Shown here piece after piece: positions 1 through 61,304 of a DNA stretch of 61,304 bases (position 1 is the first letter of the stretch; the number at the start of each line of letters is the position of its first letter). The translations under genes and the position numbers were made by a program. This DNA is from Candidatus Nitrosocosmicus sp. (GTDB taxonomy: Archaea; Thermoproteota; Nitrososphaeria; Nitrososphaerales; Nitrososphaeraceae). The notes under the pieces were generated by a model. It saw only the letters and a program-made list of their open reading frames with translations. It had not been told where the DNA came from and made no database searches. Location: contig JAPSGR010000007.1 of assembly GCA_031177355.1 (NCBI GenBank), forward strand, positions 1-61,304, in the 5' to 3' direction.

Positions 1-1
1 C

Positions 2-502
2 ATAAAGATCGGTGATGCATATAATGACATAGAAAAAAAATATGATGTTATATTCGTCGGATGGATGGAACCTGGGGTTGACTATAGAGATAAAATTGCG
101 GAAAAGACTGACGTAATAATTACCACAATGGATCAAGGATTGAGCCTAGCTGCTGAATTTGAAGGATTTGGTTATGAGAAAGTGGCAAGCTGGATAACCC
201 CTTCATGGGAAGATATCAATACCGAGATAACCAATAAATATTATTCAAAGATATCAGATGAAACTATTAAGGCGTTAAGCGAACTAAGAGGAGCACATAA
301 TTTATGGTATGTCTACTCCAAACCAAAATACAAAGAAAGTATAAAGCAAACATTAAGGAGCTGCCTAGCAAATGAAAATTCGAAGGAAATTGAAAAATAT
401 GATTTTGAACATGTACTTGATGAAGTAGGATTTAGATATCTAGAAAACATAAGTATAGATAACAAAAGAAATCTATTGTGGGACATTGTTTTTAATGACT
501 AA
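2..502 (+). CDS. Unknown protein, 5' end outside the window
   Basis: The reading frame is open from the left edge, so the gene begins before the window; the first internal Met is at 65 but codons before it (ending VIFVGWMEPG) read as continuous protein. About 166 residues are visible. The pattern of a beta-strand (DVIFVGW), then DVIITTMDQG, then helical segments suggests an alpha/beta fold, perhaps Rossmann-like, but I recognise no catalytic motif and assign no function. It ends 44 bases before the nuclease gene on the same strand. Family identity is unknown. Confidence 0.6.
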   Translation: MKIGDAYNDIEKKYDVIFVGWMEPGVDYRDKIAEKTDVIITTMDQGLSLAAEFEGFGYEKVASWITPSWEDINTEITNKYYSKISDETIKALSELRGAHNLWYVYSKPKYKESIKQTLRSCLANENSKEIEKYDFEHVLDEVGFRYLENISIDNKRNLLWDIVFND

Positions 503-546
503 AGTTTCAAAAAGACTAATATGATAAATAAATTATGTAATTTTTA

Positions 547-1809
547 TTGAAAGTAACAACATTAGGAGCTGCCAGAGAAGTTGGAAGATCTGCATTCCTT
601 GTAAATTCGAATAATACAAATATTCTATTAGATTACGGCGTTCTCTTAAAAAAAGAACCTCTTTTTCCTATCAAGGTAAAACCAAATGATATTGACGCAG
701 TAGTAATAACACACGCACATTTGGATCATTCGGGATGTGTTCCGTCACTTTTTCTTGATGAGGAAACAAACATAGAGGCCTTAGCCACAATGCCTACTTT
801 TGAACTCTCTCAGTTACTAATACAAGACATGATCAAGATATCCGGGTTTTATCTTCCGTTTCAATATCATGACCTAATGAATATGTTAAATCATGCCAGA
901 CATATAGATTATAGAAGCAGCCATAAAATAAGGGATACCAGCATTACTTTTCATGAATCAGGACATGTGATAGGTGGATCTACAGTGATCGTCGAAAATG
1001 AAGGAAAAAGATTATTTTATACAGGAGACATGAATACACGTGGATCAAAGGTACTAAGACCAGCAGATTTGGATATAGGCGAAATAGATATGTTAATTAT
1101 AGAAAGTACCTATTCACAAGCTGAGCAAGTCCCTAGAGAGCAATCGGAAAGAGAACTTGTAAAGTATGCAAAGGAAGTTGTTGAAAGAAATGGCGTATTC
1201 TTCATACCAGCATTTTCGGTGGAGAGGGCTCAAGAAATAGCTTGTGTCCTTAAAACATATAATTTTCCATACAAGATTGCCATGGATGGGATGGCACTAA
1301 AGACTAATGATATCATGCTCAGATATCCAAAGTATTTACGTGACTCCAAGATGTTTAGGAGCTCAATTGAAGACGTAGAAAGAATAACAAGTTGGCATAG
1401 AAGGAAAAGAGTAGTCAAAGAGCCAGGAGTGATAATTTCGCCAGCAGGTATGTTAGTGGGCGGAACTGCAGTTTTTTATATCGAGGAAATTTGTAAGAGT
1501 CAATACAATGGAATTGCTTTGGTATCTTATCAAGGCGAAGGAACGCCAGGGAGATCTTTACTTGAAAAGAGACAAGTGACTTATAATGGGAGAACAATAA
1601 AATGCCTTGCTGAGGTAAATAGATTCGACTTTTCTGGACATAATAGTAGAACAGAATTATTTGAAATTTTGGATAAAGTGAAAGGAGACCCGCAAGTGTT
1701 AACAGTACATGGTGATAACTTGTCATGTACCAAATTTGCTGAAGAAATTATTGAAAAATATGGATATAAAGCCCATGCTCCAGAAGCTGGTGAAATAGCC
1801 ACAGTATAA
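547..1809 (+). CDS. Beta-CASP metallo-beta-lactamase RNase, aCPSF2 type
   Basis: Predicted zinc-dependent RNA nuclease of the beta-CASP family, which processes or degrades RNA from 5' or 3' ends in archaea. The zinc-binding motif HAHLDHSG is at residues 56-63, followed by GHVIGGS (about 140), YTGDMN (about 159) and the beta-CASP elements ESTYS, FDFSGH and TVHGD near the C-terminus. At 420 residues with no N-terminal KH domains it fits aCPSF2 rather than aCPSF1 (about 640 residues); RNase J is the alternative. The start is TTG, forced by an in-frame stop at 538-540. It stands alone, 61 bases before the glycosylase gene. Confidence 0.85.
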   Translation: MKVTTLGAAREVGRSAFLVNSNNTNILLDYGVLLKKEPLFPIKVKPNDIDAVVITHAHLDHSGCVPSLFLDEETNIEALATMPTFELSQLLIQDMIKISGFYLPFQYHDLMNMLNHARHIDYRSSHKIRDTSITFHESGHVIGGSTVIVENEGKRLFYTGDMNTRGSKVLRPADLDIGEIDMLIIESTYSQAEQVPREQSERELVKYAKEVVERNGVFFIPAFSVERAQEIACVLKTYNFPYKIAMDGMALKTNDIMLRYPKYLRDSKMFRSSIEDVERITSWHRRKRVVKEPGVIISPAGMLVGGTAVFYIEEICKSQYNGIALVSYQGEGTPGRSLLEKRQVTYNGRTIKCLAEVNRFDFSGHNSRTELFEILDKVKGDPQVLTVHGDNLSCTKFAEEIIEKYGYKAHAPEAGEIATV

Positions 1810-1870
1810 TTGAAATACGGTCCTACTAAAATAAATATAATCTATATTTGTAAGTAATTTTTTACATCAC

Positions 1871-2761
1871 TTGAATACTAGTAAAATCAGCATTAATATT
1901 AATTCAACCATTAATAGTGGGCAATACTTCCTATGGGAAAAAATAAATAATTCATGGTATGGGATATATGAAGATTCGATATTAAAAATTACTTCGCCTA
2001 AAGATAATGGCAATGTAACTTATGAATACGATTCTTTTCCTGAAATAGAAAATTGGCAACATGATGTATTTAGGTTTGAGGATAAATACGATGATATAAT
2101 TAATGAAATTTCAAAAAAAGATAAAATAATTGAAAATATCATAAAAGAATATTCTGGATTACGTATCATGAGACAAAAACCACTTCAATGCATTATATCG
2201 TTTCTATGTTCAAGTAATAACAATATTCCAAGAATTCGTTTGATTTTACGAAATCTTTCCAGAAAATTTGGGAAGAAGATCGAATGGAACAACAACACTT
2301 TTTATACATTTCCAACCTTAAAAATGCTATCCAATATCTCTCAAGCAGAACTGTTACAGTGTGGATTCGGATATAGAGCAGAATATGTCAGAAAAACTGT
2401 AAAATCCATTGTTGATCAAGAAATCGATATGAATTTAGTTAGAAATTCAGATTATGCAAAGTCCAAGCAAGAAATATTGAAATTGAGCGGAGTGGGAGAA
2501 AAGATAGCAGACTGCATACTATTATTTTCATTTGACAAGATGGAAGCGTTTCCTATAGATACATGGATCATAAAACTTTTTCAAAAAAAATTAGGTCATA
2601 TAATAATATCAGATTTAGATCTAAAAATAAATGATAAAATTAATCCTAATCAGTATAAACTGGTTTCAAAAAAAATTAGAGAACATTATGGCAAATATTC
2701 CGGATACGCTCAACAGTTTCTATATTATAGTATTAGAGAAGAAAATAGAAGAAGATGGTAA
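1871..2761 (+). CDS. OGG1-type 8-oxoguanine DNA glycosylase/AP lyase
   Basis: Base-excision repair enzyme of the HhH-GPD superfamily that removes 8-oxoguanine. The N-terminal INSGQYFLWEKI segment matches the OGG1 N-terminal domain (typical SGQ-F-W motif). The helix-hairpin-helix LSGVGEKIADC contains the Schiff-base lysine at K211, and PIDTW supplies the catalytic Asp at D230. Length (296 residues) fits archaeal OGG1. The start is TTG. Substrate is inferred from family. The gene is very AT-rich, like its neighbours, and shows no sign of damage. Confidence 0.85.
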   Translation: MNTSKISININSTINSGQYFLWEKINNSWYGIYEDSILKITSPKDNGNVTYEYDSFPEIENWQHDVFRFEDKYDDIINEISKKDKIIENIIKEYSGLRIMRQKPLQCIISFLCSSNNNIPRIRLILRNLSRKFGKKIEWNNNTFYTFPTLKMLSNISQAELLQCGFGYRAEYVRKTVKSIVDQEIDMNLVRNSDYAKSKQEILKLSGVGEKIADCILLFSFDKMEAFPIDTWIIKLFQKKLGHIIISDLDLKINDKINPNQYKLVSKKIREHYGKYSGYAQQFLYYSIREENRRRW

Positions 2762-2812
2762 CAGATTATAGTAGCAGCCCTACTATTCATTCCCTCATGC
2801 TCATGCTCATGC

Positions 2813-3535
2813 TTACGCACTTTTCTTCTTATTAGTTGAAGATTTCTTTGTAGATTTAGTTGTTGAAGGCTTCTTTGAGCTAGTAGGAGTATTCTTTGTA
2901 GATTTAGTTGTTGAAGGCTTCTTTGAGCTAGTAGGAGTATTCTTTGTAGATTTAGTTAAGATATTTTTCTCGATCCTCAACATCCTTTTATCTATTTCTT
3001 TGATTGATATTTGAGTTTGTTTTAATGATACAGTTTGTCTTTCAATAGATTTGAGACCTTTCTGTAAGGGCTGAGATGTCTTCTGTATTTTTTGAATTTC
3101 TTTAAATAGTTTATCTACATTCCTATTGATAGTTTCTAAGTTTCTGGTTATTGGGGTTAAATCAATTTCTTTATCGGCAGAGCTCTTCATGATTTTTTTT
3201 CTATTTGAATGACCAGATTTTTCATCATCTTCATCATCTTCATCATCTTCATCATCTTCATCATCTTCATCATCTTCATCATCTTCATCATCTTCATCAT
3301 CTTCATCATCTTCTTCTAATTCTAAATCTTCATCATCTTCTTCTAATTCTAAATCTTCATCATCTTCTTCTAATTCTAAATCTTCATCGTTGCCGCTCTC
3401 CTTAATTTCTTCCTTATTATCTGAATTTAAAGAACCATCCTCTAAATTTGAAACGTGTCCATCATCATCGGCAGCAGTAATAATTCTTTCTTTCTTATTT
3501 ATAAGAACAGGAAAATGTTGACTCTCCAAAGACAT
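2813..3535 (-). CDS. Low-complexity acidic protein with basic C-terminal tail
   Basis: A 240-residue protein of strong charge asymmetry. Residues about 40-110 are nearly all Asp and Glu: three 9-residue LELEEDDED-type repeats followed by DED triplets. A central part (about 125-190) has heptad-like spacing consistent with a coiled coil. The C-terminus repeats the 16-residue unit TPTSSKKPSTTKSTKN and is Lys/Ser/Thr-rich. No enzyme motif is present. The layout recalls histone-tail or chaperone-like acidic proteins, but that is only analogy. The frame is supported by a sensible N-terminus and by use of Asp/Glu codons in repeats that expand in multiples of three. Confidence 0.6.
   Translation of the reverse strand: MSLESQHFPVLINKKERIITAADDDGHVSNLEDGSLNSDNKEEIKESGNDEDLELEEDDEDLELEEDDEDLELEEDDEDDEDDEDDEDDEDDEDDEDDEDDEDDEKSGHSNRKKIMKSSADKEIDLTPITRNLETINRNVDKLFKEIQKIQKTSQPLQKGLKSIERQTVSLKQTQISIKEIDKRMLRIEKNILTKSTKNTPTSSKKPSTTKSTKNTPTSSKKPSTTKSTKKSSTNKKKSA
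2845..2958 (-). repeat. 48-bp tandem repeat inside the acidic protein gene
   Basis: Two full copies of a 48-bp unit start at 2845 and 2893, and a partial third copy starts at 2941. Each full unit encodes 16 residues rich in Thr, Ser and Lys. The unit length is a multiple of three, so copy-number change would not shift the frame. Confidence 0.85.
3222..3391 (-). repeat. Nine-bp microsatellite and 27-bp tandem repeats encoding acidic runs
   Basis: On the plus strand about ten copies of the 9-mer TCATCATCT run from about 3222 to 3314, encoding DED repeats on the minus strand. They join three copies of a 27-bp unit (3311, 3338, 3365; the third slightly diverged), each encoding nine residues. All unit lengths are multiples of three. 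This is a likely hotspot for slippage. Confidence 0.9.
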
Positions 3536-3608
3536 ATCTATACAGAGAAATAAGAAACCAAATATTAAAAGTGATCTCTACAAATTATTACAAAGTAATA
3601 AAAAAATA

Positions 3609-4955
3609 CTAACTAACTTTTGGTTTTAATTCCTCAGTGAAGGTCTTGTATATGGACAAAGCCTCTTCTTCGCTTTTTGCTCCTACTATAGTTGCCGCTC
3701 CACTTGTAAGGAAGCTAATGAGTAGTTGATTTGAATTAGATACCGTTAGACCTAAATTACCTTTAGATTTCAACATATATCCATTAGATTCAGCTATTTT
3801 CAAAATATTTGACAAATCGACCTCATTTGTAATTTGTGCAGGAGTTACGGTATATGTTCTCTTTCCACGATCTCTTCCACATAGTTCTTCCACCAAAATT
3901 GAGGGGACTTTGTTATCCTTTTGTTTGACATTTAGTCCACATGATGGACATTCATCATGTCTACTCATTTGAATTTTATCAAATATCAGATCATTTAGAT
4001 CTATATACAGTAGTTTATTTACTAGGGAGGGTTGTTGCCCAATAGCTATTTTCACTGCCTCAGAAACCTGGATTCCAGAAACAAGGTATAGAATTGATGG
4101 ATGTACCCCTTCAGTACTACACGTTGGCATTTCATCTTCAGATAATTCAGGAAAAATGCATCTAAGACAAGCACTTTGATTAGGAATAATAGTAAATACA
4201 GATCCAACCATTCCGAGAGCTCCAGCATATATAAAAGGAATATTAAGTTTTAAACAAGCATCATTTAAAGCATATCTTGCATCAATACTATCCAAGGCAT
4301 CAATAACTATATCATAATCCTTGATAATTTTCTCTGCTGTGAATTTGGTAACTGAAATAGGGATAGCTTCTATTATAACATTAGGATTAATTTTCTGCAA
4401 ACGATCCATAGCGGCCTCAACCTTTACCTTTCCTATATCTGAATCAGTGTACAAATGCTGTCTATGAAGATTAGAAATTTCTATTACATCTCTGTCAACT
4501 ATTCGAATTTTCCCTATTCCCATTCCGACTAATTGAGTTAGGACAGGGTTTCCTATCCCTCCAGCACCAACAACACATATCTTAGTATCTTTAAGTTTTT
4601 CCATCCCAACATATCCAATTTCTTCGAGCATAATTTGTCTAGAGTATCTAAGCATTTCTTGGTTAGTTATATCAGCTCCACCAGCAACCGCAGGCAAAAT
4701 ATATATCGAATCGCCTTCCTTTAGAGCAGAATTCATTCCCGCATTGTTAAATCGCATATTTTTTCCATTAATATAAATATTGATTAATGCTCGAGGCTTT
4801 CCGTTAATGTCTATAACCCTGCGTTTAAAATCATCACCCATAATATCGGATACGATGTTGAAAGCTTCATCTAATGTCGAAGCATTGATAGACATTTTTT
4901 TTTCTCCTGTACCTTTATTTAAAACTGATGGAATAACAAATTCGACTGTGGTCAA
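3609..4955 (-). CDS. Fused ubiquitin-like (MoaD/ThiS/SAMP) and E1-like (MoeB/ThiF) protein
   Basis: Residues 1-93 form a MoaD/ThiS/SAMP-like beta-grasp domain ending in the diglycine of LPAVAGGAD (G92-G93). From about 97 a ThiF/MoeB/HesA adenylation domain follows: Rossmann motif VVGAGGIGNP (G130), the metal/ATP segment VDRDVIEISNLHRQ, and zinc ligands CLRC and CPSC. TCSTEG contains a candidate thiol. About 95 further residues (GKRTYTV onward) form a C-terminal domain I do not recognise. Known relatives activate sulphur-carrier or ubiquitin-like C-termini for molybdopterin, thiamine or tRNA thiolation, or for protein conjugation. Here carrier and activator are one chain, but the diglycine is internal. 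It lies 41 bases downstream of thrC on the same strand. Confidence 0.85.
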   Translation of the reverse strand: MTTVEFVIPSVLNKGTGEKKMSINASTLDEAFNIVSDIMGDDFKRRVIDINGKPRALINIYINGKNMRFNNAGMNSALKEGDSIYILPAVAGGADITNQEMLRYSRQIMLEEIGYVGMEKLKDTKICVVGAGGIGNPVLTQLVGMGIGKIRIVDRDVIEISNLHRQHLYTDSDIGKVKVEAAMDRLQKINPNVIIEAIPISVTKFTAEKIIKDYDIVIDALDSIDARYALNDACLKLNIPFIYAGALGMVGSVFTIIPNQSACLRCIFPELSEDEMPTCSTEGVHPSILYLVSGIQVSEAVKIAIGQQPSLVNKLLYIDLNDLIFDKIQMSRHDECPSCGLNVKQKDNKVPSILVEELCGRDRGKRTYTVTPAQITNEVDLSNILKIAESNGYMLKSKGNLGLTVSNSNQLLISFLTSGAATIVGAKSEEEALSIYKTFTEELKPKVS

Positions 4956-4996
4956 TTATACATAACACCGTTAATTTTCGATTTATATCCGTTTGT

Positions 4997-6223
4997 TCAA
5001 TGTATCATTGCCGAGACAAGTCTAATGTCAGGCTTCACTGAGTGCGGAGTAGGAAGCAAATCAATCACGGATTCAGTACTTTTTAGTCCATTTCCAGTGA
5101 CATAACAAACTATATTTTCATCCTTTTCGATTCTTTTTTCTTCTATTAGTTTTTTTAGAACTCCTACTGCAACACCCCCAGCAGGTTCAGTGAAAATTCC
5201 TTCCGATTTTGCAAGCAATAATATGGCATCTTTGATTTCCATATCAGTAACTTTCTCTCCTACTCCATTAAATTGTTTTAAACGCTTTAATACATACAAT
5301 CCATCACCAGGATCTCCAATTGCCAGACTTTTTGCTATTGTATCAGGTTTCTCCACAGGTATAACTTCATTCGATCTATTTTTATAGGCATCAACTATAG
5401 GCGCACATCCATTAGGTTGTGCAGCAATGATCCTTAAATTGGATATATCAGAGATCAGTCCAAGGTTCATTATTTCTTCAAATCCCTTACAAATAGCATT
5501 TAACATAGCTCCACTCCCTACTGGAATTACCAGCACATCGGGAACAGTCCAGTTTAATTGTTCTAATACCTCGAATGCTAGTGTTTTGGAACCTTCTACG
5601 TAATATGGTCTCATATTTATGTTTACAATTCCATAACCGTTAGAATCACCAATTACCGAAGCAATTCTATTGGCATCATCATATGTACCATCTACGGCTA
5701 CAAATTTGCCTCCATAAGACAATGCTTGAGCTATCTTAACATCCTCTATATCAGAGGGTGCAAAAATATAACATGGGAAATTAGCTTTCGCAGCATGAGC
5801 CGCTGTGGCGGATGCAAGGTTTCCAGTAGATGCACAACCCACGGCAGCTAAATTCATTTCTTTAGCCTTTGATACAGCTACACCTGCGGGTCTATCCTTA
5901 AAAGAAAAAGTTGGATTTACAGAATCATTTTTGATATACAAATTCTTAAATCCACCAAAGCTATTGCCCAAGTTATCTGCTTTTTGTAAGGGAGTAATTG
6001 AACCATTTAAACTGACTATATTTTTTTTGTCTTCTATCGGAAGAATTTCAAAATATCGCCAATAAGTTAAATCTGTTCGATTTTCAAAGGTATGTTTAGT
6101 TATATTATTATCCATTTTATACTGGACATCCAACGGCCCAAAGCAATCCTCACAGATGTATATAAACCTCGGGGAATACTCTTTGTTACATTCTCTACAC
6201 TTTAAAGCACTTATAATTCCCAT
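4997..6223 (-). CDS. thrC: Threonine synthase
   Basis: PLP enzyme converting O-phosphohomoserine to threonine. An N-terminal zinc ribbon (C9, C12, C24, C27) is followed by the fold-type II catalytic core; the PLP lysine is K109 in PTFSFKDRPAG. Further family features are the glycine-rich phosphate loop PVGSGAM and substrate loop segments such as CASTGNLASATAAHA. Length (408 residues) is typical of archaeal ThrC. The gene is probably cotranscribed with the ubiquitin-like/E1 fusion downstream. Cysteate synthase is a related alternative but less likely in this lineage. Confidence 0.9.
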   Translation of the reverse strand: MGIISALKCRECNKEYSPRFIYICEDCFGPLDVQYKMDNNITKHTFENRTDLTYWRYFEILPIEDKKNIVSLNGSITPLQKADNLGNSFGGFKNLYIKNDSVNPTFSFKDRPAGVAVSKAKEMNLAAVGCASTGNLASATAAHAAKANFPCYIFAPSDIEDVKIAQALSYGGKFVAVDGTYDDANRIASVIGDSNGYGIVNINMRPYYVEGSKTLAFEVLEQLNWTVPDVLVIPVGSGAMLNAICKGFEEIMNLGLISDISNLRIIAAQPNGCAPIVDAYKNRSNEVIPVEKPDTIAKSLAIGDPGDGLYVLKRLKQFNGVGEKVTDMEIKDAILLLAKSEGIFTEPAGGVAVGVLKKLIEEKRIEKDENIVCYVTGNGLKSTESVIDLLPTPHSVKPDIRLVSAMIH

Positions 6224-6300
6224 TATTTCCGATTATTAATTAATAATATCATAGATAAATCTCTCTAAATAATATTTAGTATTACTTAACTATTACTAGT

Positions 6301-6651
6301 TTATCTTTCTAGTTCATTATGAAAACAAGAACGATTTCCCGTATGGCATGCTGGTTTTAAAGAGTTAACAAGGTATAACAGCGCATCAGAATCACAGTCA
6401 ACCAAAATCTTCTCTACAGGTTGAATATTACCCGATTCTTCGCCTTTCATCCACAACTTATTGTGCGAGGTGCTCCAAAAATGCGCATTTCCCGTTTCAA
6501 CAGTTTTAGAAAGAGCATATTTATTTGCATATCCAAGCATCAAAATGTCTTTAGTTTTATTATCCTGAACTATTACAGGAATAATTCCATTTCTTTTATC
6601 AAAATCGATTTTATCAATGGATTTTAACACACCCGCGTGTAAGTTAAACAA
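6301..6651 (-). CDS. hisI: Phosphoribosyl-AMP cyclohydrolase
   Basis: Third step of histidine synthesis: opens the purine ring of phosphoribosyl-AMP. The metal-binding DCDSDA and the ACHTGNRSCF motif near the C-terminus are diagnostic of the monofunctional HisI fold (116 residues). The frame opens with TTG at 6651; a GTG at 6630 (giving MLKSIDKIDF) is an equally plausible start and fits the usual HisI N-terminus better. No other his gene is in the window, and no HisE domain is fused. Confidence 0.9.
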   Translation of the reverse strand: MFNLHAGVLKSIDKIDFDKRNGIIPVIVQDNKTKDILMLGYANKYALSKTVETGNAHFWSTSHNKLWMKGEESGNIQPVEKILVDCDSDALLYLVNSLKPACHTGNRSCFHNELER

Positions 6652-6809
6652 AATGATATAAAAATATATAATAAGAGAATATGAATATATAGCAATTCAT
6701 ATTAAACTCGGCCTGAATCCCACAGGTAAATAATCGATCACTGTTGCATTAGAAAATAGGGTTTCGGTTAAATAGTGCTAGCTACCAAAAATAAAAGACA
6801 TTACCGCCT

Positions 6810-8189
6810 ATGAATAAAGACAATAAAACACTCGATGTAAAAACACTTCATATAGGATTTGATGATACGGATTCAATAAACGGCAGGTGTACTACACATT
6901 TGTCATATTTAATATCAAAAGTGTTAATTAATAGATTCAATGTCGAGTTCATAGATTTTCCATTATTAGTACGTTTAAATCCTAATGTTCCTCTTAAAAC
7001 TAGAGGCAATGGTGCAGTTTGTCTAAGGATTAAAGGCAAGAATTATGAAACAATAATAGAAGAGATTACTCAAATCGTAGCAGGTTATTCGGAGTTACGC
7101 GAAGGCGCAAATCCAGGTTTGGCTTTTTATGAAGAAGACAACATTAGCAAAGACTTGTTACTATTTAGTCAAAATGCAATGGATACTATATTGAGTAAAC
7201 AACTTGCCATTAAAATAGCAAAAAAGAATAAAATACAATTTCATGTATTTGGAAAGGGTTATGGAATTGTGGGTGCACTTTCAGCCATAGGTTGTATTTT
7301 AGATTCAGATCATACTTTTGAAACAATAGCATACAGAAGTGAAGAGAATATAGGAAAAAGTAGAAAAACAAATGATTTAAGGGTAAAAAGATTAAGCGAA
7401 GAATCCTATCCATATACTTACAATAATTTTGATAAAAAAAACTTCAGGATTTTGATTACCCCTCATGGGCCAGACCCAGTATTTTGTGGTATTAGAGGAG
7501 AGGATCCTTTATTAACCACGTTTTTTTTAAAAAATTTGTGTATTGAAGAAGAGTTAGACGGCTATATGGTATTTAGATCTAATCAAGGAACAAATCTACA
7601 TCTTGTAAAGGAGAACAAAGGAAACGATATGAAACCCTATACAGCGGGACATATCAATTGTGAAGTTGCAACTTTGCCATATACAATTAATGGCGGTCAT
7701 GTGATATTTAAAATCAAGGACAAGTTAAATCATATGTTACCAGTAGCAGTATATCAACCGACTGGTTTAACTAAAATAGCAAGAATGTTAACAATTGGAG
7801 ATAAAATTGAAATAGGATATGGGGTACATTTGAAATCAAATAATCAACCCACACTCAATTTAGAATATCTGATCGTTAAAGAATTAGTTAAGGTTTTTGG
7901 AATGAAAAATCCTACTTGTATAAAGTGTTCAAAAAATATGAAATCAGAGGGAAGGAATAAGGGATATCAATGTCACGTCTGTAAAACAAAGATTAGATCA
8001 ATAGAAAAAATAAAGATAGAAAAAGATAGAGAAATTAAAAGCGGATTATATATCCCAGATCCTATTGCACATCGTCATCTTACAAAACCGTTTTCAAGAT
8101 ATGGTATGGAAAAAAGATATGATAGATTCGAAGTAATACATATGTTAAAAAGCATACAATGGATAAACGATAGCGGGGGGTTGATTTGA
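6810..8189 (+). CDS. tiaS: tRNA(Ile2) 2-agmatinylcytidine synthetase
   Basis: ATP-dependent enzyme that modifies the wobble C34 of tRNA-Ile2(CAU) with agmatine so that it reads AUA. The N-terminal HIGFDDTDSINGRCTTH motif is the signature kinase-like TCKD domain of TiaS; the central part is ferredoxin/OB-like, and a C-terminal zinc ribbon is seen at CIKCSK...CHVCK (about residues 371-395). Length (459) is normal. The final codons and the TGA (8187-8189) lie inside the antisense initiator tRNA gene, an overlap of about 19 bases. Confidence 0.92.
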   Translation: MNKDNKTLDVKTLHIGFDDTDSINGRCTTHLSYLISKVLINRFNVEFIDFPLLVRLNPNVPLKTRGNGAVCLRIKGKNYETIIEEITQIVAGYSELREGANPGLAFYEEDNISKDLLLFSQNAMDTILSKQLAIKIAKKNKIQFHVFGKGYGIVGALSAIGCILDSDHTFETIAYRSEENIGKSRKTNDLRVKRLSEESYPYTYNNFDKKNFRILITPHGPDPVFCGIRGEDPLLTTFFLKNLCIEEELDGYMVFRSNQGTNLHLVKENKGNDMKPYTAGHINCEVATLPYTINGGHVIFKIKDKLNHMLPVAVYQPTGLTKIARMLTIGDKIEIGYGVHLKSNNQPTLNLEYLIVKELVKVFGMKNPTCIKCSKNMKSEGRNKGYQCHVCKTKIRSIEKIKIEKDREIKSGLYIPDPIAHRHLTKPFSRYGMEKRYDRFEVIHMLKSIQWINDSGGLI

Positions 8190-8286
8190 ACCTACGGCTA
8201 TGCTTTATGCACAGTAACCGCTCTGCGGGTTATGAGCCCGCCGGGATAACCTAGCCCCTAAAAAGGTCTGGCTTCCCCACCCCGCT
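8171..8286 (-). tRNA. Initiator tRNA-Met (CAU) with two non-canonical introns
   Basis: Folding the minus strand by hand gives acceptor AGCGGGG/CCCCGCU, D stem GGGA/UCCC, anticodon stem GCGGG/CCCGC with loop CUCAUAA, a 5-nt variable loop, T stem GGUUG/CAACC with loop UUCAAAU, and discriminator A. This works only if two insertions are removed: 17 nt in the D loop (about 8253-8269) and 24 nt inside the T stem (about 8192-8215). The mature length is then 74 nt plus the discriminator. A1-U72 and three G-C pairs in the anticodon stem are archaeal initiator features. Intron ends could shift by a nucleotide. A TATA box lies 25-32 nt upstream. Confidence 0.85.
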
Positions 8287-8310
8287 AACTAATATTTGTA
8301 ATACAAGGAG

Positions 8311-8318
8311 TATATATA
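8311..8318 (-). promoter_or_regulatory. TATA box of the initiator tRNA gene
   Basis: TATATATA sits 25-32 nt upstream of the tRNA 5' end at 8286, the normal archaeal spacing. Confidence 0.6.
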
Positions 8319-8606
8319 CGGTATAGATCTGTTATCAAAAATACTAAAGGATTAAATCATCTATTCATACTGAATTTTCATCTATCTAATCTATTTGAGA
8401 AACTATGCCTATGTTAGTCTTTGACATGTATTTTGGTAACTTTATAAAAATATAATAATCACCCAGTTGCAGAAATACTACTATTAATTTATCCATTCAA
8501 TTCTGATCAATTCTATAGCCATTATGTAAACTAATAGGACCAATTGACATTTCTTATCCATCTATATAATGTGTTGTAGTATTATTGGAAGAAAATATTT
8601 TCCTAA
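8319..8606. other. Intergenic stretch between two tRNA genes
   Basis: AT-rich sequence with no open frame of note, no repeat and no recognisable RNA. It presumably holds only promoter and terminator signals of the flanking minus-strand tRNA genes. Confidence 0.5.
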
Positions 8607-8722
8607 TGCGGGAGGTGGGATTTGAACCCACGGACCCCTAAGAGATGAGGTATCTCAAACCCTGGTTTCTGAGCTTCATGTTTTTATAACTCACGCCTTT
8701 GACCAGGCTTGGCAACTCCCGC
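8607..8722 (-). tRNA. tRNA-Leu (probably GAG) with a roughly 30-nt intron
   Basis: Acceptor GCGGGAG/CUCCCGC, the leucine-type D arm (UUGCCAAGCCUGGUCAAAGG), a long class II variable arm and T arm GUGGG-UUCAAAU-CCCAC are clear. The anticodon arm is not contiguous: a 7-nt loop UUGAGAU (anticodon GAG) with 3' stem ACCUC is formed only if about 30 nt around 8648-8682 are removed from the 5' side of the anticodon stem. Exact splice points are ambiguous, so GAG is tentative, but the leucine identity of the body is firm. A TATA-like CATATATT lies at 8748-8755. Confidence 0.75.
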
Positions 8723-8774
8723 ATAAAATATTCTTAAAAAGTCCAACATATATTCTAATAAAAAAATGAAATTG

Positions 8775-9701
8775 TTACGTCATATCTTTATCTCCAACTA
8801 GATTTACAAAAATATCATCCAATGTAATTGGTGCAACAGAAAATGATAAATTACTACGTACCATAATTTCAGATATTTCTCTTAGATTGTGTTCAAAAGT
8901 GAATAGTCTTATAGAGTCGGAGCTCATGTTAATTGTTTTTCCAAAAGAATCAACCAGATTTTTTAATTCAAAAACGTTGAGGGTTTTTGAAATATGAATA
9001 TCGATTCTTATTTGATAATTTAGAGTGCCTCTTAGATCATTCATATTTCCTTTAGATATAACCTTGCCCTCATGAATAATAAAGATGGAATCAGATAGTA
9101 TTTCAGCCTCGTCCATATAATGAGTGGTTAATACGATTGTAACTCCTTTATTCTTCCAGTCTTTGATAATGGACCATACTTGCCGTCTTGAAACAGGATC
9201 TAAACCAATAGTAGGCTCATCCAAAAATAACAAAGGTGATTCAGTTGCCATCGCCATTCCGACCAATATTTTTTGTTTCATTCCGCCAGATAAATTTAGA
9301 GCAGGAACATCCTTGGCCGAATAAAGATCTAATCGATTTAGCATATCAGTAGTTTTATTAGCTGCAATATCCTTTTTTTCACCATGTATTTTCAGCCAAT
9401 TGTAAATATGATCCCAAGGTGTTAATGCCCGTAAGGGTCTTCCCTCTTGAGGTACTATAGAAATTCTTTGTCGTATTTTCTCTGGATACTTTAATACATC
9501 ATCTCCAAATATCAATATCTTTCCTGATGTTGGTAGCATTTGTGTAGAACAAATACGTATGAAAGTAGTCTTTCCAGCTCCATTTCTTCCCAGTAATGTA
9601 GATATCTTACCTTCTCCAACTTGCAATGATATATTATCAAGGGCCTTCTTATTAGAATTCTTGTATACCTTACTTACATTAAAAGACTCGATAGCGAACA
9701 T
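8775..9701 (-). CDS. ABC transporter ATP-binding protein, DrrA/CcmA type
   Basis: ATPase subunit of an ABC-2 type exporter. It has Walker A GRNGAGKTT, Q-loop VPQEG, signature LSGGMKQK, Walker B LLFLDEPT and the switch histidine in TTHYMDEAE, followed by the roughly 80-residue C-terminal extension usual for drug or polysaccharide exporters. No permease gene adjoins it: tRNA-Leu is downstream and dnaJ is 20 bases upstream on the same strand. The partner is either elsewhere or the ATPase serves several permeases. Substrate is unknown. Confidence 0.85.
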   Translation of the reverse strand: MFAIESFNVSKVYKNSNKKALDNISLQVGEGKISTLLGRNGAGKTTFIRICSTQMLPTSGKILIFGDDVLKYPEKIRQRISIVPQEGRPLRALTPWDHIYNWLKIHGEKKDIAANKTTDMLNRLDLYSAKDVPALNLSGGMKQKILVGMAMATESPLLFLDEPTIGLDPVSRRQVWSIIKDWKNKGVTIVLTTHYMDEAEILSDSIFIIHEGKVISKGNMNDLRGTLNYQIRIDIHISKTLNVFELKNLVDSFGKTINMSSDSIRLFTFEHNLREISEIMVRSNLSFSVAPITLDDIFVNLVGDKDMT

Positions 9702-9721
9702 AATAATTGAGTAATAAAAAG

Positions 9722-10864
9722 TTATGTGAACCTAAACCATCCATCTTTTTTAAACTCCTTTGAAAGTTCCTTTAGTAAATTCTTTTGTTTATCATTGATT
9801 TTATCAGGAAGTTCTACATCTACTTTCACGTATTGACTGCCTCGTCCAAATTTTCCATACCTTGGTAAACCTTTCCCCTTTAATTTGAAAATGGTATTGG
9901 CTTTTGTACAAGACGGAATTTTAAGCTTTTCATTTCCATCTATGGTTGGAACCTTAGTTTCTGTTCCTAAGATCAAATCAATAAATGATACATTATAAGT
10001 GTACATTAAGTCTCCATCTTCAAGAACTTTGAATAGCTGATGGGGTAAGACGTGTATCCGTACCAGCAGGTCTCCATTTGCACCGCCTTGGACACTTTCT
10101 CCTTTTCCAGATATTCGCAGTGTCACTCCATCTTCAACCCCGGCGGGTATATCGATCTTTAGATTATTTGTTTTTCTAACTTTTCCTTCCCCGTGACATG
10201 TATTACATGGCTTTTCAAGAATTTTTCCTTCCCCGTGACATGTATTACAAGTGTCCAGAGAAATAAAAGTGGAAAATTGATTTTGGTTATAGACTCTGCG
10301 AGTTTGTCCTTGGCCATTACAGGTGGGGCAAATTTTTGGAGTAGTACCTGGAGCAGCACCAGTTCCTGAGCAAATTGTACAATTCTCAATTGTCGGAATC
10401 TGTACTTCCTCTTTTTTGCCTTTAACTACTTCTTCTAAAGTCATACTTACGTCATATAATAGATCTCTACCTCTCCTTCTTCTGTTTGTGGTTCTAGAAT
10501 TGAAACCGAAAGGGTCGCTACTAAAACCACCGCCTCCGCCCATTCTACCAAAAATTTGTTCAAAAATATCTCCAACGTTACCAAATCCTATATCTTTGAA
10601 AATTTCAGCAAAATTGTCTTCCGACCCTCTGAAAACTTCCTCATTACCAACGTGTCCATAAGTATCATATCTTTTACGTTTCTCTGGATCAGATAGGACA
10701 GCATAAGCCTCCGAAATTTCTTTAAATTTTTCTTCTGCTTCTGGGGACTTATTCCGATCGGGATGATACTTTAACGCAAGTTTTCTATATGCGGATTTTA
10801 TCTCATCCTTAGTAACAGATTTTTGAATCCCAAGTACCTCATAATAATCTCTTTTACTCATCAC
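9722..10864 (-). CDS. dnaJ: Chaperone DnaJ (Hsp40)
   Basis: Cochaperone that stimulates DnaK ATPase and delivers unfolded proteins. The J domain carries HPD at residues 34-36; a Gly/Phe-rich linker follows (about 75-125), then the zinc domain with four repeats [32 protein letters not shown], then the C-terminal substrate-binding domains. The last two zinc motifs come from a near-exact DNA duplication at about 10185-10252. It is the last gene of grpE-dnaK-dnaJ, 50 bases after dnaK. The trio is of bacterial origin in archaea (established view). Confidence 0.95.
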
Positions 10865-10914
10865 AAATCACAAAATAATTGAATATGGTGGTTTACTCAT
10901 CAGTTACTATTACA

Positions 10915-12825
10915 TCATTTATTGTTGTTGGTTTCTGCACCACCAGCCGATGCGGAATCCGAATTATATGCATCTTGAGGTTGTTGTGTTGAAGATGTTT
11001 CAGAACCAGTTTCCCCAGCGCCAGGACCAGGACCAGGACCAGGACCAGCCGCATTCGAAGTGTTCTGTTGAACTGATTGATAAGCAGCTGTAGTTATCTC
11101 AGCTAATGCATTTTTAAGGTCCGTTATCTTGGTTTTAATGGCATCCACATTATTAGATGATATCGAGTCCTTTAGATCCTGAACCGATTTGTTGACTCTA
11201 TCCTTTTGTTCAGCAGTTACTTTGTCTTTTAAATCTTGATTAACCAATTTTTCCGCAGAATATATTAAATTATCTGATTCGTTCTTTAGTTCTGCCTCCT
11301 CACGCTTCTTTTTGTCTACCTCTGCAAATGCATCTGAATCTTTCTTTAGTTTTTCTATTTCTTCCTTGGATAATTTTGAGCTTGCCGATATGGTAATCTT
11401 TGATTCTTTTGAAGTAGCAAGATCTTTTGCAGTTACATTCAAAATTCCGTTAGTATCTATATCAAAAGTAACCTCAATTTGTGGGACGGATCTGGGAGCC
11501 GGTGGTATACCAGATAAGTTAAACATACCTAATGATACACAATCAGAGGCCATCGCTCTCTCTCCTTGTACAACATGAATTGTAACCGCCGTTTGGTAAT
11601 CTGCGGCTGTTGTAAATACTTTACTCTTCTTTGTTGGAATAGTAGTATTTCTTTCTATTAGCGTTTCTTTAAGTCCTCCCATAACCTCCACACCAAGAGT
11701 CAAAGGAGTGACATCAACTAATAAAATATCAGTTGACACCTCGCCTGAAATGATGGCTCCTTGGATCGCAGCTCCCAATGCAACTGCTTCCATAGGATCT
11801 ACACCACGTTCGGGTTCTTTATTCATTACAGATTTTACAAATTCCTTTACTATTGGCATACGAGTAGGACCACCTACCAAAACTATCTTGTCAATATCAG
11901 AGGCGGATAATTTTGCGTCTTTTATAGCCTGTAACATTGGATTTCTACATCTTTCTACCACGGGTCTTAGCAATTCCTCCAATTTTGCCCTATTCAAAGG
12001 AATTGCAAAATTCTTTGGTCCTGTAGATTGATCATATGCTAAAAATGGTAAATTTATTTCTGTTGTTACTATATTAGATAGCTCGATTTTTGCTTTTTCA
12101 GCAGCCTCTCGAATTCTCATCATAGCTGCTTTATCATTTCTTACATCTATGCCTGATTGATTTTTAAATTCGTTAACTAGGTAATCTATTAAGATGTTAT
12201 CCATATCAGTACCACCCAATTGGGTATCTCCAGATGTGCTCTTTACTTCAAACACACCGCCACCCATTTCCATGATGGTAACATCTAATGTCCCTCCACC
12301 AAAATCAAAGACCATAATTTTAAGGTCACTCTGAACTTTATCTAATCCGAAAGCAAGGGAAGCAGCAGTAGGTTCATTTATTATTCTTACGACCTCTAGC
12401 CCAGCAATCTCTCCCGCATCTTTTGTTGCTTGTCTTTGATTATCATTAAAATACGCTGGAACTGTAATTACAGCTTTATCTACTGTATCACCAAGAAATG
12501 CTTCGGCATCTTTCTTGATTTTCTGAAGAATAAATGCAGATATTTGTTGTGGAGTATAGTCCTTCCCAAAAACCTTAAACTTGTAATCGGTGCCCATTTT
12601 TCTCTTAGCAGCGATAACAGTTCCTTCAGGATTTGAAAGCATTTGACGTCTTGCGGGTTCACCAACAAGCAGTTGACCATCTTGTGAGAACGCAACCACT
12701 GATGGAAAGGATTTTCCTCCGATGGACGCACCCTCAGCAGCTTGTATTATAACTGGCTTCCCACCGCTCAAAGAAGCGGCAGCAGAATTACTTGTTCCTA
12801 AATCGATTCCTATTATTTTTCCCAT
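10915..12825 (-). CDS. dnaK: Chaperone DnaK (Hsp70)
   Basis: ATP-dependent chaperone. Nucleotide-binding motifs are [13 protein letters not shown] at the N-terminus, [11 protein letters not shown], and VGGPTRMP; the substrate-binding domain begins after [11 protein letters not shown], and an alpha-helical lid is followed by a low-complexity tail with a GPGPGPGPG run. Length (636) is standard. The ATG directly abuts the TAA of grpE (TAAATG), which suggests coupled translation. Together with GrpE and DnaJ it makes a complete Hsp70 machine. Confidence 0.97.
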
Positions 12826-13494
12826 TTAAACTTCATCTCCTTTTGTATTCTCTTTATTATCATTATCGATATTTTTAATTATCTTTTTAGATACCTCAAC
12901 CAAGCTTGGGCGAAGAACACGATCATTTAGTAAATAGCCCTTTCGAATCTCCTTAGTAATCATATTTTCTTCCATATCATTCTCAAAATAAGAAAAACCA
13001 ATAATTTCGTGAAGGTTAGGATTAAAAACAGTGTTTAAAGCTTTTATTTCTTTAACATTCTCTTTTTCTAGATAAATGTCAATATTTTTTAGTATATTAA
13101 TCAATCCCTCAAGAATCGAGCTATCAACTTTATGATATTTGAGCGTATCCAAGGCACGTACAAAATCCTCCCGCAAATTAACTATTGTTGATAACATGTC
13201 AGCCTTCACTGAAAGTATTCTCAATGCATTTTGCTTTTCGATATTCTTTCGATAGTTATCGAAGTCAGCCAAGCTATACTTTAGTTTGTTAAAAGTATCA
13301 TCATATAATTTACGATAGTGTTCCAAGTCATCACGTGTTACTTTTAATTCGGCGGATAAATCTTGAACAGTTAATTCTGTATTTGACTCATATTTATTTC
13401 CATTAGTATCAACATTACTATTAGTATCATCTAATAACAAATAATCGTCACCCTGATCATTATTTGATTGATCTTTCTTTTTGTCTTTATCCAT
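12826..13494 (-). CDS. grpE: Nucleotide exchange factor GrpE
   Basis: Exchange factor that releases ADP from DnaK. A charged, disordered N-terminus (residues 1-45) precedes a long helix (about 45-135) and the C-terminal beta domain, with the family segment FNPNLHEIIGF and a GYLLNDRVLRPSLVEVSK motif close to the end. First gene of the chaperone cluster; the upstream 106 bases before aIF2-beta must hold its promoter. Confidence 0.93.
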   Translation of the reverse strand: MDKDKKKDQSNNDQGDDYLLLDDTNSNVDTNGNKYESNTELTVQDLSAELKVTRDDLEHYRKLYDDTFNKLKYSLADFDNYRKNIEKQNALRILSVKADMLSTIVNLREDFVRALDTLKYHKVDSSILEGLINILKNIDIYLEKENVKEIKALNTVFNPNLHEIIGFSYFENDMEENMITKEIRKGYLLNDRVLRPSLVEVSKKIIKNIDNDNKENTKGDEV

Positions 13495-13600
13495 GATAAT
13501 AAAATCAGATAAATCTAATAATTACATATCGATCATACTCAAAATAAAAGAATTAGAAATTAAAGAAGAAAAGGTCAAATTAAGAAGACAAAACCATTAA

Positions 13601-14053
13601 TCAAGCATAATTGCTTTTTATAGAAGATCTCGCTCCACAAGCTTCGCATATCATAAAACCTAATTTCTTAATTTTTTCGGTTCTAGTATCTGGGCTATCG
13701 CAAACAGGACAAATAACATAATCCTTTACATATCTATCTATGAGACCAGAAAAGGATGAGACGGGTTTTCTGCCTAAAAAGATAACTCTCTCGCCAGATA
13801 TGTACCCGGCAGAGGCCAGTTCTTTATTTAGGTAGAGTAATAATTTTTCAGGATCGCGCCTTAACGCCTTAGGAAAATCCATAAAATTCCTAAAAATTGT
13901 TCTTTGACCAACCCATATTACTCTTGGAATAGGAATTTCGAGTCTTGAAACCTCTTTCTTAACGACATTCCCAAGCTTATTTTGTAATCTATCTAATAAT
14001 GACATATATCCAGACTCATCTTGGATTGACATATTTAGACTACGATAAACCAT
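13601..14053 (-). CDS. Translation initiation factor aIF2 subunit beta
   Basis: Beta subunit of the archaeal factor that carries initiator tRNA-Met to the ribosome. The central alpha-beta domain has the ALRRDPEKLLLYLNKEL stretch typical of aIF2-beta/eIF5, and the C-terminal zinc ribbon is CPVC...CEAC (about residues 118-140). 150 residues with GTG/ATG candidate starts; MSIQDE seven codons in is an alternative start. It precedes grpE on the same strand but its promoter arrangement is unclear. Confidence 0.92.
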   Translation of the reverse strand: MVYRSLNMSIQDESGYMSLLDRLQNKLGNVVKKEVSRLEIPIPRVIWVGQRTIFRNFMDFPKALRRDPEKLLLYLNKELASAGYISGERVIFLGRKPVSSFSGLIDRYVKDYVICPVCDSPDTRTEKIKKLGFMICEACGARSSIKSNYA

Positions 14054-14158
14054 TTAATTTACCTTGTGAATGGTTTTGAGATATGTGAATTACTAAATTG
14101 AAAGTTATCATAAACAATTGAAATTGATCTACTAACTAAATCCATTTGTATGAATCAA

Positions 14159-14746
14159 TTATTTTTTGACCAACCATTCAACAAATGGAGTCATTGTCCG
14201 GTATGGCAAATCAGTAGCTTTTTCAACATTATAGCTTAACATGACCATTCGATTCAATAACAGGTGATGTAATTTTATGTCCAATTGATCTGATTTGAAT
14301 GGATCATAGATTTCAAAAAAGCATCTTTGTCGATAATATGAAATATGATGTGCATAGCAGTACATCAATAGTGTAGGGTCTCGGCTAATTCTTTCGTTTA
14401 CTTTTGTTTGTTCAAACGTAGGATCATTCTGAAGTTCAACATAGACTTGAAGAACTCTCCTTTGATACTTTTCTCTAATATAATCATTATCGGACTGCGT
14501 ATTATTTTTTGACTGAAATATTTCACGTTTTAACTGTTCAATGGTCTTCCTAGTCATATCTTTTGCGGACAGTATATCCAAATCGTTATTGATTCCATAA
14601 TTTTTCCCAAATAGAAAAAAAATACCTAAAATTTCATTTCCGTTGACAAATGGAAAGTCCAAATTGCCATTGAGGAAATCCAGTAACCTTTCATATATAT
14701 CTCCAGGTAAGAAAAAACCCATATAAGAATCAGAAACGACAGTCAA
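14159..14746 (-). CDS. Unknown protein of 195 residues
   Basis: No family recognised. It looks globular and mostly helical with many aromatic residues, no signal peptide, no membrane segment and no zinc motif. Composition and AT content match the neighbours. It lies between MCM upstream and aIF2-beta downstream on the same strand, with a 73-base gap from the mcm stop. Its setting among replication and translation genes suggests an intracellular housekeeping role, but there is no direct evidence for any function. Confidence 0.7.
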   Translation of the reverse strand: MTVVSDSYMGFFLPGDIYERLLDFLNGNLDFPFVNGNEILGIFFLFGKNYGINNDLDILSAKDMTRKTIEQLKREIFQSKNNTQSDNDYIREKYQRRVLQVYVELQNDPTFEQTKVNERISRDPTLLMYCYAHHISYYRQRCFFEIYDPFKSDQLDIKLHHLLLNRMVMLSYNVEKATDLPYRTMTPFVEWLVKK

Positions 14747-14819
14747 GTCAATAGAAAAGTTCTATATGATATAAATATCTATTGTATTGTATTAATTAAT
14801 GATTTCTCAAAGGCATTTA

Positions 14820-16955
14820 TTAGGCCTTTGAGTAAAATCCAGGTTTTCTTTCATAAATTTGACCATCATTCATTGCCTTTTTTATATACGATCTCGCATC
14901 TGCATCACTGAATTTGCCTGTTTTTATCAATTCACCAATAAACACATTTTCTTCAACATCATTTTTTTCTTCTCCCGAAATGCTGGAAAAAATTTCCATA
15001 AAAAGTTTTAACTTTGATATTTCACTGAAGGGTTTACCATGTAATACTCCCAAATCCACCTTACCGGTATTAACATCGACACCTGCTGTCTCTAACATTC
15101 TTTGAACTAGAAACAGAGATCTTTCCGCATCTTCGCTTTCAACTTTATCCTTTAGCAACAATCTTGCGCGAGCAGTTGCAAGTCTAACCAAACCCTCCAA
15201 TTGTCTAGGAGTTACAGTAATCATACTATCAGAATCAACATTCCTCATTTTCATATAATAATCACGAATTATATTTATTGCATCGCGAGTCAGTTCAGGT
15301 TCTGCAATTTGTTTTGCAAATGCCAAGTATTTACTAAAGAGATCGATGTTTATAGCAGCTTGTGATGATTTTTGTACATCCTTATGGATTTCTAATATAT
15401 GACTGGCAATTTTACTATCTTTTTCCTTCTCCGGTAAATCGCGTATTACATACACAAGATCAAATCTAGTAAGAAGAGGAACTGGAAGATTTACATTTTC
15501 AGTGATATTCTTATAAGCATCATATTTTCCATACATTGGATTTGCAGCAGATAGAATTGAAGTTCTTGCATTCAATGTAGCAACAATACCACCTTTTGCT
15601 ACAGAACAAGTTTGTTGTTCCATAACTTCATGAAGAGCAGAACGATCTTCAGCTTTAATCTTATCAAATTCGTCTATGCAAACCAATCCTTGATCGCCTA
15701 ATACTACTGCACCTGCCTCAAGCATCATTATTCCAGATTTATCCCGTACAACAGCAGCGGTCAGACCTGCTGCTGTGGACCCTCTTCCCGACGTGTATAA
15801 ACCTCTAGGTGCTATTTTTGCAGCAAATTTCAGCATTTCTGACTTTGCAGTACCAGGGTCTCCAACTAATAATACATTAATATCGCCTCTTCGTGTGGAC
15901 CCATCATCTAATTTTTTGGTAATTGAGCCTACAATCAATAGTAATATGGACTCTTTTATCACTTCATGACCATAAACATGAGGAGCAAACGATGATACTA
16001 ATTTATCATAAATATCATTTTTTTTTGACAACATCAATATTTGTCGTTCATCTTCAGTGCTAATTGAAATGCGTTCTATAGAACGTGTTTTCTTATCTCC
16101 TGGTCTACCGCCAAGGTATTCAATATTATTTCCTTCCATTCGTAATCGAAATAACGAATTTCTTTGTGTTGCAGCATTACCCGAACCAAAGGAAGATTCT
16201 TGATCTATTCTAATTATACCAGTCAACATAATCCTATCTCCTGGCCTACATTGATCAACTAAATCACCAAGGATTGTTACTTCTATGTAATGAGGCAGTT
16301 GTCCCGCAGGTAAATCCTCAGGTAACTCTTGTAATCTAACTAACTGAAAATCAATAAATAAACTGCTTTCCACATCCATTTCCAATTCTTTTTCTGAGCA
16401 ATTAAGGCATCGCATTGGTTTTTTTAATGCTAATCCTTTTAATTGTGAAAAGCTAATCTGATTGCAATTAAGACATCGATAAGCAATCCGTTTTCCTAAC
16501 GGTTTAACTTCCGAGGAACGTACTACCATTCCAGAAACACCTAATAATTTATTAATAACATCTGCATTAATATCCCTTAATCCCTTCTGAACAGCATAAT
16601 TTCCAATTCTTACTCGAATATGCTCTTTAATTTCATGAGCATACTCTGGATGAATTTCTAATAGAATGGAGGTAACAGCTTCATTAAAGGCTGATAACAT
16701 TTCATCAGGATTGTGAGTGATATCCTTTGCTAACGATGGAATAAAAGTGTCAAAATCAATATAATCAACTGTAATGGAAGTAGAAGATGTGGCCACCATG
16801 TTATTAATTTTATCAAAATATTTGTAATTACCCTCTCGATCCTTGAATGAACGTAGAAAACGTTCCAATTCATTTGACAATGCAGATATAGTTTGTTGTT
16901 CTTGTCCTTCTTCTGGCATATTGGATGATGTATTGGTAGAACCGATATCACTCAA
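14820..16955 (-). CDS. mcm: Replicative helicase MCM
   Basis: Hexameric DNA helicase of the replication fork. An N-terminal domain with zinc-binding CLNC and CLNC pairs (about 158-186) precedes the AAA+ core: Walker A GDPGTAKSEM, Walker B VCIDEFDK, sensor region SAANPMYGKYD, arginine finger LLTRFDLVY, and a C-terminal winged helix. 711 residues is normal. It overlaps the Gins23 gene upstream by 8 bases, so the two are surely cotranscribed, consistent with formation of a CMG-like complex. Confidence 0.97.
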   Translation of the reverse strand: MSDIGSTNTSSNMPEEGQEQQTISALSNELERFLRSFKDREGNYKYFDKINNMVATSSTSITVDYIDFDTFIPSLAKDITHNPDEMLSAFNEAVTSILLEIHPEYAHEIKEHIRVRIGNYAVQKGLRDINADVINKLLGVSGMVVRSSEVKPLGKRIAYRCLNCNQISFSQLKGLALKKPMRCLNCSEKELEMDVESSLFIDFQLVRLQELPEDLPAGQLPHYIEVTILGDLVDQCRPGDRIMLTGIIRIDQESSFGSGNAATQRNSLFRLRMEGNNIEYLGGRPGDKKTRSIERISISTEDERQILMLSKKNDIYDKLVSSFAPHVYGHEVIKESILLLIVGSITKKLDDGSTRRGDINVLLVGDPGTAKSEMLKFAAKIAPRGLYTSGRGSTAAGLTAAVVRDKSGIMMLEAGAVVLGDQGLVCIDEFDKIKAEDRSALHEVMEQQTCSVAKGGIVATLNARTSILSAANPMYGKYDAYKNITENVNLPVPLLTRFDLVYVIRDLPEKEKDSKIASHILEIHKDVQKSSQAAINIDLFSKYLAFAKQIAEPELTRDAINIIRDYYMKMRNVDSDSMITVTPRQLEGLVRLATARARLLLKDKVESEDAERSLFLVQRMLETAGVDVNTGKVDLGVLHGKPFSEISKLKLFMEIFSSISGEEKNDVEENVFIGELIKTGKFSDADARSYIKKAMNDGQIYERKPGFYSKA

Positions 16956-17535
16956 TTTTTAACACCAATTTCTTAAATTTCGACGTCATATTATAAAAAT
17001 TCTCATAAAGAAGTTTCTCTTCTATTGATAGTTTTTCTTCAAGTTCGGGTACTAACGGAGATGATGCCGAAAGTTTGACAATTTTTTGTAATCTGGAGGC
17101 TATAAATGGATTTAGAGCAACTATTAACGATTCTCTATCTTTTTCTTCGAGACTTTGAAGATAATTATTTACTCGGGCATAAAAATCCGGTTCTATTGTA
17201 GATAACATATGACTTTGTGATATCCTTTCCCGATTTAAAGCTCTTTTAATATAAGACAATTGATCTTCATCATGAATTTCTACCACACCATGTTCGCTTA
17301 GGATGACAGAGATCCAACGTGGTATAGAAGTCATATCTCCCTCCTTTGCACTAATAAAAATAAGTGGACGAATAGAGATCTCAAAGTCCCTCAAATAAAT
17401 TACACGTATATCTTTTAGCAAATAATCTAATGAAGAAAAATTATAAAGAATAGAAATTTCATCCATTTCAAAAAATAGTTTATCTATATCTATATTAATG
17501 CTAGTAGAGGATGATGATGGCGATGATGATTTCAT
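16948..17535 (-). CDS. GINS subunit, Gins23 type
   Basis: Component of the GINS complex that links MCM to the replisome. The small beta domain is at the N-terminus (about residues 40-90, with GDMTSIPRWISVILSEHGVV) and the alpha-helical domain follows, which is the Psf2/Psf3 (Gins23) order. The first 15 residues are a Ser-rich extension. It overlaps mcm by 8 bases. Its partner Gins51 is at 57411-58040 in this same window. Confidence 0.8.
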   Translation of the reverse strand: MKSSSPSSSSTSINIDIDKLFFEMDEISILYNFSSLDYLLKDIRVIYLRDFEISIRPLIFISAKEGDMTSIPRWISVILSEHGVVEIHDEDQLSYIKRALNRERISQSHMLSTIEPDFYARVNNYLQSLEEKDRESLIVALNPFIASRLQKIVKLSASSPLVPELEEKLSIEEKLLYENFYNMTSKFKKLVLKIE

Positions 17536-17644
17536 ATATGTAGTTATTGTTATAAGTTAATAAAATTTCAATAAAGAATGAGTAAATTCAATAAAGAAGG
17601 ATATTAAATAATTTTAAATTGTGTAAAATGGACATTACAGATGA

Positions 17645-18658
17645 ATGGAAAAAGAGCAGAAACCTAGGCAAATTTCTGATATAATGTGGGTGGAAAAATA
17701 TAGACCAACACGTTTAGATCAAATCATTAATCAAAAGGAAATCGTAAAGGGATTAGAAAATTTATTAAAAAAACCAAATGAATTACCTCACTTATTGTTT
17801 ACCGGATCCGCAGGAATAGGCAAAACAACAACCGCTTTATGTTTAGCTAGACAGCTCTTGGGAGAAAACTGGAAGAGAGATACATTAGAGTTGAATGCAT
17901 CAGATGATAGAGGAATCAAGATGGTTCGTGAAAGGGTAAAGGAATTTGCCTCAATAATGAAACTTTCTATAAACCAAGAAGAAGATGAAAAGCCATTTAA
18001 GATTATTATATTGGATGAAGCAGATGAAATGACTTCAGAAGCACAGACAGCTTTAAGAAGGATAATTGAAGATAGTGCTAGAACTACTAGATTTATCTTT
18101 ATTTGTAACTATCTTTCGCATATCATCGAGCCAATTCAAAGTAGATGTGTAATTTTTCGATTTTCTAGAGTTTCTGAAGATGAAATAGTGGAATATTTGG
18201 AGAGTATTTGTAAAAATGAAGGTATAAAATTTGAAGAAAAAGCTCTTCGTAAAATTTATGAACATACTAATGGAGATTTAAGACATTCTATTAACATTTT
18301 GCAAGCCGCATCTGCAAGCGAAAATGTAACTATACATCAAGTTCAAAGTGCTATAGGCATATCTGGAAGAAGCAAAATAGCTGAAATAATTGATTTGGCA
18401 ATTAATTCGAAATTTAATGAGTCAAGAATTAAATTATTAGAACTGTTAAACATATATGGAGTTTCTGAAACCGATTTTCTAAAGTATGCTAATGAAGAAA
18501 TTTATAAACTTCAACTAGAGAATCCTTATGAAGTATCAACCATTATTGCGGAATATGATTACAGACTTGCAAATGGTGCGCATGCTGAAATTCAACTAGC
18601 AGCCTTTTTGGCACAACTTGGGAAATTGAATATAAAGAATAACAAAAAATCTATTTAG
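17645..18658 (+). CDS. rfcS: Replication factor C small subunit
   Basis: AAA+ subunit of the clamp loader that places PCNA on DNA. Walker A is GSAGIGKTTTA, Walker B IILDEADEMT, and the SRC motif lies in IQSRCVIFRF; sensor 2 falls in NGDLRHSIN. 337 residues, close to the usual 320-330. The start at 17645 gives MEKEQKP; an out-of-frame ATG lies four bases before it. It is divergent from Gins23 and overlaps the next gene tail to tail by 4 bases. Confidence 0.96.
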   Translation: MEKEQKPRQISDIMWVEKYRPTRLDQIINQKEIVKGLENLLKKPNELPHLLFTGSAGIGKTTTALCLARQLLGENWKRDTLELNASDDRGIKMVRERVKEFASIMKLSINQEEDEKPFKIIILDEADEMTSEAQTALRRIIEDSARTTRFIFICNYLSHIIEPIQSRCVIFRFSRVSEDEIVEYLESICKNEGIKFEEKALRKIYEHTNGDLRHSINILQAASASENVTIHQVQSAIGISGRSKIAEIIDLAINSKFNESRIKLLELLNIYGVSETDFLKYANEEIYKLQLENPYEVSTIIAEYDYRLANGAHAEIQLAAFLAQLGKLNIKNNKKSI

Positions 18659-18927
18659 AAATCGTCCTCGAACTCATCTCCGCCATCTTCTTCTGTTACC
18701 TCGTCAAAGTCTTCTTCAAATTCTTCACGTTCTTCGGCGGTTTTATAGGGAATATCAGCTTCCCCTAAATTTCCACAGACTGGACATTTAAATTCAATTG
18801 TTTGACCTTCGAGATCCAACAGAAATTCTTTGGTGAAAACCTCATCGCAATTTGAACAAACTAAAGTAGTTTGTATATTTTCTTGAGTAAATTTATGAGA
18901 CTGTACCCGAAAGATTGTGTTCACCAT
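18655..18927 (-). CDS. Small zinc-ribbon protein with acidic C-terminus
   Basis: 90 residues. Four cysteines (CSNC about 24-27 and CPVC about 49-52) form a treble-clef or ribbon site. The last 30 residues are mostly Glu and Asp. The layout resembles small transcription-associated zinc proteins, but it does not match Elf1 closely enough to name it. The stop overlaps the rfcS stop by 4 bases in convergent orientation. Confidence 0.8.
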   Translation of the reverse strand: MVNTIFRVQSHKFTQENIQTTLVCSNCDEVFTKEFLLDLEGQTIEFKCPVCGNLGEADIPYKTAEEREEFEEDFDEVTEEDGGDEFEDDF

Positions 18928-19017
18928 ACTTATTTTACCTATAAGAATCAGTCTTTATTATAAGCCTTATCTTTTTATAAACCTAAGGTTTGTAACAAGA
19001 AAGACTTTAGATCATAA

Positions 19018-19824
19018 CTAGTTCATACCCAACATTTTGTGCATTTGCGGGACCACTCGTACATCATTATAAAAAGGGTATACTTCATCATATACTTTTA
19101 AAATGTGTTCCGTAGATGGAGAGTCAAATTCATAGCTAGGCTGAAGTGTTATACCACTTAGATTATTAATATTTGAGCACCGAAAAATCCTAGTAATTAA
19201 ATCTCTAATTTCGTTTACAGTCGTAGAATTTGTAAATACGATCTTGACAAAAGAAATCTTATCGTTCTTGTTTAAGGCCAATTCTAAACATTTTAACTCA
19301 TTCTGTATCAAATTATTATGGAATTTGGATTCAATTACTTTCGAATCAGAAGTCTTAAATTCAATTTTACAAATATCGAAATGGGGTAAAACCATTTCAA
19401 ACCTTTTCCAATCAAAACAAGATGACTCTAAATAAGTCTTTATATCTAATTCACTTTTAACAAAATTTGCAAGAGCAATCAAGGATAGAGGCTGTAATAA
19501 AGGTTCTCCTCCCGTAAAATTGACTTTATAAATATTTGGCTGTAGATGATTAAATATAAGATGTTTAGCTTGATTAATTGTATAACTTTTACCGCTATTA
19601 GGTGATAGAGAATATTTTGTATCACACCAATAACATTTTAGATGACAGCCCGAGAATCGGATGAATAAAGTTTTTGTCCCTGCAAAAATACCTTCTCCTT
19701 CAATACTTACAAACAACTCATTTAATTGAACTTTGTCATGTTCCTTTTGATTGGTTAGAATTTTTTGATTGTTATTGCTATTATTATTGTTATAAATTTC
19801 AATTTCGGAATTAATGCTTGACAT
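19018..19824 (-). CDS. queE: 7-carboxy-7-deazaguanine synthase, radical SAM
   Basis: Makes 7-carboxy-7-deazaguanine on the way to preQ0, the precursor of archaeosine in tRNA. The radical SAM cluster motif is CHLKCYWCDTKYS (CxxxCxxC), preceded by SIEGEGIFAGT and followed by FTGGEPLLQP. A second ATG at 19851 would add nine residues; the start at 19824 is chosen because it gives a shorter overlap with queC (14 rather than 41 bases). Three genes (membrane protein, queC, queE) form one compact unit. Confidence 0.9.
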   Translation of the reverse strand: MSSINSEIEIYNNNNSNNNQKILTNQKEHDKVQLNELFVSIEGEGIFAGTKTLFIRFSGCHLKCYWCDTKYSLSPNSGKSYTINQAKHLIFNHLQPNIYKVNFTGGEPLLQPLSLIALANFVKSELDIKTYLESSCFDWKRFEMVLPHFDICKIEFKTSDSKVIESKFHNNLIQNELKCLELALNKNDKISFVKIVFTNSTTVNEIRDLITRIFRCSNINNLSGITLQPSYEFDSPSTEHILKVYDEVYPFYNDVRVVPQMHKMLGMN

Positions 19825-20560
19825 ATTGTGTTTTATCCTCAATACCCGCATTTGAAAATGCTTGCTTCCTATTCATACATGATTCACATCGACCACATTG
19901 TATATTTTTCCCTTCTGTAGGTGTATTGTCTTTGTTGTCAGTACTAGTTCCCAGATAACAGCTCCAGGATCTAAAAATTTTTTCACCCAATGCATCATAC
20001 CCGATCAAAAGCAATTCCGATTTACTTAAATTATCTATTGCAGGAGACCAAATATGAAGCTTATTTCTTATCCCTGCAGTAATTCCATCAATTTCAGATA
20101 AATTAATTACTTCTTCTAGAGATCGTGTGAAGGCAGGGCGACAATCAGGATATCGAGTATCGCCAGAATGAGCACCATAAACTACAAGAGAAATATTTAA
20201 AGAAATAGCCCATATGGATGCAATAGTCAAAAAAACAGTATTTCTTAGAGGTACCACCATACTATAATCAAACGTTGATGGGATTTTGGATTGGGGTCTC
20301 GTTAGTATATTTGTTTTACCGAATAGAGATTTTAGGAATTTTATATCAATTATTGTATACTTCTGACTTTTTAATAACTTGGAAAAGCGTTTTGCAACAA
20401 TAAGTTCATTGGATGCACGCTGTCCATAATCAAAAGAAATCAAATAAAGATCTAATCCCAATTTTTTTAGATAAGCAGCTGTACTTATAGAATCTAGCCC
20501 GCCGCTAAATATACAAACAGCCTTGGAATAATTAAGTATGGAACTAGACTTTTGTGTCAA
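19811..20560 (-). CDS. queC: 7-cyano-7-deazaguanine (preQ0) synthase
   Basis: ATP-dependent enzyme converting 7-carboxy-7-deazaguanine to preQ0. PP-loop motif FSGGLDSIS at the N-terminus; C-terminal zinc site CGRCESCMNRKQAF plus an upstream Cys (SCYLG). The start codon is TTG and directly abuts the TAA of the upstream membrane-protein gene. Product feeds archaeosine synthesis; the tRNA transglycosylase itself is not in the window. Confidence 0.93.
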   Translation of the reverse strand: MTQKSSSILNYSKAVCIFSGGLDSISTAAYLKKLGLDLYLISFDYGQRASNELIVAKRFSKLLKSQKYTIIDIKFLKSLFGKTNILTRPQSKIPSTFDYSMVVPLRNTVFLTIASIWAISLNISLVVYGAHSGDTRYPDCRPAFTRSLEEVINLSEIDGITAGIRNKLHIWSPAIDNLSKSELLLIGYDALGEKIFRSWSCYLGTSTDNKDNTPTEGKNIQCGRCESCMNRKQAFSNAGIEDKTQYVKH

Positions 20561-21151
20561 TTATGATAAATTAGCTCGTTCGTTATGTAAACTTGACGAT
20601 AAGTTATCATCACCGTCATTTTTAAAATACCCAATAAGGCCTCCTATAGCATATGAAACCGAAATTATAACTCTGGTTAAGAAAAGTGTCAACTCATAGT
20701 TGTCCGTATAACTGTAATATATTATAATCGAGAATAAAGATGAAAGGGTTAGGGAACCTGTAATTACCTGTTCTATACTATATATTTTAGAATATTTCCT
20801 CAAAAATATAAAAGTAGAAATGTTACCTAAAGACAAGCCAGTAAGTAATAAGAAGGGATAATACTTTTGGAGAAAAGGTATAAGCACAAAGGGCAGTGCC
20901 CATGCTAGTCCATTTATCATTTTTATAACAAAGGGCCAAGATATACTAGTTGAAACTCTGTCGCGAAATACTTTACGCACAGATAAAAGAGGCTTTAGGA
21001 AAAGTAATAAGGAGAATGCAAAACAACTAGGCCATATCAAATAGTAGTAGAAATAATTGAGGTCATAAACAAAGACTATATGTGACAAGATTGAAGAAAA
21101 TCCAAACCATACAGATATAAATAAAAACATAAACGAAAAGACTCGAGTCAT
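20561..21151 (-). CDS. Integral membrane protein, upstream of queC
   Basis: 196 residues with about six hydrophobic segments (roughly residues 5-25, 33-52, 72-90, 95-112, 125-145, 155-178) and a short charged tail. No family is recognised. It ends exactly where queC begins (TAA then TTG), so it is probably coexpressed with preQ0 synthesis. A transport role for deazapurines is a guess from position only. Confidence 0.75.
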   Translation of the reverse strand: MTRVFSFMFLFISVWFGFSSILSHIVFVYDLNYFYYYLIWPSCFAFSLLLFLKPLLSVRKVFRDRVSTSISWPFVIKMINGLAWALPFVLIPFLQKYYPFLLLTGLSLGNISTFIFLRKYSKIYSIEQVITGSLTLSSLFSIIIYYSYTDNYELTLFLTRVIISVSYAIGGLIGYFKNDGDDNLSSSLHNERANLS

Positions 21152-21250
21152 TCACATTCTAAAAATAATAATTTGACATATAATTTAATAATCATATAAA
21201 ATACTTAAATAAATTTAACGAAAAGGTAAATGTAAAGGAGTAAATTAATA

Positions 21251-21361
21251 ATGAAAACATGCAAATTATGTAATAAGATAAAATTTCATTCTATCAATTA
21301 TTTATTCTCAGATACTATATGTAACGAGTGTTATCTAATTCTAAAAGAAAAATCTAACTGA
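21251..21361 (+). CDS. 36-residue zinc-finger microprotein
   Basis: A short frame starting ATG at 21251 and ending TGA at 21359-21361. It has two cysteine pairs, CKLC (4-7) and CNEC (about 24-27), spaced as in a minimal zinc ribbon. AAAGGAG lies about 12 bases upstream, an unusually good ribosome-binding site for this window. It resembles the 72-residue protein at 57167 in having two CxxC pairs. The Cys pattern and the binding site support it as real, though the length leaves doubt. Confidence 0.55.
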   Translation: MKTCKLCNKIKFHSINYLFSDTICNECYLILKEKSN

Positions 21362-21388
21362 GAATTTATTCTCTTTTAATAAGAAATA

Positions 21389-21796
21389 CTATTCCTGGAC
21401 AGAGCCACATTTATTACAAAATTTTGAAGAAAGTTTTATTGTATTACCACAATTAATGCAGTATTTTTTCTCGATAGAATTTGAGGACATGTTTTTTGAA
21501 GCAGAATCTTTATGTTGAGTACTATAAAAATCAGCAATAGCTCCTGTAGGCTTAAAAGAATCATCTACATCGGGAAGATAGTCAGATGGAGTGAGAGTTG
21601 AAGTATTTGTTTTTGAATCAGACTTATCCTCTAGATATATAAGTAAACGAGGAGTTGAAGTATTTGTTTTTGAATTTTTGACACTTTCACCCAACCATAA
21701 TGCAAATTTTTTTAGAGTCATTTCAGGAGTAGAAAAAGTTAGCGAATGGGTAGACATGTAATCTTCAGTAGCCAATCGCCCATTAAAGATCTTCAT
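21389..21796 (-). CDS. Protein with C-terminal zinc ribbon (135 residues)
   Basis: The last 25 residues form a double-CxxC ribbon (CINCGN...FCNKCGS). The N-terminal part (EDYMSTHSLTFSTPEMTLK) is not recognised, and the middle contains the Thr/Ser repeat KTNTST twice, from a duplicated stretch of about 20 bases. It follows the next ribbon protein by 30 bases on the same strand, and the two share nearly the same C-terminal ribbon, so they form a pair. Confidence 0.7.
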   Translation of the reverse strand: MKIFNGRLATEDYMSTHSLTFSTPEMTLKKFALWLGESVKNSKTNTSTPRLLIYLEDKSDSKTNTSTLTPSDYLPDVDDSFKPTGAIADFYSTQHKDSASKNMSSNSIEKKYCINCGNTIKLSSKFCNKCGSVQE

Positions 21797-21826
21797 AATA
21801 TATACTAAAAAAATTGTGCCTTTTAA

Positions 21827-22432
21827 TTATTGTGAATTTCCACATTTATTACAAAATTTTGCTTGTTTTGGAATTGATGCGGTACAAACAACACAATTTT
21901 TTTTTGATCCTTTTGTGTTTATAGAGTCTTGTTTGGTTATTACTATATCCACTGGTTTGAAGGTAGGTGCTTCTTGAGGTAGTGGGAGATCATAATTTTC
22001 ATTTAAAGTAGAAGGAGGAAAAGAAGAGGATGAGGAAGGGATTGGACCTACACTACCACCAGCAGAAACGAAGCCATCTACTCCAAAACCGCTACCAGGG
22101 CCAGCATGACCCTCACTGTTGTTGCCACTAGTACCTGAAGGAATAGTTGATGTTGCGGCAGATCTTTCATTTTTGCCTTTGACAGAAATATTCTTATCCA
22201 TAGCTGACTTTAGCTCAAGAATTACACGGCAAGATAAAAAATTTAATGCAGAGGAAGATACAAGAAATTCTCCCATTCTCGAAAAATACTCGTTACTATC
22301 CATTTTTCCTTGCTTAAATAATTGAGTTGAATCAAAAAACGATTCATAATTATTTTGAGTATCATTAACTAATTGTTTTAATTTCTCAATCAGGCCACCA
22401 AGTGTATCCACTCCAAAGGACATGACTTGCAA
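21827..22432 (-). CDS. Protein with helical N-terminus and C-terminal zinc ribbon (201 residues)
   Basis: Residues 1-90 are helical and may form a coiled coil (LIEKLKQLVNDTQNNYESFF). A Gly/Ser/Pro-rich linker (about 95-150) leads to a terminal ribbon CVVCTA...FCNKCGN. The architecture suggests a scaffold or binding protein, with no enzyme motif. It probably shares a transcript with the 135-residue ribbon protein. Confidence 0.7.
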   Translation of the reverse strand: MQVMSFGVDTLGGLIEKLKQLVNDTQNNYESFFDSTQLFKQGKMDSNEYFSRMGEFLVSSSALNFLSCRVILELKSAMDKNISVKGKNERSAATSTIPSGTSGNNSEGHAGPGSGFGVDGFVSAGGSVGPIPSSSSSFPPSTLNENYDLPLPQEAPTFKPVDIVITKQDSINTKGSKKNCVVCTASIPKQAKFCNKCGNSQ

Positions 22433-22546
22433 ATGAATAAAAACAAATTTAAATTTATGGAATTATTTGTAGTATAGATAAAAATTTGAGGAAATCTTAT
22501 TTAATCAAATCGAGCTTTATGAAAGAATATTTTAGGTGAAATAGTT

Positions 22547-23896
22547 ATGAAATTTTTAGAAGGTAATTCAGATTTTGGGATAAACCCATTAGACAGTAAA
22601 AATAAAGTATTATCGGGGAAAAATTTTTTTGTTTTATGGTCTAGTTTGGGTATTGGTCTACTAGTAATTTCTGCAGGATCATTCATTTCCTCTTCAAATT
22701 TAACAGAAGCTGTAATTGCTATCATTGTTGGTTCGGTAGTTGGATCTATATTGCTTGCATTAGCTGGCAAAATAGGAAGCGATCATTCAGTTCCTTCGAT
22801 AGTTAGTATGAGACCAGCGTTTGGTTTACATGGTTCATATTTGCTTACAATACTTAACATCTTTCAATTAATTGGTTGGTCAACTTTTGAAATAACAATA
22901 TTATCAAAAGCAGCAAATATCTTCAGCAACGGATACATTGATTTTTACGTGTGGTCTATAGTTTTTGGAGCAGTAATAATTCTTTTCTGTATTTTAGGAC
23001 CATTGAAGATTGTCAAGCAATGGCTTAGCAAATTTGCAGTGTGGGTCGTATATGGCTCCACCATAGTAATGCTCGTAAGTATTATACTAACAACAAGTGG
23101 TCAGGGATCAGACAGTGCAATAGATCCTCATTCGGCTACCGCTTCGACTGCGGCTGCTGATTTTAGTTTTTTTAATTCCTTAGATCTGGTGATTGCCATG
23201 CCTCTATCTTGGTTGCCTCTGGTAGCAGACTATAATAGATTTGCCAAAAAGAGCAAAAATGCATTTTATGGGACATTTATTGGGTTCTCAGTTACAAATT
23301 GTCTTTTTTATGTAATTGGATTATTGTTGGGCATTAGCGATATATTTGCAATACTTGTCGCCATTCAGACATTCTTTTATGGATTTTTTCTATTGGTATT
23401 AGTCGTTGATGAAGTAGATAACGTTTTTGCAAACATTTTCTCATCTACAATGTCATTTAAGAATATATATAACAAAATAAACTACAAGTATCTTGTTATA
23501 TTTTTCACGGCATTAGGAGTTTTATTAGCTAACTTAATTCCAATACAGCAATACGAGAGTTTTTTATTAATAATAGGAGCCTTATTTGCACCGCTCTTTG
23601 CAATAGTATTGACTGATTATTATATTGTAAGAAGAGGACGAATATCAGTTGAAAAATTTTATGAAAAGACTAATAGAGTAAAGACATCATCGTTCTTTGC
23701 CTTTGTTGTCGGAAGCATCACTTATTTCATTCTCTCCCCAATATCTTGGTTTCATGTCACCGACTTGGGGATAAGCATAGGTTCAACAATTCCAAGTGTA
23801 ACAATTTCAATTTTAGTCTTCTTAGTAATAGAACTTTTAATAAAAAAAGTTAAATTGAAAAATGAAGACTATTCAACAGATAAGAAAATTGAGTAA
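22547..23896 (+). CDS. NCS1-family nucleobase/cytosine permease
   Basis: Membrane transporter with about twelve hydrophobic helices over 449 residues. Family hallmarks are the early segment with PS-IVSMRPAFG (PSIVSMRP), the central SWLPLVADYNRF motif and later DYYIVRRG. NCS1 proteins import cytosine, purines, allantoin, thiamine or hydantoins with a cation. The substrate cannot be read from sequence; nitrogen-rich nucleobases would fit the nearby urea genes. The NADH dehydrogenase follows after 14 bases. Confidence 0.85.
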   Translation: MKFLEGNSDFGINPLDSKNKVLSGKNFFVLWSSLGIGLLVISAGSFISSSNLTEAVIAIIVGSVVGSILLALAGKIGSDHSVPSIVSMRPAFGLHGSYLLTILNIFQLIGWSTFEITILSKAANIFSNGYIDFYVWSIVFGAVIILFCILGPLKIVKQWLSKFAVWVVYGSTIVMLVSIILTTSGQGSDSAIDPHSATASTAAADFSFFNSLDLVIAMPLSWLPLVADYNRFAKKSKNAFYGTFIGFSVTNCLFYVIGLLLGISDIFAILVAIQTFFYGFFLLVLVVDEVDNVFANIFSSTMSFKNIYNKINYKYLVIFFTALGVLLANLIPIQQYESFLLIIGALFAPLFAIVLTDYYIVRRGRISVEKFYEKTNRVKTSSFFAFVVGSITYFILSPISWFHVTDLGISIGSTIPSVTISILVFLVIELLIKKVKLKNEDYSTDKKIE

Positions 23897-23910
23897 AAAG
23901 TTGATGTAAA

Positions 23911-25164
23911 ATGTCGATGTCAAAAAGAAGGATAGTAATTTTAGGAGCAGGCTATGCGGGAATATTTCTGAGTACAAACCTTTCATCTAAACTGGACAAG
24001 AATTCAACAGAAATATTACTGATAGACAGAAACAATTATCACCAGTTAATGCAAGAAATACACCTTGTAGCTTCGGGCTTCAGAACGGCTGAACAATTAA
24101 AAATCCCTATTTCGTCTTTAATCCAAGGGAAAAATATTCATTTTATTCAAGATGATATAGAAAAAATAGTACCTGACAAAAATATGATAATCTTAAAGTC
24201 TGGAGAAATAGGTTATAATGAATTAATAGTTTGTTTGGGATCATCCACAAAATATTTTAACATACCAGGTGCTGATAAGTATACTCTTCCTATAAGATCA
24301 ATATATGATGCTTCAGTTATTCATGATCATATTCTAAGAATAATTGATGATGCTGAAAATAAAAAACATAATATAGTAATAGTGGGTGCAGGTGCTACCG
24401 GAATAAGTCTTGGGAGTGCGTTAGCAGAGACGATAAATGCATCACCTAACAAAAGCAATATCAAAATAAACATTATTGAAGCAACGTCAACCATCTTGCC
24501 TGGGTGGGACATCAGAGTTAAAAATAAAACAGAAGAAATCCTCAAAGAAAAGGGAATAAGAATTTTCCACAATTCGCTAGTAGAAAGAGTTGAAGAACAC
24601 ACATTATATTTGAAAGATGGATTAGAGATTAATTCATCGCTAATAATATGGACTGCTGGAGTAAGAGGATACAATATAGACATAGAACCAAATATTGACA
24701 AGACTAACGATGGGAGAATCATTGTAAATGAATTTTGCCAAACAAATCGGTACAAGAATATTTACTCCATAGGAGATTTGGCTGCAATGAAAAATTCTAA
24801 AGGATCATTATATCCCCCACTTGCACAAATAGCCGTAAGACAAGCACGTTATTTGGCAGATAACATCGCAGAATATTATATCAAAGGAACTAACCCGAAA
24901 GAAAAATTTGATTATGAAATAAAGGCGCAAATAATTTCCGTGGGGAGTGATGAATATGTTGGTCTGTTAAACAATTATCTTGTAAGTGGAGATCTGGCAA
25001 AGATGATTGATGAATTCACTAAACAAACATACATGAAATCATTAAAGAGCGGAGGGAAGAATATATCCGTTAATCTATACGAAAATGACTTTTTTTCACA
25101 AGTTATGGCAGGCATAACTTTTGCAGGATTCACATTCTTTAAAGGTTTAGAAAAGTTAGCGTAA
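23911..25164 (+). CDS. Type II NADH:quinone oxidoreductase-like flavoprotein
   Basis: FAD-dependent pyridine nucleotide oxidoreductase. The FAD-binding GxGxxG is in RIVILGAGYAGIF (residues 7-19), the NAD(P)-binding one in IVIVGAGATGISLG (about 150), and the second FAD segment in YSIGDLA (about 285). No redox-active CxxC is present, which favours NDH-2 over thioredoxin reductase-like enzymes. A C-terminal amphipathic segment (FAGFTFFKGLEKLA) could sit on the membrane. It likely passes electrons from NADH to quinone; sulphide:quinone reductase is a less likely alternative. Confidence 0.8.
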   Translation: MSMSKRRIVILGAGYAGIFLSTNLSSKLDKNSTEILLIDRNNYHQLMQEIHLVASGFRTAEQLKIPISSLIQGKNIHFIQDDIEKIVPDKNMIILKSGEIGYNELIVCLGSSTKYFNIPGADKYTLPIRSIYDASVIHDHILRIIDDAENKKHNIVIVGAGATGISLGSALAETINASPNKSNIKINIIEATSTILPGWDIRVKNKTEEILKEKGIRIFHNSLVERVEEHTLYLKDGLEINSSLIIWTAGVRGYNIDIEPNIDKTNDGRIIVNEFCQTNRYKNIYSIGDLAAMKNSKGSLYPPLAQIAVRQARYLADNIAEYYIKGTNPKEKFDYEIKAQIISVGSDEYVGLLNNYLVSGDLAKMIDEFTKQTYMKSLKSGGKNISVNLYENDFFSQVMAGITFAGFTFFKGLEKLA

Positions 25165-25376
25165 CAGAAAAAATGGGTAAAGGATGATCTCATTATCCAT
25201 AATAGCCCCGAATTAAACTACCACTAACCAAATGATGTTAAGTACACTCATCAAAATTAGTTTATTAAAAATTATTGTGATTACAACTCATTCATAATTA
25301 GACTTTAGGATAAAAGTAAATAAAAAAATTCTATATCTTAACAATCTAGGAAAATTATACAAATGCACGATACGAT

Positions 25377-26276
25377 CTACGAATGTTTGTGTTCATGTCT
25401 GTGTTCATCAGTGTGCAAATGAGGATGAGAGTGTGATATTCCCCCATGGCTATGGGAATGATATATTTTCTTAAATAAAGCGTATAAAGCAGTTATTCCA
25501 AAGCCTAATGTAATAAACATAACTATTGTTGGGCCAGAGGAAGAATCCAAAAAGAAACTCGCATACATTCCGGAGAATGAGGCAATCGAGCCTATAATTA
25601 TAGACAAAAATACGACATTTGAAAAATTATTTGAGAGCATGCGAGCAGAAATCGCGGGTCCAACTATTACTGAAGCCAGTAATGTTACTCCCACAGAAGA
25701 CATTGAGACAATTATGATGGTTGCCAGGACAAATGAAAATAATAATTCTATATGAGAAGTTTTAATACCACTTATTTTGGCACTTTCGTTATCAAAGAAA
25801 GAGAAAACCAATCGTTTATGTAGTAAGAAGAAAAAAACAGCTGAAATCATAGTTACTGATACTATAATATAGAGATCTTGTTCTGTAATGGCTAAAATAT
25901 TTCCAAATAAAAGAGATTCAAAATTTCTTGTATATTTATTTGTCATGCTCACTAGTAGCACACCAAAAGCGAAAATGGCTGTTGTTACCAATCCAATAGC
26001 TGCATCTGGTTTAATTGTATTTTTTTTGCTGATTTCGTAGATTACAAACGAGGCTAAATAACTCCAAATAATTGCGCCAATATAGTAGTTTATTCCAACA
26101 ATGTTTCCTACTATAGCGCCACCAAATGCCGCATGAGAAAGTCCATGGCCTACATAACTTAGTCCTCTTAGAATAATATATACTCCAGCTAATCCGCAGA
26201 TGCCACCTAATAAAACCGATACTACTAAACCCTTAATAAAAAATTCATATTCAAACGGTAGCAGAGGATCAATCAT
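25377..26276 (-). CDS. Metal ABC transporter permease, ZnuB-like
   Basis: ABC-3 family permease with about eight membrane segments. The segments GLSYVGHGLSHAAFGGAI and SSVGVTLLASVIVGPA are typical of zinc/manganese permeases. The last 25 residues are a His-rich tail (HSHSHGGISHSH and further His pairs) that could bind metal on the cytoplasmic side. Last gene of znuA-znuC-znuB, 12 bases after the ATPase gene. Next to urease, nickel is a possible cargo, but family members mostly carry zinc or manganese. Confidence 0.88.
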   Translation of the reverse strand: MIDPLLPFEYEFFIKGLVVSVLLGGICGLAGVYIILRGLSYVGHGLSHAAFGGAIVGNIVGINYYIGAIIWSYLASFVIYEISKKNTIKPDAAIGLVTTAIFAFGVLLVSMTNKYTRNFESLLFGNILAITEQDLYIIVSVTMISAVFFFLLHKRLVFSFFDNESAKISGIKTSHIELLFSFVLATIIIVSMSSVGVTLLASVIVGPAISARMLSNNFSNVVFLSIIIGSIASFSGMYASFFLDSSSGPTIVMFITLGFGITALYALFKKIYHSHSHGGISHSHPHLHTDEHRHEHKHS

Positions 26277-26288
26277 GATTGATCTTTA

Positions 26289-27029
26289 TTATTTAATCTT
26301 ATAATCTGAAAGTCCATATGTTTTCAAAAGGTTATCCTCCTTAAGAACATCCTGCGGAGGACCTTCGGCTATGACATATTTGTTAAAGCATATTACCCAT
26401 GGTGAACGATTGGCTATGTGTGTTATATCATGAGTAGACAAAATAACTGTCATTCCATTGTTATTGAGGTTCTTTAATATATCAAATATTTTCTCCCTTG
26501 ATACATAATCTAGGCCTGTTGTAGGTTCGTCTAAAATAAGTATGTCAGGATTTTTAATCAATGCTCTTCCCAAAAATACGCGTTGTTGTTCCCCTCCAGA
26601 GAGAGCTCTAATATGTCGTTTTTCGTATCCGGATAATCCCAATATTTTTAACACATCCTTAATTTGGTTTTTTAATTTTTTATCGATCCAAGGAAGGTAA
26701 CTTTTGTAATTCCATGATCCCATGGCAATAACTTCTTGTACTGAAACCGGGAAATTCCAATCAATGGTTTCTATTTGAGGAACATACCCAACAGAAGGAT
26801 AATAAAATATTGAATCACAATCATTACTAATATACTCTATATCTCCGTTCCAAGGTTCATATATTCCACATAATAATTTTAACAGAGTGGTTTTTCCAGA
26901 ACCACTAGGACCCACTAATGAGACAAATCGGCCCCTTGGAATAGACAAATTAACTCCTTCTAAAACAAAATCATGATAAGAAAATCCATATGATAGACCA
27001 GTTATCCTCAGATACTCGAAGGAGCCCAT
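26289..27029 (-). CDS. Metal ABC transporter ATP-binding protein, ZnuC-like
   Basis: ATPase for the ZnuB-like permease. Walker A is VGPSGSGKTTL, Q-loop YVPQIE, signature LSGGEQQRVF, Walker B ILILDEPTTGL and switch His in LSTHDI. 246 residues, standard size. It sits between the binding-protein and permease genes, 49 and 12 bases away, in one operon. Confidence 0.92.
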   Translation of the reverse strand: MGSFEYLRITGLSYGFSYHDFVLEGVNLSIPRGRFVSLVGPSGSGKTTLLKLLCGIYEPWNGDIEYISNDCDSIFYYPSVGYVPQIETIDWNFPVSVQEVIAMGSWNYKSYLPWIDKKLKNQIKDVLKILGLSGYEKRHIRALSGGEQQRVFLGRALIKNPDILILDEPTTGLDYVSREKIFDILKNLNNNGMTVILSTHDITHIANRSPWVICFNKYVIAEGPPQDVLKEDNLLKTYGLSDYKIK

Positions 27030-27078
27030 CCTAATGGTATTGAAGGTGTAGTTAATTAATATTTAAAAAAATTAAGAT

Positions 27079-28101
27079 TTATTGCATATAGGTATTTGCA
27101 GGATTTATATCAGATAGACTACTAACGTTTCCTCCCAAGGGGACTATCATATTCTCCATATTCTCAAGCATCATTCCAACATAGGTGTGATTTGGATCCA
27201 TAAGATTGCCCGGTAATGCATCATCACTGAGAGTTTGTACTATTTCAATACCAGCTTCATCGGCTATTTGATCTGTGATTCGATTTGAAAAGACCTCGGA
27301 TGCAAATATGGCAGGAACTTTTTCTGCCTTGATCTGATCAATCAATTTTGCAATATCAAGAGGAGATGGCTCTGAAAAGTCCGATGGTTGTACTGCTCCT
27401 ATTACAGTTAGGTTATATCTAGGAGCAAAGTACGCCCAAGAATCATGATATGTAATCAAATTTCTATTTTCTGGAGGTATGCTTTGTGTTGCTTCCCTAA
27501 TCGCTTCATCTAGCTGTTTTAACAAGGCAACATACCTGTTAGCATTTTCTGAATAATAAGCGGCGTTATAGGGATCCATTTCAATCAGTTTATCTTTTGT
27601 TAGATTTGCAAACTTCATAGCATACACCGGATTAAGCCACAAGTGTGGATTAGGATATCCCTGTTCTTTTGGAAAGCTAAAATCAAATATCCAATTAGCG
27701 GGAGTAACGGTATTGTCTCCAAGTTTGAGTAATTTAATATTTGGATTAGTATTTAACGATGTATTTACGATTCTTTCCATAGGATCTTCTAGATGTAGAC
27801 CATTTATTATTACAAGATCTGCATTGCCTAATTTTACAATATCAGATGGTACCGGTTCATAAGTATGTGAATTCACACCTTCAGGAACTAGCCCTGTAAG
27901 ATTTATCTTGTCACCTCCTATGTTTTTTACTATATTAGTTATTGGGGAAATAGAAGTAACCACATTGAGGGTTTTGTTGAGTGCATAAGAGTTTTGACGA
28001 TAGTCAAAATTTGTATTAATGTTAATAAACAAGAGAGACAAGATTATTGCGAATGTTATACAAATCATTGTCTTTGAATTGTTAAAGGAAGATTTTAACA
28101 T
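27079..28101 (-). CDS. Metal ABC transporter substrate-binding protein, ZnuA/TroA family
   Basis: Extracytoplasmic metal-binding protein. An N-terminal hydrophobic helix (about residues 10-27) would anchor or export it. Candidate metal ligands are the His in VNSHTYEPVPSD (cluster A-I signature), the His in PHLWLNPVY, the ITYHDSWAYF His and the late FASEVF/DD region. There is no His-rich loop, unlike many zinc-specific ZnuA proteins. It follows ureD by 82 bases on the same strand; this setting suggests nickel or zinc supply for urease, an inference. Confidence 0.88.
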   Translation of the reverse strand: MLKSSFNNSKTMICITFAIILSLLFININTNFDYRQNSYALNKTLNVVTSISPITNIVKNIGGDKINLTGLVPEGVNSHTYEPVPSDIVKLGNADLVIINGLHLEDPMERIVNTSLNTNPNIKLLKLGDNTVTPANWIFDFSFPKEQGYPNPHLWLNPVYAMKFANLTKDKLIEMDPYNAAYYSENANRYVALLKQLDEAIREATQSIPPENRNLITYHDSWAYFAPRYNLTVIGAVQPSDFSEPSPLDIAKLIDQIKAEKVPAIFASEVFSNRITDQIADEAGIEIVQTLSDDALPGNLMDPNHTYVGMMLENMENMIVPLGGNVSSLSDINPANTYMQ

Positions 28102-28183
28102 GTGGTATTATTATAAATAATTTTATAAAATTCTTTTAAGAACAGAATTGCTGTTTATCAGCAAAAGTACTTAAATAATAAGT

Positions 28184-29119
28184 TTAGATTTTTCTCATTC
28201 CGCTAAAGGAGACATTCAAAACGTTTTTTCTAACAATTCCAACTATAGAATAAATTAAATTTCTAATTTCCCCTACAAATGATCCAAGAAGGCGTATAAG
28301 TAAGCCATTTTCAGCGGGTAGTTTTGTGCATCCACCAATCACACCTTTTATTCTAGGTAATAGATCGAGTATTTCACTTTGTATTTGATTTATCTTATCC
28401 TTTGGAGTTAAAATGTAGATATTTCCTAATATATCATAATTATTCAATATTCCAAAAGATTTTACATTTTCTTTTTTGGGCTCTATTTTTGCCGTATCAA
28501 TTAATCTTAGTTTTTCGTTCTGATTTACTGATTTGACTTTCATAAAACAAATGTCATATTCAAAAGATTCATTGCTGGCCACTCTTCCAGGGGTTAGTAT
28601 CTCAGAATAAATACAAGTTCCTTCGTCATGAACCTTGATATTAGATATTTGATAGAATCTAGAATCTCTGAAAGGTATTATCTGATCAGGAATATATTCT
28701 AAATAACAATTTTTATCAACGTCCAAATTTATAATTTGGGTTCCAAAATTTTTATTCATTCTATATATTCTAGTAGCACTTTGAGTAGTAACGTGAGCTT
28801 TAGCTGAATTTGTAAGAGTGATATCGGTCCTGAATCTATCACCTTGCAATATACCTCCAGAAGGAGAGATCACATACACATAAGCCATTTCAGGACAAGT
28901 TTCTTCCAAATACATTGCTCGCTTTATACAAAGCGGAACCTTATAGTGCTGATATTTAATAGAGGTTTTGTGAAAAATTGGATCATGTTCTAACTTTAGA
29001 TGTAAGATACCTAATTTGCCAGCTTTTCCAATTCCCATCTGTTCTAAAGCGCTATCGTAATTTAATACTTCATTAGGAATTTTTTCAGGAGTACAGTAAG
29101 AAAGATTATATACACTCAT
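28184..29119 (-). CDS. ureD: Urease accessory protein UreD (UreH)
   Basis: Scaffold protein that binds apo-urease and with UreF and UreG delivers nickel. Family features include VYVISPSGGILQGDRF, HVTTQSATRIYRM and EYIPDQIIPFRDSRF. 311 residues, slightly longer than average. Last of the ure genes, 15 bases after ureG. Confidence 0.92.
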   Translation of the reverse strand: MSVYNLSYCTPEKIPNEVLNYDSALEQMGIGKAGKLGILHLKLEHDPIFHKTSIKYQHYKVPLCIKRAMYLEETCPEMAYVYVISPSGGILQGDRFRTDITLTNSAKAHVTTQSATRIYRMNKNFGTQIINLDVDKNCYLEYIPDQIIPFRDSRFYQISNIKVHDEGTCIYSEILTPGRVASNESFEYDICFMKVKSVNQNEKLRLIDTAKIEPKKENVKSFGILNNYDILGNIYILTPKDKINQIQSEILDLLPRIKGVIGGCTKLPAENGLLIRLLGSFVGEIRNLIYSIVGIVRKNVLNVSFSGMRKI

Positions 29120-29134
29120 AAAATCACGAAATGG

Positions 29135-29791
29135 TTAATTGATAGCTACAGATTTAGGAGGTGCATCAAACAATACATCTTTTATTATCTGTTCAGTAAC
29201 TTTTTTGACACCTTGACCTGTCTTGCTGTTAACAAAAACATATGGTTTATCATTTCTAACAATCTTTGCATCCCTTTCCATGACACTAAGATCAGCACCT
29301 ATAAAAGATGCAATATCTATTTTATTAATTACTAACAAATCAGAGGTTTCTATCCCCAGGCCACGTTTTCTAGGATATTTATCACCTCCAGAAACATCTA
29401 TGATATATATGAAATAATCAGCAAGAGCAGGACTAAATGTAGTTGTTATATTATCACCTCCACTCTCGATAATTATTAGATCAAGATTGGGATGCTTGGC
29501 CTCCATTTCCTCGACAACAGATATATTGATTGATGGATCCTCTCTCACTGCAGTATGAGGACAACCTCCAGTAGCTATACCTATTACAAGATCTTCTGGC
29601 ATTAATCCTCTCTCGGTGGCAAGATTTTTTCTCATCCTATCGGCATCTTCTCGTGAAACAACATCATTAGAAATAATTCCAACGTTATATCCTTCATTCT
29701 TTAAAATAGGAACTAACTGTTCTATTAGCATCGTTTTTCCTGATCCTACAGGACCCCCTATGCCAATGCGGGGAATTCTTGAAAGTGCCAC
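29135..29791 (-). CDS. ureG: Urease accessory GTPase UreG
   Basis: SIMIBI-class GTPase that carries nickel to urease. P-loop [17 protein letters not shown] near the N-terminus, the metal-binding Cys-Pro-His in [15 protein letters not shown], and guanine-specificity NKID. GTG start. 19 bases downstream of ureF. Confidence 0.96.
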
Positions 29792-29810
29792 AAAAAGTAA
29801 AATGAAAAAA

Positions 29811-30542
29811 TCAAGTTATAAACATTTTTGAATCCATCTGTTCATGGTGCATTTGGATTATATCTAATTGAGGGATAAATTGCCACATACTGTCTGCAGG
29901 TTGTTCAATATTTTTTAACACCGTAGATAATATGACAGGCTTTAATTCATTGATCATCATTTGCCCCTCATAATGCTGTAGGATGCCTAATCTAAGTGCT
30001 GCTCCTACTACACTGACCACAAAACCATACAATAGCATTAAACCCGATCTATCCTTTGTTAAATTCATAGAATTACATCCTAATGCGTAAGAAACAGGAA
30101 AAACGCCTTTGGCTAAACCATCCTTAATACTTTTTGAATAAAAAGTTAGAAATTCATCTTCGCTGCTAAATGTAGAAACACATCTTAGGAATTGAATGCC
30201 CGACCTAGTTGAGGCAGAACGAGTTTCATCTACCAATCTCATGAAATAATACATGTTATCCAGATCCACTAGTGATGTAAAGTCCTTCTTTTGTATGCTG
30301 TTATATGCATTTCCTATAACACAACAATCTGTGGGTCCAATCTGTTGAACAATATAGGCTCTAATAAAATCTGAAATTTCATCATACGATAATTTTCTAT
30401 TTTTATTATAAAACAAGAGTTCTAATCCATTGGAGGTTGTATACAACCCAGTTGGAAAAAAGGAATCAGATAATTGTAAAAAACTTAGATCCTCAATGGA
30501 TATAGATGATATTTTGTCGCTGTCAGTGTGCATGGATATCAA
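29811..30542 (-). CDS. ureF: Urease accessory protein UreF
   Basis: All-helical protein that gates UreG action on the urease-UreD complex. Recognisable segments are [20 protein letters not shown] at the N-terminus (usually SFPxGxFxxSxGLE) and [14 protein letters not shown] later. 243 residues. Its 5' end overlaps ureE by 20 bases, so the two are translated from one message. Confidence 0.92.
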
Positions 30543-31098
30543 ATCCTTGGTCAGGTTCGAAAATAAGAGTTTCTGTACGAATTTCTACATAGTCTTTTAA
30601 ATCAGATAAGAGCCTTAAGAACAGATTTACCTCATCAGGGCTTTGGATAGGAAATATTATATCACCTTTATTGATTTTCAGTGGTCTATGTAAGTTTCCA
30701 ATTGTGTGACCCACCTTTATTGCAATATTCGTAAGGTCATGGTCATGGTCATGGTCATGGTCATGGCGATCATCACTATTGTCAATGTTGTTGTCATGTG
30801 AATGCCTATATCTTTTCTTAATATTCAGGATAGCCACAAGTTCTGGTGATAATTTTATGATTATCATTTTAGTATCATCTAAAAATGCTACATCACCATC
30901 TTTTAGATAAGTTCTAGAAGGTAGAATAAATCCTACATCAGTTTTTTTATCTGAAACCTTTCTCATCCTAACCTTCTCAGTTTCAGATCTCTGAATAGTT
31001 ATGGTTTCAAGAGTATTTTTTTTTAATGATTCTTCATACTTTAGATTCAAGTCTAAATTATTTTTTATATTCCCTATGATTGCTGTTACGGTTAACAT
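30523..31098 (-). CDS. ureE: Urease accessory protein UreE, nickel-binding
   Basis: Nickel chaperone. I chose the ATG at 31098, giving MLTVTAIIGN, the usual UreE start; the frame is open 15 codons further up. Two domains: an N-terminal peptide-binding domain and a C-terminal metal-binding domain with KVGHTIGNLHRPL. Between them a loop with HDHDHDHDHD plus HSHDN is encoded by a 6-bp tandem repeat (about 30737-30772). Many UreE proteins have such a run at the C-terminus; here it is internal, ahead of the HTIGNLH motif. Confidence 0.92.
   Translation of the reverse strand: MLTVTAIIGNIKNNLDLNLKYEESLKKNTLETITIQRSETEKVRMRKVSDKKTDVGFILPSRTYLKDGDVAFLDDTKMIIIKLSPELVAILNIKKRYRHSHDNNIDNSDDRHDHDHDHDHDLTNIAIKVGHTIGNLHRPLKINKGDIIFPIQSPDEVNLFLRLLSDLKDYVEIRTETLIFEPDQGFDIHAH
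30737..30772 (-). repeat. 6-bp tandem repeat encoding the UreE His-Asp run
   Basis: About five to six copies of GGTCAT on the plus strand encode alternating His and Asp. Copy number can vary without frameshift and would tune the number of metal-binding residues. Confidence 0.85.
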
Positions 31099-31220
31099 CA
31101 GATAAGATATACAGTCCAGTCTTATCCATAAAAACAATTTCAAATTGTTGTAATCACAATATACATTATAATAATAATTATTAGGAACGCTATTGAGACG
31201 AATAATTATTAAGAAAAATT

Positions 31221-31619
31221 TTATATTTTATTATCAATATCATCTAAGCCCCTATTATCTTTAGTAGTTGTGTTGGGGTTTAAGATTCTTACTTTTTTTA
31301 CAGCGTCTATCATATTTGTCAAATTTTGAGTATAATCGTATTTGCCATAATGTTGATAATTATCAGGATTTAAATCAGCGAACATGAATCTACTATCAGA
31401 TATTTCAACTTTTGATCCTACTTCGAATCTTTCGGCTATTATGCATTGTTTTACTAAATGATAAGGATAATCAAGGTTAAGATGTGATTTAGGATCTATC
31501 AATCCTGAAATCAAAGATAACTTTCCGAATTTTACAATCACATGTCTAATTTGCAAGGGATCGATGATCATCAAAGACTCATCAACGTTACATTTTTCAG
31601 TACAATGTCTAATTTGCAC
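31221..31619 (-). CDS. Unknown protein inside the urease operon (132 residues)
   Basis: Not recognised. No membrane segment and no obvious motif; it looks like a small beta-rich domain (HVIVKFGKLSLISGLIDP, FEVGSKVEISDSRFMF) with a polar C-terminal tail. The frame starts with GTG 6 bases after the thermosome stop; an ATG at 31571 gives a protein of 116 residues and is a good alternative, because the segment LQIRH after it partly repeats the first residues (a 14-base repeat ATGTCTAATTTGCA occurs at about 31534 and 31605). It lies between the thermosome and ureE. Confidence 0.6.
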   Translation of the reverse strand: MQIRHCTEKCNVDESLMIIDPLQIRHVIVKFGKLSLISGLIDPKSHLNLDYPYHLVKQCIIAERFEVGSKVEISDSRFMFADLNPDNYQHYGKYDYTQNLTNMIDAVKKVRILNPNTTTKDNRGLDDIDNKI

Positions 31620-31625
31620 TGGCTG

Positions 31626-33185
31626 TCACCTCTTTGAATCAGCAAGTGCCTGGGGATTAAGATCGTCTGCTGCTAAATTCTTGTCAATCCTGAGAACAGA
31701 TTTTGCCATTTCTCCTGATGCTTCTAATGCCATGGTCTTTACCAATACAGGATCAAGTACACCTTTGGTTACCATATTTACGATTTCTCCACTATCTATA
31801 TCAACTCCATATCCATCAGGTGATGCTTTAGCATTCATTACTTTTTCTAAACCATTAAATCCAGCATTTGTTAATATTTGTCTCATTATACTCTCCAGAG
31901 CAGAAGTTACCACTTCAAGGCCAACTTGCTCCAATCCATTGAGTTTTAATTGTTTGATTTTTTCGATAATATGTAATTCAGCGGCGCCACCACCTGGAAC
32001 GACTCCATAATTTAAGGCTGCTTCTGCAGCATTAATTCCATCGATTGTTGATCTCCATCTCTCTAAGGATGTTTCTTTTGTTGATCCTGATATCAAGATT
32101 GTAATAATCTTTTTTCCATCACCATTTTCCAAGTATATTATCCCGTTATCCTCATCTTCGTATATTTTTTCAGAAACACCAATAATATCATTATTTTTCA
32201 GATCATCTAATGTTCGTATTGGCTTGGCACCAGTATACCTTGATAAATATTCTATTTCTTCATTTGAGATATGAACTGCAAATAGGCCTTTTGACACAAA
32301 TAGATCTTCAATTATTTGATCTACCTCAGGCGAGGCTATAAATAGAGTATTTGCACCTGTTTCTACTATAGTGTCTACAATTCTTTTGGATTTTTCTAGA
32401 CGATCCTTTTCCATAGTAAGAATATCTTGATATTTGCTATTTTCTTTGATCCAAGATTCTTTTACAGGTTTTAAATCTAATTTTAGGATAAGAATCTTTG
32501 AATTTTCAACTTTGCTTGGAAGCTCAGGGTCAATTCTTTTTCTTTCAAGGACAATCCCGTTAAAAATTTTGTCGTCAACATCAACTCTTCTTATCACTTT
32601 AACTGCTTTGTCAAAATCATATAACCCGTTGTATATGGCATCCTTTCCCACAGTACGCAAGGCCTCAACTACTAGTTTATGCAACACCCGACCATCAAGT
32701 TTAGACGATAGGCTTGTTTTAACAATTTGGTCAAGTTCGGCATCACTTAGTTTAATTTTCGTAGCACTTTTCATTAATAAATCACAGGAATGCTTTATAC
32801 CACTCTCTATGCCTTCTACGACCTTGGTAGGATGAACAGCTAGTTCGCGGATTAGCCTCTTACCTTCTTTTATCATTTCAGCTGCTAGAATAACCGCAGT
32901 GGTTGTACCATCTCCCACTTTTTGTTCTTGTCTTTCTGCAATTTCCACAATCATTCGTGCTACAGGATGAATTGCCCTTAAGGAGAGCAATATAGTAACA
33001 CCATCATTAGATACATGCCTATTCATAGATTGATCGATCAAAAGTTTGTCCAGGCCCTTTGGTCCCAATGTTGTTCTAACAGTATCTGCTACTGCCATTA
33101 CAGCATTAGAATTGGATTCTAAGGCATTAAATTCGATGTTTTCGGCAATTGGTTTCCAAACTCCAAAATTTTGCGGTGAAGACAT
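31626..33185 (-). CDS. Group II chaperonin (thermosome) subunit in the urease operon
   Basis: ATP-driven protein-folding chaperonin subunit. Signatures include RTTLGPKGLDKLL, NDGVTIL, VGDGTTTAV and VVPGGGAAEL. The ATG at 33185 (MSSPQNFG) is preferred to a TTG seven codons upstream. 519 residues is shorter than usual (about 540-560), and the C-terminus (LNPQALADSKR) lacks the Gly-Gly-Met repeats common in thermosomes, so this is a divergent paralogue. It lies 84 bases after ureC and 6 before the 132-residue gene, ahead of ureE. A dedicated role in urease folding is an inference. Confidence 0.9.
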   Translation of the reverse strand: MSSPQNFGVWKPIAENIEFNALESNSNAVMAVADTVRTTLGPKGLDKLLIDQSMNRHVSNDGVTILLSLRAIHPVARMIVEIAERQEQKVGDGTTTAVILAAEMIKEGKRLIRELAVHPTKVVEGIESGIKHSCDLLMKSATKIKLSDAELDQIVKTSLSSKLDGRVLHKLVVEALRTVGKDAIYNGLYDFDKAVKVIRRVDVDDKIFNGIVLERKRIDPELPSKVENSKILILKLDLKPVKESWIKENSKYQDILTMEKDRLEKSKRIVDTIVETGANTLFIASPEVDQIIEDLFVSKGLFAVHISNEEIEYLSRYTGAKPIRTLDDLKNNDIIGVSEKIYEDEDNGIIYLENGDGKKIITILISGSTKETSLERWRSTIDGINAAEAALNYGVVPGGGAAELHIIEKIKQLKLNGLEQVGLEVVTSALESIMRQILTNAGFNGLEKVMNAKASPDGYGVDIDSGEIVNMVTKGVLDPVLVKTMALEASGEMAKSVLRIDKNLAADDLNPQALADSKR

Positions 33186-33269
33186 ATTTTTAGATTTGAA
33201 GACCAAGAGATAAATGTATCAGAAATAATAAAACAAAACAAAAATTTGAAAATAAAAATAAGATTGGAA

Positions 33270-34997
33270 CTACGCCATAAAGTATCTCTGAGCTAATGTT
33301 AGTTCCGTTGCAGGATCAACTGTAGCAATCTGCCCATCAATTTTTACTTCATATGTTTCAGGATCGATCTTAATTTCTGGTGTTTTATCGTTCCACATCA
33401 TGTCTTTCTTTCCGATACTTCTGCAATTACTTACAGGCAATACCGTCTTCTCTAAGCCTAGTTTTTGAGGAACACCCAATGATATTGCTTTTTTTGACAT
33501 GAATGTAAAAGAGGTCTTCTTTACGGCGCGTCCCATGGCCCCAAACATGGGTCTATAGAATACTGGCTCTGGTGTTGGTATAGAAGCATTTGGATCTCCC
33601 ATTATGGACCAGGCTATAAAGCCACCTTTAAATACCATTTTTGGTTTTGCGGCAAAGAATGGAGTGTTATACATCACTATATCAGCATATTTTCCTACCT
33701 CTAGTGAGCCAAGATGATCAGAAACACCATGTGTAATGGCACAATTAATCGTCGTTTTTGCAATATAACGTTTTGCTCTTAAATTATCATTATCTCCTTC
33801 CTCATCTTTTAGTTTTCCTTTCATTTTTTTCATTTTATCTGCTGTTTGCCATGCACGGATTACCACTTCTCCAATTCTACCCATCGCCTGACTATCAGAT
33901 GAATACATGCTAAGGATTCCTTCATCATGCAACACGTCTTCTGCTGCGATAGTTTCGGCTCTTATTCTAGAATCTGCAAAAGCGACGTCTTCTGCAACTG
34001 CGGGATTAAGATGGTGACAGAACATAAGCATATCCAAATGTTCATCAATCGTATTGACAGTAAATGGTCTAGTAGGATTGGTGGATGAGGGCAATACATT
34101 AGGTTCTGCCGCAATAGCCATAATATCTGGAGCATGACCTCCACCAGCACCCTCAGTGTGATAAGTATGAACAGCTCGTCCATCTATTGCATTTACTGTA
34201 TCCTCAAGGTATCCACATTCATTTATAGAATCAGTGTGAATGGCAACTTGGACATCTGTTAAATCGGCTGCACGAAGTGATGCATCCAAAACGGCTGGAG
34301 TAGTTCCCCAGTCTTCATGATCCTTTAATCCACAAGCACCAGCTTCAATTTGTTCCATCTGAGTGGCCAAAGACGGATGAGAATCATTACCTTTTCCTAA
34401 AAATCCCCAATTCATTGGAGTATCTTCAACCGCTTCTAGCATTCTGCTTATATTAAACACACCAGGTGTACATGTAGTAGCGTTGGTACCATCTGCAGGA
34501 CCAGTACCTCCACCTATCATATTACAAATACCATTGCTAATTCCATCGAGATATTGCTGTGGTGAAATCATGTGAATATGAGTGTCAAAGTGTCCAGGAG
34601 TGCAGATAGTATGCTCACCAGCAGTTGCTTCTGTGCAAGCGGACACCACTAGATTTCTATCAACGTCATCCATTACTAACGGATTTCCTGCTTTTCCTAT
34701 ACCCGCAATTTTACCATCCTTAATACCGATATCTCCCTTTACTATTCCTATTACAGGATCTAATACTACAGCATTTGTAATGACAAAATCTAAAGCTCCT
34801 GCCGCATTGGTAACACCTGGAGTCTGTGCTAGACCATCACGAATTGTTTTACCACCACCAAATACACATTCATCACCATGAGAAATCAAATCTTTTTCGA
34901 CCTCAATTAAGAGATCAGTATCACCTAAGCGGATCTTGTCTCCTTTCGTAGGGCCAAATAGGTCAGTGTATTGCTGTTTAGTTAATTTTAGAACCAA
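33270..34997 (-). CDS. ureC: Urease subunit alpha, catalytic
   Basis: Catalytic nickel subunit that hydrolyses urea to ammonia and carbamate. The motifs are present: nickel ligands in HFDTHIHMI, carbamylated Lys in [11 protein letters not shown], His ligands in [10 protein letters not shown] and GGGHAPDIM, flap Cys-His in MFCHHLNP, and the Asp ligand in [12 protein letters not shown]. 575 residues. The TTG start directly follows the TAA of ureB (TAATTG), so translation may be coupled. Confidence 0.98.
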
Positions 34998-35402
34998 TTA
35001 TATCCTCTCCTCCTTATTATTACCCATTCCTTTAAAGCCATAGAACTTGGCTTTTTCAAATGCAGATTTTTTTATATTACCAGATTTCATACTTCCCATC
35101 GTCAATCCATTAAATCCAAAACAAACTCTTGAACCTCCTAATTCACATAGTTCAACTTCTTTTGAATCACCAGGTTCAAACCTTATAGAAGTTCCGGCGG
35201 GTATATTTAATCTATAGCCAAAGGTTTGTTCCCTAGGAAAATCCAATGCCTTATTAATTTCAAAGAAATGTGTATGAGATCCAATCTGAGATGGTCTATC
35301 ACCGGTATTTTTTACAGTAACCTTAATGGTTTTTCTATTTTCATTGCACAGTACATCTCCCTCAGCTAAAATATATTCCCCAGGTTTCATTATAAAGGAC
35401 AA
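34998..35402 (-). CDS. ureB: Urease subunit beta
   Basis: Structural beta-rich subunit. Motifs [36 protein letters not shown] and [21 protein letters not shown] are standard. It is a separate gene, as in bacteria, not fused to ureA. 50 bases after ureA. Confidence 0.96.
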
Positions 35403-35452
35403 CCTCCTCTCAAGGATTCTGATTTAATTATGCATATCATTTCTTTTTCCTC

Positions 35453-35755
35453 CTACTGAATTGGATCGTGAACGGTAACAAGCTTCGTACCATCTGGAAA
35501 TGTAGCTTCTGCTTGCACAGTATGTATCATTTCAGGAACTCCCTCCATAACATCTGTCCTTTTTAAAATATTTCTTGCAGATGACATCAACTCTGCGACT
35601 GATTTTCCTTCACGAGCACCTTCTACTATGTAATTCGCTATATAAGCAATCGATTCTGGATAGTTAAGTTTTATTCCCTTTTGTTTTCTTCCCTCGGCAA
35701 TTTGAGCTGCTGTCCATATCATCATCTTTTCTATTTCTCTTGGAACTAACATCAT
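35453..35755 (-). CDS. ureA: Urease subunit gamma
   Basis: Small structural subunit (100 residues), with [30 protein letters not shown] and a C-terminal TVHDPI. First of the ure genes; the 115 bases upstream hold a TATA-like CATATATATT and a palindrome, so the urease promoter is probably here. Confidence 0.96.
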
Positions 35756-35810
35756 TTTAATTCATATATAACAAACGTAGTGAATTATTTTAAAATTCAA
35801 AATAATAATC

Positions 35811-35818
35811 AATATATA
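35811..35818 (-). promoter_or_regulatory. Candidate TATA box of the urease operon
   Basis: AATATATA (minus strand TATATATT) about 56-63 bases upstream of the ureA start, predicting a start of transcription near 35790 and a leader of roughly 35 bases. A second AT-rich site at 35764-35770 is too near the ATG. Confidence 0.4.
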
Positions 35819-35844
35819 TGAACAATTACCATTTTCAGACTCGA

Positions 35845-35864
35845 TTTAGTCGACATCGACTAAA
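35845..35864. promoter_or_regulatory. 20-bp palindrome upstream of ureA
   Basis: TTTAGTCGA-CA-TCGACTAAA is a perfect 9+9 inverted repeat with a 2-base centre. The centre is too short for a normal terminator hairpin, and it contains the relatively rare GTCGAC. It lies about 27-53 bases upstream of the candidate TATA box, where an archaeal activator would bind, and 6 bases beyond the stop of the 191-residue gene. It could be an operator for the urease genes. Confidence 0.45.
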
Positions 35865-35870
35865 AAGTTA

Positions 35871-36446
35871 TTATTTCTTTGAGATCTTAATAGGTAAACA
35901 CATCTTTAGCCAATATAATGTTTTGTTATAGTCACCGTTTTTTCCAGTTGGTAAAATAAATTCATATTTTTCGTTGTCTGTATTAATTATCAATACATTT
36001 TCCTTTATAGCGGTCCCAAGCATATTTGAAACCAAGGTTTTAACATCAGGATAGAATACAAATTTTGTAATGTTTTTGTAATTTATAGAGGCTTCATTCA
36101 AATCTGAATTATCTTTTAGAACAAAAGCATCCTTTTTCTTAATATCAGAATATTCAATTTTTTTTGATAATATATAGTAAAGGTATGGTCCAAGTCCAGC
36201 GACAAAACCAGGATCAGTAAGTTTGCGAATAAAGTTTTTCTTAAACAAGATAATTCGACTTGGAGTAAATGTAAGTAGGTAATCAATTTTCATAGGTTTT
36301 TGTTTTACATATCCAGAGAGTCTTAATATGATGGGTTCAACATTACGGTCATCCATTAGATCGCAAAACATTTTAATTTTTTGTACATCAGACAGTGTAG
36401 AATCAGATTTGATCCTATTCAAATCTATCTCTAGTTCGGACATCAC
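35871..36446 (-). CDS. Unknown protein between urea channel and urease (191 residues)
   Basis: Not recognised. The middle has alternating strands (IDYLLTFTPSRIILFKK, VLIINTDNEKYEFILP) that could make a PH-like beta barrel, with no membrane segment. It lies 93 bases after the urea channel gene and 115 before ureA on the same strand, inside the urea cluster, but has no motif linking it to urea. Confidence 0.65.
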   Translation of the reverse strand: MMSELEIDLNRIKSDSTLSDVQKIKMFCDLMDDRNVEPIILRLSGYVKQKPMKIDYLLTFTPSRIILFKKNFIRKLTDPGFVAGLGPYLYYILSKKIEYSDIKKKDAFVLKDNSDLNEASINYKNITKFVFYPDVKTLVSNMLGTAIKENVLIINTDNEKYEFILPTGKNGDYNKTLYWLKMCLPIKISKK

Positions 36447-36539
36447 GCTAAGTTATAGAATGTGAAATATTACTTTAATTAAAAAAATGGGTATCGTATT
36501 CCTAAACTAAAGAAGAATGGTAGAAGGATTAAAGAAAGG

Positions 36540-37676
36540 CTATCCTTCGGGCCTAGACCATCCTATTCCGGCCGGAATATTTGAAAATCCAAAGATTGCA
36601 ATCAGCCATACCCATGCTGTAAACACGAATGGACCTGTGAGTGCGGGTAAGCCCCACTGTCCAAAGAACCGTTGGAGTGCAGGCATTACGATTACAGAAC
36701 AGGCAACAGTAGCAAGTACTGCCATAAAAAATGATTGCCATGTTAGGGGTACAAAACTAGTCAGGGCTATCATTACAAGTACCTGATTAAATCCATGTAA
36801 ACCAATTCTAGTTTCTTGGGTAGGTAACTTCATCAATATAGACAACGCAGCACCAATCGCTGATCCTACAAATGCCATGAGTCCCGCTAGATACAGTGGT
36901 GAATATTCATTCCATTGTGCTGTATACCCATTTGTAAACCAAGGCCTATCCTGAACACCAGCGATAAAGGGTGCCAATTCAAAAGTTAGAGTAAGCCCAA
37001 CAACCCAAAATACGCCTGTCTTCCAATTCTCAACAAAGGTAACTTGAGACACACCCTTGAGTGTTGCAATAATAAATTCTTTGGCGGTCCATTTGAAATT
37101 TTCAGGTTTCAATTGGACAGGATTATCACTCCCAGATATTTTATCTTCTTTAGCAGATTGAGGAATTTCGGGCCAAACATCGTGTCCATAACGCTTACTT
37201 GCATACATCATAGCCCATGTAGTGAATATGAATGAGGAAGTAAATCCTGGAATAGCAACTGAGTTAGCTATACCGCCTCTCTCGTCAGGACTAAATATAT
37301 CTCCCATAAAGTGTGAAAATGCCATCCATGCCACAGCGGTAATAATTGCTCCAAATAAGGAAATCGTCAACGTTACTCGGTTTGCTTTTACAAATGGTCC
37401 AGACCAAAAGGCCATTCCTGTTAGTATGGAATTGTATCCAAACAATCCAAACGTAACTAACCCATAATCTGCACCCAGTAGTAACGCTGTTGCCGCTCCA
37501 ATTAAACCCGCGGCGACCATCATTACACCGGCTTTTCGTGAGGCTAAAAGCACACCTGCAAGAATAAATATACCAGTTACTGGAGAACTCAGCAAAGGAA
37601 CTTCAGAGATGCCATTAAACAAGATATAAAAGAAATCTAGAAGAGGATCTCCCGACGAATATGTTGGTATTCCCAT
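36540..37676 (-). CDS. Urea transporter, UT family
   Basis: Integral membrane channel or facilitator for urea. The repeated UT hallmarks are visible: FYILFNGISEVPLLSSPVTG, GLFGYNSILTGMAFW in the first half and LHGFNQVLVMIAL in the second, giving two homologous halves of five helices. 378 residues. It is a passive uptake route alongside the active symporter upstream. Two AT-rich palindromes lie in its upstream region. Confidence 0.9.
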   Translation of the reverse strand: MGIPTYSSGDPLLDFFYILFNGISEVPLLSSPVTGIFILAGVLLASRKAGVMMVAAGLIGAATALLLGADYGLVTFGLFGYNSILTGMAFWSGPFVKANRVTLTISLFGAIITAVAWMAFSHFMGDIFSPDERGGIANSVAIPGFTSSFIFTTWAMMYASKRYGHDVWPEIPQSAKEDKISGSDNPVQLKPENFKWTAKEFIIATLKGVSQVTFVENWKTGVFWVVGLTLTFELAPFIAGVQDRPWFTNGYTAQWNEYSPLYLAGLMAFVGSAIGAALSILMKLPTQETRIGLHGFNQVLVMIALTSFVPLTWQSFFMAVLATVACSVIVMPALQRFFGQWGLPALTGPFVFTAWVWLIAIFGFSNIPAGIGWSRPEG

Positions 37677-37695
37677 AGAAGGATTTTGTACAGGT

Positions 37696-37737
37696 ATTGT
37701 TTAACAATTTGTATTGAATATCAGTTTATTAATAAAC
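37696..37737. promoter_or_regulatory. Two palindromes upstream of the urea channel
   Basis: ATTGTT-T-AACAAT (37696-37708) and GTTTATTAATAAAC (37724-37737) are perfect inverted repeats. The second includes a TATA-like core 48-61 bases before the start at 37676; the first lies between that core and the start, where a repressor could act. AT richness makes chance palindromes fairly common here. Confidence 0.3.
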
Positions 37738-37757
37738 AAAGGATTGGCAACCATAAA

Positions 37758-40106
37758 TCAGTTAAGTAATAGTACTGGTTTATTTGATTCAATAAGAATT
37801 TTTTTTGTTACATGACCAAGATCGTTGGAATTTCCTAATCCCTTTGTTCCTAATACTATCATATCTACATTAAGATCATTGGCAGTTTTGATAATTTTCT
37901 TTGCAGGATCTCCCACTTTGACTATCCTTTCACATCTTCGAGGGTTTTTCATAAGGATGCTGGAGAGAACAAGCCTTCCTTCTTTTTCAATGCGCTTTAT
38001 TAATTCTGTATCATATTCGATATTATCTTCATGATCGTCAGTCCATTCGATAACATGTACTACGTAGATTACAGAGTCAGGCTGGAAGGTATGACTAACA
38101 TAATCTAACGCCCTTATTGAAGCCATAGAACCATCAACAGCGACCAGAATTCTCTTGTTAGCTGTGTTAATAGAACTTTCAAAATGAGAAGTATCACTTT
38201 TACTTTTAAGTGAGGAAGCCGGTTTGTTGAAATTTCTAAAGTAAAGTTTTGATCGAATAACCATAATAACATTAGATATTACTGTCGAAATTTCTCTTTT
38301 TGATTCGACTAGTGGTTTAACTATTAGAAAACATGCAGCAGCTATAGTCCATACAATACTTAGTATAATCCAAAATAAAAAAAACTCGAAAGAAAATATA
38401 TAACCTGAGAAGAATAATGGTAACGGCCAAATTACAACCAGTAATAAAGTGAAAATTGTTCCGTATTTGTACCCAAATAATGTTCTCTTTTTTAAGAGCA
38501 TCTCATCACTATCTTCCTTTATTAAAGACCTGATTCTCTCCTCGGCAACCACTATTCGCTGTTTTGTAATATTAAAATTAAAGTTGTCAGGTTTGATTAA
38601 ACTTCCCAATATAACAAAGGCAAATCCGGTTGTAAAGGAAGTTAAATTGCCTAAAAGAAGTGGAATATCGTGACTAGTAGATAAAACAGAAATATTCCCA
38701 TATAAATAATATGCTGAAAAAAGCCAGACAAAAACGCCAGATAACAGGCCCAATAATGCAGAAAGGGATGCAGACATCTTGTTGGTTTTCTCCCATACTA
38801 AAGATAATGATATAGGGCCAACCGCAGAGCCGATTAAAATTCCCATTGATAGATAGATATATTGTAGGTTCAACCCTATGTAAAATAAAGATAAGGAAAG
38901 TAATGCGATCCCAAGTCCAAACACCAAAACAGAATATTTCGATACACGCATTAACTGTCTGCCAGACGCGGATGGTTTGAAATAAGTTCTATAGACATCA
39001 AACGTGAATAAAGATGAAAATGCAACGAGTTCAGCTGACCCTGCACAGGTTACCGCAGTAAAAAGCATAGTCAGTATAAGAATACCACCCACTTCTCCAA
39101 GGAGACTTGAAATAGTAATAGGAGCCACTAATCCATGACTAACCTCTGAGGAGGAGAGGTCTAAGTGTAATGCTATTGCTGCAAGTCCAAGCGAAGTTGC
39201 AAGAGCAAATGGAATAGAAAACCACGCCAATCCACCAATAAAAAATCCCTTTATGAGGGATTTTGGACGTGAGGCAATGGCTCTCTGCCAAAAAGCTTGA
39301 TCAACAAAAACAGTTCCAAAGTTTCCAATAATGTTTATTATTCCAAAAATAAGCGCACCAACTGAGGCCAATGTTAGGAATGAACCCCCAGAGTTTCCTT
39401 CCACAGGATTAATGGTGCTTGCCAATTGTAAATCTTCAAATAATCCTGTTATTCCGCCAATATTTGGATTATAGAAATAGATGCTTGATACTAGTATTAA
39501 TATAACAATAAAAATTAGAGAGGTATTTAGATAATCTGCAAAAAAAGTAGCCTTTAAACCTCCAAAATATGTATACATCACAATACTCAAAGGAATTATA
39601 AAACAAGCTATAGTAATGTCAATCCCCGTTAGAGCATTCAAGGCTGCTGCCCCTCCTAGTACGAGCATGGCAGTTACAATAGAATTAGCCAATAATGCGA
39701 AAAGCAAGAATATCTTATGACCAAACTTTCCTAGTCTAAGATATAGAAATTCTGTAAATGTGTGAGAAGAGGGAGATCTTTTTTTCAACTCTAAGGCAAT
39801 TACAGCAAAAAGAATGATCTGGATGCTGGCTCCTGCTGCATACCAAAAGGGCCCACTAATTCCATACTTATAGGCTACAGTGGACGATTCTAAAAGTGTA
39901 GCAGCCCAAATCCAAGCAGAAATAACAGAGGAAGCCAACAAACCACTCTTAATATTTCGCCCTGCTGTAGAAAACCACTCAAATGTTTTCCGAGTTCCAA
40001 GCCATTTAGTATCTACGAAAATAAGCAATAATACCAGTAATGTCATTATCAAACCCCCTCCAATGAAAATTAAATAACCTGTTTCTTGGGAGAGTATGAA
40101 TGACAA
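37758..40106 (-). CDS. Sodium:solute (DUR3-like urea) symporter fused to a UspA domain
   Basis: 782 residues. The first 500 or so are a sodium:solute symporter core of about 13 helices (SSHTFTEFLYLRLGKFGHK, TYFGGLKATFFADYLNT), as in DUR3-type urea symporters. Two further helices are at about 545-600. A universal stress protein domain (about 648-782) begins KRILVAVDGS and ends with the ATP-loop-like GTKGLGNSNDLGHVTKKI. Substrate urea is inferred from the operon. The UspA domain may sense nucleotide and adjust transport. Divergent from the Lrp-like gene, with a shared 151-base promoter region. Confidence 0.85.
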   Translation of the reverse strand: MSFILSQETGYLIFIGGGLIMTLLVLLLIFVDTKWLGTRKTFEWFSTAGRNIKSGLLASSVISAWIWAATLLESSTVAYKYGISGPFWYAAGASIQIILFAVIALELKKRSPSSHTFTEFLYLRLGKFGHKIFLLFALLANSIVTAMLVLGGAAALNALTGIDITIACFIIPLSIVMYTYFGGLKATFFADYLNTSLIFIVILILVSSIYFYNPNIGGITGLFEDLQLASTINPVEGNSGGSFLTLASVGALIFGIINIIGNFGTVFVDQAFWQRAIASRPKSLIKGFFIGGLAWFSIPFALATSLGLAAIALHLDLSSSEVSHGLVAPITISSLLGEVGGILILTMLFTAVTCAGSAELVAFSSLFTFDVYRTYFKPSASGRQLMRVSKYSVLVFGLGIALLSLSLFYIGLNLQYIYLSMGILIGSAVGPISLSLVWEKTNKMSASLSALLGLLSGVFVWLFSAYYLYGNISVLSTSHDIPLLLGNLTSFTTGFAFVILGSLIKPDNFNFNITKQRIVVAEERIRSLIKEDSDEMLLKKRTLFGYKYGTIFTLLLVVIWPLPLFFSGYIFSFEFFLFWIILSIVWTIAAACFLIVKPLVESKREISTVISNVIMVIRSKLYFRNFNKPASSLKSKSDTSHFESSINTANKRILVAVDGSMASIRALDYVSHTFQPDSVIYVVHVIEWTDDHEDNIEYDTELIKRIEKEGRLVLSSILMKNPRRCERIVKVGDPAKKIIKTANDLNVDMIVLGTKGLGNSNDLGHVTKKILIESNKPVLLLN

Positions 40107-40257
40107 TTGTTAGTAAAAGTTAGATTGATTTATTTAAATTAATCCTGAATTACTAACTGCTTTTTCTTGTATTCCTGCATGTTTGAATTGTGATTACCTC
40201 AGAATTAAAGTTCTAAACTATAAATATTTTGTTTAATAATTTTGTAATAATAAATCA

Positions 40258-40797
40258 ATGATAGATACGATCGACGAGTTAATTCTTTCTGCTCTAAGTA
40301 AAGACGCCAAGCAGGACTTGAATGAGATTTGGTATTTTTTAAGAAGTTATGGTCATAATCTGAGTTTAGAAGAGATAGATTCGCGTATCAAGACACTAGA
40401 GGATGAAAAAATAATATCAAGATATACAATTTCTATCGATACTAAGAAAGTAAGGCACAAGATAATTAGGGTTGTTTTAGTTACTTTTAGACCCTCACAA
40501 CATTTAAGAAGTAGGATAGAGGGATTGAAGAAATACCTTGAAGATGCTCCATTTGTGTTATTTTCAGGTAGAACAAGAGGAGGATATGACTGGATTACCA
40601 TTCAGGTATTTTCTTCTCCAGAGGTCGCAGATGAAGAAAGTGATATTTATAGAAATCTATTTGGAGATATCATCCAAACATATGAAGTTTATGATTTTTC
40701 TCCTCTAAAGGAACCTACATTCAATGCATTTACTTATACAGAAAAAGAATATAAAAAATTCTTAAATGAATGGATGCCTCCGTTCCTAGGAAGATGA
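40258..40797 (+). CDS. Lrp/AsnC-like transcription regulator
   Basis: 179 residues: an N-terminal helix-turn-helix (about 5-60, IDELILSALSKDAKQDLNEI...SRIKTLEDEKIIS) and a C-terminal ligand/oligomer domain of RAM type (IRVVLVTFRPS... FVLFSGRTRGGYDWITIQVF). It is divergent from the DUR3-UspA symporter, so it is a candidate regulator of urea uptake; this is inference. A TATA-like CTATAAATATT is about 40 bases upstream. Confidence 0.75.
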   Translation: MIDTIDELILSALSKDAKQDLNEIWYFLRSYGHNLSLEEIDSRIKTLEDEKIISRYTISIDTKKVRHKIIRVVLVTFRPSQHLRSRIEGLKKYLEDAPFVLFSGRTRGGYDWITIQVFSSPEVADEESDIYRNLFGDIIQTYEVYDFSPLKEPTFNAFTYTEKEYKKFLNEWMPPFLGR

Positions 40798-40829
40798 TTG
40801 AATAATAACTGATTGTTAAATCAATTATC

Positions 40830-41729
40830 TCATCCTTTTAAGTATTTTGCGGTTTTAGTAATCTTATTATTTTTGAATCGAATTGTGTCGTCTATTAAGG
40901 AGTGAATTTTAAGTCTCATGTCCATTAAAAAGCTGACTACATCAGTGCTTTGTTCTGGTTCAAAGTTCAATTGAACTTCCTCAATAATGTTGTCTAGTCT
41001 AGCAAGAGTTATTTTCAATGCAAGCGATGTTTTTTTTGTTATCTTTAGTGTTTTTAAATTCTTAAGATTAATATTTTCGTTGGCAATTAATTCCAAGTCA
41101 TCTCCCGAAAGACCTTCTTTAGAGAATACGGCCTTGACCTCTCTAATTTGTCGTATAGTCAATTCATTTTCTATAATATGATCGGTAAACTGAATAATGC
41201 TACTTGGAGAAACAGTAGTTAATTCAAGTGCTTGACTTACGCTTAATTTATTTAGCATAATTTTTTCTTTGACATCCTGTGGAAGTTTTAATAATTGTAT
41301 TCTATGTGAAACATATTCTTCGCTTTTTCCTATTTTCTTGGCCAATTCAGTAACACCTCCCCAGCCTAAATCTTGAACATACTTCCTAAAAGCCTCAGCT
41401 TCCTCAAGTGCGCTCATTGACTTTCGCTGTATGTTTTCAGTTAGTTGAATTTCAAATGCCTGTTTGTCATTCATCTCTCTAATTTTGCAAGGAATGTGAC
41501 GCCATCTTAGAGATTTACAGGCATAGAAACGACGATGACCAGCAACTATTTCAAAATTATTCTGATACGGGCGTATCAAAATAGGTTGAAGTAGGCCATG
41601 TTCTTTGATACTTGAAACAAGTGATTCCACTTCTTGATAATCATTAAATTTATCTCTAATTGAAAACTGTGATGGTCGAATCATCTTAATTTCTATGTGT
41701 TCCACTATACTAGTATCAAATGCATGCAT
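40830..41729 (-). CDS. ParB-like nuclease-domain protein
   Basis: ParB/Spo0J family. The N-terminal ParB domain has IRPSQFSIRDKF, LVSSIKEHGLLQPILIRP, VAGHRRFYACKSLRW and TENIQRKSMSALEEAEAF; a helix-turn-helix follows (LAKKIGKSEEYVSHRIQLLKLP). Bacterial ParB binds parS and hydrolyses CTP; archaeal members may act in chromosome segregation or gene regulation. No ParA gene or parS-like site was seen nearby. Convergent with the Lrp-like gene. Confidence 0.88.
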   Translation of the reverse strand: MHAFDTSIVEHIEIKMIRPSQFSIRDKFNDYQEVESLVSSIKEHGLLQPILIRPYQNNFEIVAGHRRFYACKSLRWRHIPCKIREMNDKQAFEIQLTENIQRKSMSALEEAEAFRKYVQDLGWGGVTELAKKIGKSEEYVSHRIQLLKLPQDVKEKIMLNKLSVSQALELTTVSPSSIIQFTDHIIENELTIRQIREVKAVFSKEGLSGDDLELIANENINLKNLKTLKITKKTSLALKITLARLDNIIEEVQLNFEPEQSTDVVSFLMDMRLKIHSLIDDTIRFKNNKITKTAKYLKG

Positions 41730-41990
41730 AAACTAAAATAATTGATGTAGTACTTATACATTTTTATTTTTGTCAGATGAATCCAATAAAAATAGAATTT
41801 GTTTAGAAGATTATATAAATTATTAGATAAAATAGATAATTTTATAAATTTCATGGATGCATAGTATTGCTGTTTGCATATTAAATAATAATATATTCAT
41901 GCGATTAGCCCTTAACAGGTTACAGACACTTTTATAGGATGTTCTTTGAATATCTTAATGTATCATCAATAAACTCTTTTAATAAGATAC

Positions 41991-41998
41991 TTTTATAA
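41991..41998 (+). promoter_or_regulatory. TATA box of the uspA gene
   Basis: TTTTATAA lies 28-35 bases before the ATG at 42026, predicting a leaderless or nearly leaderless message. Confidence 0.5.
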
Positions 41999-42025
41999 CA
42001 ACGATAGTTGCAACTAGAAAAATAA

Positions 42026-42484
42026 ATGTTTTCCAAGATTTTAGTAGGAATAGATGGGTCGGAGTATTCAAGAAATGCTGTAAACTATGCATTAGATATA
42101 TCTACCAAATATAACTCAGATTTATTTCTTTTAGCTATTGTTCCTTCTAAAGTTCATCATGGCGATTCGTCAGGTGTTTTTGGTATGGTTGCTCCGTCTT
42201 ATTTTGAAGAATATAAGAAAGAGGCTGAAAAATGGTTTGAAGAAATAATAAATCACATAAACAGCAGCGATACACCTATTGATACCAAAAGTAAGGTAAA
42301 ATCAGAAGTAATTACTACACCATTTTCTACAGCTGCCTCAATTCTGAATTACGCTGAAGAAAGGGATGTTGATCTTATAGTCATAGGAACTAGAGGTAAC
42401 TCTGGTTTAAAAAAGATGTTACTAGGGAGTGTTGCAACAGATGTTGTAACTTATTCTTATTGCCCTGTATTGGTCGTTAAATAA
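42026..42484 (+). CDS. Universal stress protein, UspA family
   Basis: Single-domain UspA (152 residues): KILVGIDGSEYSRNAV at the start and the ATP-binding GTRGNSGLKKMLLGSVA at the end (G2xG9xGS pattern). Probably binds ATP and acts in stress response. It is a separate copy from the UspA domain fused to the urea symporter at 37.8 kb. Confidence 0.92.
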   Translation: MFSKILVGIDGSEYSRNAVNYALDISTKYNSDLFLLAIVPSKVHHGDSSGVFGMVAPSYFEEYKKEAEKWFEEIINHINSSDTPIDTKSKVKSEVITTPFSTAASILNYAEERDVDLIVIGTRGNSGLKKMLLGSVATDVVTYSYCPVLVVK

Positions 42485-42598
42485 GTAACACATATTATTT
42501 CGTCCTTTACCGATTTGCTAAATAATAGTGTTTAATTATTTTAGATTGATATTTTAACCAAGATAATTAGTCTATAGCAAAATTCAAATAAGTAATAC

Positions 42599-43117
42599 CT
42601 AAATCAATTCGTCTTGATGTAACCTATTTAGCAAGGGCCTTAGATTGTTACCAAGTTCTTTTTCTCCCAAAATTATATCTGAACCAATACCTAAGACTAT
42701 AGATAAGATATTTCTATCTTCCCTGGCAGTATAAATTGAACTTCCAATTATATTAAATGACTGATGATTATCCTGAATCCATTGTTTCCAAATTCGCGTT
42801 CGCTGAGCACTTTCCTCTAATGAGCTAATTGCATAATCCAGATGTATTCCTTCGGTATTATCCAGTAATTGAAGTTTGACCATCGGAAGCATTAAATTTC
42901 CTCCTTTTACAATCCTCTTTTCCTTATTCATTTGCTCAATGAGTTTGTCTTCTATTTCATGAGCAGCCAGTGATTTATCATCATGTTCATCAATATTAAT
43001 ATCGTAATTTGGAAAAAAATATCCTGTCAGATTCTTATCCCAATCATAAATCTTGTATACACTATCATCATATTCTAATTTCCATAGATTGTCATCCTTT
43101 TTTCTTCTTCCAAACAT
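42599..43117 (-). CDS. Unknown protein of 172 residues
   Basis: Not recognised. N-terminal MFGRRKKDD is followed by mixed strands and helices, with acidic loops (NIDEHDDKS). No membrane segment or metal site. It stands alone between uspA (convergent) and the HD protein (divergent). Confidence 0.7.
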   Translation of the reverse strand: MFGRRKKDDNLWKLEYDDSVYKIYDWDKNLTGYFFPNYDINIDEHDDKSLAAHEIEDKLIEQMNKEKRIVKGGNLMLPMVKLQLLDNTEGIHLDYAISSLEESAQRTRIWKQWIQDNHQSFNIIGSSIYTAREDRNILSIVLGIGSDIILGEKELGNNLRPLLNRLHQDELI

Positions 43118-43265
43118 TATAAAATAAAGAGGAAAATCGGTATTTTAATCTGACAAGATATGTTTTATCATAATTTATCTATAGTATGATAATTAAGATG
43201 CGTGCAATAGAACAAAGGAAATTAGTTGACAGTATGTGAAAAGACATACAGTTTTTAGAAATTAA

Positions 43266-44717
43266 ATGACTATACAGAATGTAATGCCCGTATATCACCC
43301 ATTCTTGAATTTCATAAATAGCATAAGGCTTCCTGAATATGGATTTGTAGGTATCACAAACTTAGAGAAAAAAATAATTGATACAAGATTTTTTCAACGG
43401 CTTCGAAGAATTAAACAAAGTTCCAATTTATTTATGGCTTTTCCAGGAGCATCTCATTCAAGGTTTGAACACTCTCTAGGGGCTATGCACATTGCCGGTG
43501 AGGCCTCTACTCATATGATATTAAATTCCAATAATACAACCAATTCGACATCCATAATAGATCTAATGGATACAATTGACACTAAAACCGAAATCAAGAA
43601 ACAAATTCAAATTACACGATTGGCGGCATTATTACATGACATTGGACATGCCCCGTTTTCTCACACATTTGAAGAATTCCTAAAATTGGTCAATCCATCA
43701 TTAGATTGGAAACATGAGTACTTGAGTTTAGAAATAATATACAAAAAACTCAGTGATCTTATCAGAGATTCCGAATATGACATTCAATCCTACGAAGTTG
43801 TGGCATTGTTATGTGACCTGACTCCTGATTTTCGAATTATCGAAAAGACAAGAAAGATTCTGCAACAAATAGGTATAAATGAAGAAATTATTACTAAGAT
43901 GGATAACTTTTTGGAGTCCAATTGGTATCTGAATTATCTTGTAAAAGAAGATCCATACAATGTGGATAGATTCAACTATTTGATATTAGATTCTAATAGG
44001 ACAGGCGCAAAAGAGTATGGTTTTGTAGATGTAGAAAGAATAATCCAGAATTTATATTTCCTAAAAGAGGATAAAATCGTTACCGTCTCTACTCAAGCAA
44101 GAGAAGCAGCTATGCGATTCTTCGAAGCCTATTCCCAGATGCATAGATCAATTTATTTGCATAAAATATCCCAAGGTGCTGATGTACATTTGTCCTATAT
44201 AATGAAAGAAGCTGCAAAAGAATGCCACACAATTTTTCACAAATTAATTAATCCGGAAATGGAAACTATACTAGAACTATCAGACGATGTTTTAATATAT
44301 GAGCTAACAAAGACTAAGAACGAAAAAACGAGGAAAATGGTAAATGATTACCTGAATAGAGATATTTTAGCCCTTGTTCATGAATTTGACTTGAGTGATA
44401 ATAACAAGATTACAAGAGTAATGGATTCAAAAGGTTCAAAAGGATTACAAGATGAAATCAAGAAAGAGACAGGATTAACAAATAATGATGTGGTGTTGGT
44501 GATAAATATTACAAATAAAAAAGCAACCAAACCTCCTGTGGACGGGACTGCATTAAAAAAGCTGATGTTTTACAATACCAAATCAAAAAAATTGGAATCA
44601 CTAGACTTTGATTTTATTAGGCAGCTCCATTCTAACAAGAAGTATAGGATTTTTGCTCAAAAAGAAGATAAAGAAAAGATAAAGAACCTCATTTCAACAT
44701 GGCTAAATTCAGATTGA
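43266..44717 (+). CDS. HD-domain phosphohydrolase (dGTPase/SAMHD1-like)
   Basis: Metal-dependent phosphohydrolase. HD ligands are the His in SRFEHSLGAMH, the HD pair in LLHDIGHAPFSHTFE (about residues 122-136) and a later Asp in DPYNVDRFNYL. The order and the RLRRIKQ... start are typical of the dNTP triphosphohydrolase branch of YdhJ/SAMHD1 type. 483 residues. Likely hydrolyses dNTPs to control pools; specificity is unknown. Confidence 0.85.
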   Translation: MTIQNVMPVYHPFLNFINSIRLPEYGFVGITNLEKKIIDTRFFQRLRRIKQSSNLFMAFPGASHSRFEHSLGAMHIAGEASTHMILNSNNTTNSTSIIDLMDTIDTKTEIKKQIQITRLAALLHDIGHAPFSHTFEEFLKLVNPSLDWKHEYLSLEIIYKKLSDLIRDSEYDIQSYEVVALLCDLTPDFRIIEKTRKILQQIGINEEIITKMDNFLESNWYLNYLVKEDPYNVDRFNYLILDSNRTGAKEYGFVDVERIIQNLYFLKEDKIVTVSTQAREAAMRFFEAYSQMHRSIYLHKISQGADVHLSYIMKEAAKECHTIFHKLINPEMETILELSDDVLIYELTKTKNEKTRKMVNDYLNRDILALVHEFDLSDNNKITRVMDSKGSKGLQDEIKKETGLTNNDVVLVINITNKKATKPPVDGTALKKLMFYNTKSKKLESLDFDFIRQLHSNKKYRIFAQKEDKEKIKNLISTWLNSD

Positions 44718-44818
44718 ACATACAAAATATTGATTTCTATTTATATTTTATTTTCCAAAGGATCAATAATAAATTTTTATCTTGTTTCTCAAACTGGTAA
44801 CTTAATCCAGCAATCATC

Positions 44819-45082
44819 TTGGACTTATACGGCGATAAATTTTATTCTCCAAACCCCATCACTATCAAAAGAGGTCAAACAATAACATGGTATGATGACG
44901 ATACAATTTCATATACAGTGACCTCTGGACTAGATAATGATGAAGATGCAGGTCAAGTGTTTGATGCTGAAGTTATAATTCCAAACCAACACTATAGTAT
45001 TACATTTGATGATACAGGCGAGTATCACTATTACTATTACTACTATCATCCTTCGATGGTTGGAGAAGTGATAGTAGAATAA
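44819..45082 (+). CDS. Cupredoxin-like domain lacking copper ligands
   Basis: 87 residues aligning with the plastocyanin-like fold (ITIKRGQTITWYDDD...GQVFDAEVIIPNQ...GEYHYYYYYY HPSMVGEV). The first His ligand is Tyr (SYTVTS where PHTATS is usual) and the Cys is Tyr in the run before HPSM, so at least two of four type 1 ligands are missing. The TTG start has an in-frame stop 7 codons upstream, so there is no signal peptide or anchor. Possibly a decaying duplicate, or a non-copper derivative. Confidence 0.6.
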   Translation: MDLYGDKFYSPNPITIKRGQTITWYDDDTISYTVTSGLDNDEDAGQVFDAEVIIPNQHYSITFDDTGEYHYYYYYYHPSMVGEVIVE

Positions 45083-45147
45083 TACTTATTTTTATATCCT
45101 GTCACTATTTGTTATCGGAATATTAGGATTTGAAAAAGTGAGGTCTT

Positions 45148-45915
45148 TTAATGCGCAGTGTGGTTTAGTGAATCCATCTCGGAAGTAATATTTGAATTTA
45201 ATACGGTTTGATTATTGGTAACGCTACTGCTGTTTGAGGTATTGTTGTTAGCGCTAGTCTCTAAGCCAAATCCACTAATCGTTGTCCCAAACATTTCATT
45301 CGAACTTGAAAAATGACCTCCTGTTTTATTGACGTCAATCATAAGACCCAATACCTTTTTGCCCATTAAATGAACAGTAATTGGGACTTGGCTATATTCA
45401 GTTGCATTATCAGTACGGATATCTGAAATCCCTGTAATTACAATGTCATTGCCAGCAAAGATGACGTTAGTGGACGTAAAATTATTTATGACATGGTTAT
45501 GGCTGAGACTCCCATCGGGCTTTATCATTGTAAAATTTGCATCAAAAGCTGCACTCTTATTTGTATTTTCCATATCCCTATTTTCAGAACTATCAATTTC
45601 CAAATTCCAAAAGCCTCCTTGAATCCATGTTACTATGCCATCTTTCATCTGATTATTTGCAAAATGTCCAGAGGCTATTACTCTTTGGGATTCATTTTCC
45701 TCTTTAAGAGTATTGCCACTATTATTGACAGACTTGGGGATGTCTGAGGAATTGGCCATCGATTCGGGCAATTCTTGTGCACTTACATTTGTAAAAAAGG
45801 ACTTTTCATTTATAAAACCAGTAAACGAAAAAGTTCCTACTGCAATAAAAAATAAAATTACAAAAAAAGAGATTTTTGATATACTATAACAGTTAGCCAA
45901 TAGCTTATGTAACAT
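45148..45915 (-). CDS. Secreted or membrane-anchored protein of unknown function
   Basis: The ATG at 45915 gives MLHKLLANCY followed by a hydrophobic helix (about ISFFVILFFIAVGTFSFTGF) and a signal-peptide-like junction SAQELPES. An upstream ATG at 45999 adds 28 residues, but a TATA-like CTATAAAT at about 45976-45983 lies inside that extension, so 45915 is preferred. The exterior part is Asn/Ser/Thr-rich with beta segments (GIVTWIQGGFWNLEIDSS, VPITVHLMGKKVLGLMIDV), as in conserved archaeal surface proteins. Function unknown. Confidence 0.65.
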   Translation of the reverse strand: MLHKLLANCYSISKISFFVILFFIAVGTFSFTGFINEKSFFTNVSAQELPESMANSSDIPKSVNNSGNTLKEENESQRVIASGHFANNQMKDGIVTWIQGGFWNLEIDSSENRDMENTNKSAAFDANFTMIKPDGSLSHNHVINNFTSTNVIFAGNDIVITGISDIRTDNATEYSQVPITVHLMGKKVLGLMIDVNKTGGHFSSSNEMFGTTISGFGLETSANNNTSNSSSVTNNQTVLNSNITSEMDSLNHTAH

Positions 45916-46030
45916 TGTAACACATAAATCTATTTCCTTAACAAAAATAATGAAAATTTTACCATCTAAAGTTAATTTATAGATAAGGATGAGGTACAAA
46001 TATACATCATATTCTCATCCAATATTTCTT

Positions 46031-48241
46031 TTATTTCGGCTTATATCTGCCCAACAGTAATGAGTTTGTAACCACGGTTACTGAGCTCATCGCCATTGCT
46101 ACACCTGCAAGAATTGGAAGCCAACCAAATACTGAAAGTCCAAAAATAGGAACCAATGCTCCAGCTGCGACGGGGATTAATCCAGTATTGTAAGCAAAAG
46201 CCCAAAACAAGTTTTGTTTTATCTTTGAAACCGTTTTCTGTCCTAATTCCAGAGCAGTTATCACATCTCGAATATTATTTTTAATCAAAATTATGCCACC
46301 AGTTTCCTTGGCAACATCAGTTCCTGAGCCTATAGCGATTCCTAAATCTGCTCTAGCTAAAGCGGGTGCATCATTAATCCCGTCTCCGACCATTGCCACA
46401 ACTTTATTTTCCTTTGTCTTTAAATCACCTACAATCTCTTCCTTTTGAGAGGGTAATACCTGTGCTATTACCCTCTCAATACCAATCTTTGATGCAACAG
46501 CCTTTGCAGTTCTTTCGTTATCTCCTGTGAGCATTATTGATTCGATCCTTTGACTTTTTAATTTCTCTATCACTTCTTTTGCTCCTTCTTTGATTGTATC
46601 AGCTATTGCGATTATTCCGAATAGATGATTATTTATCGAAACTAAGACGGCAGTTTTACCTTCTTGTTCTAATTGCGAAAGTCTCGTTTCTATATTCGCA
46701 TCAATAGATATCTTATTGTCATGCATCATTTTTCTATTTCCTATCATTATGCTTTGGTTGGAATATACAGCCTGAAGACCATGTCCTGCTACGGCTTCAA
46801 ATGAATCAGGAGAGACTATCGCTTCAATTCCTTCTTTTTTTGCTTTAGCTATGACAGCCTGAGCCAATGGATGTTCAGACCCCGATTCTGCTATAGCAGC
46901 GAGTCTTAATAGTTCAAGATTATCCATTTGACTAAGGGTTATGATATCAGTAACAGAGGGTTTTCCTTCAGTTAATGTTCCAGTTTTGTCAAATACTATA
47001 GTATTTACTTTGCTTGCTATCTCTATTTGTTCGCCCCCCTTGTACAAAATCCCATTTTCAGCACCTTTTCCCGCACCCATCATTAAAGCCGCAGGCGTGG
47101 CTAATCCAAGTGCACAAGGACATGCAATTATCATGACAGAAACAAACGCTAGTATAGAGTAGGTTAATCCTGCATTTCCTATAAAATACCATCCAAGAAA
47201 CACTCCAATTGCTATTATTATAATGGCAGGAACAAAATACTTGGCAACCTGGTCAACCATTTTTTCCAGCTTTGCTTTTCCTGTTTTGGCTTCCTCTACT
47301 AAAGTGATTATCTGAGATAAGACTGTATCCTGGCCAATTTTGGTTGCTCTTACTTTGAGTAAACCATTTTTGTTAATGGTAGCTCCAATCACTTCATCTC
47401 CCTTAACTTTGTCTACAGGTATGCTTTCACCTGTTATTGCAGATTCATCTATGGATGATGACCCATCGATTATTGTTCCATCAGTAGGAACTCTTTCACC
47501 AGGTCGTATAATCATCAAATCACCTTCTATAATCTCTTCAACTGGAATTTCAACCTCTTTAAATTCCTTGGAAACTAATTTTAGCCGAGAACTATCTATA
47601 GAGATGCTGTTGCTCCCATTGTTTTTGTCTATATTATTTTTTTCTCTTATTTCAGCTCTTAACACGCGTGCAGTTCGTGGTTTTAAGTCTAATAACTTTC
47701 TGACTGCATCGGATGCTTTTTCTTTTGTCTTTGTCTCAAGCAATCTTCCTATCAAGATAAGTGTAATTATTATTGCAGCCGTTTCAAAGTATACTGCAGT
47801 AAATGGAAAGTATCCTGGGATTATAGTAACTATAGCGCTATAAACATAAGCAGCAGTGGTACCTATAGCAATTAACGTATCCATATTTGATGCTTTAGCT
47901 TTAATTCCATCCCAAAATCCTCTATAAAAACGCCATCCAATCCAAAATTGGATTGGAGTTGCCAAAGCCAAGAGTATGAAATTAGTGTATTCCATCATGT
48001 CCATAGGTAGAAGGTGGCCTAACTGTGGAATCATATGAGGTAAACTAAGCAAAACTATGGGTATAGTTAGCGCTATGCTTATTGCAACATGTATCTTTAG
48101 CTTTTTTAAAGCCTTCTCAGGCTCGAGAAATTCATTTAAGCATTGAGATGCGCAAAAATAATAAGTAATTCCATCTTTCGTATGATGAATTGAGCTTTCC
48201 TCTTCCTTTACAAACATACCACATATAGGGTCTTTTGCCAT
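46031..48241 (-). CDS. copA: Copper-translocating P-type ATPase with N-terminal TRASH-like domain
   Basis: P1B-type ATPase. The N-terminus is a TRASH/YHS-like metal domain (DPICGMFVKEE...YFCASQCLNEF), not the usual CxxC heavy-metal domain. The core has the copper-type CPCALGLATP, phosphorylation site DKTGTLTEG, HP motif SEHPLAQAV and GDGINDAPAL. 736 residues with about eight helices. It exports Cu(I) from the cytoplasm. Copper handling is important in ammonia oxidisers, whose electron carriers are cupredoxins. It is followed by the unknown surface protein. Confidence 0.93.
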   Translation of the reverse strand: MAKDPICGMFVKEEESSIHHTKDGITYYFCASQCLNEFLEPEKALKKLKIHVAISIALTIPIVLLSLPHMIPQLGHLLPMDMMEYTNFILLALATPIQFWIGWRFYRGFWDGIKAKASNMDTLIAIGTTAAYVYSAIVTIIPGYFPFTAVYFETAAIIITLILIGRLLETKTKEKASDAVRKLLDLKPRTARVLRAEIREKNNIDKNNGSNSISIDSSRLKLVSKEFKEVEIPVEEIIEGDLMIIRPGERVPTDGTIIDGSSSIDESAITGESIPVDKVKGDEVIGATINKNGLLKVRATKIGQDTVLSQIITLVEEAKTGKAKLEKMVDQVAKYFVPAIIIIAIGVFLGWYFIGNAGLTYSILAFVSVMIIACPCALGLATPAALMMGAGKGAENGILYKGGEQIEIASKVNTIVFDKTGTLTEGKPSVTDIITLSQMDNLELLRLAAIAESGSEHPLAQAVIAKAKKEGIEAIVSPDSFEAVAGHGLQAVYSNQSIMIGNRKMMHDNKISIDANIETRLSQLEQEGKTAVLVSINNHLFGIIAIADTIKEGAKEVIEKLKSQRIESIMLTGDNERTAKAVASKIGIERVIAQVLPSQKEEIVGDLKTKENKVVAMVGDGINDAPALARADLGIAIGSGTDVAKETGGIILIKNNIRDVITALELGQKTVSKIKQNLFWAFAYNTGLIPVAAGALVPIFGLSVFGWLPILAGVAMAMSSVTVVTNSLLLGRYKPK

Positions 48242-48749
48242 GTTATTAATAGCAATGAGAACATATATAACAACTGGGCTTTACAATTGTAAGCTCCTCG
48301 TCTTATCTAGTGGATAAAATTAAAAACGTTTCAAACGTCCTAGGTAATAAAATCTCTAATCAAAGCTGATACATATTAAAATAAGAAGAATAAGGGAATG
48401 AGTATCAAGATTCTATTGCTGTAGTTCTAATTCTAGTTTTTTTCTTTCATCTTTTGTTTATTTGTGATCCTAATAAAGTAGTAACAGAATAATGGGACGA
48501 CAGGTTTGTAAAACATATTTGACACAGAAATTGCCGTCGATGTAGATGTTCCTAAATAAATATGTAGTGTATGATTTAGTTTTCGTTTATGTCCCAAAGA
48601 ATTAGACATATGCAATTAGCAAATAATCTTATGGTAACGATTCCTATTCTAACTCATCATTAGAGGTTCAAATACAAAATAATAGTGTGATAGTTTTTTA
48701 AAAAAAATAGAAGATAATGAAGGTTGGAAGTTGAAAGATTAGATCCGGA
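48242..48749. other. Intergenic stretch between copA and hsp20
   Basis: 508 bases, AT-rich. A 60-codon frame on the minus strand (48433-48615) lacks a conserved-looking sequence and a promoter, so I leave it out. No repeat or RNA recognised; it must hold the copA promoter at its left end. Confidence 0.5.
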
Positions 48750-49178
48750 TTATTCTATTTTAATTTCCTTGCCTTGGGTCTTGTTGACTTTCTTTTTATC
48801 AAAGGTTATTTCCAATATGCCATTGTTGTAAACTGACTTTGCGGTTTTAATATCTGCTTGCTCCGGAAGGTCGATTTTTTTATGGTATTTTCTCTGGGCA
48901 TCCTTTGACGTTGTTACCTCGACCTGAGAATCGTTAGCTTTTATATTAATATCTGTTTTTCTGATACCTGGCATTTCAACTACAACTTTGACCCCTTTAT
49001 CAGTAGTATTAACATCAACTAGAGGTTCTCTTTCTGCTAAAATAGGTGATAATGGGTCTAGTTGTCCTCCTATATTTTTTACATCGTTATTGCCTGACTT
49101 GAGATTTCCAAATTCCCTTACATATGGTTTACCGTCAGGTCCAATGGTCATTGAATATCCGTATACTATTGGTCCCAC
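48750..49178 (-). CDS. Hsp20, C-terminal part (alpha-crystallin domain)
   Basis: Downstream part of a small heat-shock protein: VYGYSMTIGPDGKP, then the alpha-crystallin domain (VDVNTTDKGVKVVVEMPGI to VYNNGILEITF). The frame is the same as the preceding piece (49182-49409); they are separated only by a TGA (49182-49184) and one Glu codon. It could be started by the GTG at 49176-49178. In relatives this boundary usually reads KVREVGP, so CGA to TGA is the simplest event. Confidence 0.8.
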   Translation of the reverse strand: MGPIVYGYSMTIGPDGKPYVREFGNLKSGNNDVKNIGGQLDPLSPILAEREPLVDVNTTDKGVKVVVEMPGIRKTDINIKANDSQVEVTTSKDAQRKYHKKIDLPEQADIKTAKSVYNNGILEITFDKKKVNKTQGKEIKIE

Positions 49179-49181
49179 TTC

Positions 49182-49409
49182 TCATACTTTGTCACCTTCT
49201 TTTGTATTATACTCTCTCACAAGTTCTTTGGGAGCATTATTTGACATATTGTTAAACACGTCAAACATTCTAGTCATTTCATTATGAATATCATCGAAAT
49301 CTGCAAAAAGATCTGTTGTGCCTGGTAGTCCCCTTCTTTTGCCTCTTGGTCCTAAGCCTCTGTTGAAGAATTTACTTATCCAATTGCTTGGAGCTATGTC
49401 ATTACTCAT
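49182..49409 (-). CDS. Hsp20, N-terminal part, ended by an in-frame TGA
   Basis: 75-residue N-terminal region (SNWISKFFNRG... MTRMFDVFNNM... APKELVREYNTKEGDKV), typical of the archaeal Hsp20 N-terminal extension. I prefer the ATG at 49409 to the upstream one at 49427, because a TATA box at 49433-49441 would place the transcript start near 49411. The TGA ends it just before the alpha-crystallin half. It has no chaperone domain on its own, so the gene is either a pseudogene, a split gene, or read through. Confidence 0.7.
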   Translation of the reverse strand: MSNDIAPSNWISKFFNRGLGPRGKRRGLPGTTDLFADFDDIHNEMTRMFDVFNNMSNNAPKELVREYNTKEGDKV

Positions 49410-49432
49410 ACATAATGTAATAGACATTACAG

Positions 49433-49441
49433 TATATAAAT
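49433..49441 (-). promoter_or_regulatory. TATA box of the hsp20 gene
   Basis: TATATAAAT (minus strand ATTTATATA) lies 24-32 bases upstream of the ATG at 49409, giving a leaderless message and ruling out the ATG at 49427. Confidence 0.6.
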
Positions 49442-49606
49442 TTTTTTACATCATTTATTATTAAATATAGTGAATGTAAATCGGAAAGTGGACAGGCGAC
49501 CAGTCATCGTTATACTAGATGAAAAAAAACAAAGGCAAAACCTATTTTTGGTTTCAGCCCATAGAGCAGTGCCTTATCGTTTGAATTATTTAATCCCAGA
49601 TAAAAG

Positions 49607-49697
49607 TGGGGCCAGAGGGATTCGAACCCTCGACCGCCAGCGCCCCGGGCTTATACCCAAATTTGGATGGTATCCTGCCAAGCTAGACGATAGCCCC
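49607..49697 (-). tRNA. tRNA, probably Pro (GGG), with a 17-nt intron in the anticodon stem
   Basis: Folding the minus strand gives acceptor GGGGCUA/UGGCCCC, D stem GUCU/GGAU with loop AGCUUGGCA, T arm GAGGG-UUCGAAU-CCCUC and discriminator A. The anticodon stem CCAGC/GCUGG forms only when 17 nt (49651-49667) are removed between its third and fourth bases; the mature length is then 73 nt plus the discriminator. The loop reads CCGGGGC: anticodon GGG (Pro) but with C at position 33 instead of the universal U. A TATA-like TTATTTTTAAA lies about 25-33 nt upstream. The body is certain; the identity is less so. Confidence 0.7.
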
Positions 49698-49795
49698 TTG
49701 CTTATTAAAAATATGCCTCTTATTTTTAAACCTAAGTAATTAATGGCAATTCTAAACACTTTAATAATTAATTAATACTTTATAGCACATCACTT

Positions 49796-50788
49796 ATGCT
49801 GGTTAATGAATTAGATGTCATAGATAAACAGATATTAAATGATATTCAATGGTCATTTCCCTTGGTTGAAAGACCATTTCTTGAGATGGCAAATAAATAC
49901 CACCTAACTGAGGATGAAGTTCTTAACAGAACCCAAAGATTAAAAGATATTGGAATAATTAGACAGATAAGTGCCATATTTGATACCCGTAAACTAGGTT
50001 ACAAAAGCGCCCTAGTAGCATTCTCAGTCGAAAGTAACAAGATAGATTATGTCGCTAATGAAATAAATAAACATCCAGGAGTAAGCCACAATTATGAAAG
50101 AAACCATGAATATAATATGTGGTTTACGTTAGCAGTGTCTCCAGATGCAGATATGAAAGCAGATTTGGATAAAATGGCTGCTTTGGACGGGGTAAAAAAA
50201 TACAGAGTATTGCCCACACTAAAAATGTACAAAATTGGAGTAAAATTAGATATGGTAAATGATGATCCTGAAAAGCCAAGTCCAACAGATAGCGTAAAGA
50301 AAATGGAAGGAAAAGCAGAGAAAATATCAGAATTAGATAAGGATTACATTCGACAACTACAAAAAGATATTGAAATAATTAAAGAACCGTTCAAACCTAT
50401 TACTGACAACCTTAGAATAAGTCTAGAGGAATTATTTAACAAAGTCAGAGAATACCAAAATATAGGGATAATGAGAAGGTTTGCAGCAATATTGAGGCAT
50501 AGACAAGCAGGTTTTACGGCTAACGGTATGATAGTTTGGAACGTTCCTGAAGAAAATATAGATCAAATTGGATTAAAGATTGCATCTTTTCCACAAGTAA
50601 GTCATTGTTATAGGCGCCCAGTATATCCAGACTGGGAGTTCAACTTATTTAGCATGATTCATGCTAGAACAATTGATGCTGCTGAAAAAATTGCAAAGGA
50701 AATATCGGCTATCATCAATATAGACAAATATAGAATATTATTTAGTTCTAGAGAATTTAAGAAAGAAAGAGTAAAATATTTTGAATGA
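49796..50788 (+). CDS. Fused siroheme decarboxylase, AhbA-AhbB type
   Basis: 330 residues made of two Lrp-like modules: the first (1-160) with the motif HNYERNHEYNMWF, the second (about 180-330) with HCYRRPVYPDWEFNLFSM. These match the AhbA and AhbB (NirDL-like) halves of siroheme decarboxylase, which converts siroheme to didecarboxysiroheme in the alternative heme or heme d1 pathways. The two halves are separate proteins in many organisms and are joined here. AhbC/AhbD are not in the window. Confidence 0.88.
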   Translation: MLVNELDVIDKQILNDIQWSFPLVERPFLEMANKYHLTEDEVLNRTQRLKDIGIIRQISAIFDTRKLGYKSALVAFSVESNKIDYVANEINKHPGVSHNYERNHEYNMWFTLAVSPDADMKADLDKMAALDGVKKYRVLPTLKMYKIGVKLDMVNDDPEKPSPTDSVKKMEGKAEKISELDKDYIRQLQKDIEIIKEPFKPITDNLRISLEELFNKVREYQNIGIMRRFAAILRHRQAGFTANGMIVWNVPEENIDQIGLKIASFPQVSHCYRRPVYPDWEFNLFSMIHARTIDAAEKIAKEISAIINIDKYRILFSSREFKKERVKYFE

Positions 50789-50816
50789 ATTAATTATTTA
50801 TAGTATAAAAAATAGG

Positions 50817-51812
50817 TTATACCAATAATTTAGGCATATCGAAATTATTTTCATACATCTTTTCTATTTGGGTCTTCTCATCTTCATTTAAATAATTTCC
50901 ATCAGAAATTTGAACAAATAGATCGATTTCCTCCAAACTTGTAACAGTAGGTATAAGAACCGAGATTTGTTTCTGAGATAATATATATTTCATTGAGAGT
51001 TCAGTAACATTCCATCCATGTGAATCAGCTATTGGTTTGAGTTTTTCTATTTTTTTCATAGCTTGTATAATCCATTCTTTTTTCCTATTATTTCTATGAT
51101 CATTCTTATCAAAAACTGTATTTTCATTGACTTTTCCTGTTAAAACACCTGATGCATCAGGTACTCTAACCATTATCCCCACTTTAGGATTAGTCTTTTT
51201 ATCTACTGCATCAAAAAATACTCTACCAGGATCTTGTTCTAAAATATTATATACAGTCTGTAAACACACTATATTTCTATTTTCTATAGCATATGTCCCT
51301 TCCTTTTCCCATCCTATTGCAGGTCCTAAAGCAACGCCATGACTTTTGATCTTTCCTGTTTTTACTAGTTCATCTAGTCTATCAAACAACGCATTATTTA
51401 CGATAGCATCCATCTTTGGGTTATGCAAACTATATACATCAATAAAATCAGTTTCTAATCTCTTCATACTCTCTGATAGGGCATAATTCAAGAATTCAGG
51501 ATTATGTTTTTGAGGAATCTCCCCATGTCCTATCTGTTGAGCACCATACATGTCATAGCCCCACTTTGTAGAATAAATCACTTCATTGCGCATATCTTTA
51601 AATGCTTTTGCCAATAGTTTTTCACTCTTGCCTTTCCCATACATATCAGCAGTTTCAAAGAAATTAATTCCTAAATCATAGGCATGTTTTAGCATCTTTA
51701 TAGACTCGTCCTCCTCTAGTTTTTTTCCCCACCAATCTAGTGCCAAAGTCCAAGTTCCAAAACCAATTTCACTGACCTTCATTCCAGTATTTCCCAAATT
51801 GCGATATTTCAT
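50817..51812 (-). CDS. Aldo/keto reductase
   Basis: NAD(P)H-dependent oxidoreductase of TIM-barrel type. The catalytic tetrad is visible: Asp and Tyr in ETADMYGKGKSE, Lys in YSTKWG and His in VYSLHNP. 331 residues. The ATG overlaps the TAA of the DUF1802 gene by one base (TAATG). Substrate is unknown. Confidence 0.9.
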   Translation of the reverse strand: MKYRNLGNTGMKVSEIGFGTWTLALDWWGKKLEEDESIKMLKHAYDLGINFFETADMYGKGKSEKLLAKAFKDMRNEVIYSTKWGYDMYGAQQIGHGEIPQKHNPEFLNYALSESMKRLETDFIDVYSLHNPKMDAIVNNALFDRLDELVKTGKIKSHGVALGPAIGWEKEGTYAIENRNIVCLQTVYNILEQDPGRVFFDAVDKKTNPKVGIMVRVPDASGVLTGKVNENTVFDKNDHRNNRKKEWIIQAMKKIEKLKPIADSHGWNVTELSMKYILSQKQISVLIPTVTSLEEIDLFVQISDGNYLNEDEKTQIEKMYENNFDMPKLLV

Positions 51813-52702
51813 TAAATTATACTCCTCACTTTTTCAGATAATTTATTGAAATTAGCGTCGTCTATACAAGGGTTACTAATGGATTTCAAATATTCAAATG
51901 GATGTTCAGGCAAATTATTTTCAAAATACAAATTAAGATCCGGATCCTGAGACTCGATTTGGATCCAAGACTTGCAACCAACCCATTGAGGTTTGTTTAC
52001 GATTTGAATTGGTTTGTTTAATGTATATGCTCTCAACAACAACATGTAAAGTGGTTTTTTAGGATTATAATTAAACCTAATTTTAAGATAATCGTCTGTC
52101 CAAATTTGAAACTGCTTTAATTCTTTTAAACTATCCAAATTAGGTACCTCGTTAAAATAAGTTATTTCAACAAAAGAAGTAATTTCAGTGCTATTGTTTG
52201 AAATTTGATTATTGTTATCAGTTTTAATTTCTTTATTTTTTTCTAGATTGTCAAGACCCTCATGATATTCAGGACGAATTGATTCTTTAGCTTGGTGTTC
52301 AAAGGTAGGAAATAAGAAAAAATTCTTATATTTTAACTCAAATCCATTTCGAAATTCCATAATACCCCCTTTTCTAAATAACAAAATTTGATCTCCTGTT
52401 TCGATGGCTTTACATACTATTGCCCACTCCTTTAGGGCACCAAGGAAATTTTTATCTGATTGTGACGATTGTTTGCCTTCACCCCTAGCTCGATCAACAT
52501 TTTGACCGCTTTGATCATAATTGTTATGAGAGACTGGGATTGAGGTTGAGGTTGAGGTTGAGGTTTCTTGAATACCAGACCCCGTAGAAACTGCTGTCGA
52601 AGACAATCTTTCATAATTAATATTAGCTTGAATAGAAAGTGTATCTCTTTTAGCATAGTTTAAGTTGTTTAGGACATCATCTGAGAGAGAACTAAAACCC
52701 AT
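51812..52702 (-). CDS. DUF1802 family protein
   Basis: A low-complexity N-terminus (residues 1-85, with a Thr-Ser repeat from the GAGGTT-type tandem repeat at about 52543-52562) is followed by a DUF1802 domain beginning LKEWAIVCKAIETGDQILLF, with RKGGIMEF and FFLFPTFEHQ. Function of the family is unknown. Overlaps the aldo/keto reductase gene by one base. Confidence 0.8.
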   Translation of the reverse strand: MGFSSLSDDVLNNLNYAKRDTLSIQANINYERLSSTAVSTGSGIQETSTSTSTSIPVSHNNYDQSGQNVDRARGEGKQSSQSDKNFLGALKEWAIVCKAIETGDQILLFRKGGIMEFRNGFELKYKNFFLFPTFEHQAKESIRPEYHEGLDNLEKNKEIKTDNNNQISNNSTEITSFVEITYFNEVPNLDSLKELKQFQIWTDDYLKIRFNYNPKKPLYMLLLRAYTLNKPIQIVNKPQWVGCKSWIQIESQDPDLNLYFENNLPEHPFEYLKSISNPCIDDANFNKLSEKVRSII

Positions 52703-54303
52703 ATAAGCACCTATACTAACAATGTATCTTGATTCTAAATAAATTTTGTTAACTGTTCTTTAATTCTTAACTCGAAAATCCAAGTGCCTTGTATCTATCT
52801 AATAGATATTTAGCAATTAAGTTCATAAATTGTGTTAGTCGTAAACGGAAATGTTCTAGCAATTAATTTCATATATTACTGTTCGGTTTCACAGGTTAAC
52901 TGCACTTTTGACCTTATTTTTTCAAATGATCGTGCTAAATCCGATATGTAATAGAGATACAACAACCACAACAGGAATACACTTTGCATTAATTAAAATT
53001 ATCTCTTGTAAATAACTTGTGTCATGTTATGGTATTTTTTGTCGTCTGAAGCTTCGTGTGGAATTTCGTGTGGATAGTTTCACACGTTGACAGTATTTAT
53101 TAATGTAGTTGATTTTATCTCTCAAGTTAAGATAGTAGTTAGCACTTAAGACGTCATTGAATGTTGTTAAAACTAAAGATAAAACAATGAATCGTATTTA
53201 ATTCACATCTTTAGAGATGTAGTCTTTCATTTTTCGAATCGATTATAATCTTTAACTGAATTTTTTATCTTTTATTAATCTTTTAATATATTATTCTTAT
53301 GTTAGCAGTGGAACCATAATAAAAGTCATTACTATTGTTATTAACCAACAGTTTAGATTATTTATTTGAATTAACAACCTGTGTCACTTGAGACACAAAG
53401 TCTGAAATAATTATCCTTAATATATCTATATCACTAACTATTTATATTTAATTTCCTTTCACGGGTTGCAAAGAGCAGTAAGATTTGAGTTAGCTAGAAG
53501 GAGGAGGCTGTCTTAGTTTGATTCTAATAATAAATATTAGAAAGGATGAAAAAATTTAATACTCTGTTCATTTTGTTTTACCGAGTTCATTTATCAAACT
53601 GGATTCTATTTCTATCATTGACGTAGGCAAGGACACTGTTAACTAAAGAAAATAATATAGGTAGAAGATGTCCTATTTCAAATATGATCTGTAAAGTAAT
53701 AGAGCACCTTCGGTATCCGAGCCTATTTACCAAGTTACATTTTTTCCTTTTTTTGCTTATTCTTGGAACTGCTGTTAATAAATCACCATTTTTATAAGTT
53801 ATAAATAAAAGTCACCTTGTAATCTGAAATTTTATTCTGAAATTTACCTCACAAAGACACTATTATTAAAAAGTAAAAATATTCAAAATACTGTTTAAAG
53901 TAATGCTCTGGACAAGATCGGAATGCATTTGATATTGGATAAATATGCAATTGCCCAAAAGTAAACTGGTTCTCCCACCAACTATCTCGTAGGTATATAA
54001 CCTACTAATTAGAAAGATTACTAGACGACCTAATTAACATCAAAAGTTCCTATAAATAGGATTTATTACATGTATCCACAGGTTCATCAGTTTCTCAAGC
54101 TCAAACATCATCTGTATTTCTTTCTTACATAGAAAGGCATGTTGTGAAAAAGAGATTAACAAAGCAAAGTCATAAGAAAGTGTTTTGATAGTTATTTCCT
54201 TGCAATAAGCAAAAGTATATACTCGCATATCAATTTGTTTAGCCTGTTCATAGAATTATAACAAAAGTGAAAAGCGTATGGTAAGTTAATTAGACAGAAT
54301 ATT
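52703..54303. other. 1.6-kb stretch without a recognisable gene
   Basis: AT-rich and without a credible long open frame; a 62-codon frame at 54040-54228 lacks support. Three scattered copies of TTTCAC(N2)GTT occur (about 52888, 53078 and 53456), and AGCAATTAANTTCATA occurs twice (about 52813 and 52859). An inverted repeat GTAGGT-ATATA-ACCTAC is at 53989-54005. No RNA gene recognised. It could hold unrecognised noncoding RNA or decayed sequence. Confidence 0.5.
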
Positions 54304-55212
54304 CTAACCCAAGCTCTTTATTATATCGTGTATATTTTTTCTAACACAGGGAATCATTGGTGTATCTTTAATTATATAGCGGCTAACTTCGGTTTCGCGT
54401 AACTCTAGGATAAGGTTTTGAAACTGTGAAAGACTATTAGTTTCAAATGCCAGCATGAAATCTTGATCGTCTATTCCAAATGAATAGGTAGTATTAAGAA
54501 GAATATTAGGATATTTTCTTCCAACCTTAATATGTTCATCCATCATCTCCTTTCTTTTTTCAAAAGGTAAGAGATACCATTCCCGGGATTTGATAAAAGG
54601 ATATACAATTACGTATTGTAACGGATCTTTGTCCTGTTCATATCCTAGTTTCACCTGATTTGAATAAACAGATCTTCGAGTCATGGAGAGAAAAGTCGAT
54701 ACTGGTTCAATGTATTTTCCTAAGATTGTGGTGTAAATCTTTGAGGCAAGAATCTGGATGTTTTCTAGCGAATGAGAGACAGTCCATATCATAAACTCAC
54801 TTTCGTGTCGTAACCCTAGAGTAGAATATGTCATAATTTTCATTCTTTTACTTGCTACGTCCAGCAATTCATGGAATTCGCGAGACGCTTCATCTTTACC
54901 TATCTCATTGAGCCAACGCCATTTTGGATCAACCTTATAAAAAGTAAATGTAAAGAATTTTTCAGGATTATCATTTTCTTTTATTCCTGCTTGATCATTT
55001 TCATTATTTTGACTAGTAAATTTGTTGCTGTTATCATTATCTTTGTCAGTAATGGATGTAGAAGAAAGCGATGAAAGTGAAGAATCTAAAGAGCTCGTAT
55101 ATTCACTTTTAATATTCTTCTCTAATGACGGAGGAGAATTATTGGTATTATTTCTTTTACTAGTATTAGACAAATTATTAGTTTCTGATGAATCCTTGTT
55201 CTTATTTTTCAT
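54304..55212 (-). CDS. Chlorite dismutase-family heme protein (coproheme decarboxylase-like)
   Basis: 302 residues. The first 85 or so are a polar Ser/Asn-rich low-complexity extension. The chlorite dismutase domain follows (KFFTFTFYKVDPKWRWL onward): a conserved Tyr in VYPFIKSREWYLLPFEKR (Y204, matching the Tyr required by coproheme decarboxylases), and the proximal heme His in MMDEHIKVGR (H227). Such proteins either make heme from coproheme or act as heme peroxidases. Heme synthesis fits the siroheme decarboxylase nearby, but the two belong to different routes. Confidence 0.8.
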   Translation of the reverse strand: MKNKNKDSSETNNLSNTSKRNNTNNSPPSLEKNIKSEYTSSLDSSLSSLSSTSITDKDNDNSNKFTSQNNENDQAGIKENDNPEKFFTFTFYKVDPKWRWLNEIGKDEASREFHELLDVASKRMKIMTYSTLGLRHESEFMIWTVSHSLENIQILASKIYTTILGKYIEPVSTFLSMTRRSVYSNQVKLGYEQDKDPLQYVIVYPFIKSREWYLLPFEKRKEMMDEHIKVGRKYPNILLNTTYSFGIDDQDFMLAFETNSLSQFQNLILELRETEVSRYIIKDTPMIPCVRKNIHDIIKSLG

Positions 55213-55602
55213 AATTTTTATGGGATTCTAAATTAATAAAAGTTTAACATATCCAAAATAGATTAGATTTTAATATTGTTATTGTATTTGAATGAAAGCT
55301 GTTGTTAATATGGCTATGGTGACAAAATCAGATAAATATTATCTTTAAAGGTTTTATAAAATCATTACATGACTGCTCCGATTGCAGACAAATGTTGTAG
55401 TATAATTAACAGAAGGAGAGGCATTTACTAATAAATAATGCTGTTTATACTATTTTTTTAGATAGGTATTTTGTACGTAAAGCATAGGGACTTGAAAATC
55501 TAATAGTATGTTACGAATATCAACAATCAGAAAACTTGAATTTTAATATATAAAATATTATTTGTATATAGCTAGGCAACAAAGTAAAAGATAATAAGAT
55601 GT
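55213..55602. other. Intergenic stretch between the chlorite dismutase-family gene and sufC
   Basis: 390 bases, AT-rich, with promoter potential for the minus-strand gene at its left end and nothing else that I recognise. Confidence 0.5.
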
Positions 55603-56385
55603 TTATTGAGTATTATCAGATAATCCTAGCCAAGCGTATCCTTTTGCTTCCAACTCCTCAGAGAGCTCTTTTCCTGCTGATTTTATGATTTTTCCCTTTG
55701 ACATGACGTGTACTTTATCAAGCTTGTTTAGATATCGTAAAATCCTAGCATAATGGGTAATAACGATAACTCCTGCACCTGTTTCAATCAGTTTGTTTAT
55801 AGCCTCAGCAACAGCCTTTACAGCGTCAATATCAAGTCCAGAATCAGGCTCATCTAAAATTGCAAGATTGGGCCTTAAAACAAGCATCTGCATTACTTCA
55901 GACCTCTTTTTTTCTCCTCCAGAAAAACCCTCATTTAGATATCTGCTTAAAAAACTCGGGTCCAAACCTACATTGTCTAGGTTTCGCTTTAGGTATTCAT
56001 GAAATTCCTTTACTGTAATGAAAACTTCGCGGTCTTTTTGTTCGGCTCCTAATGATTTGCTTAGTAGATTGTAGGCATTGCGTAAAAAGTGACTATATCC
56101 TACACCCGATATTTCTATTGGATATTGAAAGCCTAAAAAGAGTCCCTTTTTTGCCCTTTCGTCAGTTTTTAGGTCAATAATACTTTCATTGTTAACTAAA
56201 ATATCTCCAGAAGTTACAGAATAACGGGGGTGTCCTAATAAGACATTAGCCAGCGTGCTTTTTCCAGAGCCATTTAACCCCATAATGGCATGAACTTCGC
56301 CTTTATTGATATCTAGATTAACACCATTAAGTATTTTTTTATCATCAATATTGACATTTAGGTCTTTTATCGTTAAAAATGACAT
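55603..56385 (-). CDS. sufC: Fe-S cluster assembly ATPase SufC
   Basis: ATPase of the SUF system. Walker A GLNGSGKSTL, signature NEGFSGGEKKRSEVMQM, Walker B LAILDEPDSGLD and switch His in VITHYARIL; the SufC-specific FLGFQYPIEISGV is present. 260 residues. No sufB or sufD neighbours it in this window, which is unusual since they are often adjacent. Confidence 0.95.
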   Translation of the reverse strand: MSFLTIKDLNVNIDDKKILNGVNLDINKGEVHAIMGLNGSGKSTLANVLLGHPRYSVTSGDILVNNESIIDLKTDERAKKGLFLGFQYPIEISGVGYSHFLRNAYNLLSKSLGAEQKDREVFITVKEFHEYLKRNLDNVGLDPSFLSRYLNEGFSGGEKKRSEVMQMLVLRPNLAILDEPDSGLDIDAVKAVAEAINKLIETGAGVIVITHYARILRYLNKLDKVHVMSKGKIIKSAGKELSEELEAKGYAWLGLSDNTQ

Positions 56386-56555
56386 AAAAATTTATGAATG
56401 AATACATAATATAAGTATTCGTGAGAATAACGCTGTTATAATTATAAAAATTTTATAATTCATATATTATAATAAATAAATTTTTCAATAAAATAATATT
56501 TTATAAGAAAAGTATAAAAAAGATGAATAGGTATATTAATTTTTTTAGGAAAAAT

Positions 56556-57071
56556 TTAGGTTACTGTTATTGTTCCTAGCATGAAGGGATGAACAGTACA
56601 ATAATACTCATGTTCTCCGGGACCCATTTGTTCTGCTGGAATACTAGCTGTAGCACCAGGCATTACAATGCTCGTATCAAAGAGTTGCCCACTTTCAGGA
56701 TCCTGCGGTCCACTTCCGCTCGTAGCAGTATGTGGAACAGTATCTTCGTTGACCCAAGTAACCAACGCATCGCTAGTGGCAGAGGCAGGATCAGGTCCAT
56801 AAGCTGGATTGCCTTGTGTAGCAGAACCTGCTAATATTTGCACTTCAACTTTATTGGCAAATGCAGATTCATCTATAGTTTCCCCTGCTGATCCCCCGGC
56901 AGCAGCAGCATCGGTAGCGTTTGGTGCAGCTGGAAGGTCCTGTCTGTAAATAGAATCAACTATTCCTGGTGTAGGAGTAGCTGCTCCGAATAAATAATAA
57001 GTAATAATTCCAGTTATAGCCGCTAATCCCAGAAGCGCATAAAATGCTTTTTTGTCAGTTTTATCAGCCAT
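56556..57071 (-). CDS. Membrane-anchored type 1 copper cupredoxin
   Basis: 171 residues from the ATG at 57071 (MADKTDKKAF), with an N-terminal helix (about 10-30) that would anchor it outside the cytoplasm, an Ala/Gly linker, and a cupredoxin domain at the C-terminus. All four type 1 ligands are visible: His in TVPHTATS, then CTVHPFM giving Cys, His and Met. An upstream ATG at 57158 adds 29 residues but is beyond a TATA box at 57111-57118 and is rejected. Likely a small electron carrier of the ammonia-oxidiser respiratory chain. Confidence 0.88.
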   Translation of the reverse strand: MADKTDKKAFYALLGLAAITGIITYYLFGAATPTPGIVDSIYRQDLPAAPNATDAAAAGGSAGETIDESAFANKVEVQILAGSATQGNPAYGPDPASATSDALVTWVNEDTVPHTATSGSGPQDPESGQLFDTSIVMPGATASIPAEQMGPGEHEYYCTVHPFMLGTITVT

Positions 57072-57110
57072 ATTGACAACAAAATGTATTAGATCGCCCC
57101 TATTAATGTC

Positions 57111-57118
57111 TTTTATAC
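57111..57118 (-). promoter_or_regulatory. TATA box of the cupredoxin gene
   Basis: TTTTATAC (minus strand GTATAAAA) lies 40-47 bases before the ATG at 57071, predicting a leader of about 16 bases. It supports the shorter protein. Confidence 0.55.
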
Positions 57119-57166
57119 TCCGGGTAAGGCAATCATGTAGAGGTTCGTTATCAATCAAAAAAAGAC

Positions 57167-57385
57167 ATGACTTTTATTTCTGATATTTTTATTGCTACCG
57201 AGAGAATGCTAAACCGGAGGGAACGTATCACATGCAGCATATGTAAACAAAAGATCGGTGATTTTAGGTACGAATCAATGCCACAATGGAATATCTCAGG
57301 GTTCTTGTGTAGCAAATGTTATTCAAAAAAAATATCAGAATATTACATTAGACAGAATACAGACGAAAAAGTGACCAAAAATTGA
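57167..57385 (+). CDS. Small zinc-binding protein (72 residues)
   Basis: Two cysteine pairs, CSIC (23-26) and CSKC (48-51), give a small treble-clef zinc site, with a basic N-terminal part (MLNRRERI) and a polar tail. Function unknown. Divergent from the cupredoxin gene. The 36-residue protein at 21251 has the same pair pattern. Confidence 0.65.
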   Translation: MTFISDIFIATERMLNRRERITCSICKQKIGDFRYESMPQWNISGFLCSKCYSKKISEYYIRQNTDEKVTKN

Positions 57386-57410
57386 TTATAAAGATAATAG
57401 AGTAGACAAG

Positions 57411-58040
57411 TTAGACTAGTTGACGGATCTCAACAGCTTTATTATTCTCTATTATGGACCTTGCATTTTCAAACGGTAGAATAGCTACATCCTCTTTTTT
57501 AAAAGGGCCATATTTATTCATGTTAACTCCAACAAATTGTTCCATAGAATCCAAAAATCTAACAATAACAAAATTCTCATTTATTGAAGAAACGATTTTT
57601 TCTAAAGTCTTTGGTTTTCCATCGAGTAGCATTTTTAAAATAATATCAATCCTTTTTTCTCTTTCTCTATTACCAAAAAAGACATACTTTTCTTCATCCG
57701 TAAGATTTGAATACTCAAAATTCTCTGGTGATAATTTGGAACTATTGAAGATTTTTTTACACCTTAGTATAAATAGCAAAGATGTTAGTTTAGTAATTAT
57801 AGCTATCAATTCAGAATTGATCTGCTTGGAAATAGCAACAGTTACCTTCTCATTATCATCCGTTGACTGTTCTAAATCATCCTTTTCATTTTGTTCATTT
57901 AACAGATAAACCAGATTAGCAATATTTTGATAAAGATTCTGTGGAATAGGTTGAGGTACATTAGTAAGATGAATTTCTGTCTTTAAAACATTGTGAATCT
58001 CATCTATTTTTATCAGGTTTTGAATTTTATTGTGATCCAT
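57411..58040 (-). CDS. GINS subunit, Gins51 type
   Basis: 209 residues. An alpha-helical N-terminal domain with an acidic insertion (about 50-65) is followed by a C-terminal beta domain, with NMNKYGPFKKEDVAILP and the end ARSIIENNKAVEIRQL; this A-then-B order is Sld5/Psf1 (Gins51). Together with the Gins23-type protein at 16948-17535 it completes the archaeal GINS. Convergent with the small zinc protein gene and divergent from glutamine synthetase. Confidence 0.82.
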   Translation of the reverse strand: MDHNKIQNLIKIDEIHNVLKTEIHLTNVPQPIPQNLYQNIANLVYLLNEQNEKDDLEQSTDDNEKVTVAISKQINSELIAIITKLTSLLFILRCKKIFNSSKLSPENFEYSNLTDEEKYVFFGNREREKRIDIILKMLLDGKPKTLEKIVSSINENFVIVRFLDSMEQFVGVNMNKYGPFKKEDVAILPFENARSIIENNKAVEIRQLV

Positions 58041-58111
58041 CAGCTTTTACAATAATGTATACATGATAAGCTTAATTAGAGGTTTTTATTTTAGTATATC
58101 GAATATTTCAT

Positions 58112-59578
58112 TTGCCTTATAAAGTCATAGATGGAAAAATAGAGTCATTAAATTTTACTGCGGAACAAATCATGATGAGATTAAAGGACGAGGAAATTAA
58201 ATTCATTGATTTGCAATTTACAGGTTTGACTGGTAGATTCCATCACACAACAATGGCCGCAAATATGTTCAAGAAAGATGATTTTGAATTCGGATTACCA
58301 AAGTTAGATGGTTCTTCAATTAGAGGTTTTACTGAAATTCATGAATCTGATTTAATAATAAGACCAGACCCATCTACATATGCTATTATTCCATGGATTG
58401 AGGAATATAAAACAGCCAGACTGATCTGTGATATTTTAGCTGGTGGACAAAAAAGAAAGCAATTCAAGAAGGATCCACGTGGTATTGCAAGAAAAGCTGA
58501 AGAGTATGTGAAAGAACAAGGATATCGCAATTCGTTTTGGGGGCCTGAGGTAGAATTCTTTGTTTTTGATAAATTAGAAGTAAACACGATGACACCATAT
58601 AGATCACAAAGTTATAATATTAGTTCAAAGGAGGCTCCTTGGTCTACTGAAGGTGTAGGTTATGCATTAAGATTAAAGGAAGGTTATCTTCCCAGTGCGC
58701 CTGGCGATACATTAATGCAATATAGGAATCAATGTGTAGACGTTTTGAGTAACAACTTTGGTATTATTTGTGATGCTCATCATCATGAGGTAGCGACGGC
58801 CGGACAATGTGAAATTGACATTAGGTTTGATACCTTAGTAAATGCAGCGGATTCTGTTCAGAGTTATAAGTATATTGTAAAAAATATTGCAAAGAAACAG
58901 GGAAAAATTGCAACAATGATGCCAAAACCAATAGCTCTTGATAATGGTTCTGGCATGCATGTAAATGTTAGTTTATGGGATGAAGAAAAGAACTTGTTTT
59001 TTGATATCAATGATTCTTATGCTGAAATGTCGCAGTTAGCGAGATATTTTGCAGCAGGAATCCTAAATCACGCTCCTGCTTTAGCAGCGATTGTTGCTCC
59101 TACAACTAATTCCTATAGAAGACTAGTGCCAGGATACGAAGCACCGGTATATATTGCATGGAGCACAGGCAACAGATCGGCAATAATAAGAAACCCAGCA
59201 CATTACAAGGGGGAGAGATTCGCACATATGAAAAGAATAGAATTCAGGGCACCTGATCCATCATGTAATCCATATTTAGCATTTTCAGCTGTGATTTCTG
59301 CAGGATTAGACGGGATAAAGAAAAAAACCACTATACCCGATCCAATAGATGAGGATATCTTCAAAATGGCACCCCAACGTAGGCGTGAATTGGGGATTAG
59401 GCAACTACCACCATCACTTAGAGAAGCATATGAGGAGCTAAATATCGATAGAGAATTTCTAAAGCCCATATTTGATGATGAAATTATTGATTCTATAATA
59501 CTGCAAGAGGCTAAAGATCATCAAGAGGTAACAATTAGGCCTCATCCCCATGAGTTTTCACTTTATGCCGATGTCTGA
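58112..59578 (+). CDS. glnA: Glutamine synthetase, type I
   Basis: Assimilates ammonia by making glutamine from glutamate. Catalytic motifs: GPEVEFFVFD, HHEVATAGQCEID, KPIALDNGSGMHVNVSLW (NGSGMHxHxS-like loop), NRSAIIRNP and EFRAPDPSCNPYLAF. 488 residues. The start is TTG; no in-frame ATG lies near. No adenylylation-type Tyr loop is evident. Placed in the same window as urease, it is the natural sink for urea-derived ammonia. Confidence 0.97.
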   Translation: MPYKVIDGKIESLNFTAEQIMMRLKDEEIKFIDLQFTGLTGRFHHTTMAANMFKKDDFEFGLPKLDGSSIRGFTEIHESDLIIRPDPSTYAIIPWIEEYKTARLICDILAGGQKRKQFKKDPRGIARKAEEYVKEQGYRNSFWGPEVEFFVFDKLEVNTMTPYRSQSYNISSKEAPWSTEGVGYALRLKEGYLPSAPGDTLMQYRNQCVDVLSNNFGIICDAHHHEVATAGQCEIDIRFDTLVNAADSVQSYKYIVKNIAKKQGKIATMMPKPIALDNGSGMHVNVSLWDEEKNLFFDINDSYAEMSQLARYFAAGILNHAPALAAIVAPTTNSYRRLVPGYEAPVYIAWSTGNRSAIIRNPAHYKGERFAHMKRIEFRAPDPSCNPYLAFSAVISAGLDGIKKKTTIPDPIDEDIFKMAPQRRRELGIRQLPPSLREAYEELNIDREFLKPIFDDEIIDSIILQEAKDHQEVTIRPHPHEFSLYADV

Positions 59579-59667
59579 TAATATATGACCTGAATTCAGA
59601 AAAGGAGCATCCTAAATCAAAACAAAGGTTAATAACACTGGATTAACACAGTTCTAAATAATTTTTT

Positions 59668-59742
59668 GGAGGGGTTGTCTAGACTGGTTAGGATACCTGC
59701 CTTACACGCAGGTGGTCATGGGTTCAAATCCCATCTCCTCCA
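59668..59742 (+). tRNA. tRNA-Val (UAC), without intron
   Basis: Acceptor GGAGGGG/CUCCUCC, D stem GUCU/GGAU, anticodon stem CCUGC/GCAGG with loop CUUACAC (anticodon UAC), T arm AUGGG-UUCAAAU-CCCAU, discriminator A. 74 nt plus the discriminator, uninterrupted, unlike the other three tRNA genes here. Confidence 0.95.
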
Positions 59743-60079
59743 CTCTAGTCATGCGTAACGCCTCAGATTTTTCCAAATCAGAATTACACATAAACTCATA
59801 ATAATGCTTGCTAGTATCGATATTCCTTTTCTTATATAAATAAAAGATTACTAAATAGATAAAGTAAAACTTTGCCTTTAATTGCCATATATAGAGATCA
59901 AAATTGGTATTAATTTATTGATAATGGTGTTCCACTAAACTAACTATAGAAATGTTCGAATTCTTTATCAGAACAGTTATTGATTATTTACATAAATCTC
60001 ATAATTAAAAATTAATATCATTTATCAAATAATTTTATCTTCGACTAGTGAGATAAAATTTAATACAGTATTGTATTAG
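59743..60079. other. Intergenic stretch after tRNA-Val
   Basis: 337 bases of AT-rich sequence with no open frame, repeat or recognisable RNA, ending at the promoter of the small charged protein. Confidence 0.5.
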
Positions 60080-60088
60080 TTATATAAA
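60080..60088 (+). promoter_or_regulatory. TATA box of the 52-residue protein gene
   Basis: TTATATAAA lies 23-31 bases upstream of the ATG at 60111, predicting a leaderless message. Confidence 0.6.
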
Positions 60089-60110
60089 GGATATTAAACA
60101 TTCATCTTTA

Positions 60111-60269
60111 ATGACAGATAACGTTATTGATGATGCTGCAAAGAAAATAAAGAATACATCACAAGACGCTGAAGCCGAGACACAAACAGCCAAAGATCAC
60201 GCAGAAGGAAAACCAAGTTCTGAGACTTTAAATAAAGCAAAAGTAAAGATTAGAGACGCTTTAGATTAA
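60111..60269 (+). CDS. Small charged protein of 52 residues
   Basis: ATG at 60111, TAA at 60267-60269. Helical and very polar, rich in Lys, Asp, Glu, Ala and Thr (e.g. KIKNTSQDAEAETQTAKDH), with no Cys, Trp or aromatic core. It has the look of small stress or late-embryogenesis-like proteins, an analogy only. A well-placed TATA box supports expression. Confidence 0.55.
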   Translation: MTDNVIDDAAKKIKNTSQDAEAETQTAKDHAEGKPSSETLNKAKVKIRDALD

Positions 60270-60614
60270 GCCATTGCGACTTTTAAATTCATTTAACTCC
60301 ATTTTTTCTAGAAATCTGAATATATAGTAAACTGGTTCTATTTCATAATTAAATGATGCTAACTAAAAAAGGAATAATCATAAATCAAATCTGAAGAAAT
60401 ATCTCTAAAGAATGGTGTGGATTTTGTTGGTCTACTCAATTAGAATGTCTACTTCTACTGTTGTAATAATTAGACCACTTAATCAATAAAAAGATAAAAC
60501 AAAAATTTTCTAAAGGTATATAAAAGTTAAAGCGAACTAGGTAGCAGCTGCTATTCAATTAAACTATGTAATGATTTAATTCAAAACAAGATTATTATGT
60601 GTGTATTTAAAACA
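60270..60614. other. Intergenic stretch with an isolated TATA box and palindrome
   Basis: 345 bases without a credible gene. TATATAAAA at 60517-60525 is followed, about 25 bases on, by the perfect palindrome TAGCAGCTGCTA (60542-60553), yet no open frame follows on the plus strand before the next, convergent gene. Confidence 0.45.
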
Positions 60615-60914
60615 TCAGTCAAATAATTCTTGAAGAAATTCAAATCTTTTGATGTACTCAAGTCCTTTTGGTGATATCACATAATGAGGAACATCTTCAT
60701 ACTCACTATTTAATAGTAAACTTTTGTTAATTACCGGATTAATTAACTGTTTGGATAATAATGAGGATAATACATTCTTGTTTGTAGATATGCGATATTT
60801 TGTCAATGGGATGGGATAACGACTTAGATATAAGAGAGCCTCGTATAAGGAATCATAATGGGTATTGTGTTCTTTTCTGTCCTTTGACTTTTGAACTTTT
60901 GTTACTAAGGCCAT
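60615..60914 (-). CDS. Small winged-helix-like protein
   Basis: 99 residues with the layout of a winged-helix DNA-binding domain: helices around YEALLYLSRYPIP and KNVLSSLLSKQLINPV, then a short wing VPHYVISPKGLEYIKRF. The last segment (YxISPKGxEYI) is common in archaeal winged-helix regulators. Probably a transcription regulator. Targets unknown. Confidence 0.65.
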   Translation of the reverse strand: MALVTKVQKSKDRKEHNTHYDSLYEALLYLSRYPIPLTKYRISTNKNVLSSLLSKQLINPVINKSLLLNSEYEDVPHYVISPKGLEYIKRFEFLQELFD

Positions 60915-61304
60915 TATTGTTAGTCATAATAAAGAATGCATGAACCTTAAAAACAATAGAATATCAAGATAATAGAATGTTAACATATAAAGATTGTATA
61001 GTATAATTATCTATTTTTACAAATATTGTATACTAATAGGTCTTTTCAGGGTTTACTTTAAGTTCACAATAAAGTTCATATGAAGTCAAAAGAACGTCAT
61101 CGACCGACCGACCGATAATCAAGCACAAATCTTTAGAAGTGGATTTCAACAAGCGCAGGTGAAAGAATGGAATAGTTCAAAACGGCAAAATATATAAAAA
61201 AGGTTTGAATGAATAACAAATATTGTTCTACTATTGGTAACATCCGGAATCCGATGCCATTTGATTTGACTTATTGCTTCACATAGACAATATTTGAAGT
61301 ACAT
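60915..61304. other. Terminal intergenic stretch
   Basis: 390 bases, AT-rich, with a short CGAC repeat at about 61100-61112 and a TATA-like TATATAAAA at 61191-61199 that probably serves a gene beyond the window edge. A 25-codon frame at 61209 begins too near that box to be trusted. Confidence 0.45.

Follow-up and report, generated by a model that had tools for sequence, protein, structure and literature searches.

Excerpts of PMC8450103 and PMC4090602 describe non-canonical, multiple BHB introns in the tRNAs of Thaumarchaeota. The number given for archaeal tRNA genes in the passages available from PMC8450103 and PMC4390854 is "up to three" introns, and the list of non-canonical sites in the available part of PMC4090602, which ends in "etc.", includes 45/46, 59/60, 3/4 and 53/54. 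Interrupted initiator tRNAs are described in excerpts of PMC3218864 and PMC4090602: that of Thermofilum pendens is permuted at 59/60 and has an intron at 37/38, and that of Nanoarchaeum equitans is split at 37/38.

We analysed a stretch of 61,304 nt (the window) from the genome of a soil archaeon, Candidatus Nitrosocosmicus (contig JAPSGR010000007.1; order Nitrososphaerales, family Nitrososphaeraceae). A first-pass annotation had placed here an initiator tRNA gene with two introns outside the anticodon loop, one of 17 nt in the D loop and the other of 24 nt within the T stem, and had stated that a tRNA fold is obtained only after both are removed. These statements were borne out by the features of the locus, which are as follows.

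8171..8286, minus strand: initiator tRNA-Met(CAU) gene, 116 nt including the discriminator A73 (8171)
8268..8286, minus strand: exon 1, mature nt 1-18 in standard numbering, 19 nt with 17a
8251..8267, minus strand: D-loop intron, 17 nt, at site 18^19 (between nt 18 and nt 19), letters ACCTTTTTAGGGGCTAG
8216..8250, minus strand: exon 2, 35 nt, nt 19 to 52, with the anticodon CAT at 8234-8232
8192..8215, minus strand: T-stem intron, 24 nt, at site 52^53 (between nt 52 and nt 53), letters ACTGTGCATAAAGCATAGCCGTAG
8171..8191, minus strand: exon 3, 21 nt, nt 53 to A73
8310..8319, minus strand: TATA-like promoter element that reads gtatatatac on either strand and lies some 25-33 nt upstream of nt 1
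6810..8189, plus strand: tiaS-like ORF of 459 aa, matching NF040849 and convergent with the tRNA gene

The hallmarks of an archaeal initiator tRNA-Met are an A1:U72 pair, a CAU anticodon and three G:C pairs at the base of the anticodon stem. All of them can be read from the window gene, which starts with AGCGGGG on the minus strand, ends with CCCCGCT followed by A73 (giving A1:T72), and has a CAT anticodon and an anticodon stem of GCGGG/CCCGC with GGG/CCC at its base. Excision of both introns yields a tRNA of 75 nt; the mature length of 74 nt given earlier is correct when A73 is left off and one short when it is counted. The spliced sequence is called as tRNA-Met(cat) by ARAGORN, has a cloverleaf as its minimum-energy fold, and is 96% identical over 75 nt to an intronless orthologue (L003, genome G060) from another family of the order. 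ARAGORN returned no tRNA from the unspliced gene, with introns allowed or not, and over the whole window it reported a Val tRNA only and made no call at the initiator locus. The Rfam tRNA model matched part of the locus at 15.4 bits, below the cut-off, and gave the intronless L003 gene 60.1 bits in a laxer mode. In gathering mode the Rfam scan matched nothing in L003, L001 or L107; because it missed the intact L003 tRNA, the gathering-mode result was left out as evidence. A run similar to the TATA-like element occurs at the same place in the 12 genus sequences listed.

The minus strand of the window holds other tRNA-like stretches. The one at 8604-8722, 320 nt upstream of the initiator, contains intron sequence and received an ARAGORN call of Tyr(ata) with a 33-nt intron. 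We do not rely on that call, and the stretch may be a class II tRNA gene interrupted by at least one intron. A tmRNA at the same coordinates was rejected, since the match of 16.5 bits lies under the cut-off and the stretch looks like a second intron-bearing tRNA. At 49607-49697, an Rfam tRNA match of 39.5 bits without an ARAGORN call probably marks a tRNA whose intron lies away from 37/38.

In the bulge-helix-bulge (BHB) motif, a 4-bp helix between exon and intron has on either side a 3-nt bulge containing a splice site, and the cut falls after the second base of the bulge. Both window introns form all four central pairs. In the D loop, exon AGCC (8273-8270) pairs with intron GGCT (8256-8253) between the bulges AG^A and AG^G, followed by an inner helix of 3 bp. 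In the T stem, exon GCGG (8221-8218) pairs with intron CCGT (8197-8194) between TT^A and AG^G, and the inner helix has 6 bp. When the intron letters were shuffled 20,000 times, an equally good motif arose in 33 shuffles of the D intron and in one of the T intron. The minimum-energy fold of the 116-nt precursor (-51.3 kcal/mol) holds both BHB motifs, with the rest tRNA-like, and none of 200 dinucleotide shuffles (mean -39.1 kcal/mol) folds as well. In isolation the T motif was equalled by 5 of 200 shuffles. The isolated D motif was equalled by 72 of 200, so that its stability does not exceed that of the shuffles, which is a point against functional splicing.

Relatives of the gene were compared at five sites, in a set of 214 loci comprising 109 distinct gene sequences and 190 distinct introns. 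At least three of the four central pairs are present in 51/55 D introns (shuffle mean 4.7), 33/33 anticodon introns (3.5), 4/4 variable-loop introns (0.6), 65/65 distinct T-stem introns (13.9) and 33/33 T-loop introns (5.8); the parser rewards pairing, which raises these counts, although most intron ends follow from the mature sequence. Of the four D failures, two (L221 and L249) proved on re-parsing to be introns at 19^20 that form a complete motif. Exon nt 47 at the T-stem site covaries with its intron partner (G:T 45, G:C 13, T:A 4, T:G 2, C:G 1), and the first inner pair there is C:G in 50, T:A in 12, T:G in 2 and A:T in 1, the sequences being related and the counts therefore not independent events. 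The shuffles and the conservation of the gene together led us to reject a chance fold of the window gene.

The survey of the family began from an anticodon-arm search, which matched 60 of 70 genomes. Two more genes (L263 and L265) were recovered from unmatched genomes, and L139, cut by a contig end, was left out, giving 61 family genes that were parsed. Parsing used a fixed-site parser, whose sites were extended by 19^20 and 4^5 when two D introns and two acceptor stems could not be parsed; L203, labelled Akkermansia, was found in a scan of named records but stayed unparsed and outside the counts. No initiator gene was found in the eight remaining family genomes, most of which are incomplete, with G036 and G208 at 92-93% completeness. 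Introns in the D loop and T stem occur together in 48 of the parsed genes, in the D loop and T loop in 2, in the T stem only in 6 and in the T loop only in 5. The first-pass annotation had judged two introns in an initiator to be unusual, which does not agree with their presence in 50/61 genes; at least one is found in 61/61, an intronless gene in 0/61 and an intron at 37^38 in 0/61. Within the genus Ca. Nitrosocosmicus, D and T-stem introns are present in 15/15 genomes at the same sites with differing letters. The window gene is ordinary for its family.

The window genome, a draft of 131 contigs, is 97% complete. A search of it with the mature sequence matched the three exons of this locus and one further 14-nt stretch, and no second initiator copy was found in the draft. 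Two other CAT tRNAs (L034 and L035), both starting with G, are presumably the elongator and Ile2 tRNAs. The same genome encodes two EndA paralogues (two PF01974 genes), which probably form one complex, and one RtcB ligase. Aligned with solved archaeal EndA, L062 retains the His and the Lys, and Phe takes the place of the Tyr of 2cv8 and 1a79; EndA L063 is without the aligned His. We take the aligned His, Lys and Tyr positions to be catalytic residues. Judged by this alignment, the Phe in place of Tyr in one subunit would count against the proposed splicing, a point tempered by chain B of Aeropyrum 3p1z, which also has Phe.

Given its anatomy, its motifs, its single copy, its conservation and the enzymes present, we hold with high confidence that the locus is a functional single-copy initiator tRNA-Met gene, both of whose introns are spliced at BHB motifs by a two-subunit endonuclease and RtcB. 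The gene would be transcribed with the D-loop and T-stem introns inside, the archaeal endonuclease would excise both at their BHB motifs, and RtcB would ligate the exons into the mature initiator tRNA. In the family both introns would be old but fast-changing parts of the gene, and the overlap with tiaS would be a by-product of convergent neighbours. That the locus is instead a decayed pseudogene with two insertions, served by a working copy elsewhere, is scarcely credible: standard finders do not report the gene and an incomplete draft could hide a second copy in a gap, yet the search of the genome gave no such copy, the exons are intact, the same arrangement runs through all 15 genus genomes, in some of them on one long contig (L013, L014 and L015), and the splice motifs persist while the intron letters change. 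It is unlikely, though far less so, that the introns are kept for a function, either by splitting the D and T arms and so breaking the usual target of integrating elements, or by blocking elbow folding and use of the tRNA before splicing. Protection through disruption has been proposed by Randau and Soll, according to an excerpt of PMC4390854, and every parsed family gene has at least one non-canonical intron; against it, intronless orthologues occur in the order (4 distinct gene sequences), which means that the introns are dispensable in some of its members. Such a function is compatible with the splicing of a working initiator gene and not opposed to it.

A further alternative concerns the neighbour. 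The ORF at 6810-8189 matches NF040849 (TiaS, NCBIfam) over model positions 2-419 of 422 with 326 bits, under the curated cut-off of 600, and is named tiaS-like only, given full-length similarity at a score below that cut-off. The substrate of TiaS is tRNA-Ile2, not the initiator. The antisense overlap of the two genes, 8171-8189, is real and lies in the 3' exon of the tRNA; its 19 nt span the TGA stop of tiaS, the five sense codons before it and one base of the sixth-last codon, and not the last six codons and stop as first described. The first-pass annotation had also suggested that transcription through one gene could affect the other. As a regulatory arrangement this would work by interference, or with the tRNA strand acting as antisense RNA to the tiaS mRNA. 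We consider regulation of this kind very unlikely. In its favour is a conserved convergent neighbourhood: among genomes with tiaS located in the stretch around the tRNA gene, the tiaS stop is no more than 300 nt away from the tRNA end in 15/15 of the genus, 40/41 of the other family genomes and 7/12 of other families. Within f10, however, this holds for 1/4 located tiaS genes, and the overlap itself varies, being 19 nt in 12/15 and 3 nt in 3/15 genus genomes and occurring in 13/41 genomes of other family genera (19 nt in eight, 3 nt in two, and 14, 38 and 59 nt in one each), with none in the other 28. These lengths follow from stop codons fixed on the strand opposite the conserved 3' part of the tRNA, the common ones of 3 and 19 nt from a TAG formed by A73-T72-C71 and a TGA in the T loop. 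The suggested influence comes down to adjacency, and because the overlap differs between relatives, regulation through it is unsupported; we regard the overlap as incidental, within a neighbourhood retained across the family and in some parts of the order.

In other families of the order, initiator introns also occur at 37^38, 45^46 (L118-L121) and 59^60, and families f2 (L158, L281-L285) and f3 (L157) have an intron of 18-59 nt at 4^5 in the acceptor stem. The 4^5 introns pair with the first tRNA bases and the leader, each forming 4/4 central pairs, which the parser requires at that site; their splicing would have to precede 5' trimming. By intron number, the 109 distinct genes divide, before 4^5 is added, into 4 with none, 18 with one, 69 with two, 15 with three and 3 with four. 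Family f10 has a parsed gene in 33/46 genomes, of which 2 have one intron, 16 two, 12 three and 3 four. The genes that parse with four introns are listed here.

L107, at G306:C26, about 99776-99925: family f10, the same gene as L173 (JASHUU010000088.1)
L191, on JACWAI010000074.1: family f10, equated with G361 by place
L249, at G238:C51: family f10
L157, at G038:C46: family f3

Removal of the introns restores a standard initiator of 74 or 75 nt in each of these genes, and no intact second initiator copy was found in G306, G361, G238 or G038. Their minimum-energy folds hold only some of the motifs at once, which suggests that splicing would have to be ordered. From this comparison of sequences it is probable that the single initiator gene of the order has been interrupted at six main sites (4^5, 18^19 or 19^20, 37^38, 45^46, 52^53 and 59^60) and carries four introns in at least four species of two families, above the published three. 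If so, making the start tRNA would take eight cuts and four ligations, whose order would depend on the motif that can fold first, and confirmation would widen the known range of interrupted archaeal tRNA genes. One gene with zero to four introns at fixed sites offers a natural series for the gain, loss and order of removal of BHB introns. Since common tRNA finders miss such genes, genomes of the group can seem to be without an initiator tRNA.

We found no report of a four-intron archaeal tRNA or of the interrupted initiator of this group in the open-licence PMC literature, and the available portions of PMC3293823, PMC4033280, PMC4836417 and PMC6000648 make no mention of an interrupted initiator in the group. 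Genes of either kind may already be listed in tRNA databases such as GtRNAdb. BHB splicing of this type is known; what is worth following is the pattern across the order, with up to four introns. Like the non-canonical introns of Thermoproteales and Thaumarchaeota in the excerpts of PMC8450103 and PMC4090602, those of the window are short, bounded by BHB motifs, several to a gene and outside 37/38, and are accompanied by a two-subunit endonuclease. The sites 18/19 and 52/53 of the window and 4/5 of its relatives are, by contrast, absent from the list in the available part of PMC4090602, which ends in "etc.", and four relatives (L107, L191, L249 and L157) parse with four introns against the maximum of three in the published passages. 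The initiators of Thermofilum and Nanoarchaeum resemble that of the window in being interrupted and dependent on BHB processing (excerpts of PMC3218864 and PMC4090602), and at 59/60, the break point of the Thermofilum gene, relatives of the window gene have introns. Unlike either, the window gene is in one piece and in normal order; its introns occupy 18^19 and 52^53, and 37^38 has none.

Follow-up and report, generated by a model that had tools for sequence, protein, structure and literature searches.

A divergent group II chaperonin encoded in urease clusters of archaea and anammox bacteria is a probable dedicated urease helper

Urease provides ammonia from urea to ammonia-oxidizing archaea (AOA) and to some anammox bacteria, organisms that are central to the nitrogen cycle. 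Standard ureases require UreDEFG only. The closest described system is the Hsp60 homologue (arCOG01257) of Abby et al. (2018; PMC5797428), which, in the portions of that paper cited here, is conserved in the urease loci of Nitrosocaldus and Nitrososphaerales, is absent in Nitrosopumilales and is proposed to stabilize urease. For N. viennensis, joint up-regulation of the urease operon under Cu limitation is reported, with the chaperonin left unnamed in the text (PMC7785015). The Hsp60 of H. pylori is associated with urease and its GroES homologue HspA carries a His-rich Ni-binding tail (as cited in passages of PMC5797428 and PMC4671568), and MmoG, a GroEL-like protein encoded in sMMO operons, is thought to be dedicated to the folding of one metalloenzyme (PMC9324122).

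The window analysed here is a stretch of 61,304 nucleotides from Candidatus Nitrosocosmicus sp., to which all positions refer unless a locus is named, and belongs to a Nitrososphaeria assembly of 2.32 Mb that is 97% complete. A urea-use cluster occupies 28184-40106 on the - strand in the order SSS symporter, UT urea transporter, ORF191, ureA, ureB, ureC, cpnU, ORF132, ureE, ureF, ureG, ureD:

37758-40106, - strand: SSS-family symporter, putative urea transporter (NCBIfam TIGR00813; synteny)
36540-37676, - strand: UT-type urea transporter (NCBIfam TIGR03441, score below cut-off; synteny)
35871-36446, - strand: ORF191, without a Pfam family (synteny)
35453-35755, - strand: ureA, urease gamma (Pfam PF00547)
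34998-35402, - strand: ureB, urease beta (Pfam PF00699)
33270-34997, - strand: ureC, urease alpha and likely client of the chaperonin, 575 aa (Pfam Urease_alpha and Amidohydro_1)
31626-33185, - strand: cpnU, divergent group II chaperonin, 519 aa (Pfam Cpn60_TCP1, E 2.8e-103; orthologues; AlphaFold model)
31221-31619, - strand: ORF132, small conserved partner, 132 aa, GTG start (co-occurrence with cpnU; alignment; dN/dS)
30523-31143, - strand: ureE (Pfam UreE_N)
29811-30542, - strand: ureF (Pfam PF01730)
29135-29791, - strand: ureG, GTPase (Pfam cobW/HypB/UreG)
28184-29119, - strand: ureD/ureH (Pfam PF01774)

The cpnU frame of 519 codons runs from the ATG at 33185 to the stop at 31626 and lies downstream of ureC on the same strand. 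The first-pass annotation had placed a group II chaperonin between ureC and ureE; its coordinates, strand and position stood, but the gene that comes next is ORF132, an unannotated frame of 132 codons (31619-31221) that begins 6 bp past the cpnU stop and is itself followed by ureE. The 84-bp gap between ureC and cpnU is T-rich, so separate transcription of cpnU is possible; the Cu-limitation response of the N. viennensis urease operon fits co-regulation. Judging from tblastn extents, ureE orthologues start near codon 16 (ATG at about 31098), and the ureE product contains a His/Asp-rich stretch. Across Nitrososphaeraceae urease loci ORF191 is conserved, lying between ureA and the UT transporter; Nitrosocaldus-like clusters gave no match to it. 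Directly downstream of ureD (25377-28101, - strand) lies a ZnuA-type metal ABC transporter composed of a binding protein, an ATPase and a permease with a His-rich C-terminus, which may import nickel, since similar transporter genes occur near the second urease cluster in locus L051. A Lrp-like regulator (40258-40797, + strand) is divergent from the urea transporter, and L051 has a similar gene (2961-3371 of that locus) close to the second urease cluster; this is a possible urease regulator common to both urease loci.

We took a full-length Cpn60_TCP1 match above the curated cut-off as the mark of a group II chaperonin, and cpnU gave 346.7 bits against a cut-off of 34.3, with positions 1-484 of the 490 in the Pfam profile covered. 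It failed all curated thermosome models (307.3 against 671.1 bits for TIGR02339, 302.7 against 450 and 291.5 against 400) as well as the GroEL family model TIGR02348 (146.9 against 582.1 bits). The genome encodes exactly two other chaperonins, both standard thermosomes on other contigs (633 and 618 bits), to which cpnU is about 31% identical. These housekeeping proteins have 555 and 562 aa and GGM tails, whereas cpnU, as the first-pass annotation had noted, is shorter and lacks the Gly-Gly-Met repeat; its C-terminus reads ...LNPQALADSKR, and the shortening is mainly at both ends, where the tail and a few N-terminal residues are missing. In a chaperonin tree taken without group I and group III rows, the cpnU sequences formed a single clade with 100% SH-aLRT and a long stem, apart from the thermosomes and from cpn4, a chaperonin described below. 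An ordinary thermosome copy, which the first-pass annotation had also doubted, is ruled out by the profile scores, the tail and the tree. The top PDB match, 9rwq, hinted at a possible group III affinity; 9rwq is itself a reconstructed ancestral group II protein (294 bits), and the real group III protein (5x9u/5x9v) scored lower (198 bits for 5x9u), with the T. acidophilum thermosome at 226 bits.

The built-in lid (helical protrusion) is present in cpnU, where its segment counts 40 residues and that of thermosomes 42; the segment is shortened in the cpnU of two loci (L034 and L113). In the alignment, cpnU retains the thermosome residues at the group II ATPase site (D61, D92, T94, K162 and the catalytic D382), with K162 replaced by R in the anammox members. 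The AlphaFold model (mean pLDDT 81) matched Mm-cpn, thermosome and group III structures (TM 0.76-0.80, E 3e-32), Mm-cpn and thermosomes being the closest. Read from sequence, this fold with its intact ATPase residues most likely belongs to an ATP-driven chaperonin, for which a double ring is predicted. Congeners carry cpnU at 95-96% identity, and its dN/dS against them (0.020-0.024) is close to that of ureC, the signature of strong purifying selection; a pseudogene is ruled out by a dN/dS of about 0.02.

Of 400 Nitrososphaeria genomes, 40 had a cpnU orthologue, spanning two AOA families (Nitrososphaeraceae, to which the window belongs, and a Nitrosocaldus-like one) and G049, a single genome of a distant family. 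A wider scan covered 85,000 genomes with two short peptide patterns as the query, so that more distant members may be missed. It added Scalindua and Brocadia, both anammox bacteria, with full-alignment identities of 43-45%, and two MAGs, labelled 'Thermoplasmata' (61%) and 'Euryarchaeota' (36%); the matches below these were ordinary thermosomes at about 30-32% with no ure cluster nearby. A plasmid search for close relatives returned only haloarchaeal thermosomes and weaker matches, below 60% identity. Most cpnU loci come from MAGs, and L101, L113 and L108 are possibly mis-binned contigs, the matches of L108 being nearly the same as those of L107.

A ure gene lay at most 431 bp from cpnU in 83 of 84 loci, the exception being a contig (L104) that ends inside cpnU and whose upstream 2.4 kb is non-ure DNA. 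A chance neighbourhood in one genome is thereby ruled out, although the figure of 83 is not a tally of independent events, since many loci come from congeners or from one genome fetched twice. The independent evidence lies in the differing gene orders, which indicate that the linkage outlived rearrangement. Nitrososphaeraceae and Nitrosocaldus have ureABC-cpnU-ORF132-EFGD, and named Nitrosocosmicus, Nitrososphaera and Nitrosocaldus records show the same arrangement as the window; Scalindua and Brocadia have ureABC-ORF132-EFGD-cpnU; and cpnU is convergent with ureD in G049 (L034) and in the 'Euryarchaeota' MAG (L113). G049 is a non-AOA Nitrososphaeria genome (L034, L047) with a urease cluster whose ureC is 66% identical, split over separate contigs as ureBC-ORF132 and cpnU-DGFE. 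The supposition that the gene stays with ure genes in other genomes was thus borne out, also after rearrangement and in bacteria, and the opposite case, cpnU sitting away from ure genes in most relatives, is contradicted.

Many AOA (all Nitrosopumilaceae sampled) possess urease but neither cpnU nor ORF132. As cpnU is missing from AOA that have the other urease lineage, it is no universal requirement; and since standard ureases make do with UreDEFG, the chaperonin is dispensable for urease in general. That some AOA ureases function without cpnU, that chaperonins are often promiscuous and that cpnU retains the general ATPase and lid anatomy would all suit an extra general or stress chaperonin, inherited and transferred in the urease block without a urease-specific role. 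We regard this as quite unlikely, because the linkage holds over different gene orders and two domains, because two ordinary thermosomes elsewhere in the genome already cover general folding, and because of two observations taken up below: ORF132 is never seen without cpnU, and cpnU of Brocadiales occurs solely beside ure genes.

Among 59 Brocadiales genomes, cpnU was present in five, with ure genes adjoining in 5/5. Only one of the remaining 54 had a clear urease, of a different type that groups with other bacterial ureases. In 199 Planctomycetota genomes, cpnU matches were confined to anammox bacteria and no other group II chaperonin was found at E 1e-60, so that the anammox cpnU would need its own ring. 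This bears on whether cpnU could be a third, specialised subunit that joins thermosome alpha and beta in mixed rings and shifts their client range. Alpha and beta thermosomes are present in AOA and hetero-oligomeric thermosomes are common, but cpnU is a separate clade with only about 31% identity to either subunit and the anammox hosts offer no partner at the E 1e-60 threshold, which makes mixed rings very improbable. The UreE of cpnU-bearing clusters is weakly conserved, with identities of 25-42% beyond the genus and of 21-28% for anammox. The anammox urease literature searched makes no mention of a chaperonin.

In a search of 300 Nitrososphaeria genomes, ORF132 occurred in 29, all of which (29/29) also had cpnU, and in the sole cpnU genome without ORF132 the cpnU gene lies at a contig end. 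The anammox clusters, G049 and L113 also have ORF132 after ureC. Its dN/dS is 0.09-0.16. It had no Pfam or PDB match, and the best result of a fold search was no better than E 3; weak matches to amidohydrolases were not significant and were set aside. Alignment revealed invariant His5, His26, His46, His54, Asp42 and Asp95. Such residues could belong to a metal carrier, in which case the cpnU chamber might hold UreC (or UreABC together with UreDFG) while Ni and CO2 are loaded. The poor conservation of UreE in these clusters is consistent with this, and H. pylori HspA offers a precedent for a Ni-carrying chaperonin part (PMC4671568). We nevertheless consider it unlikely: cpnU has 7 His only and no His-rich tail, the set of UreE, F, G and D is complete in most cases, and ORF132 matches no known metal protein.

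In the ureC tree, the cpnU-linked ureases of AOA, anammox bacteria, G049 and L113 came together, and the second urease lineage of AOA was nested inside. Monophyly of the cpnU-linked ureC was unsupported, as the other AOA lineage nests among them (p-AU 0.03). The simplest reading of these sequences would be a single urease lineage with cpnU and ORF132, both of which were lost once in the other AOA lineage. Published trees place anammox UreC nearest two actinobacteria (Raineyella and Euzebya) and apart from AOA (PMC10467342); our tree, with few bacterial rows, does not fix the direction or source of transfer.

A second divergent chaperonin, cpn4, is encoded outside the window in other AOA genomes, for example at L051:4267-5979 (- strand), with further loci in L053, L054, L056-L060, L064, L071, L153-L182 and L201-L220. 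It is 46-47% identical to thermosomes, and a His-rich C-terminal tail (THxHxDGTxHxH...QRxxHHYY) was present in 50/50 loci checked; it looks like a nickel-handling chaperonin. Adjacent to cpn4 are the second AOA urease lineage, a ureohydrolase gene or both, along with a small gene resembling urease gamma and an SSS symporter, and in some loci a NikR gene is near. The small protein is weakly but consistently similar to urease gamma (NCBIfam E about 1e-6; L059:4356-4751, - strand; L056:1471; L208:3469) and, in many AOA, is encoded beside cpn4 and a ureohydrolase of the agmatinase family. We considered cpn4 as an independent urease chaperonin, but cpn4 is also found beside a ureohydrolase and an SSS symporter away from urease; we therefore do not claim it to be urease-dedicated. 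The literature searched contained no report of cpn4.

Because cpnU stays with urease genes in AOA and in some anammox bacteria, it is probably a dedicated urease helper. We judge it probable that this chaperonin serves urease folding or assembly, with UreC as the likely client and ORF132 as an adaptor. UreC is a 62-kDa TIM-barrel amidohydrolase of a size that suits a chaperonin cage, so cpnU most likely folds or holds it. From these patterns we infer not only the client but also the make-up of the ring, what ORF132 does and the order in which the steps follow. An ATP-driven double ring, most likely made of cpnU alone and with its lid built in, would bind and fold newly made UreC, or keep it competent for assembly with UreAB; ORF132 would probably be an adaptor or assembly factor linking chaperonin and urease; and nickel loading by UreDEFG would come after the cpnU step. 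More tentatively, and short of calling it probable, cpnU and ORF132 may form a urease-specific chaperonin-adaptor pair, a layer beyond UreDEFG that moved with urease between archaea and anammox bacteria. If true, a group II chaperonin devoted to one client would be at work in bacteria, together with a partner protein of a new type. That a bacterial urease operon contains a group II chaperonin indicates that such a pair can cross domains, and a one-enzyme chaperonin would offer a simple and testable case of a general folding cage turning client-specific. There is possible relevance for expressing these ureases without extra genes.

Compared with archaeal thermosome alpha and beta, cpnU shares the full-length fold, the built-in lid and the ATPase residues, but it stays below the TIGR02339 cut-off, is only about 31% identical, has no GGM repeat and is located among ure genes. 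The likeness to H. pylori Hsp60/HspA is that of a chaperonin system tied to a nickel enzyme; those proteins, however, are group I, housekeeping and encoded outside the urease operon, and cpnU lacks the His-rich tail. MmoG sets a precedent for a dedicated chaperonin encoded, like cpnU, in the operon of its presumed client, but is a relative of GroEL (group I) without a built-in lid and has another client (PMC9324122). In Nitrososphaerales and Nitrosocaldus, the Hsp60 homologue of Abby et al. is the same gene as cpnU and occupies the same place (PMC5797428). The first-pass annotation had seen here a candidate for an uncharacterised system, but that paper had already reported the gene in archaeal urease loci and proposed a stabilizing role, and the first-pass finding is in its main point a rediscovery. 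The cited portions of their account do not mention ORF132, the anammox members, the copy in non-AOA Nitrososphaeria or the reshuffled gene orders, and place no urease in Thaumarchaeota other than AOA (PMC5797428), in contrast to the one seen in G049. Judged against the literature searched, what is new is the occurrence in bacteria, the partner ORF132 and the clusters with altered gene order.
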